Shown here piece by piece: positions 1 through 64,000 of a stretch of DNA of 64,000 nucleotides. This DNA comes from Candidatus Poribacteria bacterium (lineage in GTDB: Bacteria > Poribacteria > WGA-4E > WGA-3G). The stretch is taken from positions 186,001 through 250,000 of the forward strand of contig JAJEIE010000019.1 in the NCBI GenBank assembly GCA_022827625.1, given 5' to 3'. Position 1 is the first letter of the stretch. Each line of letters opens with the position of its first letter. Below the pieces are notes generated by a model, which did no database searches, was not told the DNA's origin, and saw only the letters and a list, made by a program, of their open reading frames with translations. The translations under genes were made by a program, and so were the position numbers.

Positions 1-125
1 TCGCCACTGCTGAAGAGGTAGATATCGACACACTCGCGGATCGGATTCAGGCAGAAGTTACTACATCAAAACGACCGCTCCTATTGCCGCCACACATCAC
101 AGCATATACCACGCTTGCATCCTAA
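1..125 (+). CDS. SAM-dependent methyltransferase, C-terminal end (partial)
   Basis: The reading frame is open from base 3 and stops at 123-125. The 40 visible residues (from ATAEEVDIDTLADRI to the end HITAYTTLAS) align without gaps to the last 40 residues of the next gene, with well over half identical, including an SKRP motif and a T-A-Y near the end. This is therefore the tail of a paralogue of that methyltransferase. The two genes are 13 bases apart on the same strand, so they look like a tandem duplication in one transcript. The catalytic domain lies outside the window, so substrate and start cannot be judged. Confidence 0.8.
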   Translation, partial: ATAEEVDIDTLADRIQAEVTTSKRPLLLPPHITAYTTLAS

Positions 126-138
126 AGAGGCTCGGTAT

Positions 139-999
139 ATGGCGAAAAATCATTCAGAGAACACACAGGCATCAAATCACGATGCCACCTATACCTTAGG
201 ACGCACCTCACACGAAACGACGCGCCTCATTGAGCAATCCAGAATTTACGGCGAGTCAACACAACGCTTCTGTAAACGAGCCGGTATTACCCAAGGGATG
301 CGTGTGCTTGAAATCGGTAGTGGTGCTGGCGATGTCGCCCTCACACTTGCTGAACTCGTTGGACCAACAGGACGGGTCGTTGGTGTCGATGTCAACGCAA
401 CAATTCTCGACACAGCACGTCAGCGCGCTGCGGATGCCGGCACGCGGAACGTTGAATTTATTGCCGGTGATGCCCGAACGCTTGACTTTCCAGGTAAGTT
501 TGATGCGATTGTCGGACGGTTTGTTCTCATGTATATGGCGGATCCTCGAAAGGCATTTGCGAAACTCATGACGCATGTGAAACCGGGCGGCATTGCTGCG
601 TTTCAGGAACCCGAATACACGCTCTATCCTGCGTTCATACACCCAGACACGCCCCTTATAAACCAACTCATTGCCTGGATTTTAGATGTATTTGAGCATT
701 CAGGGGCACACCTTGACATGGGAATCGGGTTGTATCGCGCTTTTGTAGACGCAGGTTTACCGCCACCGGCGATGCACCTTGAATCTCCAATTGGTGCAGC
801 GAAAGCATGGGAGGGTTATCGATATATGGTAACCATCTTTCAGAGTCTCCTTCCGCTTCTGGAAGAATACGGACTCGCAACAGCGGAGCAGGTCGGTTTG
901 GATACTTTAGCTGCACGGCTCCGCCAAGAGGTCCTTGCATCAAAACGTCCTTTTTTCTTACCGTTGCATGTGACGGCATACGCAGTACTTCCAATTTAA
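139..999 (+). CDS. Class I SAM-dependent methyltransferase
   Basis: This gene encodes a cytoplasmic Rossmann-fold methyltransferase of 286 residues. Motif I is VLEIGSGAGDVAL (around residues 56-68), followed by the acidic end of strand 2 (VVGVDVNATIL), a GDART motif that fits the adenine-binding region, and a post-motif with VKPGG as in Methyltransf_11/25 families. The ATG at 139 is preferred to an upstream in-frame TTG at 115 because AAAGAG lies 9 bases before it and the TTG overlaps the previous gene. The substrate cannot be read from the sequence; small-molecule or quinone-type O- or C-methylation is typical of the family. It follows a paralogue on its left side. Confidence 0.85.
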   Translation: MAKNHSENTQASNHDATYTLGRTSHETTRLIEQSRIYGESTQRFCKRAGITQGMRVLEIGSGAGDVALTLAELVGPTGRVVGVDVNATILDTARQRAADAGTRNVEFIAGDARTLDFPGKFDAIVGRFVLMYMADPRKAFAKLMTHVKPGGIAAFQEPEYTLYPAFIHPDTPLINQLIAWILDVFEHSGAHLDMGIGLYRAFVDAGLPPPAMHLESPIGAAKAWEGYRYMVTIFQSLLPLLEEYGLATAEQVGLDTLAARLRQEVLASKRPFFLPLHVTAYAVLPI

Positions 1000-1114
1000 A
1001 TTCCGCAAAATCCGTGCGAATTGCCCCGATTTGTCCAAAATATTTTTGCTCATTTTGCTATGAAAAATTGTTATCATTTTTTAGGTAATTTTGTAAAAAA
1101 AATGTGGTTTTTGG

Positions 1115-1143
1115 TTGATATAGGTCTCGATATGTGGTATAAT
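1115..1143 (+). promoter_or_regulatory. Sigma-70 promoter of the rpsF operon
   Basis: TTGATA at 1115-1120 and TATAAT at 1138-1143 are separated by exactly 17 bases, and TGG directly before the -10 box makes it an extended -10 element. It lies in an AT-rich gap and points at rpsF, giving a leader of about 145 bases. Confidence 0.8.
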
Positions 1144-1168
1144 TATATAAATTAACAATTGGTGAATA

Positions 1169-1273
1169 AAATTCCATCTGAAGTGTGATTACAGCTTCAG
1201 TATGTATATCAGATGGAATTTACACAATTAATCTCTGCTCCCTGCTTTTGTGGAAATCGCAGTGGAGCCACTG
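1169..1273 (+). promoter_or_regulatory. Structured leader of the rpsF operon
   Basis: The leader holds a perfect 13-base inverted repeat (1169-1181 with 1209-1221). Inside it lies a second hairpin, CTGAAG (1178-1183) with CTTCAG (1195-1200), that uses some of the same bases, so the two cannot fully form together. A third tight hairpin, CAGTG (1260-1264) with CACTG (1269-1273), sits 8 bases before the ribosome binding site. Many bacteria control rpsF through an RNA that binds the S6-S18 pair; whether this leader matches that motif could not be confirmed by eye. The rest of the gap 1000-1295 shows nothing else. Confidence 0.45.
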
Positions 1274-1295
1274 GTCCAAAGAGAGGCATAAAAAT

Positions 1296-1673
1296 TTGAA
1301 TCCTTACGAACTCCTGCTTATCATCACCCCCGACTATGATGAGAGCGAAGCAGCGGCTCTTACTGATCAAGTAAAGAGCATTATCGAAAATGGGGGAACT
1401 CTCCTGAAAGTTGATCCTTGGGGAAAAAAGCGGCTCGCCTATCCGATTCGGAAACGTAGTGAAGGTTATTATGTGCTCTACATTTTTGAGAGTGCACCGA
1501 GTTTTGTCGCTGAACTCAACCAATCCCTGCGTGTTATTGAAACGATTCTGCGTTACATGGTTGTCGGATACGAGGACGATATCGATAAATTGAAGGCTGA
1601 ACTCACCGCTGAGGCGGGACAAACGACATCCGATGGTAATGATGGGTCTGAAGCCACGACAACGTCCAAATAA
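1296..1673 (+). CDS. rpsF: 30S ribosomal protein bS6
   Basis: This is ribosomal protein bS6 (125 residues), which binds S18 in the platform of the small subunit. The sequence begins MNPYELLLIITPDYDE and contains the typical WGKKRLAYPIRKRSEGYY segment and an ETILRYMVV strand. The start is taken as TTG at 1296 because GAGAGG lies 9 bases upstream and the protein then begins where the family does; a longer reading from 1185 would run through the leader hairpins. The tail after about residue 100 is acidic and rich in Ser/Thr, as in many S6 proteins. It is the first gene of rpsF-ssb-rpsR-rplI-dnaB. Confidence 0.95.
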   Translation: MNPYELLLIITPDYDESEAAALTDQVKSIIENGGTLLKVDPWGKKRLAYPIRKRSEGYYVLYIFESAPSFVAELNQSLRVIETILRYMVVGYEDDIDKLKAELTAEAGQTTSDGNDGSEATTTSK

Positions 1674-1759
1674 AATGCGCATCATCCAGATTTAAAAAAT
1701 GAGTTTTGGTTTTTAAGTGATGCCAAACAATCTGAATAAACGTTTAAAGAGGAGAAACC

Positions 1760-2233
1760 ATGGCAAGTTACAACAAGGTCATTTTGATGGGAAATCTTAC
1801 CCGCGACCCTGAAATGAGATATGTTCCGAGTGGAACTGCTGTTACAAATTTTGGACTCGCTATGAACGAGCGATATACCGATCGGCAAACAGGTGAGCAA
1901 AAGGAGTCTCCCTGTTTTGTTGAGATAACGGCTTGGGGTAGACAAGCAGAGATTGTAAACGAGTACCTCGCGAAAGGCAGCCCCGTTTTCCTTGAAGGGA
2001 GTCTTAAATTTGACTCTTGGGAGGCTGACGATGGAACGAAGCGGAATAGACTGTCTGTTACAGCATTTCGCATTCAACTCATCGGTGGACGTCGCGATGG
2101 GGACGAAATGGGTGGTGGTTATGCGGATGCCCAACCCGCAGCGGCACCGACGCAATCTACACCGTATCAAGAAGCACCGGCACCCCAAGCAAGCAGTACT
2201 CCGCCCTCAACGGACGATGACATACCGTTTTAA
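1760..2233 (+). CDS. ssb: Single-stranded DNA-binding protein
   Basis: SSB of 157 residues. An OB fold occupies roughly residues 1-108 (MASYNKVILMGNLTRDPE at the start, then FVEITAWGRQAEIVNEYLAKGSPVF). A Pro/Ala/Gln/Ser-rich linker follows, and the protein ends in the acidic tip DDDIPF, the docking peptide for replication and repair partners such as RecO, PriA and exonuclease I. It binds single-stranded DNA as a tetramer in replication, recombination and repair. A strong AGAGGAG site lies 5 bases before the ATG. Its place between rpsF and rpsR is the common bacterial arrangement. Confidence 0.97.
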   Translation: MASYNKVILMGNLTRDPEMRYVPSGTAVTNFGLAMNERYTDRQTGEQKESPCFVEITAWGRQAEIVNEYLAKGSPVFLEGSLKFDSWEADDGTKRNRLSVTAFRIQLIGGRRDGDEMGGGYADAQPAAAPTQSTPYQEAPAPQASSTPPSTDDDIPF

Positions 2234-2385
2234 GGGCAGTAAAAGCAGTGTTTTTCGGAGCGCCGTTGTTATACGGCAACGCTTCTCTATATCATTTCTG
2301 CTTTTCTTTCTCTATCAGAGGCAGATGAACCTATAGCGCGTCAAGTTAATTGGCGCGCAACTTAATAAAGAAGGAACAAGATTAT

Positions 2386-2586
2386 ATGGCATTCCGTCGG
2401 CGGCAGCGCTTTCACAAGATCGAATCTTTTGATTACAAAGATGTCGATACGCTGCAAAAATTTATTAACGAACGTGGGAAAATAGTAAGTCGCCGTGTTA
2501 CTGGACTCTCGGCGAAACAACAGCGAATGGTGACGCGCGCGGTGAAGCGTGCACGTAATATGGCATTGTTGCCGTTTACGCAATAG
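2386..2586 (+). CDS. rpsR: 30S ribosomal protein bS18
   Basis: bS18 of 66 residues, the partner of S6 on the 30S platform. The body [19 protein letters not shown] and the basic segment [23 protein letters not shown] are diagnostic. The ATG at 2386 is chosen because AAGGA lies 10 bases upstream; an in-frame TTG at 2350 would add 12 residues that the family lacks. The gene ends ALLPFTQ, a usual S18 terminus. The usual N-terminal cysteines of zinc-binding S18 are absent. Confidence 0.95.
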
Positions 2587-2590
2587 AAGT

Positions 2591-2735
2591 AGAGGAATGG
2601 CTGTCAGCCATCGGCTGTCAGCAAAAAAGCGGTTCGGTAACAACCTGATCCGACTTGGAATATTCCAAGAATTCTTGAATTGTTACAGGATTCCTCTTGG
2701 CTGACCGCTAATAGCCGAAAGCCGAGAGCCAATTA
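2591..2735. repeat. Palindromic intergenic repeat, copy 1
   Basis: This gap between rpsR and rplI is a nested inverted repeat. AGAGGAAT (2591-2598) matches ATTCCTCT near 2689-2696, GTAACAA (from about 2637) matches TTGTTAC (about 2680-2686), and the centre is the perfect 16-base palindrome CTTGGAATATTCCAAG. GGCTGTCAGC-type direct repeats flank it. A diverged copy lies at about 5379-5478. Confidence 0.7.
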
Positions 2736-2746
2736 GGATTTCAATT

Positions 2747-3193
2747 ATGGAAGTGATTTTAAAGGAAAGTGTTGAAGGACTTGGTGTCCCGGGTGATGTG
2801 CTGAATGTCGCTGACGGCTATGCGCGTAACTACCTCTTGCCCATGCAATTGGCGCTCCATGCAACGGAACGGAACCGTCGGCATTTTGAACACCAAAAGC
2901 GGGTCATCGATCACCAAGAATCGAAAAATAGAGAACAGGCACGTGAAATTGCTGCACAGATTGCCGGAGTTACATGCACGCTGCGTCGGCGTGCTGGCGA
3001 AAATGACCGACTTTTCGGTTCTGTCACCCCTATGGATATCGCGGAGGCGTTAAGTGCTGAGGGATTTGACTTAGAAAGACGCTTCTTTGAACTCGCAGAA
3101 CCGATTCGTGAACTCGGTGTGTTCATGGTCCCTGTCAAATTGCATACCGACGTTCATGCTGAACTCCGGGTGGTTGTTGAACGTGAAGAGTGA
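2747..3193 (+). CDS. rplI: 50S ribosomal protein bL9
   Basis: bL9 of 148 residues. The N-terminal RNA-binding domain MEVILKESVEGLGVPGDV and the glycine/aromatic signature VADGYARNYLLPMQLA are typical. A long helix (about residues 40-75) connects to the C-terminal domain (DRLFGSVTPMDIAEAL). AGGA lies 9 bases before the ATG. Its stop overlaps the region where dnaB begins, which implies translational coupling with the helicase gene. Confidence 0.95.
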   Translation: MEVILKESVEGLGVPGDVLNVADGYARNYLLPMQLALHATERNRRHFEHQKRVIDHQESKNREQAREIAAQIAGVTCTLRRRAGENDRLFGSVTPMDIAEALSAEGFDLERRFFELAEPIRELGVFMVPVKLHTDVHAELRVVVEREE

Positions 3194-3195
3194 TC

Positions 3196-4527
3196 ATGCA
3201 GGCGGAAGCGGTTGAGACTCTTTCTGATAAGGAGGCTGAACAGGCTGTACTCGGTGCCATGATGACTGAGAAGTCGGTTATTCCTCGTGTAATTGCCCTC
3301 CTTGGGCATACTTCTGAGGCATTTTTCACAACCGATCATCAGTTAATCTATACAGCTATTCTTGCTGTATATGAACGTGTTAGCAACGCCGATCCAGTGC
3401 TTGTTGCTGATGAACTCAGGCGGACGCATCAGATTAATAGGACGGGGGGTGCAAGCTATCTCTATGAACTCCAGGCACCTATTGTGGAGACGGAGAGTAC
3501 TGAGTTTTACGCCGATATCCTTTATGAAAAATCAACACGCCGCCAGTTGATTCAAGCAGGTTCCCAGATTCGTGAGGTCGCCAAGGATGAAAGCATAGAA
3601 CTCTCGGAAATCCTTAATCAAGCACAGGAGTCTGTTTTTGAGATCGGTCAAGACAAAGCACAACGCGGGTTTTACCCTATCCAACCGCTAATCTCAGATA
3701 GCATAGATGCTATCGAAAAACTCTATCATAAATCCGACCGGTTTTTGGGCGTACCGACCGGTTTCATGGATTTTGACCACATGACATCTGGGTTACAACC
3801 CGGCAACTTCGTCATTATTGCCGCCCGACCGAGTATGGGCAAAACGACTTTAGTGCTGAATATGGCGCAGAATATCGCACTTGAGCAAGAGCGTCCAGTT
3901 GCCATTTTTAGCCTTGAGATGCCTGCACAGGACATAGTTATGCGGATGTTATCTGCTGAATCTCACATTGATTTTGGGCGGCTCCGCACTGGTAATTTTA
4001 GCGAAGATTATTGGGGCCCCTTGACAGCGGCGGCGGGTAGACTCGCCGAGGCACCTATTCTTATTAATGATAACCGAGGGCTTACCGTTCAGGGGCTGCG
4101 TGCCGAAGGACGCAGGCTAAAAGGCGAACACGACAATCTCTCACTTATTATTGTTGACTATTTGCAGCTGCTTAGGGGAACTGGTAGATACAATTCTCGC
4201 GAACAGGAGATTTCTGAGATCTCGCGCGCCTTGAAAGTCCTTGCTTGGGAGCTGAATGTTCCAATCATCGCCTGCTCACAGTTGAGCCGTGAAGTGGAAC
4301 GCCGTCCAGACAAACAACCGCAGCTTTCCGACTTAAGAGAATCCGGTGCAATTGAACAAGATGCCGACCTCGTCGCCTTTTTATATCGAGAAGATTACTA
4401 CGAGGACGAAGAATCCGGTGATCGAGTTGAAGCGAACCTCATGATAAAAAAACAGCGTAACGGACCAACGGGGACAGTCGTGCTCTATTTTACTAAAAAA
4501 CAGATGCGATTTGAAAATCTGAGCTAA
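3196..4527 (+). CDS. dnaB: Replicative DNA helicase DnaB
   Basis: Hexameric 5'-3' replicative helicase, 443 residues from the ATG at 3196. The N-terminal helical domain starts DKEAEQAVLGAMM; the RecA-like C-terminal domain has Walker A ARPSMGKTTL (about residues 210-217), Walker B LIIVDYLQLL, and the DLRESGAIEQDADLV segment that carries the arginine-finger region of the family. A GTG at 3190 overlapping the rplI stop is an alternative start; GAAGAG lies upstream of both. It ends 5 bases before mlaE, so the lipid-transport genes may share its transcript. Confidence 0.95.
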   Translation: MQAEAVETLSDKEAEQAVLGAMMTEKSVIPRVIALLGHTSEAFFTTDHQLIYTAILAVYERVSNADPVLVADELRRTHQINRTGGASYLYELQAPIVETESTEFYADILYEKSTRRQLIQAGSQIREVAKDESIELSEILNQAQESVFEIGQDKAQRGFYPIQPLISDSIDAIEKLYHKSDRFLGVPTGFMDFDHMTSGLQPGNFVIIAARPSMGKTTLVLNMAQNIALEQERPVAIFSLEMPAQDIVMRMLSAESHIDFGRLRTGNFSEDYWGPLTAAAGRLAEAPILINDNRGLTVQGLRAEGRRLKGEHDNLSLIIVDYLQLLRGTGRYNSREQEISEISRALKVLAWELNVPIIACSQLSREVERRPDKQPQLSDLRESGAIEQDADLVAFLYREDYYEDEESGDRVEANLMIKKQRNGPTGTVVLYFTKKQMRFENLS

Positions 4528-4532
4528 CAAGT

Positions 4533-5357
4533 ATGGATCAGCAATCCACTCTACACGAATCCCGCGGTGGGGTTTATTATTCAATCAAAAGTCGGTTGCA
4601 CCGTGTGCTTTCTGAGATAGGGCAAGCCTTTACACTGTTTTTTCAAACGCTTTTTCAAATTTTTCGTCCCCCTTTTCAGTTTAATCTCCTGATTAAGCAG
4701 TTATTACTGATCGGTTTCAATTCTTTAGCTGTCGTTATTGTTTCTGGATTTTTCACTGGAATGGTCTTGGGGGTCCAGGGCTATATTCAGCTGAAGCCGT
4801 ATGCGGTAGAAGGTTCAGTGGCAAGGTTTGTTTGTGTTTCGGTCGTAAAGGAACTGGGTCCGATGATTACGGCGTTTGTGCTTGCCGGACGCATCGGGGC
4901 ATCGATTACTGCTGAACTTTCGACAATGAAGGTTACGGAGCAAATTGATGCGCTTGAGGTAATGGGGACGAATCCCGTCAAGTATTTGGTTGTCCCTCGA
5001 TTTCTGGCGTGTTCTATTATGTTGCCGACGCTTACGATCTTTTCAACGTTCGCAGGTATCGCAGGCGGATTTGTTGCCGTTGTAACGCTCTTTGATGTGA
5101 ACGGCTACTTTTTTCTTTCGGAGGTTCAGAAGAATCTCTTTGTTGGCAGCGTGTTGATTAGTCTCATTAAAGCCACCTCTTTTGGAATGGCGATCGCAGC
5201 AGTTGGTTGTTACAAGGGTTTTAGTATCTCCTCAGCGGGTGGAGCAGAGGGGGTCGGTATTGCTACAACCGGTTCTGCTGTCATTTCGCTTATCGCTATT
5301 CTCGTCTTAGATTTCGTCTTAAATCATGTGCTCTTTAATATTTTGGGTTTGGTATAA
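4533..5357 (+). CDS. mlaE: MlaE-type ABC transporter permease
   Basis: Inner-membrane permease of 274 residues with about five to six hydrophobic segments. It carries the MlaE signatures VVKELGPMITAFVLAGRIGASI and ELSTMKVTEQIDALEVMG. In the Mla/MCE family it forms the membrane channel of a phospholipid (or other lipid) transporter that works with MlaF and MlaD. It follows dnaB after 5 bases and is separated from mlaF by a 129-base palindromic repeat, so the operon may be partly uncoupled there. No strong ribosome binding site precedes the ATG. Direction of transport and exact substrate cannot be told. Confidence 0.92.
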   Translation: MDQQSTLHESRGGVYYSIKSRLHRVLSEIGQAFTLFFQTLFQIFRPPFQFNLLIKQLLLIGFNSLAVVIVSGFFTGMVLGVQGYIQLKPYAVEGSVARFVCVSVVKELGPMITAFVLAGRIGASITAELSTMKVTEQIDALEVMGTNPVKYLVVPRFLACSIMLPTLTIFSTFAGIAGGFVAVVTLFDVNGYFFLSEVQKNLFVGSVLISLIKATSFGMAIAAVGCYKGFSISSAGGAEGVGIATTGSAVISLIAILVLDFVLNHVLFNILGLV

Positions 5358-5378
5358 TCTGAGTTTATCTTTATCAGT

Positions 5379-5478
5379 TAAAGAGGGCTTGGTAACAGTT
5401 TAGTCAAACTTGGAATATTCCAACAGGTCGTGAATTGTTACAGAGAATCCTCTGAACCAATAACCGACAACTGACCAC
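5379..5478. repeat. Palindromic intergenic repeat, copy 2
   Basis: A diverged copy of the element at 2591-2735. GTAACA (from about 5392) matches TGTTAC (about 5437), AGAGG (from about 5381) matches CCTCT, and the centre is the palindrome TTGGAATATTCCAA. It ends in an ACCGACAACTGACC motif 9 bases before the mlaF start, where no ribosome binding site is visible. Confidence 0.65.
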
Positions 5479-5486
5479 CATTAAAT

Positions 5487-6266
5487 ATGATTTCAGTTAG
5501 AAATGTTACTAAAAGCTTCGGCGGAAAAAACGTTTTGAACGGGTTGAACCTTGAGATTCCACGGGGTGAAACGATCGTAGTTATGGGGAGAAGTGGGTCT
5601 GGGAAAAGTGTCTTGCTCAAGATTATTACTGGGTTAATGTCCGCTGATTCCGGAGAGATTTGGTTTGACGGTACAGAGATCTCGCGCCTCGGTACCAGAG
5701 AAGTGAATATCATCCGTCGAAACATTGGAATGCTTTTCCAATCTGCTGCGCTGTTTGATTCAATGACTGTCGCCGAAAATATTGCTTTTATGCTTGATCA
5801 GCATACCGACCTGAGCAAGTCGGATATCCGTAAAATTGTTGATGAGAAGCTCAGTCTTGTTGATTTGAGTGGTGTTCAGGAGTTACGTCCCGCTGAATTA
5901 AGCGGCGGTATGCGAAAACGTGTTGGACTGGCGCGCGCACTCGCCTTTAATCCGGAAGTTATTTTATACGATGAACCGACAACTGGACTCGATCCGGTGA
6001 CATGCACTGAAATCAACCAACTCATCAACGACCTACACGCAAAGCTGAATGTTACCTCTGTTGTGGTGACGCATGATATGCATAGTGCTTTTAGTGTCGC
6101 AACTCGGATGGCTATGATTCATGAAGGGAAACAGATTGCCTACGGGACTCCCGATGAAATTATCAACAACGAGAATCCTGTTTTGCAGCAGTTTATTCTC
6201 TTTGGCGCACCAGACCAGATTCTCAACATGGAAAATCCGATTTTGAAAAGATATTTAGGGAGATAG
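5487..6266 (+). CDS. mlaF: MlaF-type ABC transporter ATPase
   Basis: Cytoplasmic ATPase of 259 residues that drives the MlaE permease. It has Walker A GRSGSGKSVLL (about residues 35-45), signature LSGGMRKRVGLARAL, Walker B VILYDEPTTGLDP and the switch histidine in VVTHDMHSA. The C-terminal tail has a visible internal duplication: PDEIINNENPVLQQF is followed about 20 residues later by PDQILNMENPILKRY. In E. coli the MlaF tail mediates dimer contacts, so the doubling may matter for assembly (inference). It ends 1 base before mlaD. The start lacks a clear ribosome binding site because a repeat abuts it. Confidence 0.94.
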   Translation: MISVRNVTKSFGGKNVLNGLNLEIPRGETIVVMGRSGSGKSVLLKIITGLMSADSGEIWFDGTEISRLGTREVNIIRRNIGMLFQSAALFDSMTVAENIAFMLDQHTDLSKSDIRKIVDEKLSLVDLSGVQELRPAELSGGMRKRVGLARALAFNPEVILYDEPTTGLDPVTCTEINQLINDLHAKLNVTSVVVTHDMHSAFSVATRMAMIHEGKQIAYGTPDEIINNENPVLQQFILFGAPDQILNMENPILKRYLGR

Positions 6267-6267
6267 C

Positions 6268-7824
6268 ATGAATTTTTGGACAGCGTCTGTGAAAGTTGGC
6301 GTGATGGTTTTAATCGCTATCATATTTCTTACAATTCTTCTCACAAATGCTGAGAATTGGCCCTGGGCGACGGCTGGTGATGACGTGACCTTCCAATTCC
6401 GATCGGTGAATGGACTTTATGTGGGTGCTGGGGTCTATCTATCTGGTGTCCAAATCGGCAAAGTCACCAGCATTGAACTCCAACCGGAGGCGAATCATGT
6501 CCGCATTGAGGCGAAAGTCAGAAATGCGTTTAAATGGTTGAGAGAAGACTGTGGGGCGAGCATTTCTATGAACGGGTTTGTCGGTGAAATTTATATCGCT
6601 CTCAACAATGGCCCAATTGAGAATCCACCCCTGAAACCGGCGAACCTCCCCATTGTTGGAAGGGATCCGGTCAATGCTTTGGAACTGCTCGAACAGACGA
6701 GTGCGGGGATGACGCAGGCTATTGAACTCACAACTGCTGCCAATGAAGTCCTACAGGCGAACCAAGAAGCCATCCAACTCGCTATCAAAGAGATTCGCGA
6801 AGTTGTTGCATTGACTGGGAAAACTATTGAGAAGTTAAGCATTGACTCTGGGGAAACGGTCCAGACCTTGACGCAGCTCGCCGTTGAAAATGACAGGCGT
6901 TTTCAGCAGACACTCATCAAGGTAAATAACCTTATCTCTCAGTTGGAAGGCGATTCCATCATGGTCAGTAGTCAGGTGAGCGACATTACAAGTGAAATCT
7001 TCAGACTCATTAATCATAACGCTCCAAAGCTCAATACCATTTTGACGGACGTTCGGATAAGCGCGACCCAATTTCGAGAAATAGCGACGGATTTTAGTGC
7101 GAATTTCGCTGCCTTGAGTTCTGAGGTTTCTGCGCTTGTTTCGCAAGGCAGCAGTGCTATAGAAACAAGTGAAGCTGGCATCGCGCCAATTCTTAAAGAC
7201 TTACAGACGACAACTGCTGCGTTCGCTAAACTTGAGAAAAACATCAATCGTCTCTTCGCAGTGGTCAACGACGGCGATGGGACTATTGCGCAATTGTTGA
7301 ACACGTCGGAACCGCTTGCGGATGCGCGGCGCACCTTGAGAAATGTGGATGAAACACTGGCAAGTGTGACGCTGCTTTCCCAACGTACCGAAGAGCAGTT
7401 AAAACGTTTTGAGCCGCCGCAGATAGGTTGGGATTATGAACTCCGTTATTTGAGTCTTCAAGAGCGTCTCCATAATGAATTAGCGTTTTCGTTGGCTTCG
7501 GGTCCGAATGCTCACTACAGATTCGGTCTTGGGGTTCGAGACGAGAACGTTCGCTTTGAATTTCAGTATGCGTATGATGTAGGAGATTATTTTCGAGCAC
7601 GGGCAGGTTTCATGCGTTCTCAGGTCGGTATGGGAATTGATCTGTGGTTGTTATCCCGACGCATAGGTGTCAGTTTGGAAGGGGTTGGGTTGACCAGTGG
7701 ACAACCCGAGTTAAATACAGAATTAGCATTGCGCTTTTTTCGATATGGTCAGTTTTTGGTGGGTGTGGAGAACTTAACGAACGAACGACGCTGGACAACG
7801 GGATTCCGCTTTTCCGGTTTTTAA
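6268..7824 (+). CDS. mlaD: MlaD-like MCE protein with beta-rich C-terminal extension
   Basis: Periplasm-facing lipid carrier of 518 residues, anchored by one N-terminal transmembrane segment (about 8-26). The MCE domain (about 40-130) includes VTFQFRSVNGLYVGAGVYLSGVQIG. A long stretch of about 230 residues (150-380) is predicted to be helical or coiled, followed by about 130 residues with alternating aromatic and polar residues (from WDYELRYLS to the last residue F) that look like antiparallel beta strands. E. coli MlaD is only about 183 residues, so this is much longer and could reach toward the outer membrane (inference). It is immediately downstream of mlaF. Confidence 0.88.
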   Translation: MNFWTASVKVGVMVLIAIIFLTILLTNAENWPWATAGDDVTFQFRSVNGLYVGAGVYLSGVQIGKVTSIELQPEANHVRIEAKVRNAFKWLREDCGASISMNGFVGEIYIALNNGPIENPPLKPANLPIVGRDPVNALELLEQTSAGMTQAIELTTAANEVLQANQEAIQLAIKEIREVVALTGKTIEKLSIDSGETVQTLTQLAVENDRRFQQTLIKVNNLISQLEGDSIMVSSQVSDITSEIFRLINHNAPKLNTILTDVRISATQFREIATDFSANFAALSSEVSALVSQGSSAIETSEAGIAPILKDLQTTTAAFAKLEKNINRLFAVVNDGDGTIAQLLNTSEPLADARRTLRNVDETLASVTLLSQRTEEQLKRFEPPQIGWDYELRYLSLQERLHNELAFSLASGPNAHYRFGLGVRDENVRFEFQYAYDVGDYFRARAGFMRSQVGMGIDLWLLSRRIGVSLEGVGLTSGQPELNTELALRFFRYGQFLVGVENLTNERRWTTGFRFSGF

Positions 7825-7867
7825 TTTATTCCTTGGACGCAGCAGCTCAGATTTAATCGTAAAAAAA

Positions 7868-9229
7868 ATGGCACGAGAGAAACGTAGATTTGTCTGTCAA
7901 GAATGTGGATATATAACGCCAAGATCGCTCGGGCGATGTCCTGGGTGTCAAAGTTGGCAGAGTTTCGCTGAAGAGATAGAGCAACTCGCTACATCGTCAA
8001 AACATCGCGGCATCGGACAAGCCTCCCGTGCGCCTGAACCCATTTCACAGGTTGTGGCGAGTGAGGTGGAACGGCACTTAACAGGGATGTCTGAGTTTGA
8101 TAGGGTACTCGGTGGCGGCATTGTCCCAGGGTCCGTGGTCCTCATCGGTGGCGATCCGGGAATAGGTAAGTCTACGCTCCTACTGCAAGCCAGTGACGCT
8201 TTGAGTCGGAACTATGGCGACATCCTTTATGTCTCTGGTGAGGAGTCTGTGAGCCAGACAAAGCTGCGGGCGACGCGCCTCGGGGTTGTTTCTGATACGC
8301 TTTATGTGCTGTGTGAAAACGATTTGGAACAGATTGAAAAACATATTGAGACACTCCAGCCGAAAGTGGTCATTGTGGACTCTATCCAGGCAGTTTATTT
8401 GTCGAGTATCCAGTCTGCTCCTGGGAGTGTCACCCAGATTCGCGAGTGTGCCGGACGCCTTCTAATTTGTGCGAAGAACCGGAATGTTCCCGTATTTCTC
8501 GTCGGTCATGTTACAAAGGATGGTGCGCTCGCAGGCCCTCGTGTTTTAGAACACATGGTGGATACGGTTCTCTATTTTGAGGGTGAACAGCATCATATCT
8601 ATCGCGTCCTACGGGCGATTAAAAATAGATTTGGTTCGACGAATGAGCTCGGGATCTTTGAAATGCAAAACAAGGGGCTTGTCGATGTGATGAACCCGTC
8701 TGAACTCTTTTTAAGCAATAGAGAGGAAGAGGTTTCAGGTTCTATTGTGGTTTCAAGTATGGAAGGGACGCGCCCGCTGCTGATGGAAGTTCAGGCACTC
8801 GTTGTCCCTACCCATCACGGGAATCCACGCAACACGGCTACAGGTGTCGACCGGCACCGAATCGCACTTCTTATCGCAGTCCTGAATAAACGGGTCGGTA
8901 TTGATGTGGGTGATGCTGATGTTTTTGTTAACATTACAGGTGGGTTGCGCGTCGCTGAACCGGGTATTGATCTCGGTGTGCTAATGGCGATCGCCTCAAG
9001 TTATCGAGAGATACCTATAGATCGACAGACCGTCATGATTGGGGAAGTTGGACTCGGGGGCGAAATTAGACCTGTAACACATGTCGAAAGACGCATTCGG
9101 GAGGCTGCGAAGTTGGGATTCACGCGGGCGGTCTTTCCTGCGTACAACCGTAAAGGATTGGAAATTGAGGAACCCATTGAATTAATAGGTGTTAAAGATG
9201 TGTATGATAGTCTGAGTGCTTTGCTATGA
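7868..9229 (+). CDS. radA: DNA repair protein RadA
   Basis: RadA/Sms recombination helicase of 453 residues that promotes branch migration. It has the N-terminal zinc finger C10-x2-C13-x10-C24-x2-C27, Walker A GGDPGIGKST (about 94-103), the RadA-specific KNRFG motif (about 250) and a C-terminal Lon-protease-like domain (EVQALVVPT... GLGGEIRPVTHVERRI). It heads radA, PIN-TRAM, ispD, ispF, cysS, an order resembling Bacillus radA-disA-yacL-ispD-ispF-gltX-cysE-cysS. The start is the first ATG; no strong ribosome binding site precedes it. Confidence 0.96.
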   Translation: MAREKRRFVCQECGYITPRSLGRCPGCQSWQSFAEEIEQLATSSKHRGIGQASRAPEPISQVVASEVERHLTGMSEFDRVLGGGIVPGSVVLIGGDPGIGKSTLLLQASDALSRNYGDILYVSGEESVSQTKLRATRLGVVSDTLYVLCENDLEQIEKHIETLQPKVVIVDSIQAVYLSSIQSAPGSVTQIRECAGRLLICAKNRNVPVFLVGHVTKDGALAGPRVLEHMVDTVLYFEGEQHHIYRVLRAIKNRFGSTNELGIFEMQNKGLVDVMNPSELFLSNREEEVSGSIVVSSMEGTRPLLMEVQALVVPTHHGNPRNTATGVDRHRIALLIAVLNKRVGIDVGDADVFVNITGGLRVAEPGIDLGVLMAIASSYREIPIDRQTVMIGEVGLGGEIRPVTHVERRIREAAKLGFTRAVFPAYNRKGLEIEEPIELIGVKDVYDSLSALL

Positions 9230-9272
9230 TACTATAAACAAATTAAGAGTTCTACAGTTTTCATTTGATTTA

Positions 9273-9315
9273 TTATGCAAATTGTTGCATAATTGTACCC
9301 GACTAACTGTATAAA
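9273..9315 (+). promoter_or_regulatory. Possible promoter with overlapping operator-like palindrome
   Basis: TTATGCAA (9273-9280) and TTGCATAA (9285-9292) form a perfect 8-base inverted repeat with a 4-base gap. The right arm doubles as a -35-like TTGCAT (9285-9290); a TATAAA lies at 9310-9315 but the spacer is 19 bases, longer than ideal. Nothing else is recognised in the 300-base gap 9230-9529 before the PIN-TRAM gene. Confidence 0.4.
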
Positions 9316-9529
9316 GACCCTGAACTTTTTGCTGAACTCACGTTATTACAATTCATAGTCCTAAAATTTCTTAACACAGTCGTTTTGAATTGGCATGCTT
9401 ATTTTTTTAAGTGTGTCTATAGATATAGGAGTAGATGCGTGAACAGAGGTCTTGTAGGCGCGCCTGAAGGCCGCACCCGCAAGCAATCGGATTACTTTTT
9501 ACCTTATCCAAACACGCACAAAACATCAA

Positions 9530-10561
9530 ATGAAAATTTGGGCTATTCGTTCCTGTTTTATAATTGCCAGCGCAGCAATTTGCTACGTTGTTTACGATGG
9601 TGATGTGTTCGCTGTGTTGGCTGCGCTTGTTGTGGCGTTTCTCCTTGTAGCTGCAGAATTCTGTTTGCACTTGCCCAGCACCCGCGACGTTGTAGCGAGC
9701 CTAATCGGATTATTTCTCGGTTTGTTAGTTGCCGTAGGGGTCATCTCTCTTTTTCCACAATCGCATCGTAGCCTAACTATAATCCTTGTTCTTAGTTTCG
9801 GTTATCTGGGGATGATGCTCGGTTACTATTTCGCTACAACCTTAGATTTTGGTGGATTACTGAGGTCGAATGGGGCTATCCGCTCTCGAGAGACGCACGC
9901 CCTCCAGAGCGGAAATAACTTCAAAATTTTAGACACAAGTGTTATTATTGATGGCAGGATTCTCGAAATCTGTCAAACGAAATTTATTGAGGGAACACTT
10001 GTTATTCCAAGATTTGTTCTAAACGAATTACAGCGTATTGCGGATTCAACGGATTCGCTCCGTCGAAACAAAGGACGGCGGGGTTTTGATATCCTCCGGG
10101 CACTTCAAAATAATCCAGCGATTGTTGTTGAGATTACCGAGGAAGATGTACCGCATCTTACCGAAGTTGATGCGAAGTTGGTTCATCTCGCCCAAGAGCG
10201 GGACGCTACGATTGTAACCAACGATCTAAATCTCAATAAAGTCGCCGAATTACAAAGTGTAAAGGTGCTCAATATCAATGAATTGTCAAATGCAGTACGT
10301 CCGGTGGTTATTGCTGGTGAGGTGATTCAGGTCTTTCTCTTGAAAGAGGGTAAAGAACCTAATCAGGGCGTTGGTTATCTTGATGACGGCACTATGGTAA
10401 TTGTTGAAGATGGAAAGCCGTACATTGGTAAAGCACTCAATGTTGAAGTGACGCAGATGCTACGGACGAGCGCGGGGCAGATGATTTTTACCCGTATCAA
10501 AGCAGATGAAATGGACGTTGATGAGGAGCCAGGTTTGCACCCTTATTCCCGCAGCTGGTAA
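9530..10561 (+). CDS. PIN-TRAM domain membrane protein (YacL-like)
   Basis: A 343-residue protein with about four N-terminal transmembrane segments (residues 5-110), a PIN nuclease domain with acidic residues in LDTSVIIDGRI, VLNELQRIAD, DAKLVHLAQ and VTNDLNLN (about 140-250), then a TRAM-like RNA-binding domain (about 260-325, GVGYLDDGTMVIVEDG). In Gram-positive relatives (YacL) this family is a membrane-anchored putative ribonuclease of unknown target. The last 41 bases overlap ispD in another frame, so the two are probably translationally coupled. No ribosome binding site is visible before the ATG. Confidence 0.9.
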   Translation: MKIWAIRSCFIIASAAICYVVYDGDVFAVLAALVVAFLLVAAEFCLHLPSTRDVVASLIGLFLGLLVAVGVISLFPQSHRSLTIILVLSFGYLGMMLGYYFATTLDFGGLLRSNGAIRSRETHALQSGNNFKILDTSVIIDGRILEICQTKFIEGTLVIPRFVLNELQRIADSTDSLRRNKGRRGFDILRALQNNPAIVVEITEEDVPHLTEVDAKLVHLAQERDATIVTNDLNLNKVAELQSVKVLNINELSNAVRPVVIAGEVIQVFLLKEGKEPNQGVGYLDDGTMVIVEDGKPYIGKALNVEVTQMLRTSAGQMIFTRIKADEMDVDEEPGLHPYSRSW

Positions 10562-11222
10562 AGGGCACCGCATGAAGCATGCGGTTAAAAAGCCATATCT
10601 AAAATTGGCACAAAAGCCGATTTTAACCCATACCATTCAGCGATTTGAGCAAAATAGTGCTGTGGATGCCATCTTTGTCATCGTTGATGAAACGGATTTC
10701 GCTGCGTGTTATGCCACGGTATTGGAGCCGTATGCGTTTACGAAGGTGCAGCCACTTGTGGCAGGCGGAGCGACGCGTCAAGCATCTGTCCAAAACGGTC
10801 TATCCGCGCTGCCAGCAGATATTGATTTCGTGATCGTTCATGATGGCGTGCGTCCTTTTGTGACGGATGAGACGATTTTCGCATGTCTTGCAGCGGCAGA
10901 CGAATACGGCGCAGCCGTCGCAGCTGTTCCTGTGAAAGATACAATCAAAGTGGCAAATCAGGACTGCTTTGTTCTTGAGACCCCTGTGCGTGAGCGGCTC
11001 TGGGCAGTCCAAACGCCGCAAGTTTTTCGCAAGTCCCTCTTAGTAGAAGCGCATCAGATAGCACAGCAACGCCAACTCACTGCGACCGATGACGCTGCGC
11101 TCGTTGAACAACTCGGTTTTCCTGTCAAGTTAGTACACGGGAATTATGAGAATCTAAAAATAACGACGCCAGTGGATTTACAAATCGCAGCGGCTCTCCT
11201 TGAGAACCAGACGTTTGAGTAG
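10521..11222 (+). CDS. ispD: 2-C-methyl-D-erythritol 4-phosphate cytidylyltransferase
   Basis: IspD (233 residues) transfers CMP to methylerythritol phosphate in the non-mevalonate isoprenoid pathway. The nucleotide-binding motif LIPAAGKGHRM is at residues 8-18; GGATRQASVQNGL, VIVHDGVRPF, AVPVKDTIK and TPQVF are family signatures. The ATG at 10521 gives the usual short lead before the motif; an in-frame ATG at 10506 is also possible. Both overlap the PIN-TRAM gene. ispF follows after 92 bases with its own candidate promoter. Confidence 0.95.
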   Translation: MRSQVCTLIPAAGKGHRMKHAVKKPYLKLAQKPILTHTIQRFEQNSAVDAIFVIVDETDFAACYATVLEPYAFTKVQPLVAGGATRQASVQNGLSALPADIDFVIVHDGVRPFVTDETIFACLAAADEYGAAVAAVPVKDTIKVANQDCFVLETPVRERLWAVQTPQVFRKSLLVEAHQIAQQRQLTATDDAALVEQLGFPVKLVHGNYENLKITTPVDLQIAAALLENQTFE

Positions 11223-11274
11223 GCGTTTTTTGTTTTAATTTCTCGGGTTTATCCTGATCAAAAATAATAGAGGC

Positions 11275-11303
11275 TTGCGTTAGAATACTTAATAGGATAG
11301 AAT
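11275..11303 (+). promoter_or_regulatory. Candidate promoter of ispF
   Basis: TTGCGT (11275-11280) and TAGAAT (11298-11303) are 17 bases apart. Transcription would begin only a few bases before the ispF ATG at 11315, where no ribosome binding site is visible, so the transcript may be nearly leaderless. Confidence 0.45.
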
Positions 11304-11314
11304 AATATTAGTAG

Positions 11315-11788
11315 ATGCGAGTAGGTATTGGTTACGATGTCCATCGACTGGTCTCGAATCGAAAATTGATTTTGGGCGGCGTTGAGGTTTCATATCATTT
11401 AGGGCTATTGGGGCATTCAGATGCGGATGTTTTGACGCATGCAATCATAGACGCAATTTTGGGTGCCGCCGCACTTGGTGATATTGGAACGCATTTCCCT
11501 GATACCGATGCGCGTTATGAGGGTGTGGACAGCCTTGTTTTGCTTCGAGATATTGTAGAGAAAGTAAGACTACAAGGTTACCGAATCGAAAATATCGATA
11601 GTACTGTTATCGCGCAACGCCCGAAATTGGCACCTTACATTTTGGAGATACGCGCGCGTCTTGCCGAAACCCTTGACATTGCTGTGGCGCAGATAAACGT
11701 TAAGGCAACAACCACCGAAGAATTGGGCGTTGTTGGTGAAGGTAAAGCGATTGTTGCCCACGCTGTTGCCTGTCTTTCTCGGCTATAA
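11315..11788 (+). CDS. ispF: 2-C-methyl-D-erythritol 2,4-cyclodiphosphate synthase
   Basis: IspF of 157 residues, the enzyme that cyclises CDP-methylerythritol phosphate with release of CMP. The metal-binding D8-x-H10 is in [32 protein letters not shown] and [11 protein letters not shown] are diagnostic, as is the C-terminal [14 protein letters not shown]. It trimerises in the cytoplasm. It follows ispD, the enzyme two steps earlier in the same pathway. No ribosome binding site is visible. Confidence 0.96.
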
Positions 11789-11905
11789 GTATAGTTTTGT
11801 GTTTCTCACTCTGGGAATCTCGGCACTACTCCACTATATTTTTCAGTGGTTTTTGGTTAATTCCAATCCGTTCCAGGTGCTCAAAGGTTTCTGGGCTCAC
11901 CAGAT

Positions 11906-11934
11906 GCCCTCGTGAAACGAAGTGGAATGAGGCC
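11906..11934. repeat. Hairpin with conserved 13-nt loop, copy 1
   Basis: CCTCGT (11908-11913) pairs with ATGAGG (11927-11932), with one G-U pair, around the 13-base loop GAAACGAAGTGGA (11914-11926). The same loop with a different but complementary stem stands at 17188-17212. Both copies are followed by CCAGG and lie 21-24 bases before a start codon. The rest of the gap 11789-11956 shows nothing else. Confidence 0.6.
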
Positions 11935-11956
11935 CAGGGATCCAATTATAAAAAAA

Positions 11957-13375
11957 ATGAAAATTTATAACTCGCTCAGTCGACAATTGGAAGACTTTGT
12001 ACCACTAAATCCTGAACAAGTGTCGATTTATAGTTGTGGTCCAACGGTTTACGATTATATTCACATTGGCAATGCGCGGACGGCTTTAGTCACCGATATT
12101 ATCAGGCGGTATCTGGGTTATAAGGGATACAAAGTAAAGTTGGCGCAAAATCTGACAGATATTGATGATAAAATTATTGATCGTGCGGGGCTGCTTGGGG
12201 TGAGTCCTTCTCAGCTTGCCCAGGAGTATGGTGAGGCGTTCCTTGAGGATGCCAAGAAGTTCGGGACTGAAGCCGATGTGCATCCGAAAGCGACAGAACA
12301 CATTCCAGAGATGATCGCCTTGATTCAGACGTTACTGGACAAGGGAGTCGCTTATGTAGTTGAGGGTAGCGTCTATTATCGAGTGAATCGTTTCCCTGAA
12401 TACGGGAAACTTTCGCATCGGAAGCCAGAGGATTTACTTGCTGGCGCACGCGTTGAGATTGATGAACGCAAGGAGGATCCACGCGATTTTGACATGTGGA
12501 AGGCTGCAAAACCTGGGGAGCCTTCTTGGGAGAGCCCCTGGGGCAGAGGGAGACCCGGATGGCATATTGAATGCTCTGCGATGGCAATGAAGCACCTCGG
12601 TGAAACCCTTGATATTCATGTAGCTGGAGAAGATTTGCAATTTCCGCACAATGAAAATGAAATCGCACAGAGTGAGATGGTAACGTGCAAGCCGTTTGCA
12701 CGCTACTGGGTACACGTCGCTTTCTTACAGATTGATGGGACACGGATGGGTAAATCTGAGAAGAACTTTATTCTCCTGCGAGATGCCCTGAATCAGTATC
12801 CAACGGAGGTTATCCGTCATTATTTAATTTCGGCGCAATATCGACATCCGCTTGATTACAACTTAACAGGTTTGGAAAAATCGGAAAGTGCGCTCCGACG
12901 CTTGAGCAACTGTTTGGATGCCCTGAAGAAATATGATACGCAGGTTGAGGTAGAAGAGACAACGACTTCACCGCTTCAACACGCGGTACAAGCAATGAAG
13001 TCGCAATTTACCGCCGCGATGGATGCAGATTTCAACACCGCACAGGCACTTGGTGCTATTTTCACCCTTGTCAGCGAAGTGAACAGATCCCTAACAGCTG
13101 CGAATGGGGTCCCGCTCACTGCTTTTGCAGAAGCCTATCGCGCGTTGACTGAAGTCTGCCAGGTACTCGGTGTTTATAGTACGGATGCCCAACGTGCGGA
13201 TGGTGACGACGTAGAGCAACGCGACCATCTCATCGCCCTCCTTTTGGAAATACGACAGGATGCCCGGAGCCGTAAAGATTGGGATACGTCGGATAAAATT
13301 CGGGATCGGCTTAAGCAACTCAATGTTGAGATACAAGACACTCGCGACGGTGCGACTTGGAAGATTGTATCTTAA
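11957..13375 (+). CDS. cysS: Cysteinyl-tRNA synthetase
   Basis: Class I aminoacyl-tRNA synthetase of 472 residues charging tRNA-Cys. The HIGH motif is HIGNAR (about 36-41) after the zinc-binding YSCGPTVYDY, the second zinc region is WHIECSAMAMKHLG, and the KMSKS equivalent is RMGKS (about 263-267). The ATG at 11957 begins MKIYNSLSRQLEDF as expected for the family; an in-frame GTG at 11912 would start inside the upstream hairpin. The usual ribosome binding site is replaced by an A-rich tract. Usual CysRS length is about 460, so it is complete. Confidence 0.96.
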   Translation: MKIYNSLSRQLEDFVPLNPEQVSIYSCGPTVYDYIHIGNARTALVTDIIRRYLGYKGYKVKLAQNLTDIDDKIIDRAGLLGVSPSQLAQEYGEAFLEDAKKFGTEADVHPKATEHIPEMIALIQTLLDKGVAYVVEGSVYYRVNRFPEYGKLSHRKPEDLLAGARVEIDERKEDPRDFDMWKAAKPGEPSWESPWGRGRPGWHIECSAMAMKHLGETLDIHVAGEDLQFPHNENEIAQSEMVTCKPFARYWVHVAFLQIDGTRMGKSEKNFILLRDALNQYPTEVIRHYLISAQYRHPLDYNLTGLEKSESALRRLSNCLDALKKYDTQVEVEETTTSPLQHAVQAMKSQFTAAMDADFNTAQALGAIFTLVSEVNRSLTAANGVPLTAFAEAYRALTEVCQVLGVYSTDAQRADGDDVEQRDHLIALLLEIRQDARSRKDWDTSDKIRDRLKQLNVEIQDTRDGATWKIVS

Positions 13376-13422
13376 TTGGAGGCATTGGAAATCAATAATT
13401 TACTTAAAGGAGTAAAAAGATA

Positions 13423-14058
13423 ATGTATAGGTTTATTACCCTCTTGGCACTGTTCGCTTTTATTATTATTCTCAGCGGGTGCGCTGCCCTCTTCTCAGAG
13501 CAGGAATGGAGCGAAAATTATTCCCTCTTGGAAGGGACACAAGCGACAAGCCCTCAGATGATTGATGGCAAGCTCAATACGATTGGTGAAACAACTTTCC
13601 CTGCTGGATCGCAAGGATTCGTCGGAGCGAATCCCGCATCCCAAGTCGTGATTACCTTGCCAGAGAAAAAAGTTATCCGTCGAATTGTGGTGCATTCCGA
13701 TAATTTAACAGAGTTTGATATTTTTGCAGATAAAGGCAGCATCGCTGTTGATGCGGATTGGCAGCTCATCAAAGACGTAAAGAGTGTCAAAAGCAGTCCT
13801 ATTAAAATTTCACTACTGATTCCGTTCCCGACGGATCGAATTCGGTTGCGTGTTTTAGGAACGAAAGATGATGCTCTGCTGAGTCGTCAGGAACGCGCCC
13901 GTTCTGCGGGGAGAGGATGGAATGTCGGTAGCCGACGTGCTGTTGGAAAAATTCGAGAGATTGAACTCTACGGTTATAAAACCTCTGAGCAGGTAGCCGT
14001 CGAAGAAGCCACCGATAGGCGTGAAAAAGAACTTGATGATTTACTCGAATTGGAGTAA
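13423..14058 (+). CDS. Discoidin-like lipoprotein 1
   Basis: Lipoprotein of 211 residues: a hydrophobic signal (residues 1-18) ends in the lipobox LSGC. The mature part has short beta-strand-like segments (VITLPEKKVIRRIVVHSD, IRLRVLGTKDD, KIREIELYGY) reminiscent of F5/8 type C (discoidin) carbohydrate- or surface-binding domains, and a Glu/Lys-rich C-terminal tail. Its ligand is unknown. AAAGGAG stands upstream of the ATG. The next gene is a similar but diverged lipoprotein, sharing the IREIELYGY/IQEIELYYA end, so the two probably arose by duplication. Confidence 0.75.
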   Translation: MYRFITLLALFAFIIILSGCAALFSEQEWSENYSLLEGTQATSPQMIDGKLNTIGETTFPAGSQGFVGANPASQVVITLPEKKVIRRIVVHSDNLTEFDIFADKGSIAVDADWQLIKDVKSVKSSPIKISLLIPFPTDRIRLRVLGTKDDALLSRQERARSAGRGWNVGSRRAVGKIREIELYGYKTSEQVAVEEATDRREKELDDLLELE

Positions 14059-14157
14059 TATAGGAGTAAGCCCTAAGTTGGTTGTTATATGCTACCAGCA
14101 CAACTTCAGACTATACGGGGCGGTCTCTAAGCCGTTCCGCGAAACAAGGAGGCAAAC

Positions 14158-14760
14158 ATGCGTTTTGGATTATTAGTGATAATTCTCTGTGGGTTCGTTG
14201 GATTGTCGGGGTGTGTTCTTTCTGCAAATCCGTCATTAAACTGGAGCAAGAACATTGCTATTGATGCGACAAGTGAGGACACGAGATACCACGACGACAA
14301 TATACACACACGCGGAGAGACAGGTCCTATTCTCGAAGATGAAAAGGATGTGAAATCCCAAGAAGAATCTGATAAATTCACGGAAGCTGTTCTCAAATGG
14401 CGGCAGCCGCAGACGATACAGCAGGTTGTCGTTAAAGCCGAAGAGGGACAGATGGAATTCTTCTCGGTTCAGTATATGAATGAGGAAGGCGAATGGGTCA
14501 CGGTTAAAGAGGTGAAAGATAACCTTCGCACTGTTTACAGGTTCACTTTGAAAGATCCGATTGTCACAACGAAGTTTCGGCTGAAAGTGCCACGGCGTTG
14601 GGATTCGCGCCGCGTAACTGGACAGAAACGTTCAACACGTGGCGAAACGGGTGCGCCGAGTGCACAAGAATACAAGAGGATTCAAGAGATTGAACTCTAT
14701 TACGCACTCCCGCCGGATCCCGCTGAAACAGCAGTGGCTGAAGCCGCGACAGCGGAGTAG
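14158..14760 (+). CDS. Discoidin-like lipoprotein 2
   Basis: Lipoprotein of 200 residues with signal MRFGLLVIILCGFVGLSGC and a lipobox cysteine at residue 19. The mature domain (WSKNIAIDATSED..., TIQQVVVKAEEGQMEFFSVQY, FRLKVPRRWDSRRV, RIQEIELYYALPP) has the same strand pattern as the preceding lipoprotein and fits a discoidin-like fold. A good AAGGAGG site precedes the ATG. The mature domain carries an RGETG motif twice (near residues 51 and 163), possibly an internal repeat. Function is not known; cell-surface binding is an inference. Confidence 0.72.
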   Translation: MRFGLLVIILCGFVGLSGCVLSANPSLNWSKNIAIDATSEDTRYHDDNIHTRGETGPILEDEKDVKSQEESDKFTEAVLKWRQPQTIQQVVVKAEEGQMEFFSVQYMNEEGEWVTVKEVKDNLRTVYRFTLKDPIVTTKFRLKVPRRWDSRRVTGQKRSTRGETGAPSAQEYKRIQEIELYYALPPDPAETAVAEAATAE

Positions 14761-14836
14761 TCGGTTCCTGTGACTAACGGGCGCGTTTTCAAAATGTGCC
14801 GAGGCAATTGATCTCTACATCGCGCAAGGCGGGAAG

Positions 14837-16051
14837 ATGCTTTCTAACGAAACAATCAGTCTAATTCATTTTAACCTGATTCAAGGGGTTGGACTCAAAA
14901 CCGTTCAAGTCTTGCGCGATGTTTTTGGTACTGCGGAGCGGGCATTGCAGGCGACACCGAATGAACTTGCCAAAGTAGATGGACTTTCGCCCGCGATGCG
15001 TGAAGTGTTAATCCACAAACCTGTCCTCTATCCGATAGAACGTGAGTTAGAATTGATAGAGACGTATGGGTGTAGGGTACTAACGCTTTATGATGAAACA
15101 TATCCAACGCTGTTAAAGAAAATTGATACGCCCCCGCTTATTCTATATATCAGAGGCGAACTGACACGAGAAGACTCGTTGAGTATTGCGCTCGTCGGCT
15201 CTCGGAATGCGAAGGATTACGGGCAAAAGGTCGGTTATCGACTCAGTTATCAACTCGCCCAACGCGGCTTGACAGTCGTTAGTGGGTTCGCGAAGGGTAT
15301 TGATACTTCGGCGCATCGCGGGGCTCTTGAAGCAGGTGGTAGAACAATTGCAGTAATGGGCAACGGATTAAGTTTCATCTATCCTGCAACAAATCGTGCA
15401 CTCGTTGAGAAAATTGAAGCCTCTGGTGCGTTGATTTCTGAATTCCCAATCGGGGTCAAACCGAGACCGAGAAATTTTCCTCGCCGTAACCGTATCATCA
15501 GTGGGTTGACGCTTGGAACTGTAGTGGTGGAAGCGTCAAACCGGAGTGGTGCGCTCATTACTGCTCGCCTCGCTGGTGAGCAAGGTCGGGAAGTTTTTGC
15601 TGTTCCCGGAGAGATTTTCTCTGAACTTTCGACGGGGACCCATAAGTTGATTAACGATGGCGCGAAACTTATCAATACCGTGGATGACCTTCTCAGTGAA
15701 CTTCCACAACACGCTTTAAGCCAGATACAATCTCCAGTGCCAGCATCTCCAGTGTTGAATGTAGAGACCGAATCTTCACAGGAATCTACTGTTGAGAAGC
15801 GTGATACTAAACTTACATCCACACACCCTCCCTCCGAAGTTCCGCAGTCTACCCAGAGTATACCACCACCGAATCTAACACCAGATGAAAAAACAGTTTT
15901 TGAAGCAATCGAAGTGCCTTCATCTCATATTGATACGATTGTTCGGACGACACAACTGTCAATTAGTCAGGTTTCGAGTGTGCTTTTGATGTTGGAGCTG
16001 AAGGGTGTTGTGCAGCAGTTGCCGGGCAAGCAATTTACTAAGGTCAGTTAA
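14837..16051 (+). CDS. dprA: DNA-processing protein DprA
   Basis: DprA/Smf (404 residues) loads RecA onto incoming single-stranded DNA in natural transformation. An N-terminal HhH/SAM-like region (about 1-70) precedes the Rossmann-like DprA core (about 105-290) with SRNAKDYG, VSGFAKGIDTSAHRGAL, FPRRNRIISGL and the VPGEIFSELSTGTHKLINDGA segment. A linker of about 60 residues rich in Ser/Pro/Thr leads to a C-terminal winged-helix domain (VFEAIEVPSSHIDTIV, about 345-404). It lies just before tsaD, a neighbour seen in other bacteria as well. Competence genes other than this are not in the window. Confidence 0.94.
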   Translation: MLSNETISLIHFNLIQGVGLKTVQVLRDVFGTAERALQATPNELAKVDGLSPAMREVLIHKPVLYPIERELELIETYGCRVLTLYDETYPTLLKKIDTPPLILYIRGELTREDSLSIALVGSRNAKDYGQKVGYRLSYQLAQRGLTVVSGFAKGIDTSAHRGALEAGGRTIAVMGNGLSFIYPATNRALVEKIEASGALISEFPIGVKPRPRNFPRRNRIISGLTLGTVVVEASNRSGALITARLAGEQGREVFAVPGEIFSELSTGTHKLINDGAKLINTVDDLLSELPQHALSQIQSPVPASPVLNVETESSQESTVEKRDTKLTSTHPPSEVPQSTQSIPPPNLTPDEKTVFEAIEVPSSHIDTIVRTTQLSISQVSSVLLMLELKGVVQQLPGKQFTKVS

Positions 16052-16084
16052 TGACACATCAAAGAGGGAATTGAAGGAAGAATT

Positions 16085-17143
16085 GTGAAGATACTCGGCA
16101 TTGATACCTCATGTGATGAAACCGCCGCTGCAGTTGTCGCGAATGGCAGGGCAGTCCTTTCTAATGTGGTTGCTTCACAAGTTGAGGTGCACCAAGAATA
16201 CGGCGGCATTGTCCCCGAACTCGCATCTCGCAAGCACATTGAAGCCATTAATTACATTGTCAGTCGAGCATTAGCGGAAGCGGGTGTCACATTTAAAGAT
16301 TTGGAAGCGATAGCTGTGACGAATCGTCCGGGATTAATTGGTGCGTTACTGGTCGGTGTCGCAGCGGCAAAAAGTCTCGCCTATTGCCACAACCTGCCGC
16401 TGCTCGGTATTAATCACATTGAGGGGCACATCTACGCTAACTTCATGGTACATGACCATCTGGCGTTTCCACATATCTGCCTCACGGTTTCTGGAGGGCA
16501 TACTTTGCTCATAGAGGTTCACGAGGGATGGCAATACAAGGTATTGGGAAGTACACAAGACGATGCCGCCGGTGAAGTCTATGATAAAGTCGCAAAGTAT
16601 CTCGGACTCGGTTTTCCGGGGGGAAAGGTCATTGACGACCTGGCACAAAAAGGGGACCCGACGGCGATAAAATTTCCCAGACCGTTGCGAAGTAGTGGAG
16701 ACTACCAATTTAGTTTTAGCGGCATCAAGACCTCAGTGCGTTATTTTGTAGAGAAAGCGCGGCGCGCAGGTGTGCTTGTTGAAGATGGACAAGCGGATGT
16801 TATGGATATGAGTCCAGATAAGGTGACCGTTGAGGACATTGCTGCCAGTTTTCAAGCTGCCGTTGTGGATGTCCTTGTTTACAAGTCAGTCCGTGCTGCG
16901 GAATCCACAGGTGCGAGCGCGATAACGTTAACCGGTGGTGTTGCCGCGAATAGCCAACTTCGCGCTTCCTTAAAAACTGCTGCTGCGGAAATCGGTGCTG
17001 AAGTTTACTATCCGCCGATGAGTCTGTGTACAGATAACGGTGCGATGATTGCCGGTATCGCTTATCAGAAATATCAGCAAGGGATGCGAAATGGACTCGC
17101 TCTGAATGCCGCTGCAAATGGTTCTATTACTGAGAGGGAATAA
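16085..17143 (+). CDS. tsaD: tRNA N6-adenosine threonylcarbamoyltransferase TsaD
   Basis: TsaD (Kae1/Gcp) of 352 residues transfers threonylcarbamoyl from its AMP adduct to A37 of ANN-decoding tRNAs. The metal-binding HIEGH has H111 and H115, exactly the family positions; GIDTSCDETAAAVV at the start, VSGGHT and GGVAANSQLR are the ASKHA-fold signatures. It begins at GTG (16085), 7 bases after a GAAGGAAG site. tsaC, which makes the substrate for this enzyme, follows 90 bases later, so two steps of one pathway lie together. Confidence 0.96.
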   Translation: MKILGIDTSCDETAAAVVANGRAVLSNVVASQVEVHQEYGGIVPELASRKHIEAINYIVSRALAEAGVTFKDLEAIAVTNRPGLIGALLVGVAAAKSLAYCHNLPLLGINHIEGHIYANFMVHDHLAFPHICLTVSGGHTLLIEVHEGWQYKVLGSTQDDAAGEVYDKVAKYLGLGFPGGKVIDDLAQKGDPTAIKFPRPLRSSGDYQFSFSGIKTSVRYFVEKARRAGVLVEDGQADVMDMSPDKVTVEDIAASFQAAVVDVLVYKSVRAAESTGASAITLTGGVAANSQLRASLKTAAAEIGAEVYYPPMSLCTDNGAMIAGIAYQKYQQGMRNGLALNAAANGSITERE

Positions 17144-17187
17144 GTTGCACACGGCTGCGCCAACCCCGTTGCGAATTAACCCGAAAC

Positions 17188-17212
17188 CTGTCCGAAACGA
17201 AGTGGAGGACAG
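17188..17212. repeat. Hairpin with conserved 13-nt loop, copy 2
   Basis: CTGTCC (17188-17193) pairs perfectly with GGACAG (17207-17212) around GAAACGAAGTGGA (17194-17206), the same 13-base loop as at 11914-11926. It sits between tsaD and tsaC, 21 bases before the tsaC start. Confidence 0.6.
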
Positions 17213-17233
17213 ACCAGGAGAAATAGTTAAAAA

Positions 17234-17833
17234 ATGTGTTTTGAAGCCGTTCAATGCTTGAAATCAGGCGGTATTATCGCTATTCCGACCGATACGGTCT
17301 ACGGCTTGGCAGCGGATCCGTTTAATCCGGATGCTGTGCAAAGACTCTACACTGTGAAGGGGCGGCCTGATGGGAAACCCATCCCACTCGTTCTCAGCTC
17401 AGTTGCCGATGTTCACCGTGTGTCCCAAAACCTACCCGAATTCTTCTTTCATCTCACAGATCGCTTTTGGCCCGGTGGTTTGACTATCGTTATTGAGGCA
17501 AAGGGGCTGCTACCCGTATTGACGGCGGGTGGGAACACCGTCGGCGTACGCATCCCTGACAATCCACTGCTTCTGCAAATCCTCCGAGCGTTTGGCGGTC
17601 CGGCGGCGATAACAAGTGCGAACCTCTCAGGAGAGCCACCCGCTACCTCTCCCGAAGAAATTGGTGAAGTGCTCGCCTCACGAATCGATATGATCGTTGA
17701 TGGCGGTAAGACCCCGGGTCCCATTCCATCTACAGTCTACGACATTTCTGTCTCACCGCCGGTCATCCGAAGGCACGGCGTGATTTCGGAAGAAACACTC
17801 GCCAAGGAGTTCATGTGCTACAACAGGCTTTAA
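17234..17833 (+). CDS. tsaC: L-threonylcarbamoyladenylate synthase
   Basis: TsaC/YrdC-type protein of 199 residues that makes threonylcarbamoyl-AMP from threonine, bicarbonate and ATP. Signatures are GGIIAIPTDTVYGLAADPF, KGRPDGKPIPLVLSS, FWPGGLTIVI, VGVRIPDNP and ITSANLSGEPPATS. It is the short form, lacking the extra Sua5 domain. The ATG at 17234 is preceded by AGGAG at a rather long spacing. Its end overlaps the next gene by 19 bases, and that gene's ribosome binding site lies inside the tsaC reading frame. Confidence 0.95.
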   Translation: MCFEAVQCLKSGGIIAIPTDTVYGLAADPFNPDAVQRLYTVKGRPDGKPIPLVLSSVADVHRVSQNLPEFFFHLTDRFWPGGLTIVIEAKGLLPVLTAGGNTVGVRIPDNPLLLQILRAFGGPAAITSANLSGEPPATSPEEIGEVLASRIDMIVDGGKTPGPIPSTVYDISVSPPVIRRHGVISEETLAKEFMCYNRL

Positions 17834-18399
17834 AACAACTCCTTCAATTCTTAGCCACTCCAACCGGACAGTGGGTCCTCATCGGTTTAATCAGTTTTAT
17901 AGTATTAGCGATCCTCTATAACAAGAAAAGACAGATTCCGGGTTTAACGGTAGCGGTGATCCCTGAAGATACATGGTTTATCAACCGGGACGACAACCAT
18001 CGCCTCGCTATTGTTGTGTCTTTACATCTGACGAACAAATCAAGCGCACCCATTCGGATTCGCAGGTGTAAACTGAGTGGTTATTCACCCAAGCCGCCGC
18101 CTGAAAAATTGTTTTTAGAAGGACACGATACAACTGTTGAACTTACGTATCCGAAGCACGATCTCTTTGTTGACATAGATGGACATCCTGCTGCGCACAC
18201 TTCGGAGTATGTCCTTAACCCTTACACAGAACAACGCTTGTGGGTCTTCTACCGCTCTGGCATTGTGACGATGACAAACATGCTCCGTGCACCGATTGTT
18301 CTCCGAGATATAAACGGAAAGCGGAAGGCTATCCACATCGCAGTGCCTCGCAATATGGACCAGATTCAACTCTATCGAGAGGCGGCAATGCGTTGGTAA
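17815..18399 (+). CDS. Conserved hypothetical single-pass membrane protein
   Basis: Unrecognised protein of 194 residues. A transmembrane segment spans about residues 18-38 (VLIGLISFIVLAILYN), and the rest (about 45-190) is a predicted beta-rich soluble domain with LAIVVSLHLTNKSSAPIRIRRC, which resembles domains that sit outside or inside the membrane in many DUF families. The start is GTG at 17815, with AAGGAG 5 bases upstream inside tsaC, so it is likely translated together with tsaC. It converges with the next gene with only one base between the stop codons. Confidence 0.75.
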   Translation: MLQQALKQLLQFLATPTGQWVLIGLISFIVLAILYNKKRQIPGLTVAVIPEDTWFINRDDNHRLAIVVSLHLTNKSSAPIRIRRCKLSGYSPKPPPEKLFLEGHDTTVELTYPKHDLFVDIDGHPAAHTSEYVLNPYTEQRLWVFYRSGIVTMTNMLRAPIVLRDINGKRKAIHIAVPRNMDQIQLYREAAMRW

Positions 18400-18400
18400 T

Positions 18401-19444
18401 TTAGGCAAGTTCACTCATCTTGATGGATCTGCCACCCGCTTCTGCGGACATGTCTGCAGCGAAGACGACACGATGTGACTCAAATGCCGTATCAAAATCG
18501 GTTAACGGCATCGGTTCGTTTTTCCCAATGCTATCTACGAATGCTTGGAATTGCGGTTCATACGGATGGTCGCTAACGTCCCCTGAGTCGATGAGTGAGG
18601 TTTCAAGCGTACTCCACTTGCTCTTATCCATCCCCTTGAGTTTCGCCGAATAGATACGGTTGTCAAGCAAACTGCCTTCACTGCCGACGAGGTGGATATG
18701 GAAGTAGTAAGGTTGCATACAATCGACACAGGAGGTGACTTTTCCAATCTTTCCGCCACCTTCAAACTTAAGAAGACTGACGCTGGTTGTCTTATATTCG
18801 TAGGGTTGGAAGACTTCCCCAGTAGATTGTGTATGATAACTGGTTACTTCTTCGACCGTCCCATCCATAAAGAAGAGAAGGGCGTCAAGGGCATGGCATC
18901 CTGCTGTTAGTAAGGTGCTGCCACCAAAATCTTTTTTAATGTTCCATTCGTATTGCCCGTACCAGGGTCCAATGCCGTGGTAGTAATCGACTTCCGCGTA
19001 GTGCAGGTCTCCAAGCAAGCCTTCATCAATGACGGAACGGATCATCGTAAAATGTGCGCTATATCGACACTCAAAACAGACACAAACGTTGACTCCGGTA
19101 CTTTTAACGGCATCACGGATGGCTTTCGCATCGTCATAAGTAAGGCAGATCGGTTTTTCTATGATGAGATGTTTGCCTGCCTGCGCGGCAGCGATGGCTT
19201 GTTCCGCATGAAATGGATGGGGTGTACAAATATCAATGATATGTATGTCCGGATCAGCGAGCATTTTATCGAAATCTGTGTAGGCTTTAAGCGGTGTCCC
19301 ATACGTTGCTGCTAACACAGATTCATCATGTTCCCGGCGGGAGCAGATAGCTGTGACATCTGCCCCTGTGACGTTTTTGAAAGTTTCGATGTGGGCACCG
19401 GCTACCCAACCGAGTCCGACGATTCCAACATTTAAATTATCCAT
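18401..19444 (-). CDS. Gfo/Idh/MocA family oxidoreductase
   Basis: NAD(P)-dependent oxidoreductase of 347 residues. The N-terminal Rossmann fold starts [18 protein letters not shown] (GxGxxA-type), and [14 protein letters not shown] carries the catalytic-lysine motif EKP. The C-terminal alpha/beta domain includes [19 protein letters not shown], a variant of the usual GG...D..H motif. Such enzymes act on sugars, inositols and amino-sugar derivatives, but the substrate cannot be deduced. AAAGGAG precedes the ATG by 8 bases. It stands alone between two oppositely oriented units. Confidence 0.88.
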
Positions 19445-19598
19445 TTAGCAACTCCTTTAAATTCTGTGAATACGGATAGACGTGGTGTATCAAACCTATG
19501 TCGTCCATTATGCACCAAGATTGCAAATTCTCCAGGTCCAATAGTGAAGTTGTTCTGGGCGAGTTATGAGTACTGCAAGGTAACGAGGAGGCGTTCTC

Positions 19599-20483
19599 TT
19601 AAATGTCATTATTTTCGCGATTAGCAAGTTGGGCGCGGAGCCGTTCTAACTCACCTTCGGCTTTCTGTCTACGCTGTGTTTCTTCCGCTGCGAGTGTCTC
19701 TGCTGCCGCTGCGCGCCTTTCCGCTTCCATCCTACGGTGCTGTTCTTCCATCCGAAGACGCTCCTCCTCCATCCGAAGACGCTCCTCCTCCATCCGCAAG
19801 TGATGTTCCTCCATCCGCAAGTGATGTTCCTCTGTAGAAGTCGTAATCGGAGTACCATCAGGTAAGTACGGACGTAAAAGTCTAACGTGAGTCTCAAGTT
19901 GGTTTTCCCACCGAAAATAGAGATTTAACGCTTCGCTGAACAGACCGCCTTGTGCATCCGGTGCAATCTCAACAATGTCTCCCGATGGACTTCGCCGCCA
20001 CCCCCGAAACTCCGCAGGCTTCTCCATTTCGGGTTGATGAATGAAATACTCTTGCGCACCCATATCACCCAGATAGACTTGAAACTTTCCATGTCGATCC
20101 TGATAGGCTGTTGAATCGGAAAGGAACTCGAAGATAGTGGTAGGAACTGCCCCTTCTGACCAGGTATAAAAACTCCGCCGCTGTGGATATTTAGCAACCC
20201 CAAAAACAATGTAAACATCGGGAGCGACGAATTTTGTGACATCGCCTTCACGGTAGTAGATGAAACTGTCAACGCCGATGTAGATATGCGGGTTGATTTG
20301 AAAGTATCGCGAGACTTGGTCAGAAAAGATACGAATTTGTTCACCGTGAAATCCTGTCGCCGCCATGGGTTCATCGTCCTCGCAAGGGTATCCTTCGATA
20401 TAAACGGTCGGTTTTCCGCTCGCTTTTGGAAAGATAGGAATGTATTTTCTTTGTTTGCTTTGAAAATCGTTTAGCGTAGCCAT
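19599..20483 (-). CDS. Uma2-family (DUF820) protein with heptad-repeat tail
   Basis: Protein of 294 residues. Residues about 20-190 form a Uma2 fold, a PD-(D/E)XK-like nuclease relative, with APDVYIVF, the FEFLS acidic strand, HGKFQVY and EYFIHQPE. Residues about 215-265 are a run of seven-residue units (EEHHLRM, EEERLRM, EEQHRRM) forming a charged coiled coil, encoded by near-identical DNA repeats at about 19730-19830. The ATG at 20483 is chosen for a GGAGACG site just upstream; the frame stays open further but lacks such a site. Whether Uma2 proteins cut DNA in vivo is not established. Confidence 0.82.
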   Translation of the reverse strand: MATLNDFQSKQRKYIPIFPKASGKPTVYIEGYPCEDDEPMAATGFHGEQIRIFSDQVSRYFQINPHIYIGVDSFIYYREGDVTKFVAPDVYIVFGVAKYPQRRSFYTWSEGAVPTTIFEFLSDSTAYQDRHGKFQVYLGDMGAQEYFIHQPEMEKPAEFRGWRRSPSGDIVEIAPDAQGGLFSEALNLYFRWENQLETHVRLLRPYLPDGTPITTSTEEHHLRMEEHHLRMEEERLRMEEERLRMEEQHRRMEAERRAAAAETLAAEETQRRQKAEGELERLRAQLANRENNDI

Positions 20484-20520
20484 GATCGTCTCCGTGTCTG
20501 TGTCGTCAGTGTGTCCTTGA

Positions 20521-20549
20521 CTTATATAAGACTCTGAAGCCGTTGTCAA
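20521..20549 (-). promoter_or_regulatory. Sigma-70 promoter of the Uma2 gene
   Basis: On the minus strand TTGACA (20544-20549) and TATAAG (20521-20526) are spaced by 17 bases. Transcription would start near 20514, about 30 bases before the chosen ATG at 20483, which supports that start. Confidence 0.65.
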
Positions 20550-20630
20550 CCCGTTCTGAAAGTTTCCGAAACGTTTCTTATAATTTTAGCGAATCCCCTA
20601 TTTTTTGTCAAGTAAGATATAGAAAAATGA

Positions 20631-20659
20631 TTGATATAATTTTCGTTTTCACGTATAAT
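20631..20659 (+). promoter_or_regulatory. Upstream promoter of the guaB region
   Basis: TTGATA (20631-20636) and TATAAT (20654-20659) with a 17-base spacer. It lies about 240 bases upstream of the guaB start and about 150 bases before a second, perfect promoter. No open reading frame follows within the leader, so it is either a second guaB promoter or drives a small RNA. Confidence 0.5.
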
Positions 20660-20780
20660 TAAACATGGGAAGATAGTTACGCTGTTTCACAAAATCGGTT
20701 GTGGAATGCCCGTGTCTTGTTTAGAAATTTAACGCTAAAAGTAAATCTGAACCCGCGTCCTATTGGACCCGACAAATTTC

Positions 20781-20809
20781 TTGACATCAAAAGCAAAAAA
20801 TGCTATAAT
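20781..20809 (+). promoter_or_regulatory. Consensus promoter of guaB
   Basis: TTGACA (20781-20786) and TATAAT (20804-20809), 17-base spacer, with TGC before the -10 box. Both hexamers match the sigma-70 consensus exactly. The leader to the chosen guaB start is about 87 bases. Confidence 0.85.
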
Positions 20810-20901
20810 ATACAAAACGTAAAAACCTCGCAACGCTGTCCTTAGGCACCGTTTTTAAGTTTATCGTATCCATTCTATCCGCAATGAAGGAGCCGATTCC
20901 A

Positions 20902-22401
20902 ATGGAGACCAAAATCTCCGATGTCTTCCCCCAAAAATTTGCAAAAGAAGGGTTAACTTTTGACGATGTTTTGCTGATTCCGTCCGAATCGGATGTGCTG
21001 CCGGATCAGGTGGATACGGGTACGCAATTCACTCGGAATCTTCGGCTGAATATTCCTATCTGTAGCGCGCCTATGGACACCGTCACGGAATCTACCCTTG
21101 CTATTGCAATCGCACGGGAGGGGGGCATCGGGATAATTCATTATAATTGCACGATTGATGAACAGGTGTCTGAAGTTGATCGGGTCAAACGTTCGGAAAG
21201 TGGAATGATTACCGCACCGATTACGCTCACACAGGATAAGACGATTCGCGATGCCCTTGACGTAACGGAGCGTTATCGTATCGGTGGGGTCCCTATTGTT
21301 ACTGAAGATGGATATCTCGTTGGGCTTATTACCAACCGTGATCTCAAGTATGAAAATAATCTTTCACTGCCGGTAACTGCCCGGATGACGCCCGGTGATG
21401 AATTGATTACTGCAGTACCCGGTATTACACTTGACAAAGCGAAGGAGATACTTCACGAATCTCGGAAGGAAAAGCTGCCAATTGTAGATGAAGATTTTAA
21501 ACTCTGTGGATTGATCACTATCAAGGATATTGATAAAATCCAGATGTTTCCACAAGCCTGTAAAGACGATGCAGGACGCTTACGTGTTGGTGCCGCTGTT
21601 GTACCCGCAACGCCTCTGGAAGATATTGATCGGTTAGTCGAGGCGGGTGTAGATGTACTCGTGTTGGATACGGCACACGGTCATTCCAAAAACGTAATTC
21701 GTTCAACAGAATATATTAAGTCGCATTTCCCAAATATCGAACTTGTTTCTGGGAATGTGGTCACACCAGAAGGCACGCGAAGCCTCATTGATGCTGGTGC
21801 AGATGCAGTCAAAGTAGGCGTTGGTCCTGGTTCTATTTGCACAACCCGTGTGGTTGCAGGCGTGAGTATCCCTCAAATTACGGCAATTTATGACTGTGCG
21901 GCGGCAGCTGATAAAGCAGGGGTACCGATTATTGCAGATGGCGGCATCCGTTACTCTGGAGACATCGCGAAAGCTATCGGCGCCGGCGCGAGTTCCGTCA
22001 TGATTGGCAGTTTACTTGCCGGAACGGATGAGAGCCCAGGCGATACAGTCATCTATCAAGGGAGAACCTATAAGATGCACCGCGGCATGGGGTCATTAGG
22101 TGCTCTACGAAAACGGATGACCCGCGCCCCGGAGGAAAGCTCGGAGGACATTTCTAAACTTGTACCTCGTGGTATTGAAGGACGTGTTCCGCACAAAGGA
22201 AAACTGAGTAATTTCGTCTATCAATTGGTCGGTGGTATTCGTTCTGCTATGGGGTATTGTGGAACCCCGGATATTGAGGCATTGCGTAGGGATAGTCAAT
22301 TTGTCCGAATGTCAAGCAGTGGATACCGCGAAAGCCATCCCCACGATATTGATATCACCGAAGAAGCACCGAACTATACGGTAGCGAATCTTTCCCCATA
22401 A
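20902..22401 (+). CDS. guaB: Inosine-5'-monophosphate dehydrogenase
   Basis: IMP dehydrogenase of 499 residues, rate-limiting for GMP synthesis. The barrel begins [20 protein letters not shown]; two CBS domains lie at about residues 90-205 (APITL..., [14 protein letters not shown]); the catalytic loop [14 protein letters not shown] has its cysteine at 313; the flap [10 protein letters not shown] follows. The ATG at 20902 is preferred over 20884 because AAGGAG (20887-20892) lies 9 bases before it and overlaps the first ATG. It is transcribed alone from a consensus promoter. Confidence 0.96.
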
Positions 22402-22410
22402 CTATAGAAG

Positions 22411-22530
22411 TGGTTTTCGGTTCGGATTTTTTTTCAAAAATCCTTTCAGTCGTCGGTTTTCGGTTAAGAGGGTATCGTTTAGCAAAAACCTCTTGTCCGA
22501 TAACCGATAACCGATAACTGACAACCAATC
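22411..22530. repeat. Palindromic intergenic repeat before the ferredoxin gene
   Basis: The gap holds GGATTTTT (22424-22431) with AAAAATCC (22436-22443), a weak AT-rich hairpin that could help end guaB transcription. A longer imperfect hairpin follows: GGTTTTCGGTTAAGAGG pairs with CCTCTTGTCCGATAACC. It ends in tandem CCGATAA / CTGACAACC units like those before other genes here. Confidence 0.5.
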
Positions 22531-22550
22531 CAGGAGGCCATAATTAAAAA

Positions 22551-23099
22551 ATGAAAGTTAGCGAAGAAATGTCTTTTTGGGATAGACTCTATATCCCAGC
22601 GTTAATTAAGGGAATGTTTACCACGTTAAAACATATCCCTAAGAAAAAATTAACCTACCAATATCCTGAAGATCCGAGGAGTGTGGATGAACGCAATGAA
22701 CGCTACCGCGGCATTCACAAGCTCACGATGACCGAGAAGGATGAGATTAAGTGTGTCGCCTGTTTTTTGTGCGCGACCGCTTGTCCTGCCGACTGTATCA
22801 CTATCCAAGCAGCACCCGCCCCTGAAGGTTGGACGACGAAGGAAGGCTATCAGCGCGAGAAGTATCCTGATGTTTTTGAAATCAATATGCTCCGTTGTAT
22901 CTTTTGTGGATATTGTGTTGAGGCTTGCCCTGAGGATGCGATTCGGATGACAGGCTTAACACTCCCGCAATACTTCCGTGAACGTCAAGAAGAGGGGGAG
23001 AGTCTTGGAAGTTCCCGCAGCGACTTTATTTTTGATCGCGATATGCTTGTTGCAAACAACGATATTCCGCAAGAAGGGCTTAGTGTTGAGGCACGATAA
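22551..23099 (+). CDS. NuoI-like 2[4Fe-4S] ferredoxin
   Basis: Iron-sulfur protein of 182 residues resembling the NuoI subunit of NADH dehydrogenase. Two CxxCxxxCP clusters are visible: CVACFLCATACPADCI (about 64-79) and CIFCGYCVEACPEDAI (about 109-124), each giving four cysteines. The N-terminal segment ALIKGMFTTLKHIPKKKLTYQYP matches NuoI. No other nuo gene is in the window, so it is either an orphan copy or part of a scattered complex. A strong AGGAGG lies about 14 bases before the ATG, a long spacing. The next gene, a methyltransferase, starts 20 bases later on the same strand. Confidence 0.85.
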   Translation: MKVSEEMSFWDRLYIPALIKGMFTTLKHIPKKKLTYQYPEDPRSVDERNERYRGIHKLTMTEKDEIKCVACFLCATACPADCITIQAAPAPEGWTTKEGYQREKYPDVFEINMLRCIFCGYCVEACPEDAIRMTGLTLPQYFRERQEEGESLGSSRSDFIFDRDMLVANNDIPQEGLSVEAR

Positions 23100-23119
23100 G
23101 ATATCGTTTGAAACAATTG

Positions 23120-23686
23120 ATGGCACCCTTGTATACGCCTTTTCCAAATAAAAAGTATAGCATTATCTATGCAGATCCGCCGTGGGACTACAAAGGGCAG
23201 CTGCAACATACTGGAAAGGGTGGGAAGGAGAGTGGTGGCGCAATTCGGCATTATCCGACACTGCCGGTGTCAGAAATGGAAGCGTGGGATGTCGCAGCCA
23301 TCAGTGAAGAGAATTGCCTGCTTTTTATGTGGAGCTCCTCTCCGCACCTTGATCAGGCGATTCGGCTCGGTAAGGCATGGGGCTTCCAATGGGCAACTGT
23401 TGCCTTTGTGTGGGATAAGGAGCGTGTGAATCCGGGGTTCTACACGATGAGCCAGTGTGAATTATGTCTCGTTTTCAAACGCGGGAACATTCCGCAACCG
23501 CGGGGTGCCAGAAACATCAGGCAACTTGTTAAGGCAAAACGGACACGCCACTCTGAAAAACCAGAGGACGTGCGTCAAGGGATTGAGGCGATGTTTCCCG
23601 GTCACTGTAAAATCGAACTGTTTGCACGAAGACAGTATGACGGTTGGGACGCTTGGGGACTTGAGGTCTCATTAACTGATAACTAA
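23120..23686 (+). CDS. MT-A70 family adenine-specific methyltransferase
   Basis: Protein of 188 residues with the catalytic DPPW motif in IIYADPPWDYKG (about residues 14-25) and the MT-A70 ending ELFARRQYDGWDAWG. The family methylates N6 of adenine in DNA or RNA. No restriction endonuclease or specificity gene is recognisable beside it, so it may be an orphan (epigenetic) enzyme or act with the unrecognised protein downstream. The ATG at 23120 is preferred to TTG 23108, although neither has a clear ribosome binding site. Confidence 0.85.
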   Translation: MAPLYTPFPNKKYSIIYADPPWDYKGQLQHTGKGGKESGGAIRHYPTLPVSEMEAWDVAAISEENCLLFMWSSSPHLDQAIRLGKAWGFQWATVAFVWDKERVNPGFYTMSQCELCLVFKRGNIPQPRGARNIRQLVKAKRTRHSEKPEDVRQGIEAMFPGHCKIELFARRQYDGWDAWGLEVSLTDN

Positions 23687-23747
23687 CAACTGACAACTAT
23701 TTTTATTGCCTCAGTTTATTTGAAAGGCAGATGATTGAATCGACCCA

Positions 23748-26552
23748 ATGCAAGGATTATCGCTTAATTTTCGTTCAAACGCACTTTTTGCGTTAACTGA
23801 TAAAATCAAATCCAGTATTGAGGGACGGATGAGTTGGGGAGACACCTTCGGCTTAGGACTTGGTGTGAAAGCAGATAAGCATCTAATTATTTGGACACCC
23901 AAGGAGACTTCAGAAGGTGACATTCTGCCCGGTTTCGACTCAGAAGATGGCGAGCTGACGGTGAAAATGCGGCCGCGTCCGGGGGCATGGGTCTCTTGGA
24001 TTGACGAGGCGAAGGTTTCTGCTGATGCTCGCGACGATTATGATCGGGTCCACAGAAGTATACAGGAACTCGAACGCAACGCACGCCAAATCACCGATTT
24101 TGCCGATGGTGTTGTTACTGACATCACGATTCAAAACTTGGGAAAATCTCTAACGCTCTCTGAATTGACCCAAGAAGTTTTGAAGGCGCGTTTGGCAGTA
24201 CCCAGTACCGTCAAGACCGGTAGTTATGTGCTGGCGCGGGTTGATGAACCTGCTACGCAAGAGGTTCCTGCAGCTACTGTTATCATTCCAGAGCAGACCC
24301 ACATTCATCGCGTACACCTCAATGAGGATGTTCTTTTTACGCAGCTATTAAATAATGACTACAATCGACTGCTTGTTGTCATTCGAACGCATATTAAACA
24401 GTACCCTGATTTGACGGATTTAGGACACAGTTTGGCACTTCTGACGCGCCTCTCTAAGACTGTGACTGCTGAAGGTGAAAAGCCAACGGGTGCGACGGAG
24501 GCGATCAGTCCCGTCCAGGTACTCGCTACAGCAGCGGTTTACAATCCGCTCGAACCGGAAACGCTCCAGTTAGTTCCTATTGCTTTTGATGCGCCTGCGG
24601 ATGAAATTGAAGCGGCTATCACCGAGGGTGCCAAGAAAATTGAAGCGTATACGGTGAAAGCCAACCAGCACGCGTATCAGTTAATGGCACAATTTCAGCA
24701 AGGCGTGGAAACCCGTTTGAGAGCACTTGTGCTCGGACCCGGCCAGCGTGTTCACAATAAGGTGTGGGACGACTTGGTGATTCGAGAGCTACGGAACACT
24801 GTCCTCGATTTTGTCGAATTTTATGAAACCTGTCTGACGGAATATTTTGGGGCGGACATCGCAGCAGCGAAAAAGGAGATGCTTGCCCAGAATATTGATC
24901 CGATGATAGAATTTTGGCAATTACAGGATAACCCGCAGCTAACGCTGAATCATCTCATCCAATCCTGTTACAAGCTTGCGAATCAAGTCTTGGATCGCGC
25001 GACCGGACTGTTTCATGACTTAGTATTTGAGCAAGATTTCATTGAAACCGGACTTGTCAAGCAGGTGGATTTCCTCATTTTTGAGAATAACGAACTTTTA
25101 GACGAGATTTATCTTCCGAAATGGACGCGCGGGACGGTACGTGAGAAAATTGCTGGCGTCGCGCTACGGTCAACTTTACATGCGTCGCAAATTGAACGTC
25201 TTGGGACTATCTGGTTGGAATTGCTTGGACTCGCGAATTTTGTGAGTCAGCGCAAACAAGATTTTGAAGTCGTTATTCAACCGTTGGTCAATCTCCTATT
25301 GGCGACAAAAACGACGGGTCAAACACAGCGTCGAAGTCAGCAGGCACAGCAACGCCGCAGCGCTGCCAGTTTTGCCGGATTTGAAATTCCAGATGATGAT
25401 TTTGAGCAGCTCCTCAATCATGTGAAGCTGCATCTTCCAACGATAAAGCAGTGGTTGGAGCATCTGCCGCCAAAAGTAGATCAACGCCAGCATTACGCAA
25501 CCTTATGGACGTTACTGCTTGATGGTAAGCTGCGTGAACGGCTCCTCACCGATACCCAACCGACTTGTGATATTAACCTGAGTGTACCGGACCAGACAAA
25601 GCGGCTCATCACTCTCATGTTGGGAAGTACACTGATTATCCAAGCCGAAAAAGACCGAAAGTCGATAGAGCGCAATCTGAATCGGGCAATTATCTCGAAA
25701 ACCGGGCATGAATTGACGAATGTCACTACACCAGCGATGCTCGCTATACACGGGGATGCACTTCTCGCAATTCTCTATGAGGAATTATTGGGTTACCACG
25801 ACACTTTGGCGAAGCGGGTGAACCGACTCTCGAATGCCCCTCAAAAACGGAAAAAGCGGCGGCATCAGCAGGTACGGAACGGTAGTCCCGCGGATATTGA
25901 AGCGGTTGAAGCGGAACAGGAAAAAGTCAAAGAACTCATGACCTACCTGAGACCTTATCGGCAGGAGGAGGTTATCGGGGTTTTAGCGATGGCTGGACTT
26001 GATCCGCTCGCATCGAATCTTGAGGAGATTCGGCGGCAACAAGTGCTCAGTTTCGATGTCAGTGATTTGCCTGCTATCGGTGAAACATGGCTTAGCGAAA
26101 GTAAGGACATTGCGGATTATCCTAATCTACGGGTGTTCCTTCTGCAAAACCAGCTCCCTATATCTACAACGGGTAGGTTACTCATGGAATTGCGTCAGCA
26201 GTTTCCGGATGCACTCTTCAACCACGTGATAGGGCTTATCCAAGAGGTGAAGGTCCTTCAAAGCGGCGACTATCAAGGGGAATCTCTCAATCGGTTTGTT
26301 TCTTATATTTCTGAAAAGGTGTGGCGATGGGAGTTGACACAGATTACTGAGGCTGAACTCCCGCTTTTGCTCAAGGAGAAAGTCCTCGCATCAGCAATCT
26401 GCTATGAAAAAGAGGTCGAAACCTTGATGGAATATGTTGAACGTTACGATGAACTTATATCCACCAAGCTCGCTGCGGATCCGGATCTCGATGGCCATCG
26501 TCAGTATCTTGAGGAGCAGTTTCAAGCAATTGTTGAAACATTTTTGGTATAA
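23748..26552 (+). CDS. Large protein of unknown function (934 aa)
   Basis: I do not recognise this 934-residue protein. It has no signal peptide or transmembrane segment and appears mostly helical with many Leu, Gln and Glu. An N-terminal part (about 1-150) is mixed; a Gln/Arg-rich linker lies near 525-545 (TGQTQRRSQQAQQRRS); a very basic stretch is at about 705-720 (QKRKKRRHQQ); and the end is helical and acidic. No nucleotide-binding or nuclease motif is obvious. It is 61 bases downstream of the MT-A70 gene and 10 bases upstream of the next gene, so all may be cotranscribed. No ribosome binding site is clear before the ATG. Confidence 0.75.
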   Translation: MQGLSLNFRSNALFALTDKIKSSIEGRMSWGDTFGLGLGVKADKHLIIWTPKETSEGDILPGFDSEDGELTVKMRPRPGAWVSWIDEAKVSADARDDYDRVHRSIQELERNARQITDFADGVVTDITIQNLGKSLTLSELTQEVLKARLAVPSTVKTGSYVLARVDEPATQEVPAATVIIPEQTHIHRVHLNEDVLFTQLLNNDYNRLLVVIRTHIKQYPDLTDLGHSLALLTRLSKTVTAEGEKPTGATEAISPVQVLATAAVYNPLEPETLQLVPIAFDAPADEIEAAITEGAKKIEAYTVKANQHAYQLMAQFQQGVETRLRALVLGPGQRVHNKVWDDLVIRELRNTVLDFVEFYETCLTEYFGADIAAAKKEMLAQNIDPMIEFWQLQDNPQLTLNHLIQSCYKLANQVLDRATGLFHDLVFEQDFIETGLVKQVDFLIFENNELLDEIYLPKWTRGTVREKIAGVALRSTLHASQIERLGTIWLELLGLANFVSQRKQDFEVVIQPLVNLLLATKTTGQTQRRSQQAQQRRSAASFAGFEIPDDDFEQLLNHVKLHLPTIKQWLEHLPPKVDQRQHYATLWTLLLDGKLRERLLTDTQPTCDINLSVPDQTKRLITLMLGSTLIIQAEKDRKSIERNLNRAIISKTGHELTNVTTPAMLAIHGDALLAILYEELLGYHDTLAKRVNRLSNAPQKRKKRRHQQVRNGSPADIEAVEAEQEKVKELMTYLRPYRQEEVIGVLAMAGLDPLASNLEEIRRQQVLSFDVSDLPAIGETWLSESKDIADYPNLRVFLLQNQLPISTTGRLLMELRQQFPDALFNHVIGLIQEVKVLQSGDYQGESLNRFVSYISEKVWRWELTQITEAELPLLLKEKVLASAICYEKEVETLMEYVERYDELISTKLAADPDLDGHRQYLEEQFQAIVETFLV

Positions 26553-26562
26553 AGGGTGATAG

Positions 26563-27471
26563 ATGAAAATAGTTTTATTGGGCAACAATCAGTTTGCTGT
26601 CTCGGTTGCTTGGGGTTTGTGCCAATTAGAGGCGGTGCGTGAGGTCGCCTTTGTGTCAGATACGGCATCAAGCAAAAATAGATTTATTCATGCAAAAGAA
26701 GCCGCACCGGCGAGTCTTCGAGATCTCGTGGAGGCGAATGCATTAAGCGCAAGTGATACCGCAATTTCTGTTTACAACTCGTTAGAGGGATTGTCTAATG
26801 CAGATGTTGTTGTTTTGCTACCACCGATGGGACAATCCGGTTTCCGGTCGCCTCAAGCGTCCAAGACAACGGGCATAGCATTTGCGAGGGGTTTCGTTCC
26901 GGGAATCCAGCAGTATGCGTCGGATGCCAAAATCTTGGTAGCGGCATCTCCTGCGAATTATATTGCTGCGTGGATATATCAGGCACTCGGTACTGGACAG
27001 GTTATCGGTCTTGGAAACGGTGCTGCCACTGCACACCTGACTGCTGCAATTGCGAACCACATCAAAGTTTCAGTGAAAGATGTGATGGCTTTGACTATCG
27101 GGAGCGATCAAGAGACATACCCGCTTCCACAATACTGCCGGGTCAATGGTATTCCAATTGCCCAACTAATGCCTGACGCTGACATCGAACATCTCCGTGA
27201 AGCAGTCTCACAACGTTGTCCATATACAACGGACACCGGATATACGCTAATCAGTCACATTTTGCAAGTCGTTTCAGCCATCGTACTTGATAGAAATCGG
27301 GTGATGAGTGTTGGGACCCGTGTCTCAGCCGGATTGACATCGGTTTACTTGAATGTTCCAGCGAAAGTTGGGTGTGATGGTGTTACTGACATTGTGCCGC
27401 TGGCATTGGCGGCAGAACAGCGTGAACAGTTCAAAAAGTTGGTCGCTCAGAGTGCTGCAGACCAGCCCTAA
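26563..27471 (+). CDS. Malate/lactate dehydrogenase-fold protein, catalytic residues changed
   Basis: Protein of 302 residues with the layout of the LDH/MDH superfamily: a Rossmann start (MKIVLLGNNQFAVSVAWGL, glycine motif degenerate), an ADVVVLLPPM strand, VAASPANYIAAWIY in place of the NP(V/A)D segment, VIGLGNGAATAHL in place of the DSARF region, and LTIGSDQETYPLPQYCRVNGIPI in place of GEHGDS. The catalytic His of GEHG appears replaced (GSDQ). It may therefore bind NAD(P) or another ligand without dehydrogenase activity (inference). It follows the 934-residue gene by 10 bases. Confidence 0.65.
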   Translation: MKIVLLGNNQFAVSVAWGLCQLEAVREVAFVSDTASSKNRFIHAKEAAPASLRDLVEANALSASDTAISVYNSLEGLSNADVVVLLPPMGQSGFRSPQASKTTGIAFARGFVPGIQQYASDAKILVAASPANYIAAWIYQALGTGQVIGLGNGAATAHLTAAIANHIKVSVKDVMALTIGSDQETYPLPQYCRVNGIPIAQLMPDADIEHLREAVSQRCPYTTDTGYTLISHILQVVSAIVLDRNRVMSVGTRVSAGLTSVYLNVPAKVGCDGVTDIVPLALAAEQREQFKKLVAQSAADQP

Positions 27472-27582
27472 GACAACTGGCAACTATGGTAGATTTTAAA
27501 ATTAATGAGATACGCTGCACCACTGAGTAGGGGTGAGATGTCTATTTATTTTTTCACTTCGCTATAAACAACCTCCTTCTTA

Positions 27583-27612
27583 ACTGACAACTGGTAACTG
27601 ACAACTGACAAC
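27583..27612. repeat. Tandem ACTGACAACT-type repeat
   Basis: Four near-identical copies of a 10-base unit (CTGACAACTG, GTAACTGACA, ACTGACAACT) end 9 bases before the XdhC start. Related units occur before mlaF, before the NuoI-like gene and after the MT-A70 gene. The remainder of the gap 27472-27621 is unremarkable. Confidence 0.55.
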
Positions 27613-27621
27613 TATTAAAAG

Positions 27622-28731
27622 ATGCGAGAAATATACCAGAAAATCCCAGAGTTAATTGAAGCCTCTCAAGTCGGTGCCTATTGTACCGTCGTGGAAACAA
27701 AAGGGTCAACGCCACAAAAACCCGGCTCAAAACTGCTAATTCTGCCCAATTTGCGAAATGTGGGTACCCTCGGCGGTGGATGTGTCGAAGCGGAAGCACG
27801 CCGACAAGCGATTGGGTTGATGCAAGGCGGGATGCCGCGACTGCTTGAGTTTCAATTGGATAGCGATTACGGTTGGGACGATGGTCTCATCTGCGGTGGG
27901 AACATGAAAATCTTCATTGATCTGCCGAAAACGTCCGCCGAAGCCGAGATGTTTGAACGTCTCCAAGCACTCAATGAAGAAAAAGTCCCGCTCGTCTGTG
28001 CCACAATTGTAGCCAGTGAAAAGCAGGGCGTAGAAGTCGGGATGAAAATGATCTTTGCCAACAATGGTGAACGCATCGGAACGTTGGGAGATGCGGCTTT
28101 GGAGACTGCGATTGAGGAGAAAACTGATGGCGTCCTTAAAGACAACCGCGCCGTGCTGTTTCGAGAAAACGAGACAACCGCTGTCTTCTTAGAACCTTTA
28201 CAACCGCGACCCACGCTGCTGATTGCAGGCGCAGGGCATGTCGGTCAGGCACTTTGTCATCTCGGTAATTGGTTAGATTTTGATGTTGTTATTGTTGATG
28301 ATCGCGCCGACTTCGCTTCCGCTGAGCGGTTGCCAGAAGCGGACAACATTATCGTCGGCGATATTGAAACGGAACTCCGAAATTATCCGATTACGCCACT
28401 CACCTATGTCGTGATTGTCACCCGTGGGCATCAGCACGATGAGTCGGCACTCCACGCCGTTGTTGAATCGGATGCCCGTTATATCGGTTTAATAGGCAGC
28501 CGCCGCAAGATTAAACTGATATTTGACGATTTGCTGGATGTTGGAATCCCCACAGAGAGACTCCAGCGGGTTTATGCCCCTGTTGGTCTCAATATCAACT
28601 CAAAAACCGTGCCGGAAATTGCTGTGAGCATTGCATCGCAGCTCATCCAGATCCGTAACGCCGCTGAAGACGTTCAGACTTTTGACGCACAACCAGAGAG
28701 AATGCCTACGGTTAAAGTCGCAGGAGCATAA
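27622..28731 (+). CDS. xdhC: XdhC/CoxI family protein
   Basis: XdhC-type protein of 369 residues. The N-terminal XdhC_CoxI domain shows STPQKPGSKLLILP and GTLGGGCVEAEARRQA (about 28-60), and a Rossmann domain with LLIAGAGHVGQAL begins near residue 202, ending RKIKLIFDDLL and APVGLNINSKTVPEIAVSIASQ. Family members bind molybdenum cofactor and insert it, usually sulfurated, into xanthine dehydrogenase-type enzymes. No molybdenum hydroxylase is in the window. The start lacks a ribosome binding site because a tandem repeat abuts it. Confidence 0.88.
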   Translation: MREIYQKIPELIEASQVGAYCTVVETKGSTPQKPGSKLLILPNLRNVGTLGGGCVEAEARRQAIGLMQGGMPRLLEFQLDSDYGWDDGLICGGNMKIFIDLPKTSAEAEMFERLQALNEEKVPLVCATIVASEKQGVEVGMKMIFANNGERIGTLGDAALETAIEEKTDGVLKDNRAVLFRENETTAVFLEPLQPRPTLLIAGAGHVGQALCHLGNWLDFDVVIVDDRADFASAERLPEADNIIVGDIETELRNYPITPLTYVVIVTRGHQHDESALHAVVESDARYIGLIGSRRKIKLIFDDLLDVGIPTERLQRVYAPVGLNINSKTVPEIAVSIASQLIQIRNAAEDVQTFDAQPERMPTVKVAGA

Positions 28732-28733
28732 AT

Positions 28734-29087
28734 ATGAATGATGTTCATGTGAAAGAGGACAAATTTTATAACCTCTCCGAAGTCATTGGGGCTGTGAAGA
28801 AGACGCTTGATCTTGTTAGTGAGAAGTCTCATAAGCACAACGAACTTCGTTATTCATCCACGGATGTTTATTGGCTCTTGTATGATATGCTCCAGTATAT
28901 CAATAGGAATGTCCCTGGTGAATTTTCACTACTCCAAATCCGAAAAGGGGTTTACCGAGTCAGATATGCAGCTGAAGATAAGGCAAAACAGAGGTCGAGC
29001 AGGAAACTCAAGGAAGAGGTGAACCAGACAGCACGGTATCTTGAAGAATTGACCGGCAGGCGACCCCCGTGGGGTGAAAAAGAGTAA
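28734..29087 (+). CDS. Hypothetical protein (117 aa)
   Basis: Unrecognised basic protein of 117 residues, two bases after xdhC, with AGGAG 7 bases before the ATG inside the xdhC end. It looks helical in the first half (YSSTDVYWLLYDMLQYINR), followed by a basic strand GVYRVRYAAEDKAKQR and a charged helix to the end GRRPPWGEKE. No motif points to a function. It is followed 20 bases later by a membrane protein. Confidence 0.65.
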   Translation: MNDVHVKEDKFYNLSEVIGAVKKTLDLVSEKSHKHNELRYSSTDVYWLLYDMLQYINRNVPGEFSLLQIRKGVYRVRYAAEDKAKQRSSRKLKEEVNQTARYLEELTGRRPPWGEKE

Positions 29088-29107
29088 GTGTCTCTAAGGA
29101 GAAATCT

Positions 29108-29875
29108 ATGGCAGTCATAGATTGGCTAAACACGAACAATGGTGCTATAATAGGGATTGCTACTGTTGTACTTGTAGGCGTTACAATCTGTTATACCTAT
29201 TTAACGTGGAGGCTATTAAAAGCTAACGACACACCTGAAATTGCAATTTCCCTACGTCCCCATGAAGCATATATCCACTGTGTTATGCTTTGCATAGAGA
29301 ATATAGGAACAGGAGCAGCCCGTAATATCCGATTCCAAACAGACCTTTCTTTTAAACCTGATGGAGAGAGAGCTCTTGAACAGGTTGGCTTTCTCAAAAA
29401 TGGCATTGACTACCTTGGACCGAAGGAAAACATTGAACATTTTCTGGTGAGTGTAATAGGCAAATTAGATAAACTAAAAGAGACCCCCCTTGAAATCGGT
29501 GTTACTTATACGAGTTCGGTGAAATTGAAACGTAGGCACGAGCGCACTTTCTGTCTTGATTTTGGAGAAGATGAAGGTTTGGCGACAGTCGGAAAATCGC
29601 CGCTTTTTGAAATAGCCAAAGCTGCAAAAGATATCCAAAAGGATGTCCGCCACGTTACGACTGGTTTCCGTAAACCTGTAATTCTCACAGAGCCATTGTC
29701 TAAGCATCACCTCGGAAAGCATGTCAGTACTTTGGAAATTCGGATAGATCGACTCCCAAGCGAAATTCAACAAGAGATTCTGCGAGAATTGGACATTGTT
29801 GTCAGCAAACGGGAGCAGGAAGTCGCAGAAAAAGAAAAGAATGTACAGGCAGAAACGGGCAACAATTCATCATGA
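29108..29875 (+). CDS. Hypothetical membrane-anchored protein (255 aa)
   Basis: Unrecognised protein of 255 residues with one N-terminal transmembrane segment (about 12-32, GAIIGIATVVLVGVTICYTY). The next about 125 residues form a likely beta-sandwich domain (EIAISLRPHEAYIHCVMLCIENIGTGAARNIRF), as in many membrane-anchored periplasmic or cytoplasmic hypotheticals. The tail after about 205 is helical and charged with a Glu/Lys coiled end. AAGGAG precedes the ATG. It lies directly upstream of a PIN toxin pair but is not itself a known toxin or antitoxin. Confidence 0.65.
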   Translation: MAVIDWLNTNNGAIIGIATVVLVGVTICYTYLTWRLLKANDTPEIAISLRPHEAYIHCVMLCIENIGTGAARNIRFQTDLSFKPDGERALEQVGFLKNGIDYLGPKENIEHFLVSVIGKLDKLKETPLEIGVTYTSSVKLKRRHERTFCLDFGEDEGLATVGKSPLFEIAKAAKDIQKDVRHVTTGFRKPVILTEPLSKHHLGKHVSTLEIRIDRLPSEIQQEILRELDIVVSKREQEVAEKEKNVQAETGNNSS

Positions 29876-29891
29876 AAATGAGGTGAAATCA

Positions 29892-30122
29892 ATGGCAATT
29901 ACAATTTATATCCACGCTGATGATCATTCTTCATTTGAGATTTCTGACGGTATGGAGGAAACCTCAACGGATAACAATCAACGGTTATCACTTGAAGAAT
30001 TCGATGCTTTGGCAGATAAATTGGCAGACCTGTCTATGAAAATTGACGGTCCTGATGCTCAACCATTATCCGATTATGCGATGAGCCGCGAAAGCATATA
30101 TGAAGATTACCCAAAATTATGA
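29892..30122 (+). CDS. Probable antitoxin of a PIN-domain pair
   Basis: Small acidic protein of 76 residues. The start at 29892 has GAGGTG 7 bases upstream; a longer reading from 29796 would overlap the previous gene. The sequence is acidic with a helical centre (RLSLEEFDALADKLADLSMKI), similar in size and charge to VapB-type antitoxins, and its stop overlaps the PIN gene by 4 bases (ATGA), as usual in such pairs. No DNA-binding motif is plain, so autoregulation is uncertain. Identification rests mainly on the partner. Confidence 0.6.
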   Translation: MAITIYIHADDHSSFEISDGMEETSTDNNQRLSLEEFDALADKLADLSMKIDGPDAQPLSDYAMSRESIYEDYPKL

Positions 30123-30562
30123 TTTATCTGGTTGATACCAATGTTTTGTTAGGATTTTCGTATCCTACCGATCCACGTTATCCAATTGTTCGACCTGCTG
30201 TACGTGAATTGTTAGCAAAAGGTCATCAACTACAGACGACATCGCAAAATTTCGCGGAATTCTGGAACGTTTCAACTCGACCAACTCCTCAAAATGGTTT
30301 TGGACGCACACCATCAAGCACAAATCAACTCTTGAAATACCTTGAAGAACTTTTCCTTCTGCTACCAGATTCACCTGATGTTTATCTGGAATGGAGACGA
30401 CTTGTTGTGGCTTATAGTGTGTCAGGCGTTCAGGTCCACGACGCTCGGTTGGTTGCTACGATGATTTTCCATGACGTAACACACATCTTGACTTTTAATA
30501 CGCAGGACTTTACTCGCTATAGACGTGAAGAAATTATTGCTATTAATCCAGAAGCAGTTTAA
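30119..30562 (+). CDS. PIN-domain toxin (VapC-like)
   Basis: PIN-domain protein of 147 residues. Acidic residues expected for the metal site are visible: D6 in IYLVDTNVLLG, E in NFAEFWNV (about 43), D in VQVHDARLVATM and the last D in TFNTQDFTRY. In family members such a domain cuts tRNA or rRNA and is neutralised by a small partner. Here the partner is the 76-residue gene that overlaps by 4 bases. It ends 13 bases before a PhyH gene. A target cannot be inferred. Confidence 0.82.
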   Translation: MIYLVDTNVLLGFSYPTDPRYPIVRPAVRELLAKGHQLQTTSQNFAEFWNVSTRPTPQNGFGRTPSSTNQLLKYLEELFLLLPDSPDVYLEWRRLVVAYSVSGVQVHDARLVATMIFHDVTHILTFNTQDFTRYRREEIIAINPEAV

Positions 30563-30575
30563 AGGAGACTACTTT

Positions 30576-31472
30576 GTGAAAAAAGAACCTAAAGTAACAA
30601 TTAAAGACATTGAAATGTCCGTAGGCGCGTTAAATGTCCAAAAAGCCGCGGACATCTTTGAAGAACACGGATGCCTTGTCGTCCGCGGGTTAATGAAACC
30701 CTACATTAAAGCAATTCATCAGGACATTGAGGCTGCCGCAGCAGAATCCCTATCACGCCTTGACGAGGCAGAACAGATTGTTGAAGGGTGGCGTACGCCG
30801 AATGGCACGCTGTTCCTTCCGGCACCAGAAGGCTACAAACGCGATAAACAGATTATGGTGTTGGCGGTGAATTATCAGACGAGTGCGGCGTTTTTCCAAT
30901 CTGCTTTTGACGAAACTGCAGCCGATATTGTTGAGGCAATCTTGGGACCGAATGTGGAGATATTTGGTAACGGACAGTGCCTTTATAAAGAACCCGTTGG
31001 TGGACATCCGAAGCATCTACATCAGGATTCCGCGTATTTTGAACACCGTTATCAAGGACCGGTTGGTATTCTGAACTACGTTGTGGATACGGATTTGGTG
31101 AATGGTGCGTTACACGTCGTACCGGGTTCGCATCAACTCGGGCAGCTCAAGCATATTGATACGTTCTCACACCTCGGTCTGGAGGAGGATGAGTGGCCCT
31201 GGGAGAGCGCACTCCCAGTCGAAGGCAAAGCGGGTGATTCAATCTTCTTTAACGTCAAGACGATCCACGGTTCCAAACAGAATATGTCCGACAAACCGCG
31301 TCCGGTTTTCATTAACCGTTACCGTCGCACAGACGACTTTGTAGTCATCGGTGGGACAACGACAACAAACCGGGCAGAAGCCGAGAAGCGTGCCGCGGCG
31401 GCTGAGGAAGCGAAGAAATCTAATAGTGATCGAGGCTTGATGTTGCGAGGATTCCGTCCGTTTGAGGCATAG
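30576..31472 (+). CDS. Phytanoyl-CoA dioxygenase (PhyH) family protein 1
   Basis: Iron(II)/2-oxoglutarate-dependent oxygenase of 298 residues. The facial triad is LHQDSAYF (H-x-D) and a distal His in TIHGSKQN; an Arg in PRPVFINRYRR fits the 2-oxoglutarate site. The C-terminal tail is Ala/Glu-rich. GTG at 30576 with AAAGGAG 8 bases upstream is the best start; an in-frame ATG 51 bases upstream lies inside the toxin gene. Substrate unknown: PhyH relatives hydroxylate lipids, ectoine or small metabolites. The window has four more PhyH genes. Confidence 0.86.
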   Translation: MKKEPKVTIKDIEMSVGALNVQKAADIFEEHGCLVVRGLMKPYIKAIHQDIEAAAAESLSRLDEAEQIVEGWRTPNGTLFLPAPEGYKRDKQIMVLAVNYQTSAAFFQSAFDETAADIVEAILGPNVEIFGNGQCLYKEPVGGHPKHLHQDSAYFEHRYQGPVGILNYVVDTDLVNGALHVVPGSHQLGQLKHIDTFSHLGLEEDEWPWESALPVEGKAGDSIFFNVKTIHGSKQNMSDKPRPVFINRYRRTDDFVVIGGTTTTNRAEAEKRAAAAEEAKKSNSDRGLMLRGFRPFEA

Positions 31473-31505
31473 TGGAAAAAATAAAATGAACAGATGTCCT
31501 CTGCC

Positions 31506-31922
31506 CTATAATTGATACAGCATCAGGTAGATAATTACGCCTGTTACCGAGACATACAGCCAGATCGGAAAGGTAATCTTCGCGATGCGGCGGTGTGCGT
31601 CAAACCGTTCACGCCACGCCAAGTAGAGTGTCCGCAACGCCAGTGGCACTATCACAAACGCCAAGATAATATGCGAGATGAGGATGGTAAAGTAGACCGG
31701 ACGCATCCATCCCTGCTTTGTAAACGGTTTCGATCCGGCGTGATAGTGATAGATGACATAGCAGATAAGAAAAAGCACAGACACGCCAAAAGCGGCGAGC
31801 ATGCAGTTTTTATGTGCTGTAATCTTCCGTTGACGGATTTGCACGTATCCGGTCAGCAGCAGGATGCCGCTGATTGTGTTTAGTGTCGCATTGACCGTTG
31901 GTAGGTCTGAGATCTCAAGCAC
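31506..31922 (-). CDS. DUF420 membrane protein
   Basis: Integral membrane protein of 138 residues with about four hydrophobic segments. The pattern NTISGILLLTGYVQIRQRKITAHKNCMLAAF and ISHIILAFVIVPLALRTLYLA matches DUF420, a family that includes CtaM/YozB, needed for assembly of aa3-type oxidase in some Gram-positive bacteria; that role is not shown here. Conserved His residues of the family are present (AHKN, YHYHAG, SHII). It stands alone, facing the neighbouring PhyH genes. Confidence 0.8.
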   Translation of the reverse strand: MLEISDLPTVNATLNTISGILLLTGYVQIRQRKITAHKNCMLAAFGVSVLFLICYVIYHYHAGSKPFTKQGWMRPVYFTILISHIILAFVIVPLALRTLYLAWRERFDAHRRIAKITFPIWLYVSVTGVIIYLMLYQL

Positions 31923-31973
31923 GTTTTCCTCCTATGTACTCGCTTCGGCACAACGGAGTGTGCCTGCTACTTT

Positions 31974-32852
31974 CTAACGGGGCCACCGATAGGCTTGTGC
32001 ACCTTTTGAATTCTCTAACGCAAATACCCACCGTTCACACCACGTCTTATATTCCGTTTTACCCGCTTCTGGTCGCAAACGACTCCGCATGAGAAATGCA
32101 GGGTAGAAGGGTCTCCCTGTTGGTTGATAGACATCGTGATAACGCAGGTCAAAACTCCATCGGATGCTGTCTGACTCGTTCGGTTTCGCACTGTGAAGCG
32201 TGTAGTTATGGAACAAGATAACACCACCTGCCCGGATGGGCAACGGTTTGGGTGTAAGGTTAGAGGGTTGATTTTCCGGTAGCACTGCTAACCCGCCTGA
32301 TGTCCAATCGTGCTTGAAAAGCCCCTTCTTATGACTACCCGGCAGCACTTGTAAGCATCCGTTTTCCAACGTCGCATCTACAATCGGAATCCAGACCGTT
32401 AGCATGAAGTAGGGGTCGGTATCGGGCCAGCACACACCTGCGTCCTGATGCCAAGGTGTGGGTCCCCGCTGTGAACTCTTTATTGGTAAGACAGCACGGA
32501 TATGTTGAATGGGGTTGCAGATAATCTCGGAACCGACAAGAGATTCTGCGATGTCAAGGATTTTCGGATTCTTCAAAAAGTTAAACGTCGCCTCACCGCG
32601 CGCCTGCATAATATCGAGATTTGCTGTTATCTCCTGTGCCTCATTCGCAAGATGAAGCAGCCGCTCCGTGAAGGATTTATCAGTGTATGTGTCGCGAACC
32701 TTCCCTTCTGCGTGCAATTTCTCGGCGCGTTCTGCGATAATTCGGCTGTATTCGTCGATAACAGGACCCAGATCGGTTTCATCAAGCGCATCTTCGAGCA
32801 GTAGGTAACCGTTGTCGTGAAAGAACGAAATTTGAGATTCGGTTAAACGCAT
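31974..32852 (-). CDS. Phytanoyl-CoA dioxygenase (PhyH) family protein 2
   Basis: Protein of 292 residues with the iron motif WHQDAGVCWPD, a distal His in NYTLHSAKPN and a following Arg in IRWSFDLRYHDVY. All three metal ligands are intact. The N-terminal LTESQISFFHDNGYLLLED is a common PhyH start. AAGGAGG lies 9 bases before the ATG. The next PhyH gene ends 24 bases upstream on the same strand, so they form a pair and may share a transcript. Confidence 0.88.
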   Translation of the reverse strand: MRLTESQISFFHDNGYLLLEDALDETDLGPVIDEYSRIIAERAEKLHAEGKVRDTYTDKSFTERLLHLANEAQEITANLDIMQARGEATFNFLKNPKILDIAESLVGSEIICNPIQHIRAVLPIKSSQRGPTPWHQDAGVCWPDTDPYFMLTVWIPIVDATLENGCLQVLPGSHKKGLFKHDWTSGGLAVLPENQPSNLTPKPLPIRAGGVILFHNYTLHSAKPNESDSIRWSFDLRYHDVYQPTGRPFYPAFLMRSRLRPEAGKTEYKTWCERWVFALENSKGAQAYRWPR

Positions 32853-32876
32853 AATTGCGTCCTCCTTGCGTTGTGC

Positions 32877-33680
32877 CTATCCCCACCGTTGTTCTGGCGG
32901 ATCAAAGACAAACCCGTGAAAAAACTTCCGCTGTTCGGGTGAAAGTTGCTCGTTATAGAAATCTTGAGGATAGCCCCAATGTTCTTGCGAAGCGATCATC
33001 CAGGGATGCTCGTAGGCATAATAGAGCATTTCCCGGCATCCTTCTGATTTGGTAAAGATACCAGCAGAATGCCAGACGGCATTATGGAATAGAATAGCAC
33101 TCCCCGGTGGTGCGCAGACTTCAAGTGCCCCCGGATATTCATAAGGATACCTTAAGTCTTCATGGTTTGGGTCATACATTGCTGTGTGGCTCCCCGGAAT
33201 GAGCCACAAATTCCCCTGTCCGCCCGCTGTCATATCTGTCAGATAATAACCGATTTTGAGTTGCAAAAACGGTATTGGACGCAGGTTTCGGTAGCCTTCG
33301 TCGTGTCCGTCGATGTGCCATCCCATCAGACGTTCCTTTAAATCCGAAGCGTGTTCAACGATGGCATCCGATGCGTGGTGGTGGGGCATCTTGTTGAGCA
33401 GCCCTGTGACATACGGCAGGATGGGTTGCCAATCCAGGAGTTCCAAGAATGCTGGATGATCACCGAGTATATAGAAGATACGGGTGCTTTTCTCGCCGTG
33501 GATGTGGGTCATACCGGTTTCGGTTCCCCCTGTCTCCTCACGTTCTCGCCGCTTCTCAATGACTTCAGCAAGAGCACTTCTGAGCGTTGCAACGTGTGAG
33601 ACGGTAAGAAAATTTTCCAGAACGAGGTAGCCGTTATTTTCAAAGAAAAACTTTTCGGCATCAGTCAATTCGTGTGACAT
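32877..33680 (-). CDS. Phytanoyl-CoA dioxygenase (PhyH) family protein 3
   Basis: Protein of 267 residues with the iron motif GWHIDGHDEGY (H-x-D), a distal His in HNAVWHSAGIF and a nearby Arg (GCREML). The start LTDAEKFFFENNGYLVLENFL is typical. GAGGA precedes the ATG by 11 bases. It is transcribed ahead of PhyH protein 2 and 64 bases after an amidohydrolase gene on the same strand, so the three may form one catabolic unit. Confidence 0.88.
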   Translation of the reverse strand: MSHELTDAEKFFFENNGYLVLENFLTVSHVATLRSALAEVIEKRREREETGGTETGMTHIHGEKSTRIFYILGDHPAFLELLDWQPILPYVTGLLNKMPHHHASDAIVEHASDLKERLMGWHIDGHDEGYRNLRPIPFLQLKIGYYLTDMTAGGQGNLWLIPGSHTAMYDPNHEDLRYPYEYPGALEVCAPPGSAILFHNAVWHSAGIFTKSEGCREMLYYAYEHPWMIASQEHWGYPQDFYNEQLSPEQRKFFHGFVFDPPEQRWG

Positions 33681-33744
33681 ACAGTAAATCCTCTTTTTTC
33701 GCTGGCGAGGTTCTCAGGAATCTCGCTTTTCGGTTTCTCGGATT

Positions 33745-34716
33745 TTACCTTAAATCGAACAATTTTATAGCGTTTTCACTAAAAATTCGTGCTGTATCGG
33801 CTTCAGAGATAGGCATCTCCTCAATCAAACCGACAAATCGTGGCATATCCACCCACGGATGGTCTGTTCCAAACAGCAGCCGATCCGCGCCAGAATATTC
33901 ATAAGCGTATTGTAATGATTCTACCGATGGCGACACGGTATCCAGATAGATACGTTTCAGATACGCGCTTGGAGGTTGTGTGATATTCTCTCTGGCTCTA
34001 CCGAGAACCTCAGTTTGGTGATCAATCCTGCCACTCATATAGGGTAGAATACCGCCGACATGCGGCATTACGATTTGTAGGTGAGGGTGACGTTCAAGAA
34101 TTCCACTCAGAATTAGTCGTAACAGGGCAAAACTATTGTCCACTTGTAACCCCATCATACCGATCATCCAGTGGTCTTTGATGGCTTCCCCCCACGTTGG
34201 CACAGTCGGGTGCATCACAATAGGCATCTGTAGCGTTTCAGCGTATGTATAAACCGGTTCAAATTCTGGTGTGTCAACGGGTTTCCCACCGATATGAGAA
34301 TAGAGCATGATCCCACGGAACCCGAGTTGTTTGACCCGATCCATCTCTGTTATGGCTTCATCTGGATTTTGCCACGGCAGGCACGCCAATCCTGCGAATC
34401 GATCTGGATGAGCATCCACAAGTGCGGCGATGGCATTGTTGATGGCTTGCGCACCTCTGTTTCCTAATTCAGGCACAAGCATGCAGGGTGGCGGTATATT
34501 GGTGGTGAGCAGCGCCATGTCAACACCCGCTGCGTCCATGTCCTGAAGTTTACGTTTCGGATCGTAGGCTTCGTCTTGTAGGCGAAATGTTTGGACATCG
34601 CCGTACGTAACGACAGCCTCGCTGCCCCTACGTATAACTTGCGGAGGGTGTGGGTTCTGCGCCAGGATTTCGATATAGGCTTTTGGAAATATGTGGCTCT
34701 GACAATCAATTCGCAT
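33745..34716 (-). CDS. Amidohydrolase family protein (ACMSD-like)
   Basis: Metal-dependent hydrolase/decarboxylase of 323 residues. The TIM-barrel metal site appears as RIDCQSHIFP near the start (a change from the usual D-x-H), MHPTVPTWG, MPHVGGILPYM and LLFGTDHPW, with DH at the final acidic position. This layout is typical of ACMSD-type decarboxylases and related amidohydrolases that act on cyclic or aromatic acids. The ATG at 34716 has no ribosome binding site; TTG at 34728 is possible. It is the first of three genes with two PhyH oxygenases. Confidence 0.82.
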   Translation of the reverse strand: MRIDCQSHIFPKAYIEILAQNPHPPQVIRRGSEAVVTYGDVQTFRLQDEAYDPKRKLQDMDAAGVDMALLTTNIPPPCMLVPELGNRGAQAINNAIAALVDAHPDRFAGLACLPWQNPDEAITEMDRVKQLGFRGIMLYSHIGGKPVDTPEFEPVYTYAETLQMPIVMHPTVPTWGEAIKDHWMIGMMGLQVDNSFALLRLILSGILERHPHLQIVMPHVGGILPYMSGRIDHQTEVLGRARENITQPPSAYLKRIYLDTVSPSVESLQYAYEYSGADRLLFGTDHPWVDMPRFVGLIEEMPISEADTARIFSENAIKLFDLR

Positions 34717-34843
34717 TTTTTGAGTCAAAGATATGTCATGTTTATATTTTCTTTAGTATGCCATGTCTAACCCTTTTTTATCAAGGAATCTTTTTCAGAC
34801 AAAAACACACCTCTTCCTAATCCGTCCTGCTCCCGAAAAAAAC

Positions 34844-34872
34844 TTGAATCTTACGGCTTGTAATGCTATCAT
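34844..34872 (+). promoter_or_regulatory. Extended -10 promoter of the secreted cohesin/dockerin gene
   Basis: TTGAAT (34844-34849) and TATCAT (34867-34872) with a 17-base spacer and TGC before the -10 box, 28 bases before the ATG at 34900. Confidence 0.6.
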
Positions 34873-34899
34873 TTCATAAAAAAGAAAGACAAACGAACG

Positions 34900-37800
34900 A
34901 TGACTAACAAAATAAAAAATTGGACAGCCGCGGCATTGTTGTTTCTGTTCCTATTACCGTTCGCCTCAGCCCAAATCACACCAAATATCTGGAAGAAATT
35001 TATCGGCGAACCAGTCCCCGTGGGAACACCGGACCTGATTGATTTTTCTTATGCTGGTTATAAAAATGGAACAGAAAGAATACCCGAAAATTTTGGATAT
35101 ACAGTGCATAATGTTACTCAGTATGGCGCAACGCCTGATGACGGCAAGTCTGACAGTGCTGGTATTAGAGCAGCACTTGATGCAGCTGCTGTAGGTAACA
35201 GTATTGTGTTTTTCCCATCCGGGCAATATGATGTTTTACTGAATAATGACGTAAAAGACCCGTTTGTCGTAAGAGGACATCATGTGATTATTCGTGGGAG
35301 TGGCGCGCAAGGTGCTGGCAGCGATGGAACAACTATTAAGATGCATAATGAACTGGTAATCGGTAGTGAAATGTTGTTTGTTACACCAGGTGCTGATTTT
35401 GATTGGGATACGAAAACAAGGGTTAATGGTGCATTTCCAAGTGGTGCAAAGTACTTTGATGTGAGGGACGCAACTCAACTTAGAGGCCACAAATTTATTG
35501 TAATAAGAGGGTTTAATCTGAGGGGTGAGGATTATGGTAAATATTCCTCACGACCCCTATCTGATTTACCTGAGTTGTATACTCGAATCCGTGACGGGAT
35601 TACACTTAGAGAATATCATGAGATTGATAGAATTGAAGGAAACCGGGTCCATCTAAAAGCGCCGCTTGTAACGCATCTAAGCCCCGGTATGCCTGTTCAT
35701 TGGGTTGATTTAGCGGAAGGTATAGGTTTTGAAGATTTACATATTGATGGGGGTTTTGATGAAGTCTATGAGCATTTAGTTCAAAGGGGACGTGGTGGCA
35801 TTTCATTATGGGAAACCGCACATTCATGGATTCGCCGTTGTCGGATTTCTAATGTTATTACTGCATTTTCAATTGGTCATTCTTACTGTGGTTCGGCGGT
35901 TAGCAATATAATTGATGGTAGATCTGGACATAATTTAGGGAATATATTTGGTTCAACATATTGCTTGAATGCTCTCTTAGAGGATTATACAGATAGAGGA
36001 ATGTGGCATGGTGCAGCTGTGTCGCATTATTCTGCTGGAAGTGTTACTTGGCATGTCCGGGGACCATTAGTCGGAGGCCCTGATACACATGGGGCACAGT
36101 CACGCCATTCGTTGTTCGATAATTGCGACAGCATCAGCCATCATACGAGTGGTGGGGGAGTAGAGAGTTTGCCACACCATCTGGATGGATACACACGCTG
36201 GAACAACACCGTCGCCGACAGCAGCACCTTTGACTTGTGGACACCCGGTGGATATGAGTTTGCAGTCACGCAAGGCAATCTAATCGGATACAAAACGCTG
36301 GGCGGTTCTCTCCCCCGCAACGCCTACTTTGAAGGATTCGGAACCCACGTCTCTCCTGATTCACTTTACGAGGCACAACTGGAACACCGACTCGGAGCAC
36401 TTCCCGCATGGGTAGAGGCTGCGAAAAAAGAACATAGAAAATTTTTTGAGAGCATTATCGTTGATGCAGGGCAACCTGACAAATCTTCCGATGCCCAAGA
36501 TAGCAAATTGGATCTCACACAAGGTGGCCCGAAAATAGAGGGAGCGTGGTTATGGGTATTGGTACCAGATGAACATCTTGACAGAACTACAGATTTGCTG
36601 GCGAAAGCAAGTGGCGGTGCTGTTACAGAGCAACACATCGCAATGACCGGTGCGTTACCAGGAGACACAGCTGGCGACTATATATGGACTTCTCTCAAAA
36701 TTTCCGACAGCGGTGGAGATAACATCACCGATATGACGAGACCGCTCGGCTGGAACGGAAACAACCGCGTCATTTATGGCTTCATCACCTTAGATTCCCC
36801 GCGAGAACAGAACACAAGAATGTTTGTTGGAAGTGATGACAGCGTAAAGGTTTGGCTCAATGGTGAACTGGTTCGTGAAGAGATCGTTGGACGGAGTGCC
36901 TCCGATTACCGCGGTTCTTTCCCAGTTACCCTAAAACAGGGGATAAATACCTTGTTGGTCGCTGTTGAAAACCGTACTGGAGGGTGGAGCGGATTTTTTG
37001 GATTTCGAGCAGATGCGGAATATACACCGCTCGCTTTTGCTCGTGTTGGGTATGCGCTTTCCAACGTCGAGATCTCTACAGGTGATGCGTTTAGGCTTGA
37101 TATCTACGCGGAAGATGTGACTGATTTAGTAGAATGGCAGTTTGACATCGCCTTTGACCCGACACGCCTCGAAGCACTTGAGATCCGCAAAGGCTATTTT
37201 CTGGAGTCGGAGGGTGTGACCTCTTTCGAGAAAGGCACAATTGATAATCGATCGGGGAAAATTACAGGTCTCGGTGAAGCAGTCCTCAATGGTAATTCCG
37301 TCAGTGGCACGGGTCTGCTGCTGTCGGTAACCTTTTCAGCAAAAACGGGTGGCGAGACACAACCGACGCTCCAGAACTTTCAACTCACTTCTGGCACGGG
37401 GCGAGCAATCTCTGCTGGACCCCATGAGGTTGCTCTTGTGGTGAAAGATGGGCTAATCTGGGATGTGAATGGTGATGGACACGTCAGTATTTTAGACTTG
37501 ATTCTTATTGCGCGAGATTTCGGAAGGATAGTACCTGTTTATTCGCGAACGGATGTCAATAGTGATGGCGTTATTACCATTCTGGATCTCATTCTCGTGG
37601 CACAACATCTTGGTGAAGCGATAGGAGCAGCATCACCTTCGATGCTTGCTACGGGCAATATTATAGAGAACCTTGATCCTGCGATGATTCAAGCGTGGAT
37701 AGAACTCGCGCAGATCGAAGACGACGGTTCTATCGCCTTCCAAGAGGGCATCGCTTACCTTCAAAGCATCTTAGCACTGCTTGTTCCTGAAGAGACTGCA

Positions 37801-38082
37801 TTGCTGCCCAACTATCCAAACCCCTTCAATCCAGAGACGTGGATCCCATATCAACTCTCCGAACCTGCGGAGGTTGTCTTGCGTATCTATACTGTCAATG
37901 GCGAGTTAGTTCGGACATTGGCATTGGGACATACACCTGCGGGTATCTATCAAAGCCGTAGTCGTGCGGTGTATTGGGATGGAAAAAATGATGTGGGTGA
38001 GGCTGTCGCGAGTGGTATCTATTTCTATACACTCACGGTAGGCGATTTTACAGCAACTCGGAAAATGCTCATTCGGAAGTAA
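34900..38082 (+). CDS. Secreted pectate-lyase-like protein with cohesin, dockerin and sorting module
   Basis: Extracellular protein of 1060 residues. A signal peptide (1-24, ending FASA) is followed by a parallel-beta-helix domain (about 65-520) with QYGATPDDGKSDSAGIRAALD, as in Pectate_lyase_3/polysaccharide lyases; a PA14- or sugar-binding-like sandwich (about 640-710, RMFVGSDDSVKVWLNGE); a cohesin-like domain (about 715-850); a dockerin with two calcium loops (WDVNGDGHVSILDLIL and TDVNSDGVITILDLIL, about 853-910); and a C-terminal sorting-like domain (LPNYPNPFNPETWIPYQL, ending TATRKMLIRK). It probably degrades or binds polysaccharide outside the cell. The first 1.1 kb are AT-richer than the rest. 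Confidence 0.85.
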   Translation: MTNKIKNWTAAALLFLFLLPFASAQITPNIWKKFIGEPVPVGTPDLIDFSYAGYKNGTERIPENFGYTVHNVTQYGATPDDGKSDSAGIRAALDAAAVGNSIVFFPSGQYDVLLNNDVKDPFVVRGHHVIIRGSGAQGAGSDGTTIKMHNELVIGSEMLFVTPGADFDWDTKTRVNGAFPSGAKYFDVRDATQLRGHKFIVIRGFNLRGEDYGKYSSRPLSDLPELYTRIRDGITLREYHEIDRIEGNRVHLKAPLVTHLSPGMPVHWVDLAEGIGFEDLHIDGGFDEVYEHLVQRGRGGISLWETAHSWIRRCRISNVITAFSIGHSYCGSAVSNIIDGRSGHNLGNIFGSTYCLNALLEDYTDRGMWHGAAVSHYSAGSVTWHVRGPLVGGPDTHGAQSRHSLFDNCDSISHHTSGGGVESLPHHLDGYTRWNNTVADSSTFDLWTPGGYEFAVTQGNLIGYKTLGGSLPRNAYFEGFGTHVSPDSLYEAQLEHRLGALPAWVEAAKKEHRKFFESIIVDAGQPDKSSDAQDSKLDLTQGGPKIEGAWLWVLVPDEHLDRTTDLLAKASGGAVTEQHIAMTGALPGDTAGDYIWTSLKISDSGGDNITDMTRPLGWNGNNRVIYGFITLDSPREQNTRMFVGSDDSVKVWLNGELVREEIVGRSASDYRGSFPVTLKQGINTLLVAVENRTGGWSGFFGFRADAEYTPLAFARVGYALSNVEISTGDAFRLDIYAEDVTDLVEWQFDIAFDPTRLEALEIRKGYFLESEGVTSFEKGTIDNRSGKITGLGEAVLNGNSVSGTGLLLSVTFSAKTGGETQPTLQNFQLTSGTGRAISAGPHEVALVVKDGLIWDVNGDGHVSILDLILIARDFGRIVPVYSRTDVNSDGVITILDLILVAQHLGEAIGAASPSMLATGNIIENLDPAMIQAWIELAQIEDDGSIAFQEGIAYLQSILALLVPEETALLPNYPNPFNPETWIPYQLSEPAEVVLRIYTVNGELVRTLALGHTPAGIYQSRSRAVYWDGKNDVGEAVASGIYFYTLTVGDFTATRKMLIRK

Positions 38083-38134
38083 GGAGGTCTTTAAGTTTCG
38101 GCTATGGAAGATTTTTACACACTTACGAAAATTC

Positions 38135-38163
38135 TTGCGTTTTGAGCCAATCTATGCTATCCT
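38135..38163 (+). promoter_or_regulatory. Extended -10 promoter of the second Uma2 gene
   Basis: TTGCGT (38135-38140) and TATCCT (38158-38163) with a 17-base spacer and TGC before the -10 box. The leader of about 130 bases contains the fossil sequence at 38197-38268. Confidence 0.5.
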
Positions 38164-38196
38164 ATAAAACATGGAAGTTAACCACCAAATAAGGCA

Positions 38197-38268
38197 GATG
38201 AGCCTGTTGCGAGTGGAATCTACTGCTATACACTCATAGTAGGTAATTTCACAGCAACACGAAATAAA
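38197..38268 (+). pseudogene. Remnant of a C-terminal sorting module
   Basis: In frame, these bases read DEPVASGIYCYTLIVGNFTATR, closely matching the last strands of the preceding 1060-residue protein (GEAVASGIYFYTLTVGDFTATR). The DNA identity is high. The copy has no reading frame of its own, no start and no upstream body, so it is a relic of a lost second gene of this family or of a recombination event. Confidence 0.7.
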
Positions 38269-38297
38269 TTTTCTATAGCAACTGAGGAGATAGCACG

Positions 38298-38963
38298 ATG
38301 CACCCAAGACTCCGTTCTGCCCCCACAGTCGTCTATCCCGAATCCGACGGTCAACCGATGGCAGAAACTCCGAGACATCAGCAAGTTATGATAGATTGTA
38401 TGGATATTCTGAGAAGACATTTCCGTAAGGTTCCCGAAGTGTATATTGGAGGGAACATGCTATTGTATTACGAAGAAGGCAACCCTCGGAAGTCTGTCTC
38501 CCCAGATGTGTTCATGGTTCGGGGGGTCTCGAAGAAAGAACTCCGCGTGTATAAGACGTGGGAACAGCATCCGACGCTTGATTTCGTATTGGAGGTTGCG
38601 AGTCCGAGCACAGTCAGAAAAGATTTAGGTGAGAAAAAGGAGCTTTACGCGAATGTGCTGAAAGTCAGAGAGTATTATATCTACGATCCCTATCATGAGG
38701 TAGAACCCTCGTTCATAGGGTTCCGTCTTGTGGGGGGTATGTATGAAGAAATAGGTTTTGTGGAAGGGAGGCTTCCATCTGAGACACTGGGCTTGGAGCT
38801 TGGTGAACATGAAGACACGTTGCGCCTGTATGACGCATTGAATGGTACGTGGTTGCCTACCTCTGATGAGCGGGCGGATGCAGCGGAGACTCGCGCAGCA
38901 GCAGCAGAAACCGAACTTGCTGAACTCCGAGCAACCCTTGAACGGCTGCAAACTTCTGAATAG
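38298..38963 (+). CDS. Uma2-family (DUF820) protein
   Basis: Protein of 221 residues with a Uma2 domain: VSPDVFMVRG, the acidic FVLEVASPSTVRKDLGEKKELYA strand-helix and VREYYIYDPYHE. A Glu/Ala/Leu coiled tail (about 190-221, DAAETRAAAAETELAELRA) resembles the tail of the other Uma2 gene at 19599-20483. GAGGAGA precedes the ATG by 7 bases. Expansion of this family is common in Cyanobacteria and in Poribacteria-like genomes; its in vivo activity is unknown. It converges with the helicase gene after 17 bases. Confidence 0.85.
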   Translation: MHPRLRSAPTVVYPESDGQPMAETPRHQQVMIDCMDILRRHFRKVPEVYIGGNMLLYYEEGNPRKSVSPDVFMVRGVSKKELRVYKTWEQHPTLDFVLEVASPSTVRKDLGEKKELYANVLKVREYYIYDPYHEVEPSFIGFRLVGGMYEEIGFVEGRLPSETLGLELGEHEDTLRLYDALNGTWLPTSDERADAAETRAAAAETELAELRATLERLQTSE

Positions 38964-38980
38964 TGTCCACTAACAGCGTG

Positions 38981-41900
38981 CTATCTCCTGCGTTGTGGAC
39001 TCCATTTAATCACATAATTAGATGGAATCTCTCGGACAAACATCGACGAGGCACGATCCCTATCCCCAAAACGGTATGTGACAGAACTGAGATAAAGCTG
39101 CGCTTGTGCACGGGTCATACCGACATAGAAAAGCCGACGTTCCTCTTCAAGCTCCGCTTCCGTAATATCCTGCCGCCACATCGGAAAACTCCCCTCCTCC
39201 ATACCAATGATGATGACGATCGGAAATTCTGTCCCTTTCGCTGCGTGCACCGTCATTAACGTCAGCTGCTCAGTTGTGTCGTCAAGTTCATCGACATTCG
39301 TGAGCAACTTCTGATAATCCAAGAAGTCAGTGAGCCTATTGGTATCACTCATCGATTCAAAATGAAGCACGGCGTTCATAAACTGAATACGCCGTTGCCG
39401 CCACGCAAGGTCTTCTGGAAACTCTGGCGCGGAGACCTCTTGTAATGCTTCCATATACGCCGCTGCCTGTTCCATCTCCGTTGCTTCAAGCGGAAAGCGA
39501 TCGGGTAGTTCAGGACCGTGCGTCTGCGTGAAACGTTTCGCAGCATTGAGTAACGCATCCGTCTCGGTTAAGGTGTCCTCGGTAGGAGCAACTTCTGATG
39601 GCGATGCCTCGGCTTTGGCGAGGATACCGATACCGACGAGTGGCAGAAGTTCAGCCAGAGATTTCACCTCGCGCTTGTAAGCATCAATTTTGATGAGTTC
39701 TTTAAAGATTTCTCGATTGACCGTAACATCTTCCAAGGCACCGTGTAGACGACCGTGTTCGATGCCAAATTTTTCGGCAAGTGCACCCATACTACACCGT
39801 TGTCGTGGGAACAGCCTTCGCGCCGTGGCAAGCGTGTCATAATGCGGGGCAGACAAATCCCGCCTCAAATACCGTCTGAGGTCCCGCGCCAGGATTGGAT
39901 TATCGTATCCCGCGACGTTGTGTCCAATCAATATCCGATCTTGGATGAACCCCATGAGTTCCGGCAAAACCAGTTCAATCCCTGGTGAATCTTTGACGGT
40001 TTCTGCGTCGATTCTATGAATGCGCGTGGCGGCACGTGGAATACGGCCACCGGGCGGCTTTACCAATCGATAAAACCGCTCGATCTCATCTCCTATGACA
40101 CTGAGTCGTTGTGCGGCGATCTCAACAATCTCTGCTGTTTTCGGATTGATGCCGGTCGTTTCCAGATCGTAAACGACCATATCCGCCATGTTAGGACTTT
40201 CAAAGCGGTTAATAAGCCGTTGGCAGAGTTTGAGTGCCGTGATGCTCCGAGCCCCCTCGACTCCAAGATGAATCGCATCTGTATTTATTGTATCCGCTGT
40301 TCCAATCAGAACTGTCCGCGCGTCTCTCCCACTTTCTCCGATTTCGGCAAAATCGCCGATGAGCATGTAGACGCCATTTGCTATTTGTGTTACATCGTTT
40401 TCATCAGGCGGTAAAAATTGAAGTTGCGCTGTGTGATCCAGATAGGTTTCAAGCGTCTGGTGGATAATGTGTGCCGCGCAGTATTCGTCGATCCCATGGC
40501 AGGCAATAATCTGAATCGGTTCATCGAGGTCGAGGGCACTATAGAGAACATCTTGCGCCGTTGCGAGATTCGACGGTTCAGGTTGTCTTTCGATGACCTC
40601 TAATTCTTCGGCGCGGTAGGGAGAGCGAGACTGTTCCAAAGTGTCAAAGAGATTTTGGATGATTTTATCAACCTGTTCGCCTCTAATTTCGGTCGATAGA
40701 TGCTCAAGTTGGGTCCAGAATTGGCGGACATTTTGGCGTGTCAGAGGTCCAACATCCTGTGGATATGCCTCGATATTTTTCAGGAGTTCGATAAACTCAA
40801 TGTGTTCACGCTGTGCGAGCCACTTAAGGCGCACCCATGTCAAATCGTCAATACAGGTCTCAGGAAAATTGAGCGCACGTTCCAAATCTTGTGGAAGTTG
40901 CCACTGGATAAAACGGAGATACGCGAGAATGCTCTGACTGTTTCCCTCTCCAAAGGAATTCATCGGCTGAACTCTCTGAAATTTGATGTCTGCGCGTAGG
41001 AGCTGCTCAGCCAAAACGTCTGCGAGTCTATGCGTTCGATAAAAGATTGCTATATCACGGTAAGAGTAGTTGCGTTGGGTTACCAAGTTCTCGATAACGT
41101 TGATGATACCGAGTGCTTCTGCTACAGGTGTATCGAAAGTATAATGGAAAATGTCGCGTCCAACATCTTTATGGGTTCTGAGGGTATGCTGTTTTTGTCG
41201 TTCTGTGTTTCTGGAGATGACCTCCTCTGCGGCGCGCAAAATCTTCTCACTACACCGGTAGTGATCGTCCAGTGTGAGGGTCTCTGGGTTAAAGTCGGTT
41301 CTGAAATCCTCAATATACTGTGGATTCGACCCACGCCAACTGTAGATCGCCTGATCTTCGTCAGCGACTACCATCAGGTTCCCTTCCGGTGGTGGGCAGA
41401 GCAATTGGAGTAAACGATACTGCGCGTTGTTCACATCGTGGTATTCGTCAACAAGGACATAGGAGAGTTCCTTACGGTAGGTTGCTCGGACCTCTTCTAC
41501 CCGTTCAAGCAGTTCGACGGTTTTCACAAGGAGGTCATCGAAATCGAGGGCATCGTATGCGTCGAGTTTATCCTGATAGCTTTGTAGTACACTTCGGGTG
41601 TTTTCAATAGTCCCGGATTCATAAATATCCAGTGTATCTGCTGTATCGACAGGATTCTGTAATTTACATTTGGCATTGCTGATGATGTTGCGCAGCAGCC
41701 ATACTGGGTAGTCGTCAGGATTAAGGCTTAACTCACGGACGCTTTCTGTTAGAATCTCGTCTTGGAACTCTTGGTCGAAGATGGTGAAGTTTTCGCTCAG
41801 TCCGATCTGTGTCGCATGTTTTCGGAGCACCTTGACGCAAAATGCATGAAAGGTACAAGCCTTAACACTGGATCCGTGCGGTTCACCGATTTCACGATTG

Positions 41901-42112
41901 ATGCGTTCCTGCATCTCTTCCGCTGCCTTATTGGTAAAGGTAATCGCAAGGATGTTCTCTGGCTTTATCCCGTGTTCACGAATCAGGTAGGCAATGCGGT
42001 GCGTAATGACTTTTGTTTTTCCAGTGCCGGGACCTGCGATGACAAGAAGCGGACCATCTTTATGTGTTACCGTTTTTCTCTGTTTCTCGTTTAATTCATC
42101 AAGGATGTTCAT
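38981..42112 (-). CDS. UvrD/PcrA-type helicase with internal DEDDh exonuclease domain
   Basis: Protein of 1043 residues. The superfamily 1 helicase has Walker A AGPGTGKT (about 26-33), motif II VLVDEYHD (about 219-226), motif III DEDQAIYSWRG, and, far downstream, motif V MTVHAAKGTEFPIV and motif VI RRLFYVGMTRAQ (about 955-1020). Between them an exonuclease domain lies at about 642-810: VVYDLETTGI (D-x-E), LIGHNVAGYDN and HGALEDVTVN, the H-x4-D of DnaQ-like DEDDh nucleases. A further stretch at about 530-640 (ACHGIDEYCAAHI...) has a DHH-like first strand but is not secure. The fusion suggests unwinding coupled to 3'-5' trimming in repair. Confidence 0.88.
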   Translation of the reverse strand: MNILDELNEKQRKTVTHKDGPLLVIAGPGTGKTKVITHRIAYLIREHGIKPENILAITFTNKAAEEMQERINREIGEPHGSSVKACTFHAFCVKVLRKHATQIGLSENFTIFDQEFQDEILTESVRELSLNPDDYPVWLLRNIISNAKCKLQNPVDTADTLDIYESGTIENTRSVLQSYQDKLDAYDALDFDDLLVKTVELLERVEEVRATYRKELSYVLVDEYHDVNNAQYRLLQLLCPPPEGNLMVVADEDQAIYSWRGSNPQYIEDFRTDFNPETLTLDDHYRCSEKILRAAEEVISRNTERQKQHTLRTHKDVGRDIFHYTFDTPVAEALGIINVIENLVTQRNYSYRDIAIFYRTHRLADVLAEQLLRADIKFQRVQPMNSFGEGNSQSILAYLRFIQWQLPQDLERALNFPETCIDDLTWVRLKWLAQREHIEFIELLKNIEAYPQDVGPLTRQNVRQFWTQLEHLSTEIRGEQVDKIIQNLFDTLEQSRSPYRAEELEVIERQPEPSNLATAQDVLYSALDLDEPIQIIACHGIDEYCAAHIIHQTLETYLDHTAQLQFLPPDENDVTQIANGVYMLIGDFAEIGESGRDARTVLIGTADTINTDAIHLGVEGARSITALKLCQRLINRFESPNMADMVVYDLETTGINPKTAEIVEIAAQRLSVIGDEIERFYRLVKPPGGRIPRAATRIHRIDAETVKDSPGIELVLPELMGFIQDRILIGHNVAGYDNPILARDLRRYLRRDLSAPHYDTLATARRLFPRQRCSMGALAEKFGIEHGRLHGALEDVTVNREIFKELIKIDAYKREVKSLAELLPLVGIGILAKAEASPSEVAPTEDTLTETDALLNAAKRFTQTHGPELPDRFPLEATEMEQAAAYMEALQEVSAPEFPEDLAWRQRRIQFMNAVLHFESMSDTNRLTDFLDYQKLLTNVDELDDTTEQLTLMTVHAAKGTEFPIVIIIGMEEGSFPMWRQDITEAELEEERRLFYVGMTRAQAQLYLSSVTYRFGDRDRASSMFVREIPSNYVIKWSPQRRR

Positions 42113-42350
42113 CGGATTTCCTCCGGTGCCTGCTATCGGAAGGGGGACGTATTATTTTTTGTATTTCGTGCAATGTCGTGTTTAATGCTGAGGTTATAAT
42201 GCCCGTATGGCACTTTGCCACTAATATCGGACCTATGTTATTATACCTTATTTGAGGCGAAAAATCAATACATTTCTTCCGTGAATTATACGTAATTTGG
42301 TATATACTATTTAGAGAAATACAACTCATTTTAACTTAGTAAGGAGAGAA

Positions 42351-43385
42351 ATGAAATACTTGAATCTGTCGAAAAACGTAGCCTTTTTAGGCATGCTAAT
42401 CTTTTTAGTTTCTATCTGTGGCTGTGAGTACGCCCGGGATATGCTGCCTACGGATCCGGGGGAAGCAGTGGACCCCGCGCCGGTTCGGGTGAGTTTTGTC
42501 TATCCGGGTGATTGCCTTGGTGATTTTTCTTATTGCGATATTCTTTACAACGGTGCACAGAAGGCTAAGATGGACCCCGGCGTTGAGGTAACTGAGATGG
42601 TGAGCAGTGCTGAGACATGGGATATGCAGTTACAAGCCGCTGCTGGGAGTTCAGGCTTGGTCATCACCGCCGGTTATCAGATGGCAGCACCCGTTTCACG
42701 CGTGGCGCCCGAGTTTCCGGAAGTTATGTTTGTTATTTTTGATGCAGCGGTGGATCTTCCGAATGTCGCCTCTTTTGCGCACAGGGTGAACGAAGGCACT
42801 TTTTTACTTGGGGCGATTGCTGGATTAAAAACAAAGACGGGGAAAGTCGGTTATCTCGGTGGGGCGAATGTGCCCTTATTACACGAATTTGAAGCCGGTT
42901 ACGTCGCTGGTGTCAAAGCCGTCAATCCGGACGCAGAGATTATCAGGGGTTATGTCGCTAATAATGAGCAAGGCTTCTACCAACCCGAGGTCGGCAAGAC
43001 GATCGCCTTAACCCAATATGGGCTCGGTGTCGATGTCATCTATGCGATGGCAGACCAGTCTGGGTTCGGTGCTGTTGAAGCAGCGAAACTCGCCGAAGGT
43101 AGGTATGTGATATGGAATTACATTGATATTACCGATATGGCACCCGGTATTGTCTTAACAGGACTGCGCGTAGGGATTGACGAGTCGGCTTACAACGTTG
43201 TCAAAGAATTTGCAGCTAGGAATTTCATGGCAGGTATGCGTTCGCTGGGTCTTGCCGAAGACAATGTTGGCTATATCCTCGGTGAAGGCAATATGGATAT
43301 GCTTTCTGGTGAACTTCTTCAGAAAGTCGAGGCACTCAAGGCGAGTATCATTGCCGGTGAGATTACTGTTCCGGCGGTTCCGTAA
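42351..43385 (+). CDS. BMP-family substrate-binding lipoprotein
   Basis: Lipoprotein of 344 residues with a hydrophobic signal and cysteines at about residues 23 and 25; the second is the likely lipidation site (ICGC). The mature part follows the BMP/PnrA family layout: VRVSFVYPGD, a repeated GL-VITAGYQM strand, FVIFDAAVDLPNVASFAHRVNEGTFLLGAIAGL, KVGYLGG and DVIYAMADQSGFGAVEAA. Such proteins bind purine nucleosides or similar ligands for ABC import or sense them. No ABC permease or ATPase stands beside it. A G-rich AAGGAGAG site precedes the ATG. Confidence 0.88.
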   Translation: MKYLNLSKNVAFLGMLIFLVSICGCEYARDMLPTDPGEAVDPAPVRVSFVYPGDCLGDFSYCDILYNGAQKAKMDPGVEVTEMVSSAETWDMQLQAAAGSSGLVITAGYQMAAPVSRVAPEFPEVMFVIFDAAVDLPNVASFAHRVNEGTFLLGAIAGLKTKTGKVGYLGGANVPLLHEFEAGYVAGVKAVNPDAEIIRGYVANNEQGFYQPEVGKTIALTQYGLGVDVIYAMADQSGFGAVEAAKLAEGRYVIWNYIDITDMAPGIVLTGLRVGIDESAYNVVKEFAARNFMAGMRSLGLAEDNVGYILGEGNMDMLSGELLQKVEALKASIIAGEITVPAVP

Positions 43386-43424
43386 CCTCATCAGTCGCAC
43401 AGTCAATTTCCCTTGAAATAGGTA

Positions 43425-43445
43425 GGTGCGGTTTCTAACCGCACC
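43425..43445 (+). terminator. Terminator-like hairpin after the BMP gene
   Basis: GGTGCGGTT (43425-43433) and AACCGCACC (43437-43445) form a perfect 9-base stem with a 3-base loop, followed by GCTTTCGTTTT. A near-identical palindrome occurs at 56942-56963, so it is also a dispersed repeat. The rest of the gap to 43596 shows nothing else. Confidence 0.55.
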
Positions 43446-43596
43446 GCTTTCGTTTTATATCCTTGCTTTTCCAGTCCCCATCCGTTACATCCTTAACAGG
43501 ATTCCCCAACCTCACCAACATGCCACGTTGAGCCCGGTTCTTGGACTTTGTTTTTCTACTATTTAACCTTTAAGAAACGCACGGATGAACTTTCTC

Positions 43597-44397
43597 TCAC
43601 GGCTTGGTATCGGTGTTGACAGGCGGTTCGTCATTGTTCAGGAACCGATCGATGGTGTTAATCGTTGCCGGACGCGTGCGGAAGTCAGCCACCCACGGTT
43701 CGCGGAAGTATACCTGCTTTTCGCGAGGTAAGCCTAAAAGCACTTCAGGTGGAATCCGCAGACGGTGCCAGTGTGTTGCGAGATGGGCATAAGCGTTTAG
43801 CACTGCCACGCGTGGTGTCTCACGTTGCCATACAGGACCGGCGTGACACAGGTTTTCCGTGAAGAAGATTGCGCTACCGGCTGGGCATTCATACGTCATT
43901 AGGAACGGGCTCCGTTTGCCTTCCTCTAACGACATGTGGTCGGGATGCATCGGAAAGTTGGATTTATGACTGCCCGCGATGAAGTGTGTTGCCCCGTCCT
44001 TTTTGGAAATATCCGTCAGTTCAAAGACGACGCGCACCATTCCTGCGTGAATCCGTCCGTTATGGACGCGGTAGCCGAAGATCGGATCCCCTTGTTGCGG
44101 TCCCCCGCCGTGGAGTCCACCGTGTTCCTGTCCCTTTTCACGCCAGACGGAGAATGTATTCTCCATCCGGACATCGGGTCCGATGATTTCGTGTAAAACA
44201 TCCAGCACTTTGGGATGATCAATGAGGACGCTTGCAGGACCGCCCGGCACGGCGCGGTGTTCCGGTGGTAGCGATTCTGGGTTGTGATGTATCTGGTCAA
44301 TCTGATCAACAATCGCGTCCACTTCATCGCGCGCAAGGATTGCGGGTCGGACGAGGAATCCGGTTAAGTCGAATCGAAATTTTTCTTCATCGGTCAT
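43597..44397 (-). CDS. PhyH-family protein with altered metal motif (HGG)
   Basis: Protein of 266 residues with PhyH layout. At the place of the H-x-D motif it has EHGGLHGGG, so the two candidate His (92, 96) are followed by Gly instead of an acid. The distal His is H185 (NLCHAGPVW) and an Arg (R196) fits the 2-oxoglutarate site. Loss of the acidic ligand is known in non-haem iron halogenases, where halide takes its place; it could also mean a different ligand or no activity. The start has AAGGAG 12 bases upstream. It is downstream of the ATPase/nuclease pair on the same strand. Confidence 0.75.
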   Translation of the reverse strand: MTDEEKFRFDLTGFLVRPAILARDEVDAIVDQIDQIHHNPESLPPEHRAVPGGPASVLIDHPKVLDVLHEIIGPDVRMENTFSVWREKGQEHGGLHGGGPQQGDPIFGYRVHNGRIHAGMVRVVFELTDISKKDGATHFIAGSHKSNFPMHPDHMSLEEGKRSPFLMTYECPAGSAIFFTENLCHAGPVWQRETPRVAVLNAYAHLATHWHRLRIPPEVLLGLPREKQVYFREPWVADFRTRPATINTIDRFLNNDEPPVNTDTKP

Positions 44398-44428
44398 AGG
44401 TTTTACATCTCCTTATTTGAGAATATGT

Positions 44429-44944
44429 CTACCCTCTCAAAACCGAGGCGAGGTTTTTTGCTTGACCGCATTTACTTCTTTTAATTGCTGAGTTTTGACT
44501 AAGGAAACGAATTTTAGCACGTTCAAGTTCGCGGAGTTGAAATCTGTCAATGCCTTTACCGTGAAACAACACAGGAACACATGTGATTTCAAGTGTGCTG
44601 AGTACCGCATTCGCCGCCTTAGGCAATTTTCCAAACATTTCTGTGACGAAGTCAGCAGCCCCTTGCAACTGGTCGGTTACTGTCGGTGTTTTGAAGGTGC
44701 CGCTCTTGAGTTCGATAAGAACAAGAACCAAACTATTTTGTAGAGTATCCTCGTAAAAAAGCACATAGTCGCACCGTTTCGTATTTATTTTACGCTGTTC
44801 AAACTCACATTCAAGATTTATGATCACTCGGTTACGTGGAGCATCTGTTAGGTATACGCGACAACCATCTCCACTACAAGATTTGCTAATGCATTCTTCG
44901 TGTACTTGCTTTCCAATTTCTGCGAGAAGTTCTTTTAATCCCAC
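44429..44944 (-). CDS. PD-(D/E)XK-like nuclease, partner of the ATPase
   Basis: Protein of 171 residues with the nuclease pattern D59 (RCDYVLFYED), E78-L-K80 (VLIELKSG) and a following Q92 (TDQLQGA), the order D, E-x-K, Q of PD-(D/E)XK enzymes. The N-terminal half is short and has three cysteines near KSCSGDGC. The start is GTG at 44944; the ribosome binding site AGGAGG lies inside the last codons of the ATPase gene, so the two are translationally coupled. I know no named family for this pairing; a DNA-targeting defence or repair role is an inference. Confidence 0.68.
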   Translation of the reverse strand: MGLKELLAEIGKQVHEECISKSCSGDGCRVYLTDAPRNRVIINLECEFEQRKINTKRCDYVLFYEDTLQNSLVLVLIELKSGTFKTPTVTDQLQGAADFVTEMFGKLPKAANAVLSTLEITCVPVLFHGKGIDRFQLRELERAKIRFLSQNSAIKRSKCGQAKNLASVLRG

Positions 44945-44950
44945 TCGCTG

Positions 44951-46429
44951 CTACCTCCTATCAGCTTTCTCAAGTAAGTCTTGGAGGTTAACAGAACGGT
45001 CATAGAGTTTATAAGCCACGTCTTCGTAATCTTTTGGTTCTATGCCTTCAGTGGAATCAAACGGAATGTGTTTTACTATCCCGTCCTTTTGGAACCACCA
45101 GGTTCCCACTTCTTCAGGTAACAACCACTGTGTTGATGAAATCTTTTTAGTTTGCGGGACGCCTTTTCTTTTCAGTTCACCTATCCGAATCAGGTTCGCA
45201 ATTTCTTTAAGCAGCCAGTCGCTATGGGTCGTCACAACCACGCGCACACCCGCGCGAACTAAGCCTGCAAGGATTAGGGCTATCTCAGTTTGTGCACCGG
45301 GGTGCAGGTGTGCCTCTGGTTCCTCAATAATCAGCAGGTCCCCAGGGCGAATACCACCGCGAAGGAGCAAAACTAAAGGGGCAAGCTCAGAAACCATTGA
45401 TGAGACACGAGTTAGACGAACATCTTCTTCGACTTTCTTGGAGTGATAGAGGAATTCAGGGTATCCTCCAGGGACAGGATTCATCAGAATCTGTCCTTCA
45501 AGCACATTTGATTCCAGAGCATCGGCAAGGTAAGATACTCTGTCGTCTCCTTTAACAGTTTCATTGTAAAGTATGAGTCTTTGCATGAAATCTGCTATTA
45601 TCCCTGAAAAAGTTGGGACTGCCAAGGGGGTCAGACCCGCGCGAGTTGCACCACCAACAAGGGAGCTTGCAATAACACGGTGGCTCTGCATTATACCGCT
45701 CCGAGCAGCTGGTAGGTAATACCTTTCTCTTTTTTTTATCTCAAGTCCAGGGAAAATTTCAGGACAATGTTTAAGGAATTCTTCAAAACCAAAGTTTTCT
45801 TTTTCTGTGAAAAATACTATATTTTCGTTGAGATATCCATCTACGACGGAATCGGATTTGGCAGTTTTTGTAATGTCGAAGCTCCACAGATCTTGACTCT
45901 CTTCGCGGACTTCCAAGACAATTTCCATCTCATTGGTTTGATTATCGGTTTGTTGAATTAGTTCGGAAATTGAAGCGATATCGAAGCAGCGTCCAAGTTC
46001 ATCCTCTAAATCGCGTCCCAAAAATTTGGGGTCCTCAAGACTCTGCTCTGCTAACTTACGGATTTCCTGTGGGAGATCGGAGAATCCGAAAGGTCTGCCG
46101 CTCGTTTCTAACTTGGAAACTATATCCCGAGCTTCCTCTTCGGACGACATGAAAGCAGCAGTTAGTCCCTTTCGAGAACCGTAATTAATTCTCGCCACAT
46201 CTCTGAATATATTTGGCAACGGGAGTCGTGAGAAACCTGCAGAGATTCCTTGCAGTGCATAGATAAGTGTAGAAAAATAGGTTTTACCGGTGTTGCTTGG
46301 ACCTACAAATACGGTCAACGGGCGGAGATCTATTGTGGCATTTGCGATCGGACCGAAATTCTTGACAGAAATTTCAACATTTGGATGTTTGAGCATTTCT
46401 GGTATTTCTGGTGTTTTTGTTTCGCTCAT
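44951..46429 (-). CDS. AAA/ABC-type ATPase (AAA_15/OLD-like)
   Basis: ATPase of 492 residues. It opens with VEISVKNFGPIANATIDLRPLTVFVGPSNTGKTYFS (Walker A GPSNTGKT at 43-50), the typical OLD/AAA_15 start, then a long variable insert. The signature-like SSMVSELAPLVLLLRG precedes Walker B LLIIEEPEAHLHPG, and the switch His is in VVTTHSDWLLKE. Proteins of this family pair with nucleases or toxins in phage defence (PtuA, AriA, Gabija-like cases). Here a PD-(D/E)XK-like gene follows after 6 bases. The start has GGGAG 8 bases upstream, 12 bases after the previous gene. Confidence 0.85.
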   Translation of the reverse strand: MSETKTPEIPEMLKHPNVEISVKNFGPIANATIDLRPLTVFVGPSNTGKTYFSTLIYALQGISAGFSRLPLPNIFRDVARINYGSRKGLTAAFMSSEEEARDIVSKLETSGRPFGFSDLPQEIRKLAEQSLEDPKFLGRDLEDELGRCFDIASISELIQQTDNQTNEMEIVLEVREESQDLWSFDITKTAKSDSVVDGYLNENIVFFTEKENFGFEEFLKHCPEIFPGLEIKKRERYYLPAARSGIMQSHRVIASSLVGGATRAGLTPLAVPTFSGIIADFMQRLILYNETVKGDDRVSYLADALESNVLEGQILMNPVPGGYPEFLYHSKKVEEDVRLTRVSSMVSELAPLVLLLRGGIRPGDLLIIEEPEAHLHPGAQTEIALILAGLVRAGVRVVVTTHSDWLLKEIANLIRIGELKRKGVPQTKKISSTQWLLPEEVGTWWFQKDGIVKHIPFDSTEGIEPKDYEDVAYKLYDRSVNLQDLLEKADRR

Positions 46430-46441
46430 CGGAATTTCTCC

Positions 46442-47503
46442 CTACTTTCCTGTGTGTATCTTCTGAACAGCATCAACCAGTTTGTCTGCCCCGAACCGTA
46501 CGACATCCGTCGCCGGTAACCCCGTCTCTGCTTCTGCTTGCTGAACCGCCTCACGCGCCTCGGCATCAGACAAGTCGAAGCAATTGAGTGCGAGTCCAAT
46601 CACTTTGGCAGGTTTGATCGGTGCAGCCATTGCTTCATACTGTGCTATCATCTCAGTCAATGACGGCAACGGCACTGTATACCGAGCGACCGTGTCCCGC
46701 GAGGGTTGATGACAGAAGATCATCGCATCCGGTAGACTCCCGTGGAGTAGACTTAACGTTACACCAGAGTATCCCGGATGCACCAGTGAACCTTGCCCTT
46801 CAACGATAAGCAGCTCATGGTTTTTTGCACCTTCAAGCACAATCTCCTCCGCTGCACCGGCAGTGAAATCAGAGACGACAGCATCAATCGCAATACCCCA
46901 GCCCCAGACCATAATCCCGTTTTGTCCCGTTGGACAAAATTCTGCGTTCACGCCATGCACCCGTAGTGCATTTGTAACCTCTATACCCGACAGCATCTTA
47001 CCGACACGGCAATCTGAACCTACGGTGAGAATAACCGTTGCGTCTACATCAGCGGCTTTGCATGTCGCGACGGGTAGATTCGCAGGCGGTTTTCGGGCAT
47101 CCCATAGAACAACATCGTGTGCGTCCGCCATTTTGGACAGTTCTGGGTCTTCACTCAGAAATTGATGCAAGCCGCTCATGATGTGTAGACGGTTGTGTAT
47201 CGCTTCGTGAAGGGTCGCACGCCATGCCTGCGGTAATTCACCACCCGGTGGGGCGATACCGATAGCGAGCAGCGTCGGATTGAACCGCATCGCTTCGGTG
47301 AGAGTTCCGACAATAGGTATGCCTTTACCAATCTCAATAACTTCGCTGGTGTCTCGTCCGGCGTTCTCACTGTCGATAACTGCGACGACGTTCTCAGGAA
47401 GATAGCGGACCAAGACCGTAGCGGTTTTCGATTCGAGGATACCGAACGAACCTTCGGCAAGAATCGCGATTTTATGTGATTTCGGTTGTAATTGCTTTAC
47501 CAT
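46442..47503 (-). CDS. DUF1611 (DgcN-like) protein
   Basis: Protein of 353 residues. The N-terminal part includes ILAEGSFGILESKTATVLVRY; the P-loop-like GSDCRVGKMLSG lies near 170-180, and the second half shows FCPTGQNGIMVWGWGIAIDAVVSDF, LLIVEGQGSLVHPGYSGV and IGLALNCFDLS. This is the DUF1611 family, characterised as DgcN, a D-glutamate N-acetyltransferase in D-amino-acid breakdown. The partner dgcA (an enolase-type epimerase) is not seen. No ribosome binding site is obvious. It ends 12 bases before the ATPase gene, so both may share a transcript. Confidence 0.82.
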   Translation of the reverse strand: MVKQLQPKSHKIAILAEGSFGILESKTATVLVRYLPENVVAVIDSENAGRDTSEVIEIGKGIPIVGTLTEAMRFNPTLLAIGIAPPGGELPQAWRATLHEAIHNRLHIMSGLHQFLSEDPELSKMADAHDVVLWDARKPPANLPVATCKAADVDATVILTVGSDCRVGKMLSGIEVTNALRVHGVNAEFCPTGQNGIMVWGWGIAIDAVVSDFTAGAAEEIVLEGAKNHELLIVEGQGSLVHPGYSGVTLSLLHGSLPDAMIFCHQPSRDTVARYTVPLPSLTEMIAQYEAMAAPIKPAKVIGLALNCFDLSDAEAREAVQQAEAETGLPATDVVRFGADKLVDAVQKIHTGK

Positions 47504-47582
47504 TTTTTTTCATCATTTCGTGCAGATTGGGATATACTGATAAGTTAGCATAAATCGTAACCAATTGCAAGCGATAGTTCAG

Positions 47583-47609
47583 ATGGGTTGGGAGACCCAA
47601 CCCCTACGT
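47583..47609. repeat. GTAGGGGTTGGG palindromic repeat, copy 1
   Basis: GGGTTGGG (47585-47592) and CCCAACCC (47596-47603) form a perfect 8-base hairpin with loop AGA. The minus strand reads CGTAGGGGTTGGGTCTCCC, matching the element at 63638-63662. ACTGACTACCGACAGCC-like units follow at about 47640. Nothing else is seen in the gap 47504-47661. Confidence 0.6.
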
Positions 47610-47661
47610 CTATTCTGATGTTGACAATAAACACTGCCTACTGACTACCGACAGCCAATAA

Positions 47662-48540
47662 CTACAGAAATTGCCGGAGATACCGACCGCCGAGAGCGAA
47701 GCCGTCCAGTCCTGGTGCACCACGATCCTCGTTTTCAACACAGAGCACATAGTCATAGCCAGATTCCTGTAGCGCACCGGTAATCGTACCCCAATTCAAC
47801 TGCCCGCGTCCTGGCACACGGTATTGCCACCACCAGTTCCCGATAATGCCTTGCCGAAACTTCATCTGTGGACTGATTTCGCAATCTTTCACATCGGCAT
47901 AATACCATTTGCCATTGAACATACGAATCGCGTCCTCAGCCGGTAAAATCCCCATCCATAGCCAATGCGACGGGTCACAGGATAACCCCAACGCATCCGA
48001 CGGGATTGCGTCAAGAATCCGTTCCCACATTTCAGGGTTACACGCGATGTTGCCCATCCGTACGGCGCAGTCTAACGCGATTTGGACATCCTTCTCTTCG
48101 GCGAAGCGGACAACAGGGGTCCACATCTCCTTGAAGCGTCCAACGAGTTCAACCGACCTGTCCCCAGGATTTCCCGGTTCTGAAGAGAACTGCCCATAAA
48201 AATGCCAACTGACCGGACTACCCGCATAAGTCACCAACACAGGAGCACCGAGGATGTGTGTCGCTTCAATGGCTTGCATGAGTGCCTCGCGTGCGTTCTC
48301 TCGTGTTTCTACGTCATCATCGAGTAGGTTACAGTGCGATGTGAGGGCTGCAAGATAGATGTTGTTGGCACTGAGAATTTCCTTGACTGCTTCTGTGCCG
48401 GATTGTATAATGACACTGGGTTCAAAAACGCCTGTGGCGTTGGGACGGATTGCGTCAAACCCGTTGGCTTTTGTCCATGCTGCGCATTCGGCAAGCTGCC
48501 ATGCGCCGTTGCCTACGCTCGTGCTGAAACTTAAATCCAT
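47662..48540 (-). CDS. Sugar phosphate isomerase/epimerase family protein
   Basis: Xylose isomerase-like TIM-barrel protein of 292 residues. It starts MDLSFSTSVGNGAWQLAEC and shows the family pattern of metal-binding residues in IALDCAV, LSCDPSHWLW, YYADVKDCE and VLCVENEDRG. The family acts on sugars and sugar acids (ketose epimerases, inosose dehydratases, IolE-like). Substrate not assignable. AAGGAAG precedes the ATG. A 37-base gap separates it from the divergent glycosylase gene at 48578. Confidence 0.85.
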   Translation of the reverse strand: MDLSFSTSVGNGAWQLAECAAWTKANGFDAIRPNATGVFEPSVIIQSGTEAVKEILSANNIYLAALTSHCNLLDDDVETRENAREALMQAIEATHILGAPVLVTYAGSPVSWHFYGQFSSEPGNPGDRSVELVGRFKEMWTPVVRFAEEKDVQIALDCAVRMGNIACNPEMWERILDAIPSDALGLSCDPSHWLWMGILPAEDAIRMFNGKWYYADVKDCEISPQMKFRQGIIGNWWWQYRVPGRGQLNWGTITGALQESGYDYVLCVENEDRGAPGLDGFALGGRYLRQFL

Positions 48541-48577
48541 AATCTTCCTTTTTTAGAACACTGAGGACACCCTACGC

Positions 48578-49255
48578 ATGCAAATTCTGTGCGAAGAGAA
48601 TCGGACTGAAAAACTCTATTCACTCTATAACCAACTGCTTGCCCAACACGGACACCGTAAATGGTGGCCCGCCGATACGCCGTTTGAAGTCGCACTCGGT
48701 GCAATCCTAACGCAAGCCACCTCTTGGCGTAATGTCGAAATAGCGTTGGACAATCTCAGGTCCGCGGGTGCTTTTACACCTGAAGAGATAGATTCTGTTA
48801 GTCAAGCGACGTTAGAACGTCTCCTCCGCCCTTCGCGTTATTTTCGGATGAAGGCGCAGAAGGTGCGTGCGTTTGTGGAACATATCAAGGAACGTCCGAT
48901 GCCTGTGATGTTCACGCAGGATGTTCCCGAATTGCGTGAAGAACTGCTCACTATCTACGGGGTCGGTCCCGAAACAGCGGATACAATTATCCTCTACGCT
49001 GCGGGGAAACCGAGTTTTGTTGTTGATTCGTATACCTATAGACTTCTCTCGCGATTAGGGTGGGTTGAAGGGAGATACGATTATGACAAACTCCGCGCAC
49101 TGTTTATGGACAATCTTCCACACGATGTCGATCTCTTCAACGAATATCACGCTTTAATCGTTGGACACGGTGCCAGAGTATGTCATAAGAAAACGCCGAA
49201 TTGTCAAGAGTGCCGTTTGCGAACGTTTTGTGGATATTACAAGTTGCCTGAGTGA
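48578..49255 (+). CDS. Endonuclease III-fold DNA glycosylase (MagIII-like)
   Basis: DNA repair glycosylase of 225 residues. The HhH is in LLTIYGVGPETADTIILYAA, the catalytic Asp is in SFVVDSYTYRLLSRLG, and an iron-sulfur loop C-x6-C-x2-C-x5-C ends the protein (VCHKKTPNCQECRLRTFC). The lysine of Nth (GVGxKTA) is replaced by Pro-Glu, so lyase activity is unlikely; the GxGxESAD/VVDxYSY pattern recalls H. pylori MagIII (3-methyladenine glycosylase), a relation I state from memory. It faces ligA tail to tail with 7 bases between. Confidence 0.82.
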   Translation: MQILCEENRTEKLYSLYNQLLAQHGHRKWWPADTPFEVALGAILTQATSWRNVEIALDNLRSAGAFTPEEIDSVSQATLERLLRPSRYFRMKAQKVRAFVEHIKERPMPVMFTQDVPELREELLTIYGVGPETADTIILYAAGKPSFVVDSYTYRLLSRLGWVEGRYDYDKLRALFMDNLPHDVDLFNEYHALIVGHGARVCHKKTPNCQECRLRTFCGYYKLPE

Positions 49256-49262
49256 TCGTAGA

Positions 49263-51418
<2,156 letters not shown>

Positions 51419-51484
51419 TCGGTTTTAGAAAACGCTTCCGAAAAGAATAAGCGGCACGACCTACCGCAAGTCAGTCTATTTGCG

Positions 51485-52912
51485 TCACAGTGTGTGTGCC
51501 GATAAATTGTTTGCGAGTGTTAACCTTCTCTGGCGAGTAAAGGTGCGCGGACGGGTGAACCCTTCGCCTGTGGGTCCTGCGATCGTCATCGCTAAGAATC
51601 CTTCACCTTCGAGTCCGCAAGATGCGTAAGACGGAGCGTTGATAACTGTAACAGAGCAATCCATCGTTTTCGTGAACTGCGTAATGCGTTTGGTATTGTT
51701 CGTGTGTAGCACAGCTGTGTGCCCGCGTCCCCCTTCTGCTCTGACTGCGCCTGCCAATGCCTCATCGAAATCTCGACACCGAACGACGGGAAGAATCGGC
51801 ATCAGGTATTCATTGATAACAAAGCCGTGGTCTGCGGGGACCTCTACAACGATGGCGACCGTCCCTGCCGGGGCAGTGATGCCCGCAGCGTTTAAAATCG
51901 TCGTCGCATCTTTGCCGATGTATTCCTTGTTCGGTTCTTCTTTTTCTGTGACAACTGCTTCTAATGCCTCACGTTGGCTTGCATTGAGTAGATGTCCACC
52001 ATTTTGCGTGAGCTCTCGAATCGTTTCATTTGCGACGGAATCGAGAACGAAAAGCGCTTTTTCGCCGATACAGAGCAGGTTATTGTCGAAACTCGTGCCT
52101 GCAATAACGTGCTTCGCCGCTTCTTGGATGTCAGCGGTTTCGTCGATAATCGCCGGTGGATTGCCGGGCCCCGCAGCGATGGTCTTTTTCCCGCTTGATA
52201 ACGCTGCTCTGACAACAGAAGCACCACCGGTTGCGACGACCATGGCGATGTCGGGATGCTCCATAATCTCTTTTGCGGTCCGCAGGCTGGCGTTTGCGAC
52301 AGAGGTGAGCAGATTCGCTGGCGCCCCTGCTTTTACAATCGCCTCGTTAATAACGTGCATCGTCTCTTCGGTGCAATCACGGGCGTTTGGATGCGGACTG
52401 AAAACAACGGCGTTCCCGGCGGCGAGCATTATAATCGCGTGGTTAATTACTGTTGATGTCGGATTGGTTGTCGGGGTAATCGAGTTGATAACACCGAAGG
52501 GAACGTACTCAATGAGAAGCGTCCCGGCATCACCTGAGATTGATTCCGACAGCAGATCTTCTACGCCGGGTGAGAGTGTTACAGCACCCTCATTTTTCAT
52601 GACCTTGTGTGCGGCGTTGCCCATGTTAGTGTCTTGGACTGCGAGATCCGCGAGACGTTTGGCGTTAGCGAGTGAAACCTCTTTAATCGCTGCAATGATT
52701 TCACGTCTTTTGGCAAACCCCAGTTTAACGAAGGCTGCCTGTGCCGTTTTCGCTGCAGCGATGGCTTCTGCGGCTGTACCAAAAACGCCAGCGCGCGAAG
52801 AACCCGTCACCGTAGATACCGACGGTTGTGCTGTTACCGGTCCATCCTGTTGTAAAGTTCTCAAGACTTGAGAAACAATTTCTTCAATCTGTTTTTCGTC
52901 AATTTGTGCCAT
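51485..52912 (-). CDS. Microcompartment-type CoA-acylating aldehyde dehydrogenase
   Basis: Aldehyde dehydrogenase of 475 residues of the EutE/PduP type. The catalytic Cys is in NNLLCIGEKA, and YVPFGVINSITPTTNPT and the GGASVVRAALSSGKKTIAAGPGNPP segment are signatures. The first about 20 residues form an amphipathic helix (IEEIVSQVLRTLQ), the usual encapsulation peptide for microcompartment cargo. It would convert an aldehyde to acyl-CoA inside the shell. A BMC-H shell protein gene lies upstream on the same strand; other shell, kinase or lyase genes are not in the window. GGAGGG precedes the ATG. Confidence 0.9.
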   Translation of the reverse strand: MAQIDEKQIEEIVSQVLRTLQQDGPVTAQPSVSTVTGSSRAGVFGTAAEAIAAAKTAQAAFVKLGFAKRREIIAAIKEVSLANAKRLADLAVQDTNMGNAAHKVMKNEGAVTLSPGVEDLLSESISGDAGTLLIEYVPFGVINSITPTTNPTSTVINHAIIMLAAGNAVVFSPHPNARDCTEETMHVINEAIVKAGAPANLLTSVANASLRTAKEIMEHPDIAMVVATGGASVVRAALSSGKKTIAAGPGNPPAIIDETADIQEAAKHVIAGTSFDNNLLCIGEKALFVLDSVANETIRELTQNGGHLLNASQREALEAVVTEKEEPNKEYIGKDATTILNAAGITAPAGTVAIVVEVPADHGFVINEYLMPILPVVRCRDFDEALAGAVRAEGGRGHTAVLHTNNTKRITQFTKTMDCSVTVINAPSYASCGLEGEGFLAMTIAGPTGEGFTRPRTFTRQRRLTLANNLSAHTL

Positions 52913-53062
52913 TCAGCCCTCCAGTACCTCATCACGAACAGCAGGCTTACACGTCCAGTAGGCGTTGCTGCACTTGTATGAGTTCTAACTTTCTCTGGCG
53001 AAGCGGCGTAGGGCTGAGGTGCGAAAGTCATCCCCCGCCCTACAAAACCTGTTCATTTATTG

Positions 53063-53344
53063 TTATTCTGAACTTCCGCCGAGAATGGTTTCCACATCTG
53101 CATGTGGGCGAGGGATGACGTGTACCGACACCAATTCGCCAACGGCTTTCGCGGCTTCTGCACCCGCATCTGTTGCGGCTTGCACCGCACCGACATCTCC
53201 GCGAACCATAACGGTGACGAAACCGCCGCCAACTTGTTCTTTTCCGATGAGTTGGACGTTTGCGGCTTTCACCATGGTGTCTGCAGCTTCGACCGCGCCG
53301 ACCAGTCCGCGAGTTTCAACCATTCCTAATGCTTCATTGCGCAT
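53063..53344 (-). CDS. BMC-H microcompartment shell protein (PduA/EutM-like)
   Basis: Shell protein of 93 residues that forms hexamer tiles. It starts [22 protein letters not shown] and includes [23 protein letters not shown], the PduA/EutM pattern. The ATG at 53344 has AAGGAG 9 bases upstream; a longer reading from 53398 adds residues the family lacks. It is upstream of the aldehyde dehydrogenase by 150 bases. Only one shell gene is visible, so a full compartment needs others elsewhere in the genome. Confidence 0.92.
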
Positions 53345-53478
53345 GTAATTAAACTCCTTGTCTGTCTTTAAATAAAGAATAAGATGAAGGCACCACACAG
53401 CGCACCGTCAATATGTCTTTAGAGTTCTCCTGTAGCGTTGGCGCGCAGCGGTTCCTTAATCAAGTAGGCTCGTTAATA

Positions 53479-53507
53479 ATGATACTACAAAATCCGTATT
53501 TCTGCAA
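53479..53507 (-). promoter_or_regulatory. Candidate promoter of the BMC shell gene
   Basis: On the minus strand TTGCAG (53502-53507) and TATCAT (53479-53484) are 17 bases apart. The leader to 53344 is about 130 bases. A divergent promoter for the citrate synthase-like gene lies about 90 bases away on the other strand. Confidence 0.4.
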
Positions 53508-53597
53508 GTCAAATTTTTGACACATTTAGAATATTCGGTTGAGCCTTAACAGCCGAAAACTGAAAATTAAGTGCCGCTAAGTTTCCAAACTTTTATC

Positions 53598-53626
53598 TTG
53601 ACTTTTAATGGAAATTCTGATAAAAT
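53598..53626 (+). promoter_or_regulatory. Promoter of the citrate synthase-like gene
   Basis: TTGACT (53598-53603) and TAAAAT (53621-53626) with a 17-base spacer. The leader to the start at 53799 is about 165 bases. Confidence 0.6.
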
Positions 53627-53676
53627 ATATTAAAGTTTTAAAATAGCGAGTCAATAAGTTTTTCAACGGAATCTGG

Positions 53677-53709
53677 AACCCTTCACTGCTCGGCGCGTGA
53701 AGACGGGTT
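53677..53709 (+). promoter_or_regulatory. Hairpin in the citrate synthase-like leader
   Basis: AACCC-TTCAC (53677-53686) pairs with GTGAA (53697-53701) and GGGTT (53705-53709), a 10-base stem interrupted by a three-base bulge GAC, loop TGCTCGGCGC. It lies 90 bases before the start codon. No known riboswitch class is recognised. Apart from the promoters, nothing else is seen in the 454-base gap 53345-53798. Confidence 0.35.
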
Positions 53710-53798
53710 GCCTGAATCCGGATGTGTTAGAATTTTAGCGATACTTGCGAGACGAAATTTGCTCTTAAAAATAATAAGTCAACGAAGGAGAACTCATT

Positions 53799-55355
53799 TT
53801 GAATAAGAATTTGGAGGCGAAGCAGGTAGCCGCGGTTGAAGAAATCCTGTCTCATGTGCCTGAAGCCTCAACGTATGCCCCGGTAGCGGATGCCTTAAAC
53901 AGGGCGACTGAGTTAGGCGAGGATGGAATTGTCGCTGTTCTCAATGGTGTCAGTTCAATGCCACAGTCGACGACTGTTTTCGCGAATCCAGCACTCCACA
54001 AAACTGCGGTTGACTGCGATGGCACCCAGATGACATTGAATATCCGTAGTTTTGCCCTTTGCGGGATTGTAACCGAGAGTGAGATTATCGCAGACCAACT
54101 GAGTCCTGCATACGTCATTTTCGTGGGGCTTTTCGGTAGAAGACCTGAGACAGATGCGGATGGCGTCGATGAAGAAGCGGTACTAACAGAATTAATAAAT
54201 AGGAAATTTTATGAGGTCACGACGGCGCGTAGAGACAGCCTCACAGGTAACGAACGCCTCATTAATCAAGTCGCAGAATTTGTTAAAGCCTTCCCAGAAG
54301 CCGGTCCCGAAGCCGTCATCCAGCATTTCTCAACGCTCCGTAAATTGAGTGACCCAGATCAAAAAGGAATTAGTGGAACAAGGGACCCCGGTGAACTCCT
54401 CGTTGAACTGATTGAGACACACATGGAGAACGTTGCTGTTGCCACAATCTCTACCTATATGCGACATCAGCTCCGCGAGAACAATGCATTGCACCCGCAA
54501 GTCTTGGCAATGCGCGCCACGGATCTCATCACTGAACACGAGAAAGACGGAAGCACCGCTTTTCAAACCTCTTATAGTCTCCTCCTGGGGCGCAAGGCAA
54601 CGCCGGTTGAGGCGAATATCCTTGAACGGATGGGCATCATACAGACCCACCACGGTTCTGCGGGTTCCAACGTCGTCGCACGCTATCTTGCTACTTTGCA
54701 CACCGGCATGGTCTCTGATTTCTTTGTTGCCTCACAGATGACGTTAGATGGCAACCGGCATTTTGGTGCGATTCACGATATGACCGGGTTTATTAACGAG
54801 ATTGAAGACCTTGACGACGCTGCACTTGAAGATGCGATCCAGCAACGGATGCTGACCGCACTCCCGACCTTCGGACACCCGGAAATCGCTGCTGCTGGAC
54901 GCTCTGATGAAATCCAGCAGGATCCAAGACCTGCCATCTATTTCAACCCTTTCTTAGAGGCGCTTGACAACGGCGATATTCAACTCAACGATCAGCAGAG
55001 AAAACGTTTACGTATCGCCCAGCGTATTTACCAACTCGCTTTCATTAAAGGGTTTATCCGACCCGGACGTGAGGACCAACCTCCGCTCCGTCTAACCCCG
55101 AATACCGATTTTGGGGGATGGTGTGTCCAAGAAGGATTGGACATCTATGAAACCGATAGAACACTGTTGACCTACATCTTCCGAGGCTTTGGCTGGATGA
55201 TGGACGCACGTGAACAACTCCAATTGAAGATTATCCGACCCGTTATCCCACCGCACCCTGATGTTATCCCAAAACCGACCGACGATATGACGATCCCGGA
55301 TGAAGTCGTCGCATTGCACAAGCGGATGGCGGATAAGAATGCTTTCAGCGGATAG
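53799..55355 (+). CDS. Divergent citrate synthase-like protein
   Basis: Protein of 518 residues, longer than normal citrate synthases (about 370-430). The second half keeps family-type active-site segments: QTHHGSAGSNVVARYLATLHTG (cf. DHE.nAST), a following GNRHFGAIHDMTG (cf. GPLHGGANE), and FGHPEIAAAGRSDEIQQDPRPAIYF (cf. GFGHRVY...DPRA). The first half is poorly conserved. It lies 123 bases upstream of icd on the same strand, which supports a TCA-cycle role. The start is TTG with GAAGGAG 8 bases upstream. Another CoA-dependent condensation is possible. Confidence 0.72.
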   Translation: MNKNLEAKQVAAVEEILSHVPEASTYAPVADALNRATELGEDGIVAVLNGVSSMPQSTTVFANPALHKTAVDCDGTQMTLNIRSFALCGIVTESEIIADQLSPAYVIFVGLFGRRPETDADGVDEEAVLTELINRKFYEVTTARRDSLTGNERLINQVAEFVKAFPEAGPEAVIQHFSTLRKLSDPDQKGISGTRDPGELLVELIETHMENVAVATISTYMRHQLRENNALHPQVLAMRATDLITEHEKDGSTAFQTSYSLLLGRKATPVEANILERMGIIQTHHGSAGSNVVARYLATLHTGMVSDFFVASQMTLDGNRHFGAIHDMTGFINEIEDLDDAALEDAIQQRMLTALPTFGHPEIAAAGRSDEIQQDPRPAIYFNPFLEALDNGDIQLNDQQRKRLRIAQRIYQLAFIKGFIRPGREDQPPLRLTPNTDFGGWCVQEGLDIYETDRTLLTYIFRGFGWMMDAREQLQLKIIRPVIPPHPDVIPKPTDDMTIPDEVVALHKRMADKNAFSG

Positions 55356-55478
55356 CCACTGCTGACAAAGGATCAGAGACAACCCCAGTCGAGTTGGACT
55401 TAGCTGAAAATCGACATGAACAACGTTCATGCCGTCCAGATTCAATAATAAAAAAAACGAATTAGAGAGGAATTAGGC

Positions 55479-56723
55479 GTGATTGAATTCGAGCAATTAA
55501 CAGTTCCAACAGCGGGTGAAAGGATTGGACTCGTTGATGGTCGTCTCGTTATCCCAAATACCCCAATTATCCCCGTCATTGAAGGCGACGGTATCGGACG
55601 CGACATCATGAAGGTGACCCGAGGCGTTGTTGACGCAGCGGTTGAGACCGCCTACAACGCTGAAAAGCGGATCGTCTGGTTCGATGTCTATGCCGGCGAA
55701 AACGCTATGGCGAAGTACAACGAATGGCTCCCGCAGGATACCTTCGACGCGATTGAATACTTTCGTGTTGCGCTCAAAGGACCGCTGACGACCCCGGTCG
55801 GCGGTGGGTTTCGGAGCCTGAACGTGACCTTGCGCCAGGTACTTGAACTCTACGCATGTGTCCGTCCTGTCCGGTATTTCCAAGGCGTGCCTGCACCGGT
55901 CACGCATCCTGAAAAGATGGATGTGGTTATCTTCCGTGAGAACACGGAGGACGTTTATGCCGGTATTGAGTGGGAACAAGGCACACCGGAAGTGAAAAAG
56001 GTTATCGAACTCCTGCGTTCTGAAATGGGTGTGGAGATTCGCGAAGATTCTGGGGTCGGTATAAAGCCGATCAGTATCTTCGGTACAAAACGGTTAGCAC
56101 GGATGGCGATCCAGTACGCAATCGACCACGGCAGAAGCACTGTTACCTTTGTGCACAAGGGCAACATCATGAAGTTCACCGAGGGCGCGTTCTGTGCTTG
56201 GGGATATGAACTCGCGAAAGAGGAGTTTGCCGAGCAGACGATTACGGAAGACGAACTCTATGACGAGTATGGTGGTGAGCGTCCAGCGGGCAAGATCGTC
56301 GTCAACGACCGAATCGCAGATAGCATGTTACAGCAGATTCTCACGCGAACGGATGAGTACGATGTGATTGTTACGCCAAACTTGAACGGCGATTACCTGT
56401 CGGATGCAGCGGCAGCGCAGGTGGGTGGTATCGGTATGGCACCGGGTGGCAACCTCAGCGATGAGGTCGCACTCTTTGAGGCGACGCACGGTACTGCTCC
56501 GAAATATACCGATCAAGATGTCGTTAATCCGGGTTCACTGATCCTCTCTGCCGTCATGATGTTAGAGCATCTCGGTTGGCAAGAAGCGGCTGACTTGATT
56601 ATCGCTGGACTTGAGAAAACCATCCTCCAAAAGCGGGTGACCTACGATCTGGAGCGTCTCATGGAAGGCGCGACGAAGGTCCGTACCTCTGAGTTCGGTG
56701 CAGCGATTGTCGAAAACTTCTAA
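55479..56723 (+). CDS. icd: Isocitrate dehydrogenase (NADP type)
   Basis: Enzyme of 414 residues converting isocitrate to 2-oxoglutarate with CO2 release. The N-terminal [13 protein letters not shown], the substrate-binding [30 protein letters not shown] (Ser/Arg residues), [28 protein letters not shown] and [17 protein letters not shown] are typical of the homodimeric NADP form. The start is GTG at 55479 with AGAGAGG 8 bases upstream. It likely forms an operon with the citrate synthase-like gene and gives 2-oxoglutarate that the PhyH enzymes use. Confidence 0.96.
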
Positions 56724-56761
56724 CCGAAATCCCTTCATCACACATAATGAGGGAATAGAAC

Positions 56762-56899
56762 ATGTCCCTAAAAACGAAACTTATTCTCGGAATAGGTGTA
56801 TTCGCTGCTGTCGGCATCGGCATCGGTCTTGAATTATATCGACTTCACAGGCGCATTCTCGAAGAGTTAGTCGCAATTCGCCAACAGGGTGAGAAGTAG
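56762..56899 (+). CDS. Small single-pass membrane protein (45 aa)
   Basis: A short open frame of 45 residues starting at ATG 56762 with GAGGGA 7 bases upstream. Its sequence is a hydrophobic helix (residues 7-23, LILGIGVFAAVGIGIG) followed by a basic/acidic helix ending VAIRQQGEK. Size, codon use and the ribosome binding site support a real small membrane protein, 38 bases after icd. Function unknown. It could be a regulator of a membrane partner, but nothing shows that. Confidence 0.6.
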   Translation: MSLKTKLILGIGVFAAVGIGIGLELYRLHRRILEELVAIRQQGEK

Positions 56900-56941
56900 G
56901 CGCGTTTAATAATAAAGATTCCACTTTCCCCAACCATGATA

Positions 56942-56963
56942 GGTGCGGTTTTTTAACCGCACC
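56942..56963. repeat. GGTGCGGTT palindromic repeat, copy 2
   Basis: GGTGCGGTT (56942-56950) and AACCGCACC (56955-56963) with loop TTTT. Same stem as at 43425-43445. No T-run follows, so it is less like a terminator here. The gap 56900-57101 also holds a direct repeat, GTGGAATT at 57003 and 57012. Confidence 0.6.
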
Positions 56964-57045
56964 CGAACAACTCCAACAACCCCTGTAAAGTTCACGTTAT
57001 CCGTGGAATTCGTGGAATTTCGCTGTTTAGACGAGAAAAAATAAA

Positions 57046-57074
57046 TTGACACCAACCCGCTTTTAAGGTATCAT
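57046..57074 (+). promoter_or_regulatory. Promoter of the DUF6785-like gene
   Basis: TTGACA (57046-57051) and TATCAT (57069-57074), spacer 17 bases, 27 bases before the ATG at 57102. Confidence 0.6.
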
Positions 57075-57101
57075 CTCCAATAACAGCAGAGAAGGATACC
57101 T

Positions 57102-59027
57102 ATGGCGAATCCCACCTTAAAAACCCAAAGACCGCATCCCGGCGTAACTGTTCGCGCCATCATACTCGGTTTGCTACTGATCCCGGTGAATACCTACTTC
57201 ATCATGGCGAACCACCTCAAGTTTTGGAGTACCCTTCCCACGACGATGTCACTCATCTACAACGTCGTTATTACGTTGATGGTGCTGATCCCGTTTAATC
57301 TACTGCTCAATCGGTTTCTGCCGCGGTTCGCACTTCGACAAGGCGAGCTTTTGACGGTTTTCGTGATGCTCTCGCTTTCCTCGGCGATTGCTGGACACGA
57401 TATGATGCAAACGGTGATTCCGACCATATCAGACGGCTTTTGGTTCGCAACACCTGAGAATGAGTGGCGGCAGCTTTTCTGGCGATACCTCCCGCCGTGG
57501 CTCACCTCCACCGATGAGGCGGGACTAAAGGCATTCTATGACGGGGAAAGCACAATTTACACGATGGTACATCTCAGCGGTTGGTTGCGTCCGATTCTCT
57601 GGTGGACGATTTTTCTCACTGTGCTTATCTGGGTGATGATCTGCCTCGACATTTTTCTCCGTAGACAGTGGATTGAACACGAACGGTTGACGTATCCGAT
57701 CGTACAATTGCCGTTGGAGATGACAAGGCTTGACGGACGACTTTTCAAATCACGGATGATGTGGCTTGGGTTTATGATCGCCGGTGGTATCAATTTAATC
57801 AATGGATTCCATGTCCTTTTTCCTGAGATTCCCGAAATCCCGGTGCGTCATGCCGAACTCGGTCAATACTTCACCCAAAAGCCGTGGAGTTCGATGGGTT
57901 GGACTCCCGTTTATATTCGTTCTTTTGCTGTTGGACTCGCTTACTTGATGCCGTTGGAAATGTCGTTTTCCATCTGGTTTTTTTACTGGTTCTGGAAAGC
58001 GCAACGGATATTGGGGAGCGCGCTTGGACTTGATGTTATGCCGGGTTTCCCTTACGATTGGCAGCAGGTGATGGGCGGTTATCTCGTACTTGCCTGTTTC
58101 GCGCTCTGGGGCGGCAGACGCTATTTTTTCGCTGTTTTCAAACACGTCTTTCGCGGCTATCACACACCGGGAGAGATTGACGATAGTCGGGAACCGATGC
58201 GGTACCGCTGGGCAGGGATTGGGTTGGTCTGTGGTCTATTCTTCTTATTCACCTTTTCACATCGCGGTGGAATGGAACTTTGGACAATCGCGCTCTACTT
58301 CCTAATTTACTACCTCTTGGCGATGAGCTTAACGCGTATCCGAGCGGAGGTTGGACCGCCGACGATCCGGACTTACGCAACACCGCACGATATTCTTACC
58401 GATATTTTCGGGACCCGATTGATTTCACGGGGCAGTTTAACGATGATGCGCCTCTATCTCACCTTCAATCGCGGGTCCCGCGCCCATCCGATGCCACACA
58501 CGCTTGAAGGCTTTAAACTCGCTGAGGAGACAGGTATGCGGTCAGGCAGGCTAATTGTCGCGATGATGTTCGCTGCAGTGGTTGGGATTCTCGCCTCGTT
58601 TTGGGCATACCTCGTCGTCGGATACAAAATCGGGGTCGTCAGTGATCTCGGAACGGGGGGCTACAATCTTCTGCAAAGTTGGATTTCCCACCCGGCTGAC
58701 ACCGATGTGCCTGCCGTGATTTTTATCGGGGTCGGTGCGTTCTTTACCGGCTTCTTTTGGTGGCTACGGACGTTGTTTCCATTCTGGCCCTTCCATCCGG
58801 CTGGTTATATGGTCGCTGGTGAGAAATCGACAATCGGCAGACTCTGGTTTTCGATTTTCATCAGTTGGAGTGTCAAAACGATATTGTTGAAGGTTGGTGG
58901 AATCCGTCTATATCGCAAGGCATATCCACTTTTCCTCGGTTTGATTCTCGGTGAATTCATGGTGGGGGGTGTATGGGTGCTGATCCGACTTTTCACAGGA
59001 ACGGCGATGTATTCGTTTTATAGATAG
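57102..59027 (+). CDS. Polytopic membrane protein (DUF6785/DUF6784-like)
   Basis: Membrane protein of 641 residues with about 12-14 hydrophobic segments. It resembles the DUF6785/DUF6784 family, distant relatives of the oligopeptide transporter (OPT) fold, seen mainly in Planctomycetes and Poribacteria-like genomes. Features include PVNTYFIMANHLKFWSTLP near the start, WIEHERLTYPIVQLPLEM (about 190-208), and FWKAQRILGSALGLDVMPG. No ligand is known. It is followed by an oxidoreductase gene; a role in uptake for catabolism is an inference from context. Confidence 0.75.
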   Translation: MANPTLKTQRPHPGVTVRAIILGLLLIPVNTYFIMANHLKFWSTLPTTMSLIYNVVITLMVLIPFNLLLNRFLPRFALRQGELLTVFVMLSLSSAIAGHDMMQTVIPTISDGFWFATPENEWRQLFWRYLPPWLTSTDEAGLKAFYDGESTIYTMVHLSGWLRPILWWTIFLTVLIWVMICLDIFLRRQWIEHERLTYPIVQLPLEMTRLDGRLFKSRMMWLGFMIAGGINLINGFHVLFPEIPEIPVRHAELGQYFTQKPWSSMGWTPVYIRSFAVGLAYLMPLEMSFSIWFFYWFWKAQRILGSALGLDVMPGFPYDWQQVMGGYLVLACFALWGGRRYFFAVFKHVFRGYHTPGEIDDSREPMRYRWAGIGLVCGLFFLFTFSHRGGMELWTIALYFLIYYLLAMSLTRIRAEVGPPTIRTYATPHDILTDIFGTRLISRGSLTMMRLYLTFNRGSRAHPMPHTLEGFKLAEETGMRSGRLIVAMMFAAVVGILASFWAYLVVGYKIGVVSDLGTGGYNLLQSWISHPADTDVPAVIFIGVGAFFTGFFWWLRTLFPFWPFHPAGYMVAGEKSTIGRLWFSIFISWSVKTILLKVGGIRLYRKAYPLFLGLILGEFMVGGVWVLIRLFTGTAMYSFYR

Positions 59028-59214
59028 CCGTCAGCAATCGGCTGTCAGAGGTCAAAAGTTTGCAAGTTCAAAGTTTGCAAGTCTGTAAAGTTGTAAGGGT
59101 TTCCTTTGCGTTTATAGGACACCTCTTAATAACTTTCAACTTTAGTTCACTTTAGACCACTTCGCAACTTTTAAACTTTGCTGCCCTGACTGCTACAAAA
59201 AAAGGAAATAAGAT
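59028..59214. repeat. Short direct repeats in an intergenic gap
   Basis: GCCGTCAGCAATCGGCTGTCAG (59029-59050, given here as a unit) resembles the GGCTGTCAGC repeat at 2598-2620. AAAGTTTGCAAGTT is repeated within 59056-59085. The gap shows no gene. Confidence 0.5.
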
Positions 59215-60231
59215 ATGAAGATAGTTGTTCTTTCCTATAGCCATCACGGACGGAGTATGGCGCGCACCGCACACGGACTCGGACACGAGATTGTCGGGGT
59301 CATGGACGGTGAACCTGCTCCTCGACAACAGTTGATGGACGATTTCCAATGCCCCGGATACGAAACAGCAGTGGCATGCCTCGATGCGAGCAAACCCGAT
59401 GCGGCACTCGTCGCCGGAAAACATATTGAGATGCCAGCACACGTCCAAGCCTGTGTAGATCGACGTATTCCCTATCTTTTGGATAAACCGTTCGCTGATT
59501 CTGCTAACCGACTGCGTCCTGCTGCCGAGGCATCTGAAAAATACGGTGTGTTCAGCGCGCTCGTGCTACCGAATCGGGCAAGTCGAATCGTCAGTGTCGT
59601 CCAAGAGATGGTCGCTGATGGAAGTCTCGGTGAACTTGTATTGTATAGCAGCAGACTGAACAACGGACCACCGTCCCGTTACGATCCGACCCCATCCGCT
59701 TGGCACAATGACCCAAGTATATCAGGCGGTGGCTGCTGGGCTGTTGAGGCGGCACACGGTATTGATACATTCCTCCAGTTTGTCGGCGACCGCGAAATCA
59801 CTGTCATTGGTGCGGTGATGTCCAATTCCATGCACAGTCGTGGCGTAGAGGATAGTGGTATCGGCGTGCTGCGAACGGAAGACGGTATCACTGGCATTAT
59901 TGAATCCGGTTATACATACCCGTCTGGCACACGCGGTGGCGATCATTTCTTTCGGTTCGTCGGCACAAAGGCATCGGTATTTGAGCAGTATGGTCGCAAC
60001 GGCGAACCACTGATTGAGGTCCATACGACGGAAGGCGTTCAATTTAGCGAGGATATATCACACGGTGAAAGGATACAGGGGATAATGGGGAGCGCATTTG
60101 ATGCAATTCGGGATGGCGGCACCTTTGAACCGACGGTGACTGATGCGGTGCGTATCCTTGAGATTCAAGATGCAGTCTACGCGCATGCTCGGCAAGGGGT
60201 AACAACGCACGGTCCGCACCCGATGGGTTGA
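59215..60231 (+). CDS. Gfo/Idh/MocA family oxidoreductase
   Basis: Protein of 338 residues with a Rossmann N-terminus (MKIVVLSYSHHGRSMARTAHGLGHEIVGVMDG; the glycine motif is unusual, GRSMART instead of GxGxxG), LLDKPFADSANRL with the catalytic lysine motif DKP, and a C-terminal domain with GGCWAVEAAHGIDTFLQF. The changed nucleotide motif suggests an altered cofactor site. AAGGAAAT precedes the ATG. It lies between the DUF6785-like gene and a secreted SMP-30-like gene on the same strand. Confidence 0.82.
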   Translation: MKIVVLSYSHHGRSMARTAHGLGHEIVGVMDGEPAPRQQLMDDFQCPGYETAVACLDASKPDAALVAGKHIEMPAHVQACVDRRIPYLLDKPFADSANRLRPAAEASEKYGVFSALVLPNRASRIVSVVQEMVADGSLGELVLYSSRLNNGPPSRYDPTPSAWHNDPSISGGGCWAVEAAHGIDTFLQFVGDREITVIGAVMSNSMHSRGVEDSGIGVLRTEDGITGIIESGYTYPSGTRGGDHFFRFVGTKASVFEQYGRNGEPLIEVHTTEGVQFSEDISHGERIQGIMGSAFDAIRDGGTFEPTVTDAVRILEIQDAVYAHARQGVTTHGPHPMG

Positions 60232-60299
60232 CAGCCTTCGTGGTATGTGATAGACTCTTGACATTCAAGACATGGAATTAGAAGGAGTGAAATAAGCCG

Positions 60300-61319
60300 A
60301 TGAATGTATCACAAACCCTTACATGTACCCTTGCTGCAAGTCTGGCGTTAGCACCTGCATTAATTGGAAACGCTGCGAGTCACGATGCTATCTTTGCGCC
60401 GGGTGCAGAACTTAAAGAACTGTTCAACGGTGCGCATTTCACGGAAGGTGTCTCCGTCGCACCGGATGGAACGGTCTATTTCAGCGACATCACTTTCACA
60501 GATCAGACGGATATGAAAGCCGGAAATATCTGGAAACACAATCCAGAGACTGGAGAAACCACTATTTTCCGTTCTCCGAGTGGGATGTCCAACGGTACGA
60601 AGTTTGATGCACACGGTCGTTTGGTCGTCGCGGAAGGTGCGGATTTCGGGGGACGTAGGATTACGCGGACAGACATGACGACGGGTAAAAGCGAGATTAT
60701 CGCCGGTCTCTATAACGGAAAACCCTTTAACTCACCGAACGATTTGTCAATTGATGAGCAGGGACGTATCTATTTTACCGACCCTCGGTACGCCGGAGAT
60801 GAACCTGTAGAACAACCTATTTTTGGCGTTTATCGCATTGATCCAGACGGTTCTGTGCATCTCGTTGTTACGGATGCGGGGAAGCCGAACGGTGTGGCTG
60901 TTTCGCCTGATCAAAAAACCCTCTATGTCATCAGTCATGACAACGGCGCGATGGGTAGTTTTCCTGAGGATATACCACTGCGTAGTGGAAATATGGCACT
61001 CCTCGCCTACGATCTTTCACCGGATGGCACTGCGACTTTCCGAAAAACGCTTGTTGACTATGCCCCACAAGACGGTGCGGATGGTATGATTGTTGATGCT
61101 GAAGGGAATCTCTATGCCGCGGTGCGCGATGAAACCCGACCGGGGATCCGTGTCTACACGCCTGAAGGGGAGGAACTGGCGTACGTCGAAACGCCGGATA
61201 AACCGACCAACGTCGCGTTCGGACGCGGTAGATCAAGTGGGCGTCTTTATATAACGGCAGAAAATTGCCTCTACAGTATTGAGGTCCTGAAAGAGGGGTA
61301 TCATCTGCCGCAGAAGTAA
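60300..61319 (+). CDS. Secreted SMP-30/gluconolactonase-like beta-propeller protein
   Basis: Protein of 339 residues with a signal peptide (about 1-25, ending IGNAAS). The mature part is a six-bladed propeller of the SMP-30/gluconolactonase type: FTEGVSVAPDGTVYFSD, NGTKFDAHGRLVVAEG, NSPNDLSIDEQGRIYFTDPRY, KPNGVAVSPDQKTLYVISHD, GADGMIVDAEGNLYAAV. Metal ligands (E, N, N, D) fit. It probably hydrolyses a sugar lactone outside the cytoplasm. It converges with the amidase gene after 3 bases. Confidence 0.85.
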   Translation: MNVSQTLTCTLAASLALAPALIGNAASHDAIFAPGAELKELFNGAHFTEGVSVAPDGTVYFSDITFTDQTDMKAGNIWKHNPETGETTIFRSPSGMSNGTKFDAHGRLVVAEGADFGGRRITRTDMTTGKSEIIAGLYNGKPFNSPNDLSIDEQGRIYFTDPRYAGDEPVEQPIFGVYRIDPDGSVHLVVTDAGKPNGVAVSPDQKTLYVISHDNGAMGSFPEDIPLRSGNMALLAYDLSPDGTATFRKTLVDYAPQDGADGMIVDAEGNLYAAVRDETRPGIRVYTPEGEELAYVETPDKPTNVAFGRGRSSGRLYITAENCLYSIEVLKEGYHLPQK

Positions 61320-61322
61320 CCC

Positions 61323-62723
61323 CTAAACGTCTGGGTGGAGGTTGTGCCACGGCGTTGCCCGCTCATAGGCGTGTCCAACCCGACACAACAACGGTTCTGT
61401 AAGGTGTTTTCCGACAAACTGAATGCTCAACGGTAACCCTTCGCTGTTCATGCCACACGGCACAGATAGTGTCGGTGCACCGTTGTAGTCAAACGGCACA
61501 GTAAACCGCTGGAACTTCGGATCTCGGGCATCGTACGACCCATATAACATCTTTGGTGAGACGCGGTGGGGTGGTGCAGACATCGACGGACAGACCAGCA
61601 CATCAATCTCCTCAAATACCCGTCTCAGGTGTCCTGTGCAGGCGGCTCTTAAGTTATTCGCTTTCGCATAATCGGCACCCGTTACCTTTGCACCCATATC
61701 CAGCCATCCTCGGAACCAAGGCCCGTAAGTATCTCGCTGAGACGGATAGGTCGCTGCGTGTGCTAATACCGCCTCTGCAGCGCACAACGTGGGCCACGCT
61801 AAGACGTATTCGGCGACATTCGGCAATTGCACCTCAACGATTTCAGCACCTTGGTCCGCAAGGACTTCCACACCCGCACGGACTGCTGCGGCGAGTTCTG
61901 TATCAATATCGTTCGTGGCATAGTGTTCGTCGAACCCGATACGGACACCTTGAAGGTCTTGTCCAATTCCCGCAAGCATGTTCGGCACCGGATTCGGCAG
62001 AGATGTCGGATCGTTCGGGTCAGGACCTGCGATCGCCGCAAGTATAATCCCCGCATCAGCTACACTCCGCGTCATCGGACCGACGTGATCCATTGATTCT
62101 GCGAGTGCGAGCACACCGTAACGGCTGACCCTACCCCAGGTCGGTTTTATACCCACGATGCCACACGATGCCGAGGGAAAACGGATGGAGCCACCCGTAT
62201 CGCTCCCAAGCGAACCGAAACAAAACCCCGCTGCCGTTGCAACCCCTGAACCACTCGACGAAGAACCTGTCCATCGCTCTGGATTCCACGGATTTTTAGG
62301 AATGTCGAACTCAGGGTTGTAGCCACCCATCGCGCCTTCCGTCAAATTGAGTTTGCCGAGTAGGACTGCACCTGCCGCCTCAAGTTTCGCGATGACCGTG
62401 GCATCAAACGTAGGGACATGATCGGCGAGGACTTTCGCCGCCCCCATTGTGCGGACACCCTTTGTAAAGCAGAGATCCTTCACTGCAATAGGGATCCCAT
62501 GAAGTGGGCCGCGATACATTCCCAATTCGATTTCCTGTTCCGCTTTCTGGGCTGCAGCCATTGCATGCTCCGCCATCACTGTGGCGTAGCTCATCAGTTG
62601 ACCGTCAAGCTGCGCTATGCGTGCCAGCATCGTAGTTGTAATTTCGACAGGCGATAACTGTTTAGAAGCAATCGCTTCTGAAATCTCGGTAATCGTCTTG
62701 AAATGAAGTGGTGTTTCGGACAT
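61323..62723 (-). CDS. Amidase (GatA-like signature family)
   Basis: Amidase of 466 residues with the Ser-cis-Ser-Lys triad: K82 in IPIAVKDLCFTKG, the Gly/Ser stretch WTGSSSSGSG (cis-Ser about 155-157) and nucleophile S179 in GSDTGGSIRFP. The family contains GatA and many stand-alone amidases; no gatB/gatC is present here, so a catabolic amide hydrolase is more likely than tRNA amidotransferase. GAGGAAA precedes the ATG by 9 bases. A PhyH gene lies 21 bases upstream on the same strand. Confidence 0.86.
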   Translation of the reverse strand: MSETPLHFKTITEISEAIASKQLSPVEITTTMLARIAQLDGQLMSYATVMAEHAMAAAQKAEQEIELGMYRGPLHGIPIAVKDLCFTKGVRTMGAAKVLADHVPTFDATVIAKLEAAGAVLLGKLNLTEGAMGGYNPEFDIPKNPWNPERWTGSSSSGSGVATAAGFCFGSLGSDTGGSIRFPSASCGIVGIKPTWGRVSRYGVLALAESMDHVGPMTRSVADAGIILAAIAGPDPNDPTSLPNPVPNMLAGIGQDLQGVRIGFDEHYATNDIDTELAAAVRAGVEVLADQGAEIVEVQLPNVAEYVLAWPTLCAAEAVLAHAATYPSQRDTYGPWFRGWLDMGAKVTGADYAKANNLRAACTGHLRRVFEEIDVLVCPSMSAPPHRVSPKMLYGSYDARDPKFQRFTVPFDYNGAPTLSVPCGMNSEGLPLSIQFVGKHLTEPLLCRVGHAYERATPWHNLHPDV

Positions 62724-62744
62724 CTGCTTTTTCCTCGTTCTTTT

Positions 62745-63608
62745 TTAGTTTGCATCACTTGGACGCGGGCGGCCCAAAAGACTTAACAACCGATCACTCG
62801 CACCTTCGAGCGCATCTTCAGGAACAGGAACCTCGTTACAGAGGTTAAACCGCCAATACGCCCAATACGCCGCATACTGCGATTGTAAAATGTAGCGCGT
62901 CTTATTAGAAAGGTTCGGTGCACCCCGGTGCCAACACTGTGGGTCCTGTAGATAGATGTCGCCTGCCTTACAGAGAATGGAAACCGGTTTATTTCCCTCA
63001 AATTCAGGATTCTCTTGATCGTTCGGATGCCGACCAGAGTAATGGCTGCCCCGGACGTATTGCGTCGGTCCCTCCTCGATTGTATCAATATCGTTCAACG
63101 CCATCTGGACAGTGAACCACATCACTGGCATCCGTAGACGTGGATCGTGGCGGGGCATCTCTTCGGTGACAGGGAAATGCACCGAACCGTCAACGTGCCA
63201 ACTATCAATTGAGAGTCCAGGGAGGTTCCGTAGGACGTTCTGACCACAGAATTTACAGTTCTCACCGACAATCGCCTCTGCCAAACTCAGAATCGGCTCT
63301 CGGAGGAGCATATCTCGGAAGATCGGATCGAGTTCAATCGTATTTCGTAAGATGAAAGGCATCGGTTCCTGGGAATCGGCGTGTGCGCCCATCTGGATAT
63401 ACCTGACATCCGCAAGGTGTGGGTTCGTTCTCTCTGCGAGTTGTGGATCGGCGAAAAACTCGTCTGTCTTTTCTCGGAGCGCGGTAACCTCTTCTTCAGT
63501 CAGCACACCCGGAATATAAACGAACCCATCGCGGAAGAATTGTTCGGCTATCTCTTTTGTCTTCTCTTCACTAAAAGGTTCACCCTTGCGTATTGGACTG
63601 TTTGCCAT
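62745..63608 (-). CDS. Phytanoyl-CoA dioxygenase (PhyH) family protein 5
   Basis: Protein of 287 residues with intact iron motif DSWHVDGSVHFP (H-x-D), distal His in PQCWHRGAPNLSNKTRYILQ and the following Arg. Start LTEEEVTALREKTDEFF is preceded by GRDG-type PhyH opening (EQFFRDGFVYIPGV). AGGAG lies 9 bases before the ATG. It precedes the amidase on the same strand, and a sulfatase gene end lies upstream, so it may belong to a catabolic unit for sulfated or amide-bearing compounds. Confidence 0.86.
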   Translation of the reverse strand: MANSPIRKGEPFSEEKTKEIAEQFFRDGFVYIPGVLTEEEVTALREKTDEFFADPQLAERTNPHLADVRYIQMGAHADSQEPMPFILRNTIELDPIFRDMLLREPILSLAEAIVGENCKFCGQNVLRNLPGLSIDSWHVDGSVHFPVTEEMPRHDPRLRMPVMWFTVQMALNDIDTIEEGPTQYVRGSHYSGRHPNDQENPEFEGNKPVSILCKAGDIYLQDPQCWHRGAPNLSNKTRYILQSQYAAYWAYWRFNLCNEVPVPEDALEGASDRLLSLLGRPRPSDAN

Positions 63609-63637
63609 GTTGTTTCTCCTATTGCCTGAAGGCTGCG

Positions 63638-63662
63638 TAGGGGTTGGGTTCCCCGACCCCTA
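63638..63662. repeat. GTAGGGGTTGGG palindromic repeat, copy 2
   Basis: TAGGGGTTGGG (63638-63648) pairs with CCCGACCCCTA (63652-63662), one G-T pair, loop TTC. Same family as 47583-47609. It separates the PhyH gene from the sulfatase gene. Confidence 0.6.
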
Positions 63663-63666
63663 TAGT

Positions 63667-64000
63667 TCAATCCAAATAATCCATCTCTGGTAGCAGATTC
63701 CAACGATACTGGTCTGCGGGTTGTGTATTCCGTCCCCATCTACCGAGGAGTTGTGTGTCTGCACGTTTTGCTGCCAGCTGTGCCGCAACCCAATCTGGAT
63801 CCCAACCGTCCAAAACCTTCTCAGTCAATCGCGCCAAGATGTCTCTGTATGCTGGATCGTTTGCGCGGTCGTGCAACTCGTTCGGGTCTTCCTTCAGGTT
63901 GAAAAGTTGCGCCGGTTGTCCATGATAGTAATTCAACTTCCAATCCCCATCTCGAACCATCCGATGGTAGCAACCGTCATCGGTGCAGTATTCAGAGAAG
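63667..64000 (-). CDS. Sulfatase, C-terminal part (partial)
   Basis: The frame runs off the right end of the window. The visible 111 or so residues (FSEYCTDDGCYHRMVRDGDWKLNYY at the start, ending EMDYLD) match the C-terminal domain of alkaline-phosphatase-fold sulfatases: VRDGDWKL, QLFNLKEDPNELHDRANDP. The active-site cysteine region lies outside the window, so the enzyme type is inferred from the tail. Sulfatases are very common in Poribacteria and Planctomycetes and act on sulfated polysaccharides. Confidence 0.8.
   Translation of the reverse strand, partial: FSEYCTDDGCYHRMVRDGDWKLNYYHGQPAQLFNLKEDPNELHDRANDPAYRDILARLTEKVLDGWDPDWVAAQLAAKRADTQLLGRWGRNTQPADQYRWNLLPEMDYLD

Follow-up and report, generated by a model that had tools for sequence, protein, structure and literature searches.

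A UvrD/PcrA-type helicase of Poribacteria with a RecJ-like domain and a DEDDh exonuclease inserted in its 2B region

Does a single poribacterial gene encode a helicase and a nuclease in one chain, and what would such a protein do? Poribacteria are uncultured, mostly sponge-dwelling bacteria. The gene in question lies in a Candidatus Poribacteria MAG, in a stretch of 64,000 bp (G000:C26:186001-250000) that is referred to here as the window. It forms a single open frame of 1043 amino acids on the minus strand (38981..42112), with the ATG at 42112 and the stop at 38981. A Shine-Dalgarno-like GGAGGA (42119..42124, minus strand) is located 7-12 bases 5' of the start codon. The product is a helicase of the UvrD/PcrA type whose 2B region contains two inserted domains, one RecJ-like and one DEDDh. 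The Pfam families UvrD-helicase (residues 7-274, E 6e-84), UvrD_C in split form (280-1011, E 2e-44) and RNase_T (PF00929, a DEDDh exonuclease; 646-803, E 4e-26) were all detected in this one frame, which agrees with the initial annotation of a UvrD-type helicase and a DEDDh exonuclease in one chain.

The N-terminal part of the helicase (residues 7-274; 41291..42094, minus strand, as are all parts of the gene given below) contains motif I (GPGTGKT, 27-33), motif II (DEYHD, 222-226) and motif III (DEDQAIYSWRG). It is followed by the first part of helicase domain 2 and the start of 2B (residues 275-495; 40628..41290), where x-I-D-D is found in place of the GIG motif of PcrA. Motif V (LMTVHAAKGTE) and motif VI (EERRLFYVGMTRA) are part of the C-terminal section (residues 900-1043; 38984..39415). 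The SF1A motifs are thus present, and G31, K32, T33, D222, E223, Q254, R260 and R1001 are invariant in 51 sequences. PcrA is the closest relative of the helicase part in both NCBIfam and the PDB. When the AlphaFold2 model of the whole protein (mean pLDDT 86.3, pTM 0.76) was compared with Foldseek, the best 50 matches were solely UvrD-type helicases, with PcrA 1pjr as the best structural match over the whole length. The GIG motif in 2B is missing from all 51 fusion sequences, indicating a UvrD-like helicase that is not a PcrA/UvrD ortholog. The C-terminal tudor domain (PF21196) was not found in the fusion protein by Pfam either. The same genome encodes a separate, normal PcrA with both the GIG motif and the tudor domain, in line with the contrast to usual UvrD/PcrA that had been drawn from the sequence.

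In the alignment with PcrA 1pjr, matches stop at residue 483 (PcrA 490) and resume at residue 908 (PcrA 512). About 400 residues of the fusion helicase therefore stand where PcrA has about 20, at a position which, from the PcrA structure, we take to be the 2B subdomain. The insert spans about residues 505-895 and holds a RecJ-like domain and the exonuclease. The initial annotation had located the exonuclease at about 642-810, close to the borders found here (643-811), but it understated the extent of the insert. It had described an insert of DEDDh type only; the exonuclease is present, but the RecJ-like domain beside and probably around it had been overlooked.

The RecJ-like domain (residues 505-640; 40193..40600) is a conserved alpha/beta domain between helicase and exonuclease with the signature GID-x-YCAA-x-I-I, and it is modelled confidently (mean pLDDT 89.8, AlphaFold2). 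A Pfam scan of the members of this middle domain yielded no match. Compared with the PDB, its profile (A2) listed Drosophila CDC45, P. furiosus RecJ and 7bhi (the RecJ-Cdc45 of Methanothermobacter, as named in the Foldseek listing) among the top entries, with E values of 0.3-0.9, none of them significant alone. In the own genome, the true RecJ was the sole other match at E<=1 (E 9e-4). Over 85 genomes and at E<=0.1, the profile found 40 matches outside the fusion family, 38 of which are in catalogued RecJ genes; the remaining two belong to genomes outside the coverage of the RecJ catalogue. A comparison with 45 Poribacteria RecJs in hhalign resulted in an E value of 2.5e-7 and a probability of 93%, and the real score of 49.5 was not reached in any of 100 column shuffles (<=23.4). 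With Foldseek, RecJ ranked first against viral models. In the general search, P. furiosus RecJ, GAN and RecJ-Cdc45 were among the best matches, intermixed with SIS phosphosugar isomerases of similar topology (best E 1e-3, TM 0.5-0.6). This mixture and the missing Pfam match would fit another Rossmann-like domain, e.g. a SIS isomerase, but we regard such an origin as very unlikely, as the sequence profiles select RecJ, at motif I, over dozens of genomes. We conclude that the domain derives from RecJ.

The catalytic residues of RecJ are largely gone. Motif III (DHH) is missing in 51 of 51 fusion sequences, and of the three aspartates of motif I, which correspond to Asp79/81/83 in drRecJ (PMC4846377), only the last is kept, in the remnant GID (540-542). 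The DHHA1 domain (PF02272) gave no Pfam match in the fusion protein. The loss of DHH and of all but the last motif I aspartate indicates that the domain is very probably dead as a nuclease. As a separate observation on RecJ in this phylum, poribacterial RecJ frames (e.g. L103, G000:C36) are about 850-940 aa long and have a long C-terminal extension resembling a helicase C-domain; many Poribacteria genomes encode a second protein that shares with RecJ only this extension.

The exonuclease is followed by helices (residues 812-895; 39428..39679), of which residues 818-833 (SLAELLPLVGIGILAK) align in an exactly collinear manner with LDLVALGTVVD of RecJ. We take the latter as motif IV from the description of drRecJ, in which Asp223 belongs to this motif (PMC4846377). 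Among 400 shuffles, 22 reached the score, 24 reached the diagonal and one reached both, and the post-exonuclease piece by itself gave a weak match to RecJ in hhalign. The metal-binding aspartate is lost, the equivalent position being mostly occupied by Lys in the fusion family. The alignment is suggestive, and residues 812-895 are probably the second half of the RecJ-like domain. The exonuclease would then lie within the RecJ-like domain, and the nesting is probably UvrD[RecJ[DnaQ]].

The inserted exonuclease (residues 643-811; 39680..40186) is of the DEDDh (DnaQ-like) 3'-5' type, with its catalytic residues D649/E651, D737, H790 and D795 where they had been placed from the sequence. All five are intact in 48 of 51 sequences, including the protein of the window. 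In L072/L073 (family f3) and L074 (family f7), active-site residues were lost and the domain was retained. Together with the known pseudo-exonuclease variants of ExoDinG (pExoDinG; PMC11981726), these copies provide an argument for a non-catalytic structural or nucleic-acid-binding module in a protein that is merely a helicase. We consider this rather unlikely, given the intact residues in the other sequences across a large divergence and the position of the dead copies on long tree branches. Strong purifying selection also argues against it: in 12 of the 14 comparisons of near pairs, the exonuclease has a dN/dS of about 0.02-0.08 (<0.1), usually equal to or below that of the helicase parts. 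The embedded exonuclease thus appears intact and is predicted to be active.

Does it serve in replication? The embedded exonuclease is the sole PF00929 domain of its genome, and phylum-wide all PF00929 matches are in the fusion gene except for two stand-alone copies (G049:C701 and G060:C2). This near exclusiveness would be expected if it were the replicative proofreader of the phylum, replacing a stand-alone DnaQ epsilon. Against this, the DnaE PHP active site HHDHEHCDH is complete in 31 of 31 genomes (the own genome and 30 others), a pattern that was scored as an active proofreader in a survey of bacterial polymerases (PMC12926913). Furthermore, the phylum-wide search found no replacement PF00929 domain in genomes that lack the fusion gene or have a dead copy, and the domain is located inside a helicase. 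We therefore judge this role highly improbable. Given the complete PHP sites, it is probably the PHP domain of DnaE that proofreads replication in Poribacteria, and the purpose of the embedded exonuclease is probably a different one.

A survey of other genomes for the same architecture, as had been suggested, covered 85 Poribacteria genomes. The gene is present as one uninterrupted frame in 70 of these; in four it is split, either where a contig ends or by a frameshift, in two it is partial, and nine lack it. The 72 distinct full-length ORFs gathered originate from many independent MAG projects. A chimeric assembly, named beforehand as a finding that would speak against the fusion, is ruled out by the occurrence of the same ORF in 70 genomes. 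The second such finding, close relatives without the insert, was not encountered either: the insert is present there, and the two candidates, G058 and G056, turned out to be ordinary PcrA. Identities of the fusion protein range from 92% within the genus down to 37% in other families, and two genomes outside the class carry the fusion protein at about 39-44% identity. The tree of fusion proteins, a quick tree with long branches that serves as a check only, matches the taxonomic families with 10 changes for 11 groups, which is the minimum and is as expected for vertical inheritance. An origin from phages or plasmids was rejected, no phage or plasmid record covering 80% of the protein. A viral origin was likewise rejected: none of 40 viral matches has the fused architecture, and their full-span matches cover only about 1.9 kb. 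In family f2 the fusion gene occurs as two diverged copies (L067 of G036:C28; L071/L066 of G039), which are adjacent in G036. Since nine of 85 genomes are without the gene and three sequences are exonuclease-dead, the fusion protein is not indispensable.

Besides PcrA, the same genome encodes a RecJ with DHH, DHHA1 and OB domains, an AddA-like protein with PDDEXK and further UvrD-family proteins. The separate presence of PcrA, RecJ and the AddA-like protein indicates that the fusion has an additional function. A PDDEXK nuclease domain, the type found in AddA/RecB, was not detected in the fusion protein by Pfam, and the distinction from AddAB/RecBCD made in the initial annotation holds. A different combination was observed elsewhere on the contig (G000:C26:421615-422772; L004:940-2706), where a UvrD-type helicase of 588 aa contains a GIY-YIG nuclease (153-226) inside its N-terminal helicase domain.

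No operon partners are conserved next to the fusion gene beyond family-level synteny, and no repair-gene operon is conserved around it. An AAA ATPase gene (AriA/OLD/PD-T4-4/PDC-M47A-like) and a gene for a 171-aa PDC-M47B/HSDR_N-like protein (44429-46429, minus strand) look like a candidate defence pair. The PADLOC similarity of this ATPase to PD-T4-4/PDC-M47A, at a distance of 2.8 kb, and the match of PADLOC GajB models to the helicase part could point to an anti-phage helicase-nuclease, Gabija-like or other. We give this interpretation little credence: GajB models are matched by any UvrD, and the GajA neighbour of Gabija was not found beside the fusion gene. In addition, the AAA pair adjoins the gene in few genomes only, the neighbours are metabolic, and the gene is present in most genomes with a tree that follows taxonomy. 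Elsewhere in the window, two near-identical 63-bp direct repeats (51293-51419) lie directly upstream of an NAD-dependent DNA ligase gene (49263-51287, minus strand), and a 934-aa ORF (23748-26552, plus strand) is without any Pfam match.

The reading that we favour, somewhat above even chances, is that of an SF1A motor with a dead RecJ-type domain in 2B and, probably nested within the latter, an active DEDDh exonuclease, the whole acting on the chromosome in DNA repair or in end-processing for recombination and not in replication proofreading. PcrA translocates 3'->5' on single-stranded DNA and DEDDh enzymes take off 3' nucleotides, so that by family behaviour motor and nuclease would work along one strand with the same polarity. 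The most likely arrangement is a motor that runs 3'-5' on ssDNA and is coupled to 3'-5' trimming, with the RecJ-like domain as a DNA-holding scaffold. The motor would bind single-stranded DNA, move 3'->5' and open the junction. The DEDDh domain would trim the 3'-ended strand in the direction of the motor, similar to the RecB/AddA nuclease of different fold. The RecJ-like domain, its catalysis lost, would hold DNA and position the exonuclease; it may stand in for the lost GIG duplex contact and perhaps holds the displaced 5'-ended strand, which an active RecJ would have cut. The analysis itself establishes the architecture, the descent of the two inserted domains, their conservation and distribution and an inheritance that looks vertical; the activities of helicase and nuclease, the link between them, the function as a scaffold and the pathway served are what we infer. 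An argument against the coupling is that 2B normally points towards the duplex still to be opened, a place in which the tracking strand should offer no 3' end, so that the geometry by which motor and exonuclease would be coupled is hypothetical. A more far-reaching account, which we put forward tentatively, is that of a phylum-wide single-chain end-processing machine UvrD[RecJ[DnaQ]], in which a captured RecJ died as a nuclease and was kept for DNA holding, a bacterial parallel to CDC45, and the nested DEDDh domain took over the cutting.

No report of a helicase-RecJ-like-DEDDh architecture was found in the literature searched, many journals being outside its coverage. The protein is a helicase-nuclease fusion of seemingly undescribed make-up, surveyed within Poribacteria (85 genomes) and in phage, plasmid and viral collections. 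If UvrD + RNase_T proteins from elsewhere are listed in architecture databases, this would reduce the novelty of the exonuclease fusion, not that of the RecJ-like part. In nearly all genomes of the phylum no other nuclease of this family is encoded, which suggests that the protein is a single-chain machine for DNA processing that has so far gone undescribed. If true, unwinding would be coupled to 3'-end trimming in an undescribed manner, in a phylum where DnaE seems to rely on PHP and other DEDDh domains are nearly missing. It would also show that a helicase has, independently of CDC45, recruited a RecJ domain that is dead as a nuclease. The contribution of a pseudo-RecJ to a helicase could then be studied on a single recombinant polypeptide, and the natural exonuclease-dead lineages provide a built-in comparison.

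Compared to known systems, the fusion protein resembles PcrA, UvrD and Rep in all SF1A helicase motifs and in its overall structural match, but differs in the large 2B insert and in the lack of GIG and the C-terminal tudor domain. ExoDinG (B. subtilis DinG) also combines a helicase and a DEDDh 3'-5' exonuclease in one chain; its helicase is an XPD-like SF2 enzyme with an N-terminal exonuclease and without a RecJ-like domain, whereas the poribacterial protein is an SF1 helicase with an internal exonuclease. AddA, RecB and AdnAB share the UvrD-type motor with a nuclease and possibly the same logic, trimming the strand that the motor pulls, but their nuclease is a C-terminal PDDEXK domain, while that of the fusion is an internal DEDDh domain, with no partner subunit seen. 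Bacterial RecJ is similar in the motif I region and the fold of residues 505-640 and differs by its DHH motif, its DHHA1/OB domain and nearly all metal ligands, which the fusion lacks. In CDC45 and the archaeal inactive RecJ of the CMG helicase, a catalytically dead RecJ-type DHH domain likewise works with a helicase, and the DHH domain of CDC45 also contains an insertion (PMC4873980). However, CDC45 is a separate protein on the MCM ring, whereas the DHH domain of the fusion is inside an SF1A helicase, with no DHHA1 detected. Taken together, the functional relatives of the fusion protein are ExoDinG, AddA/RecB and, for the dead RecJ domain, CDC45; it belongs to none of them.
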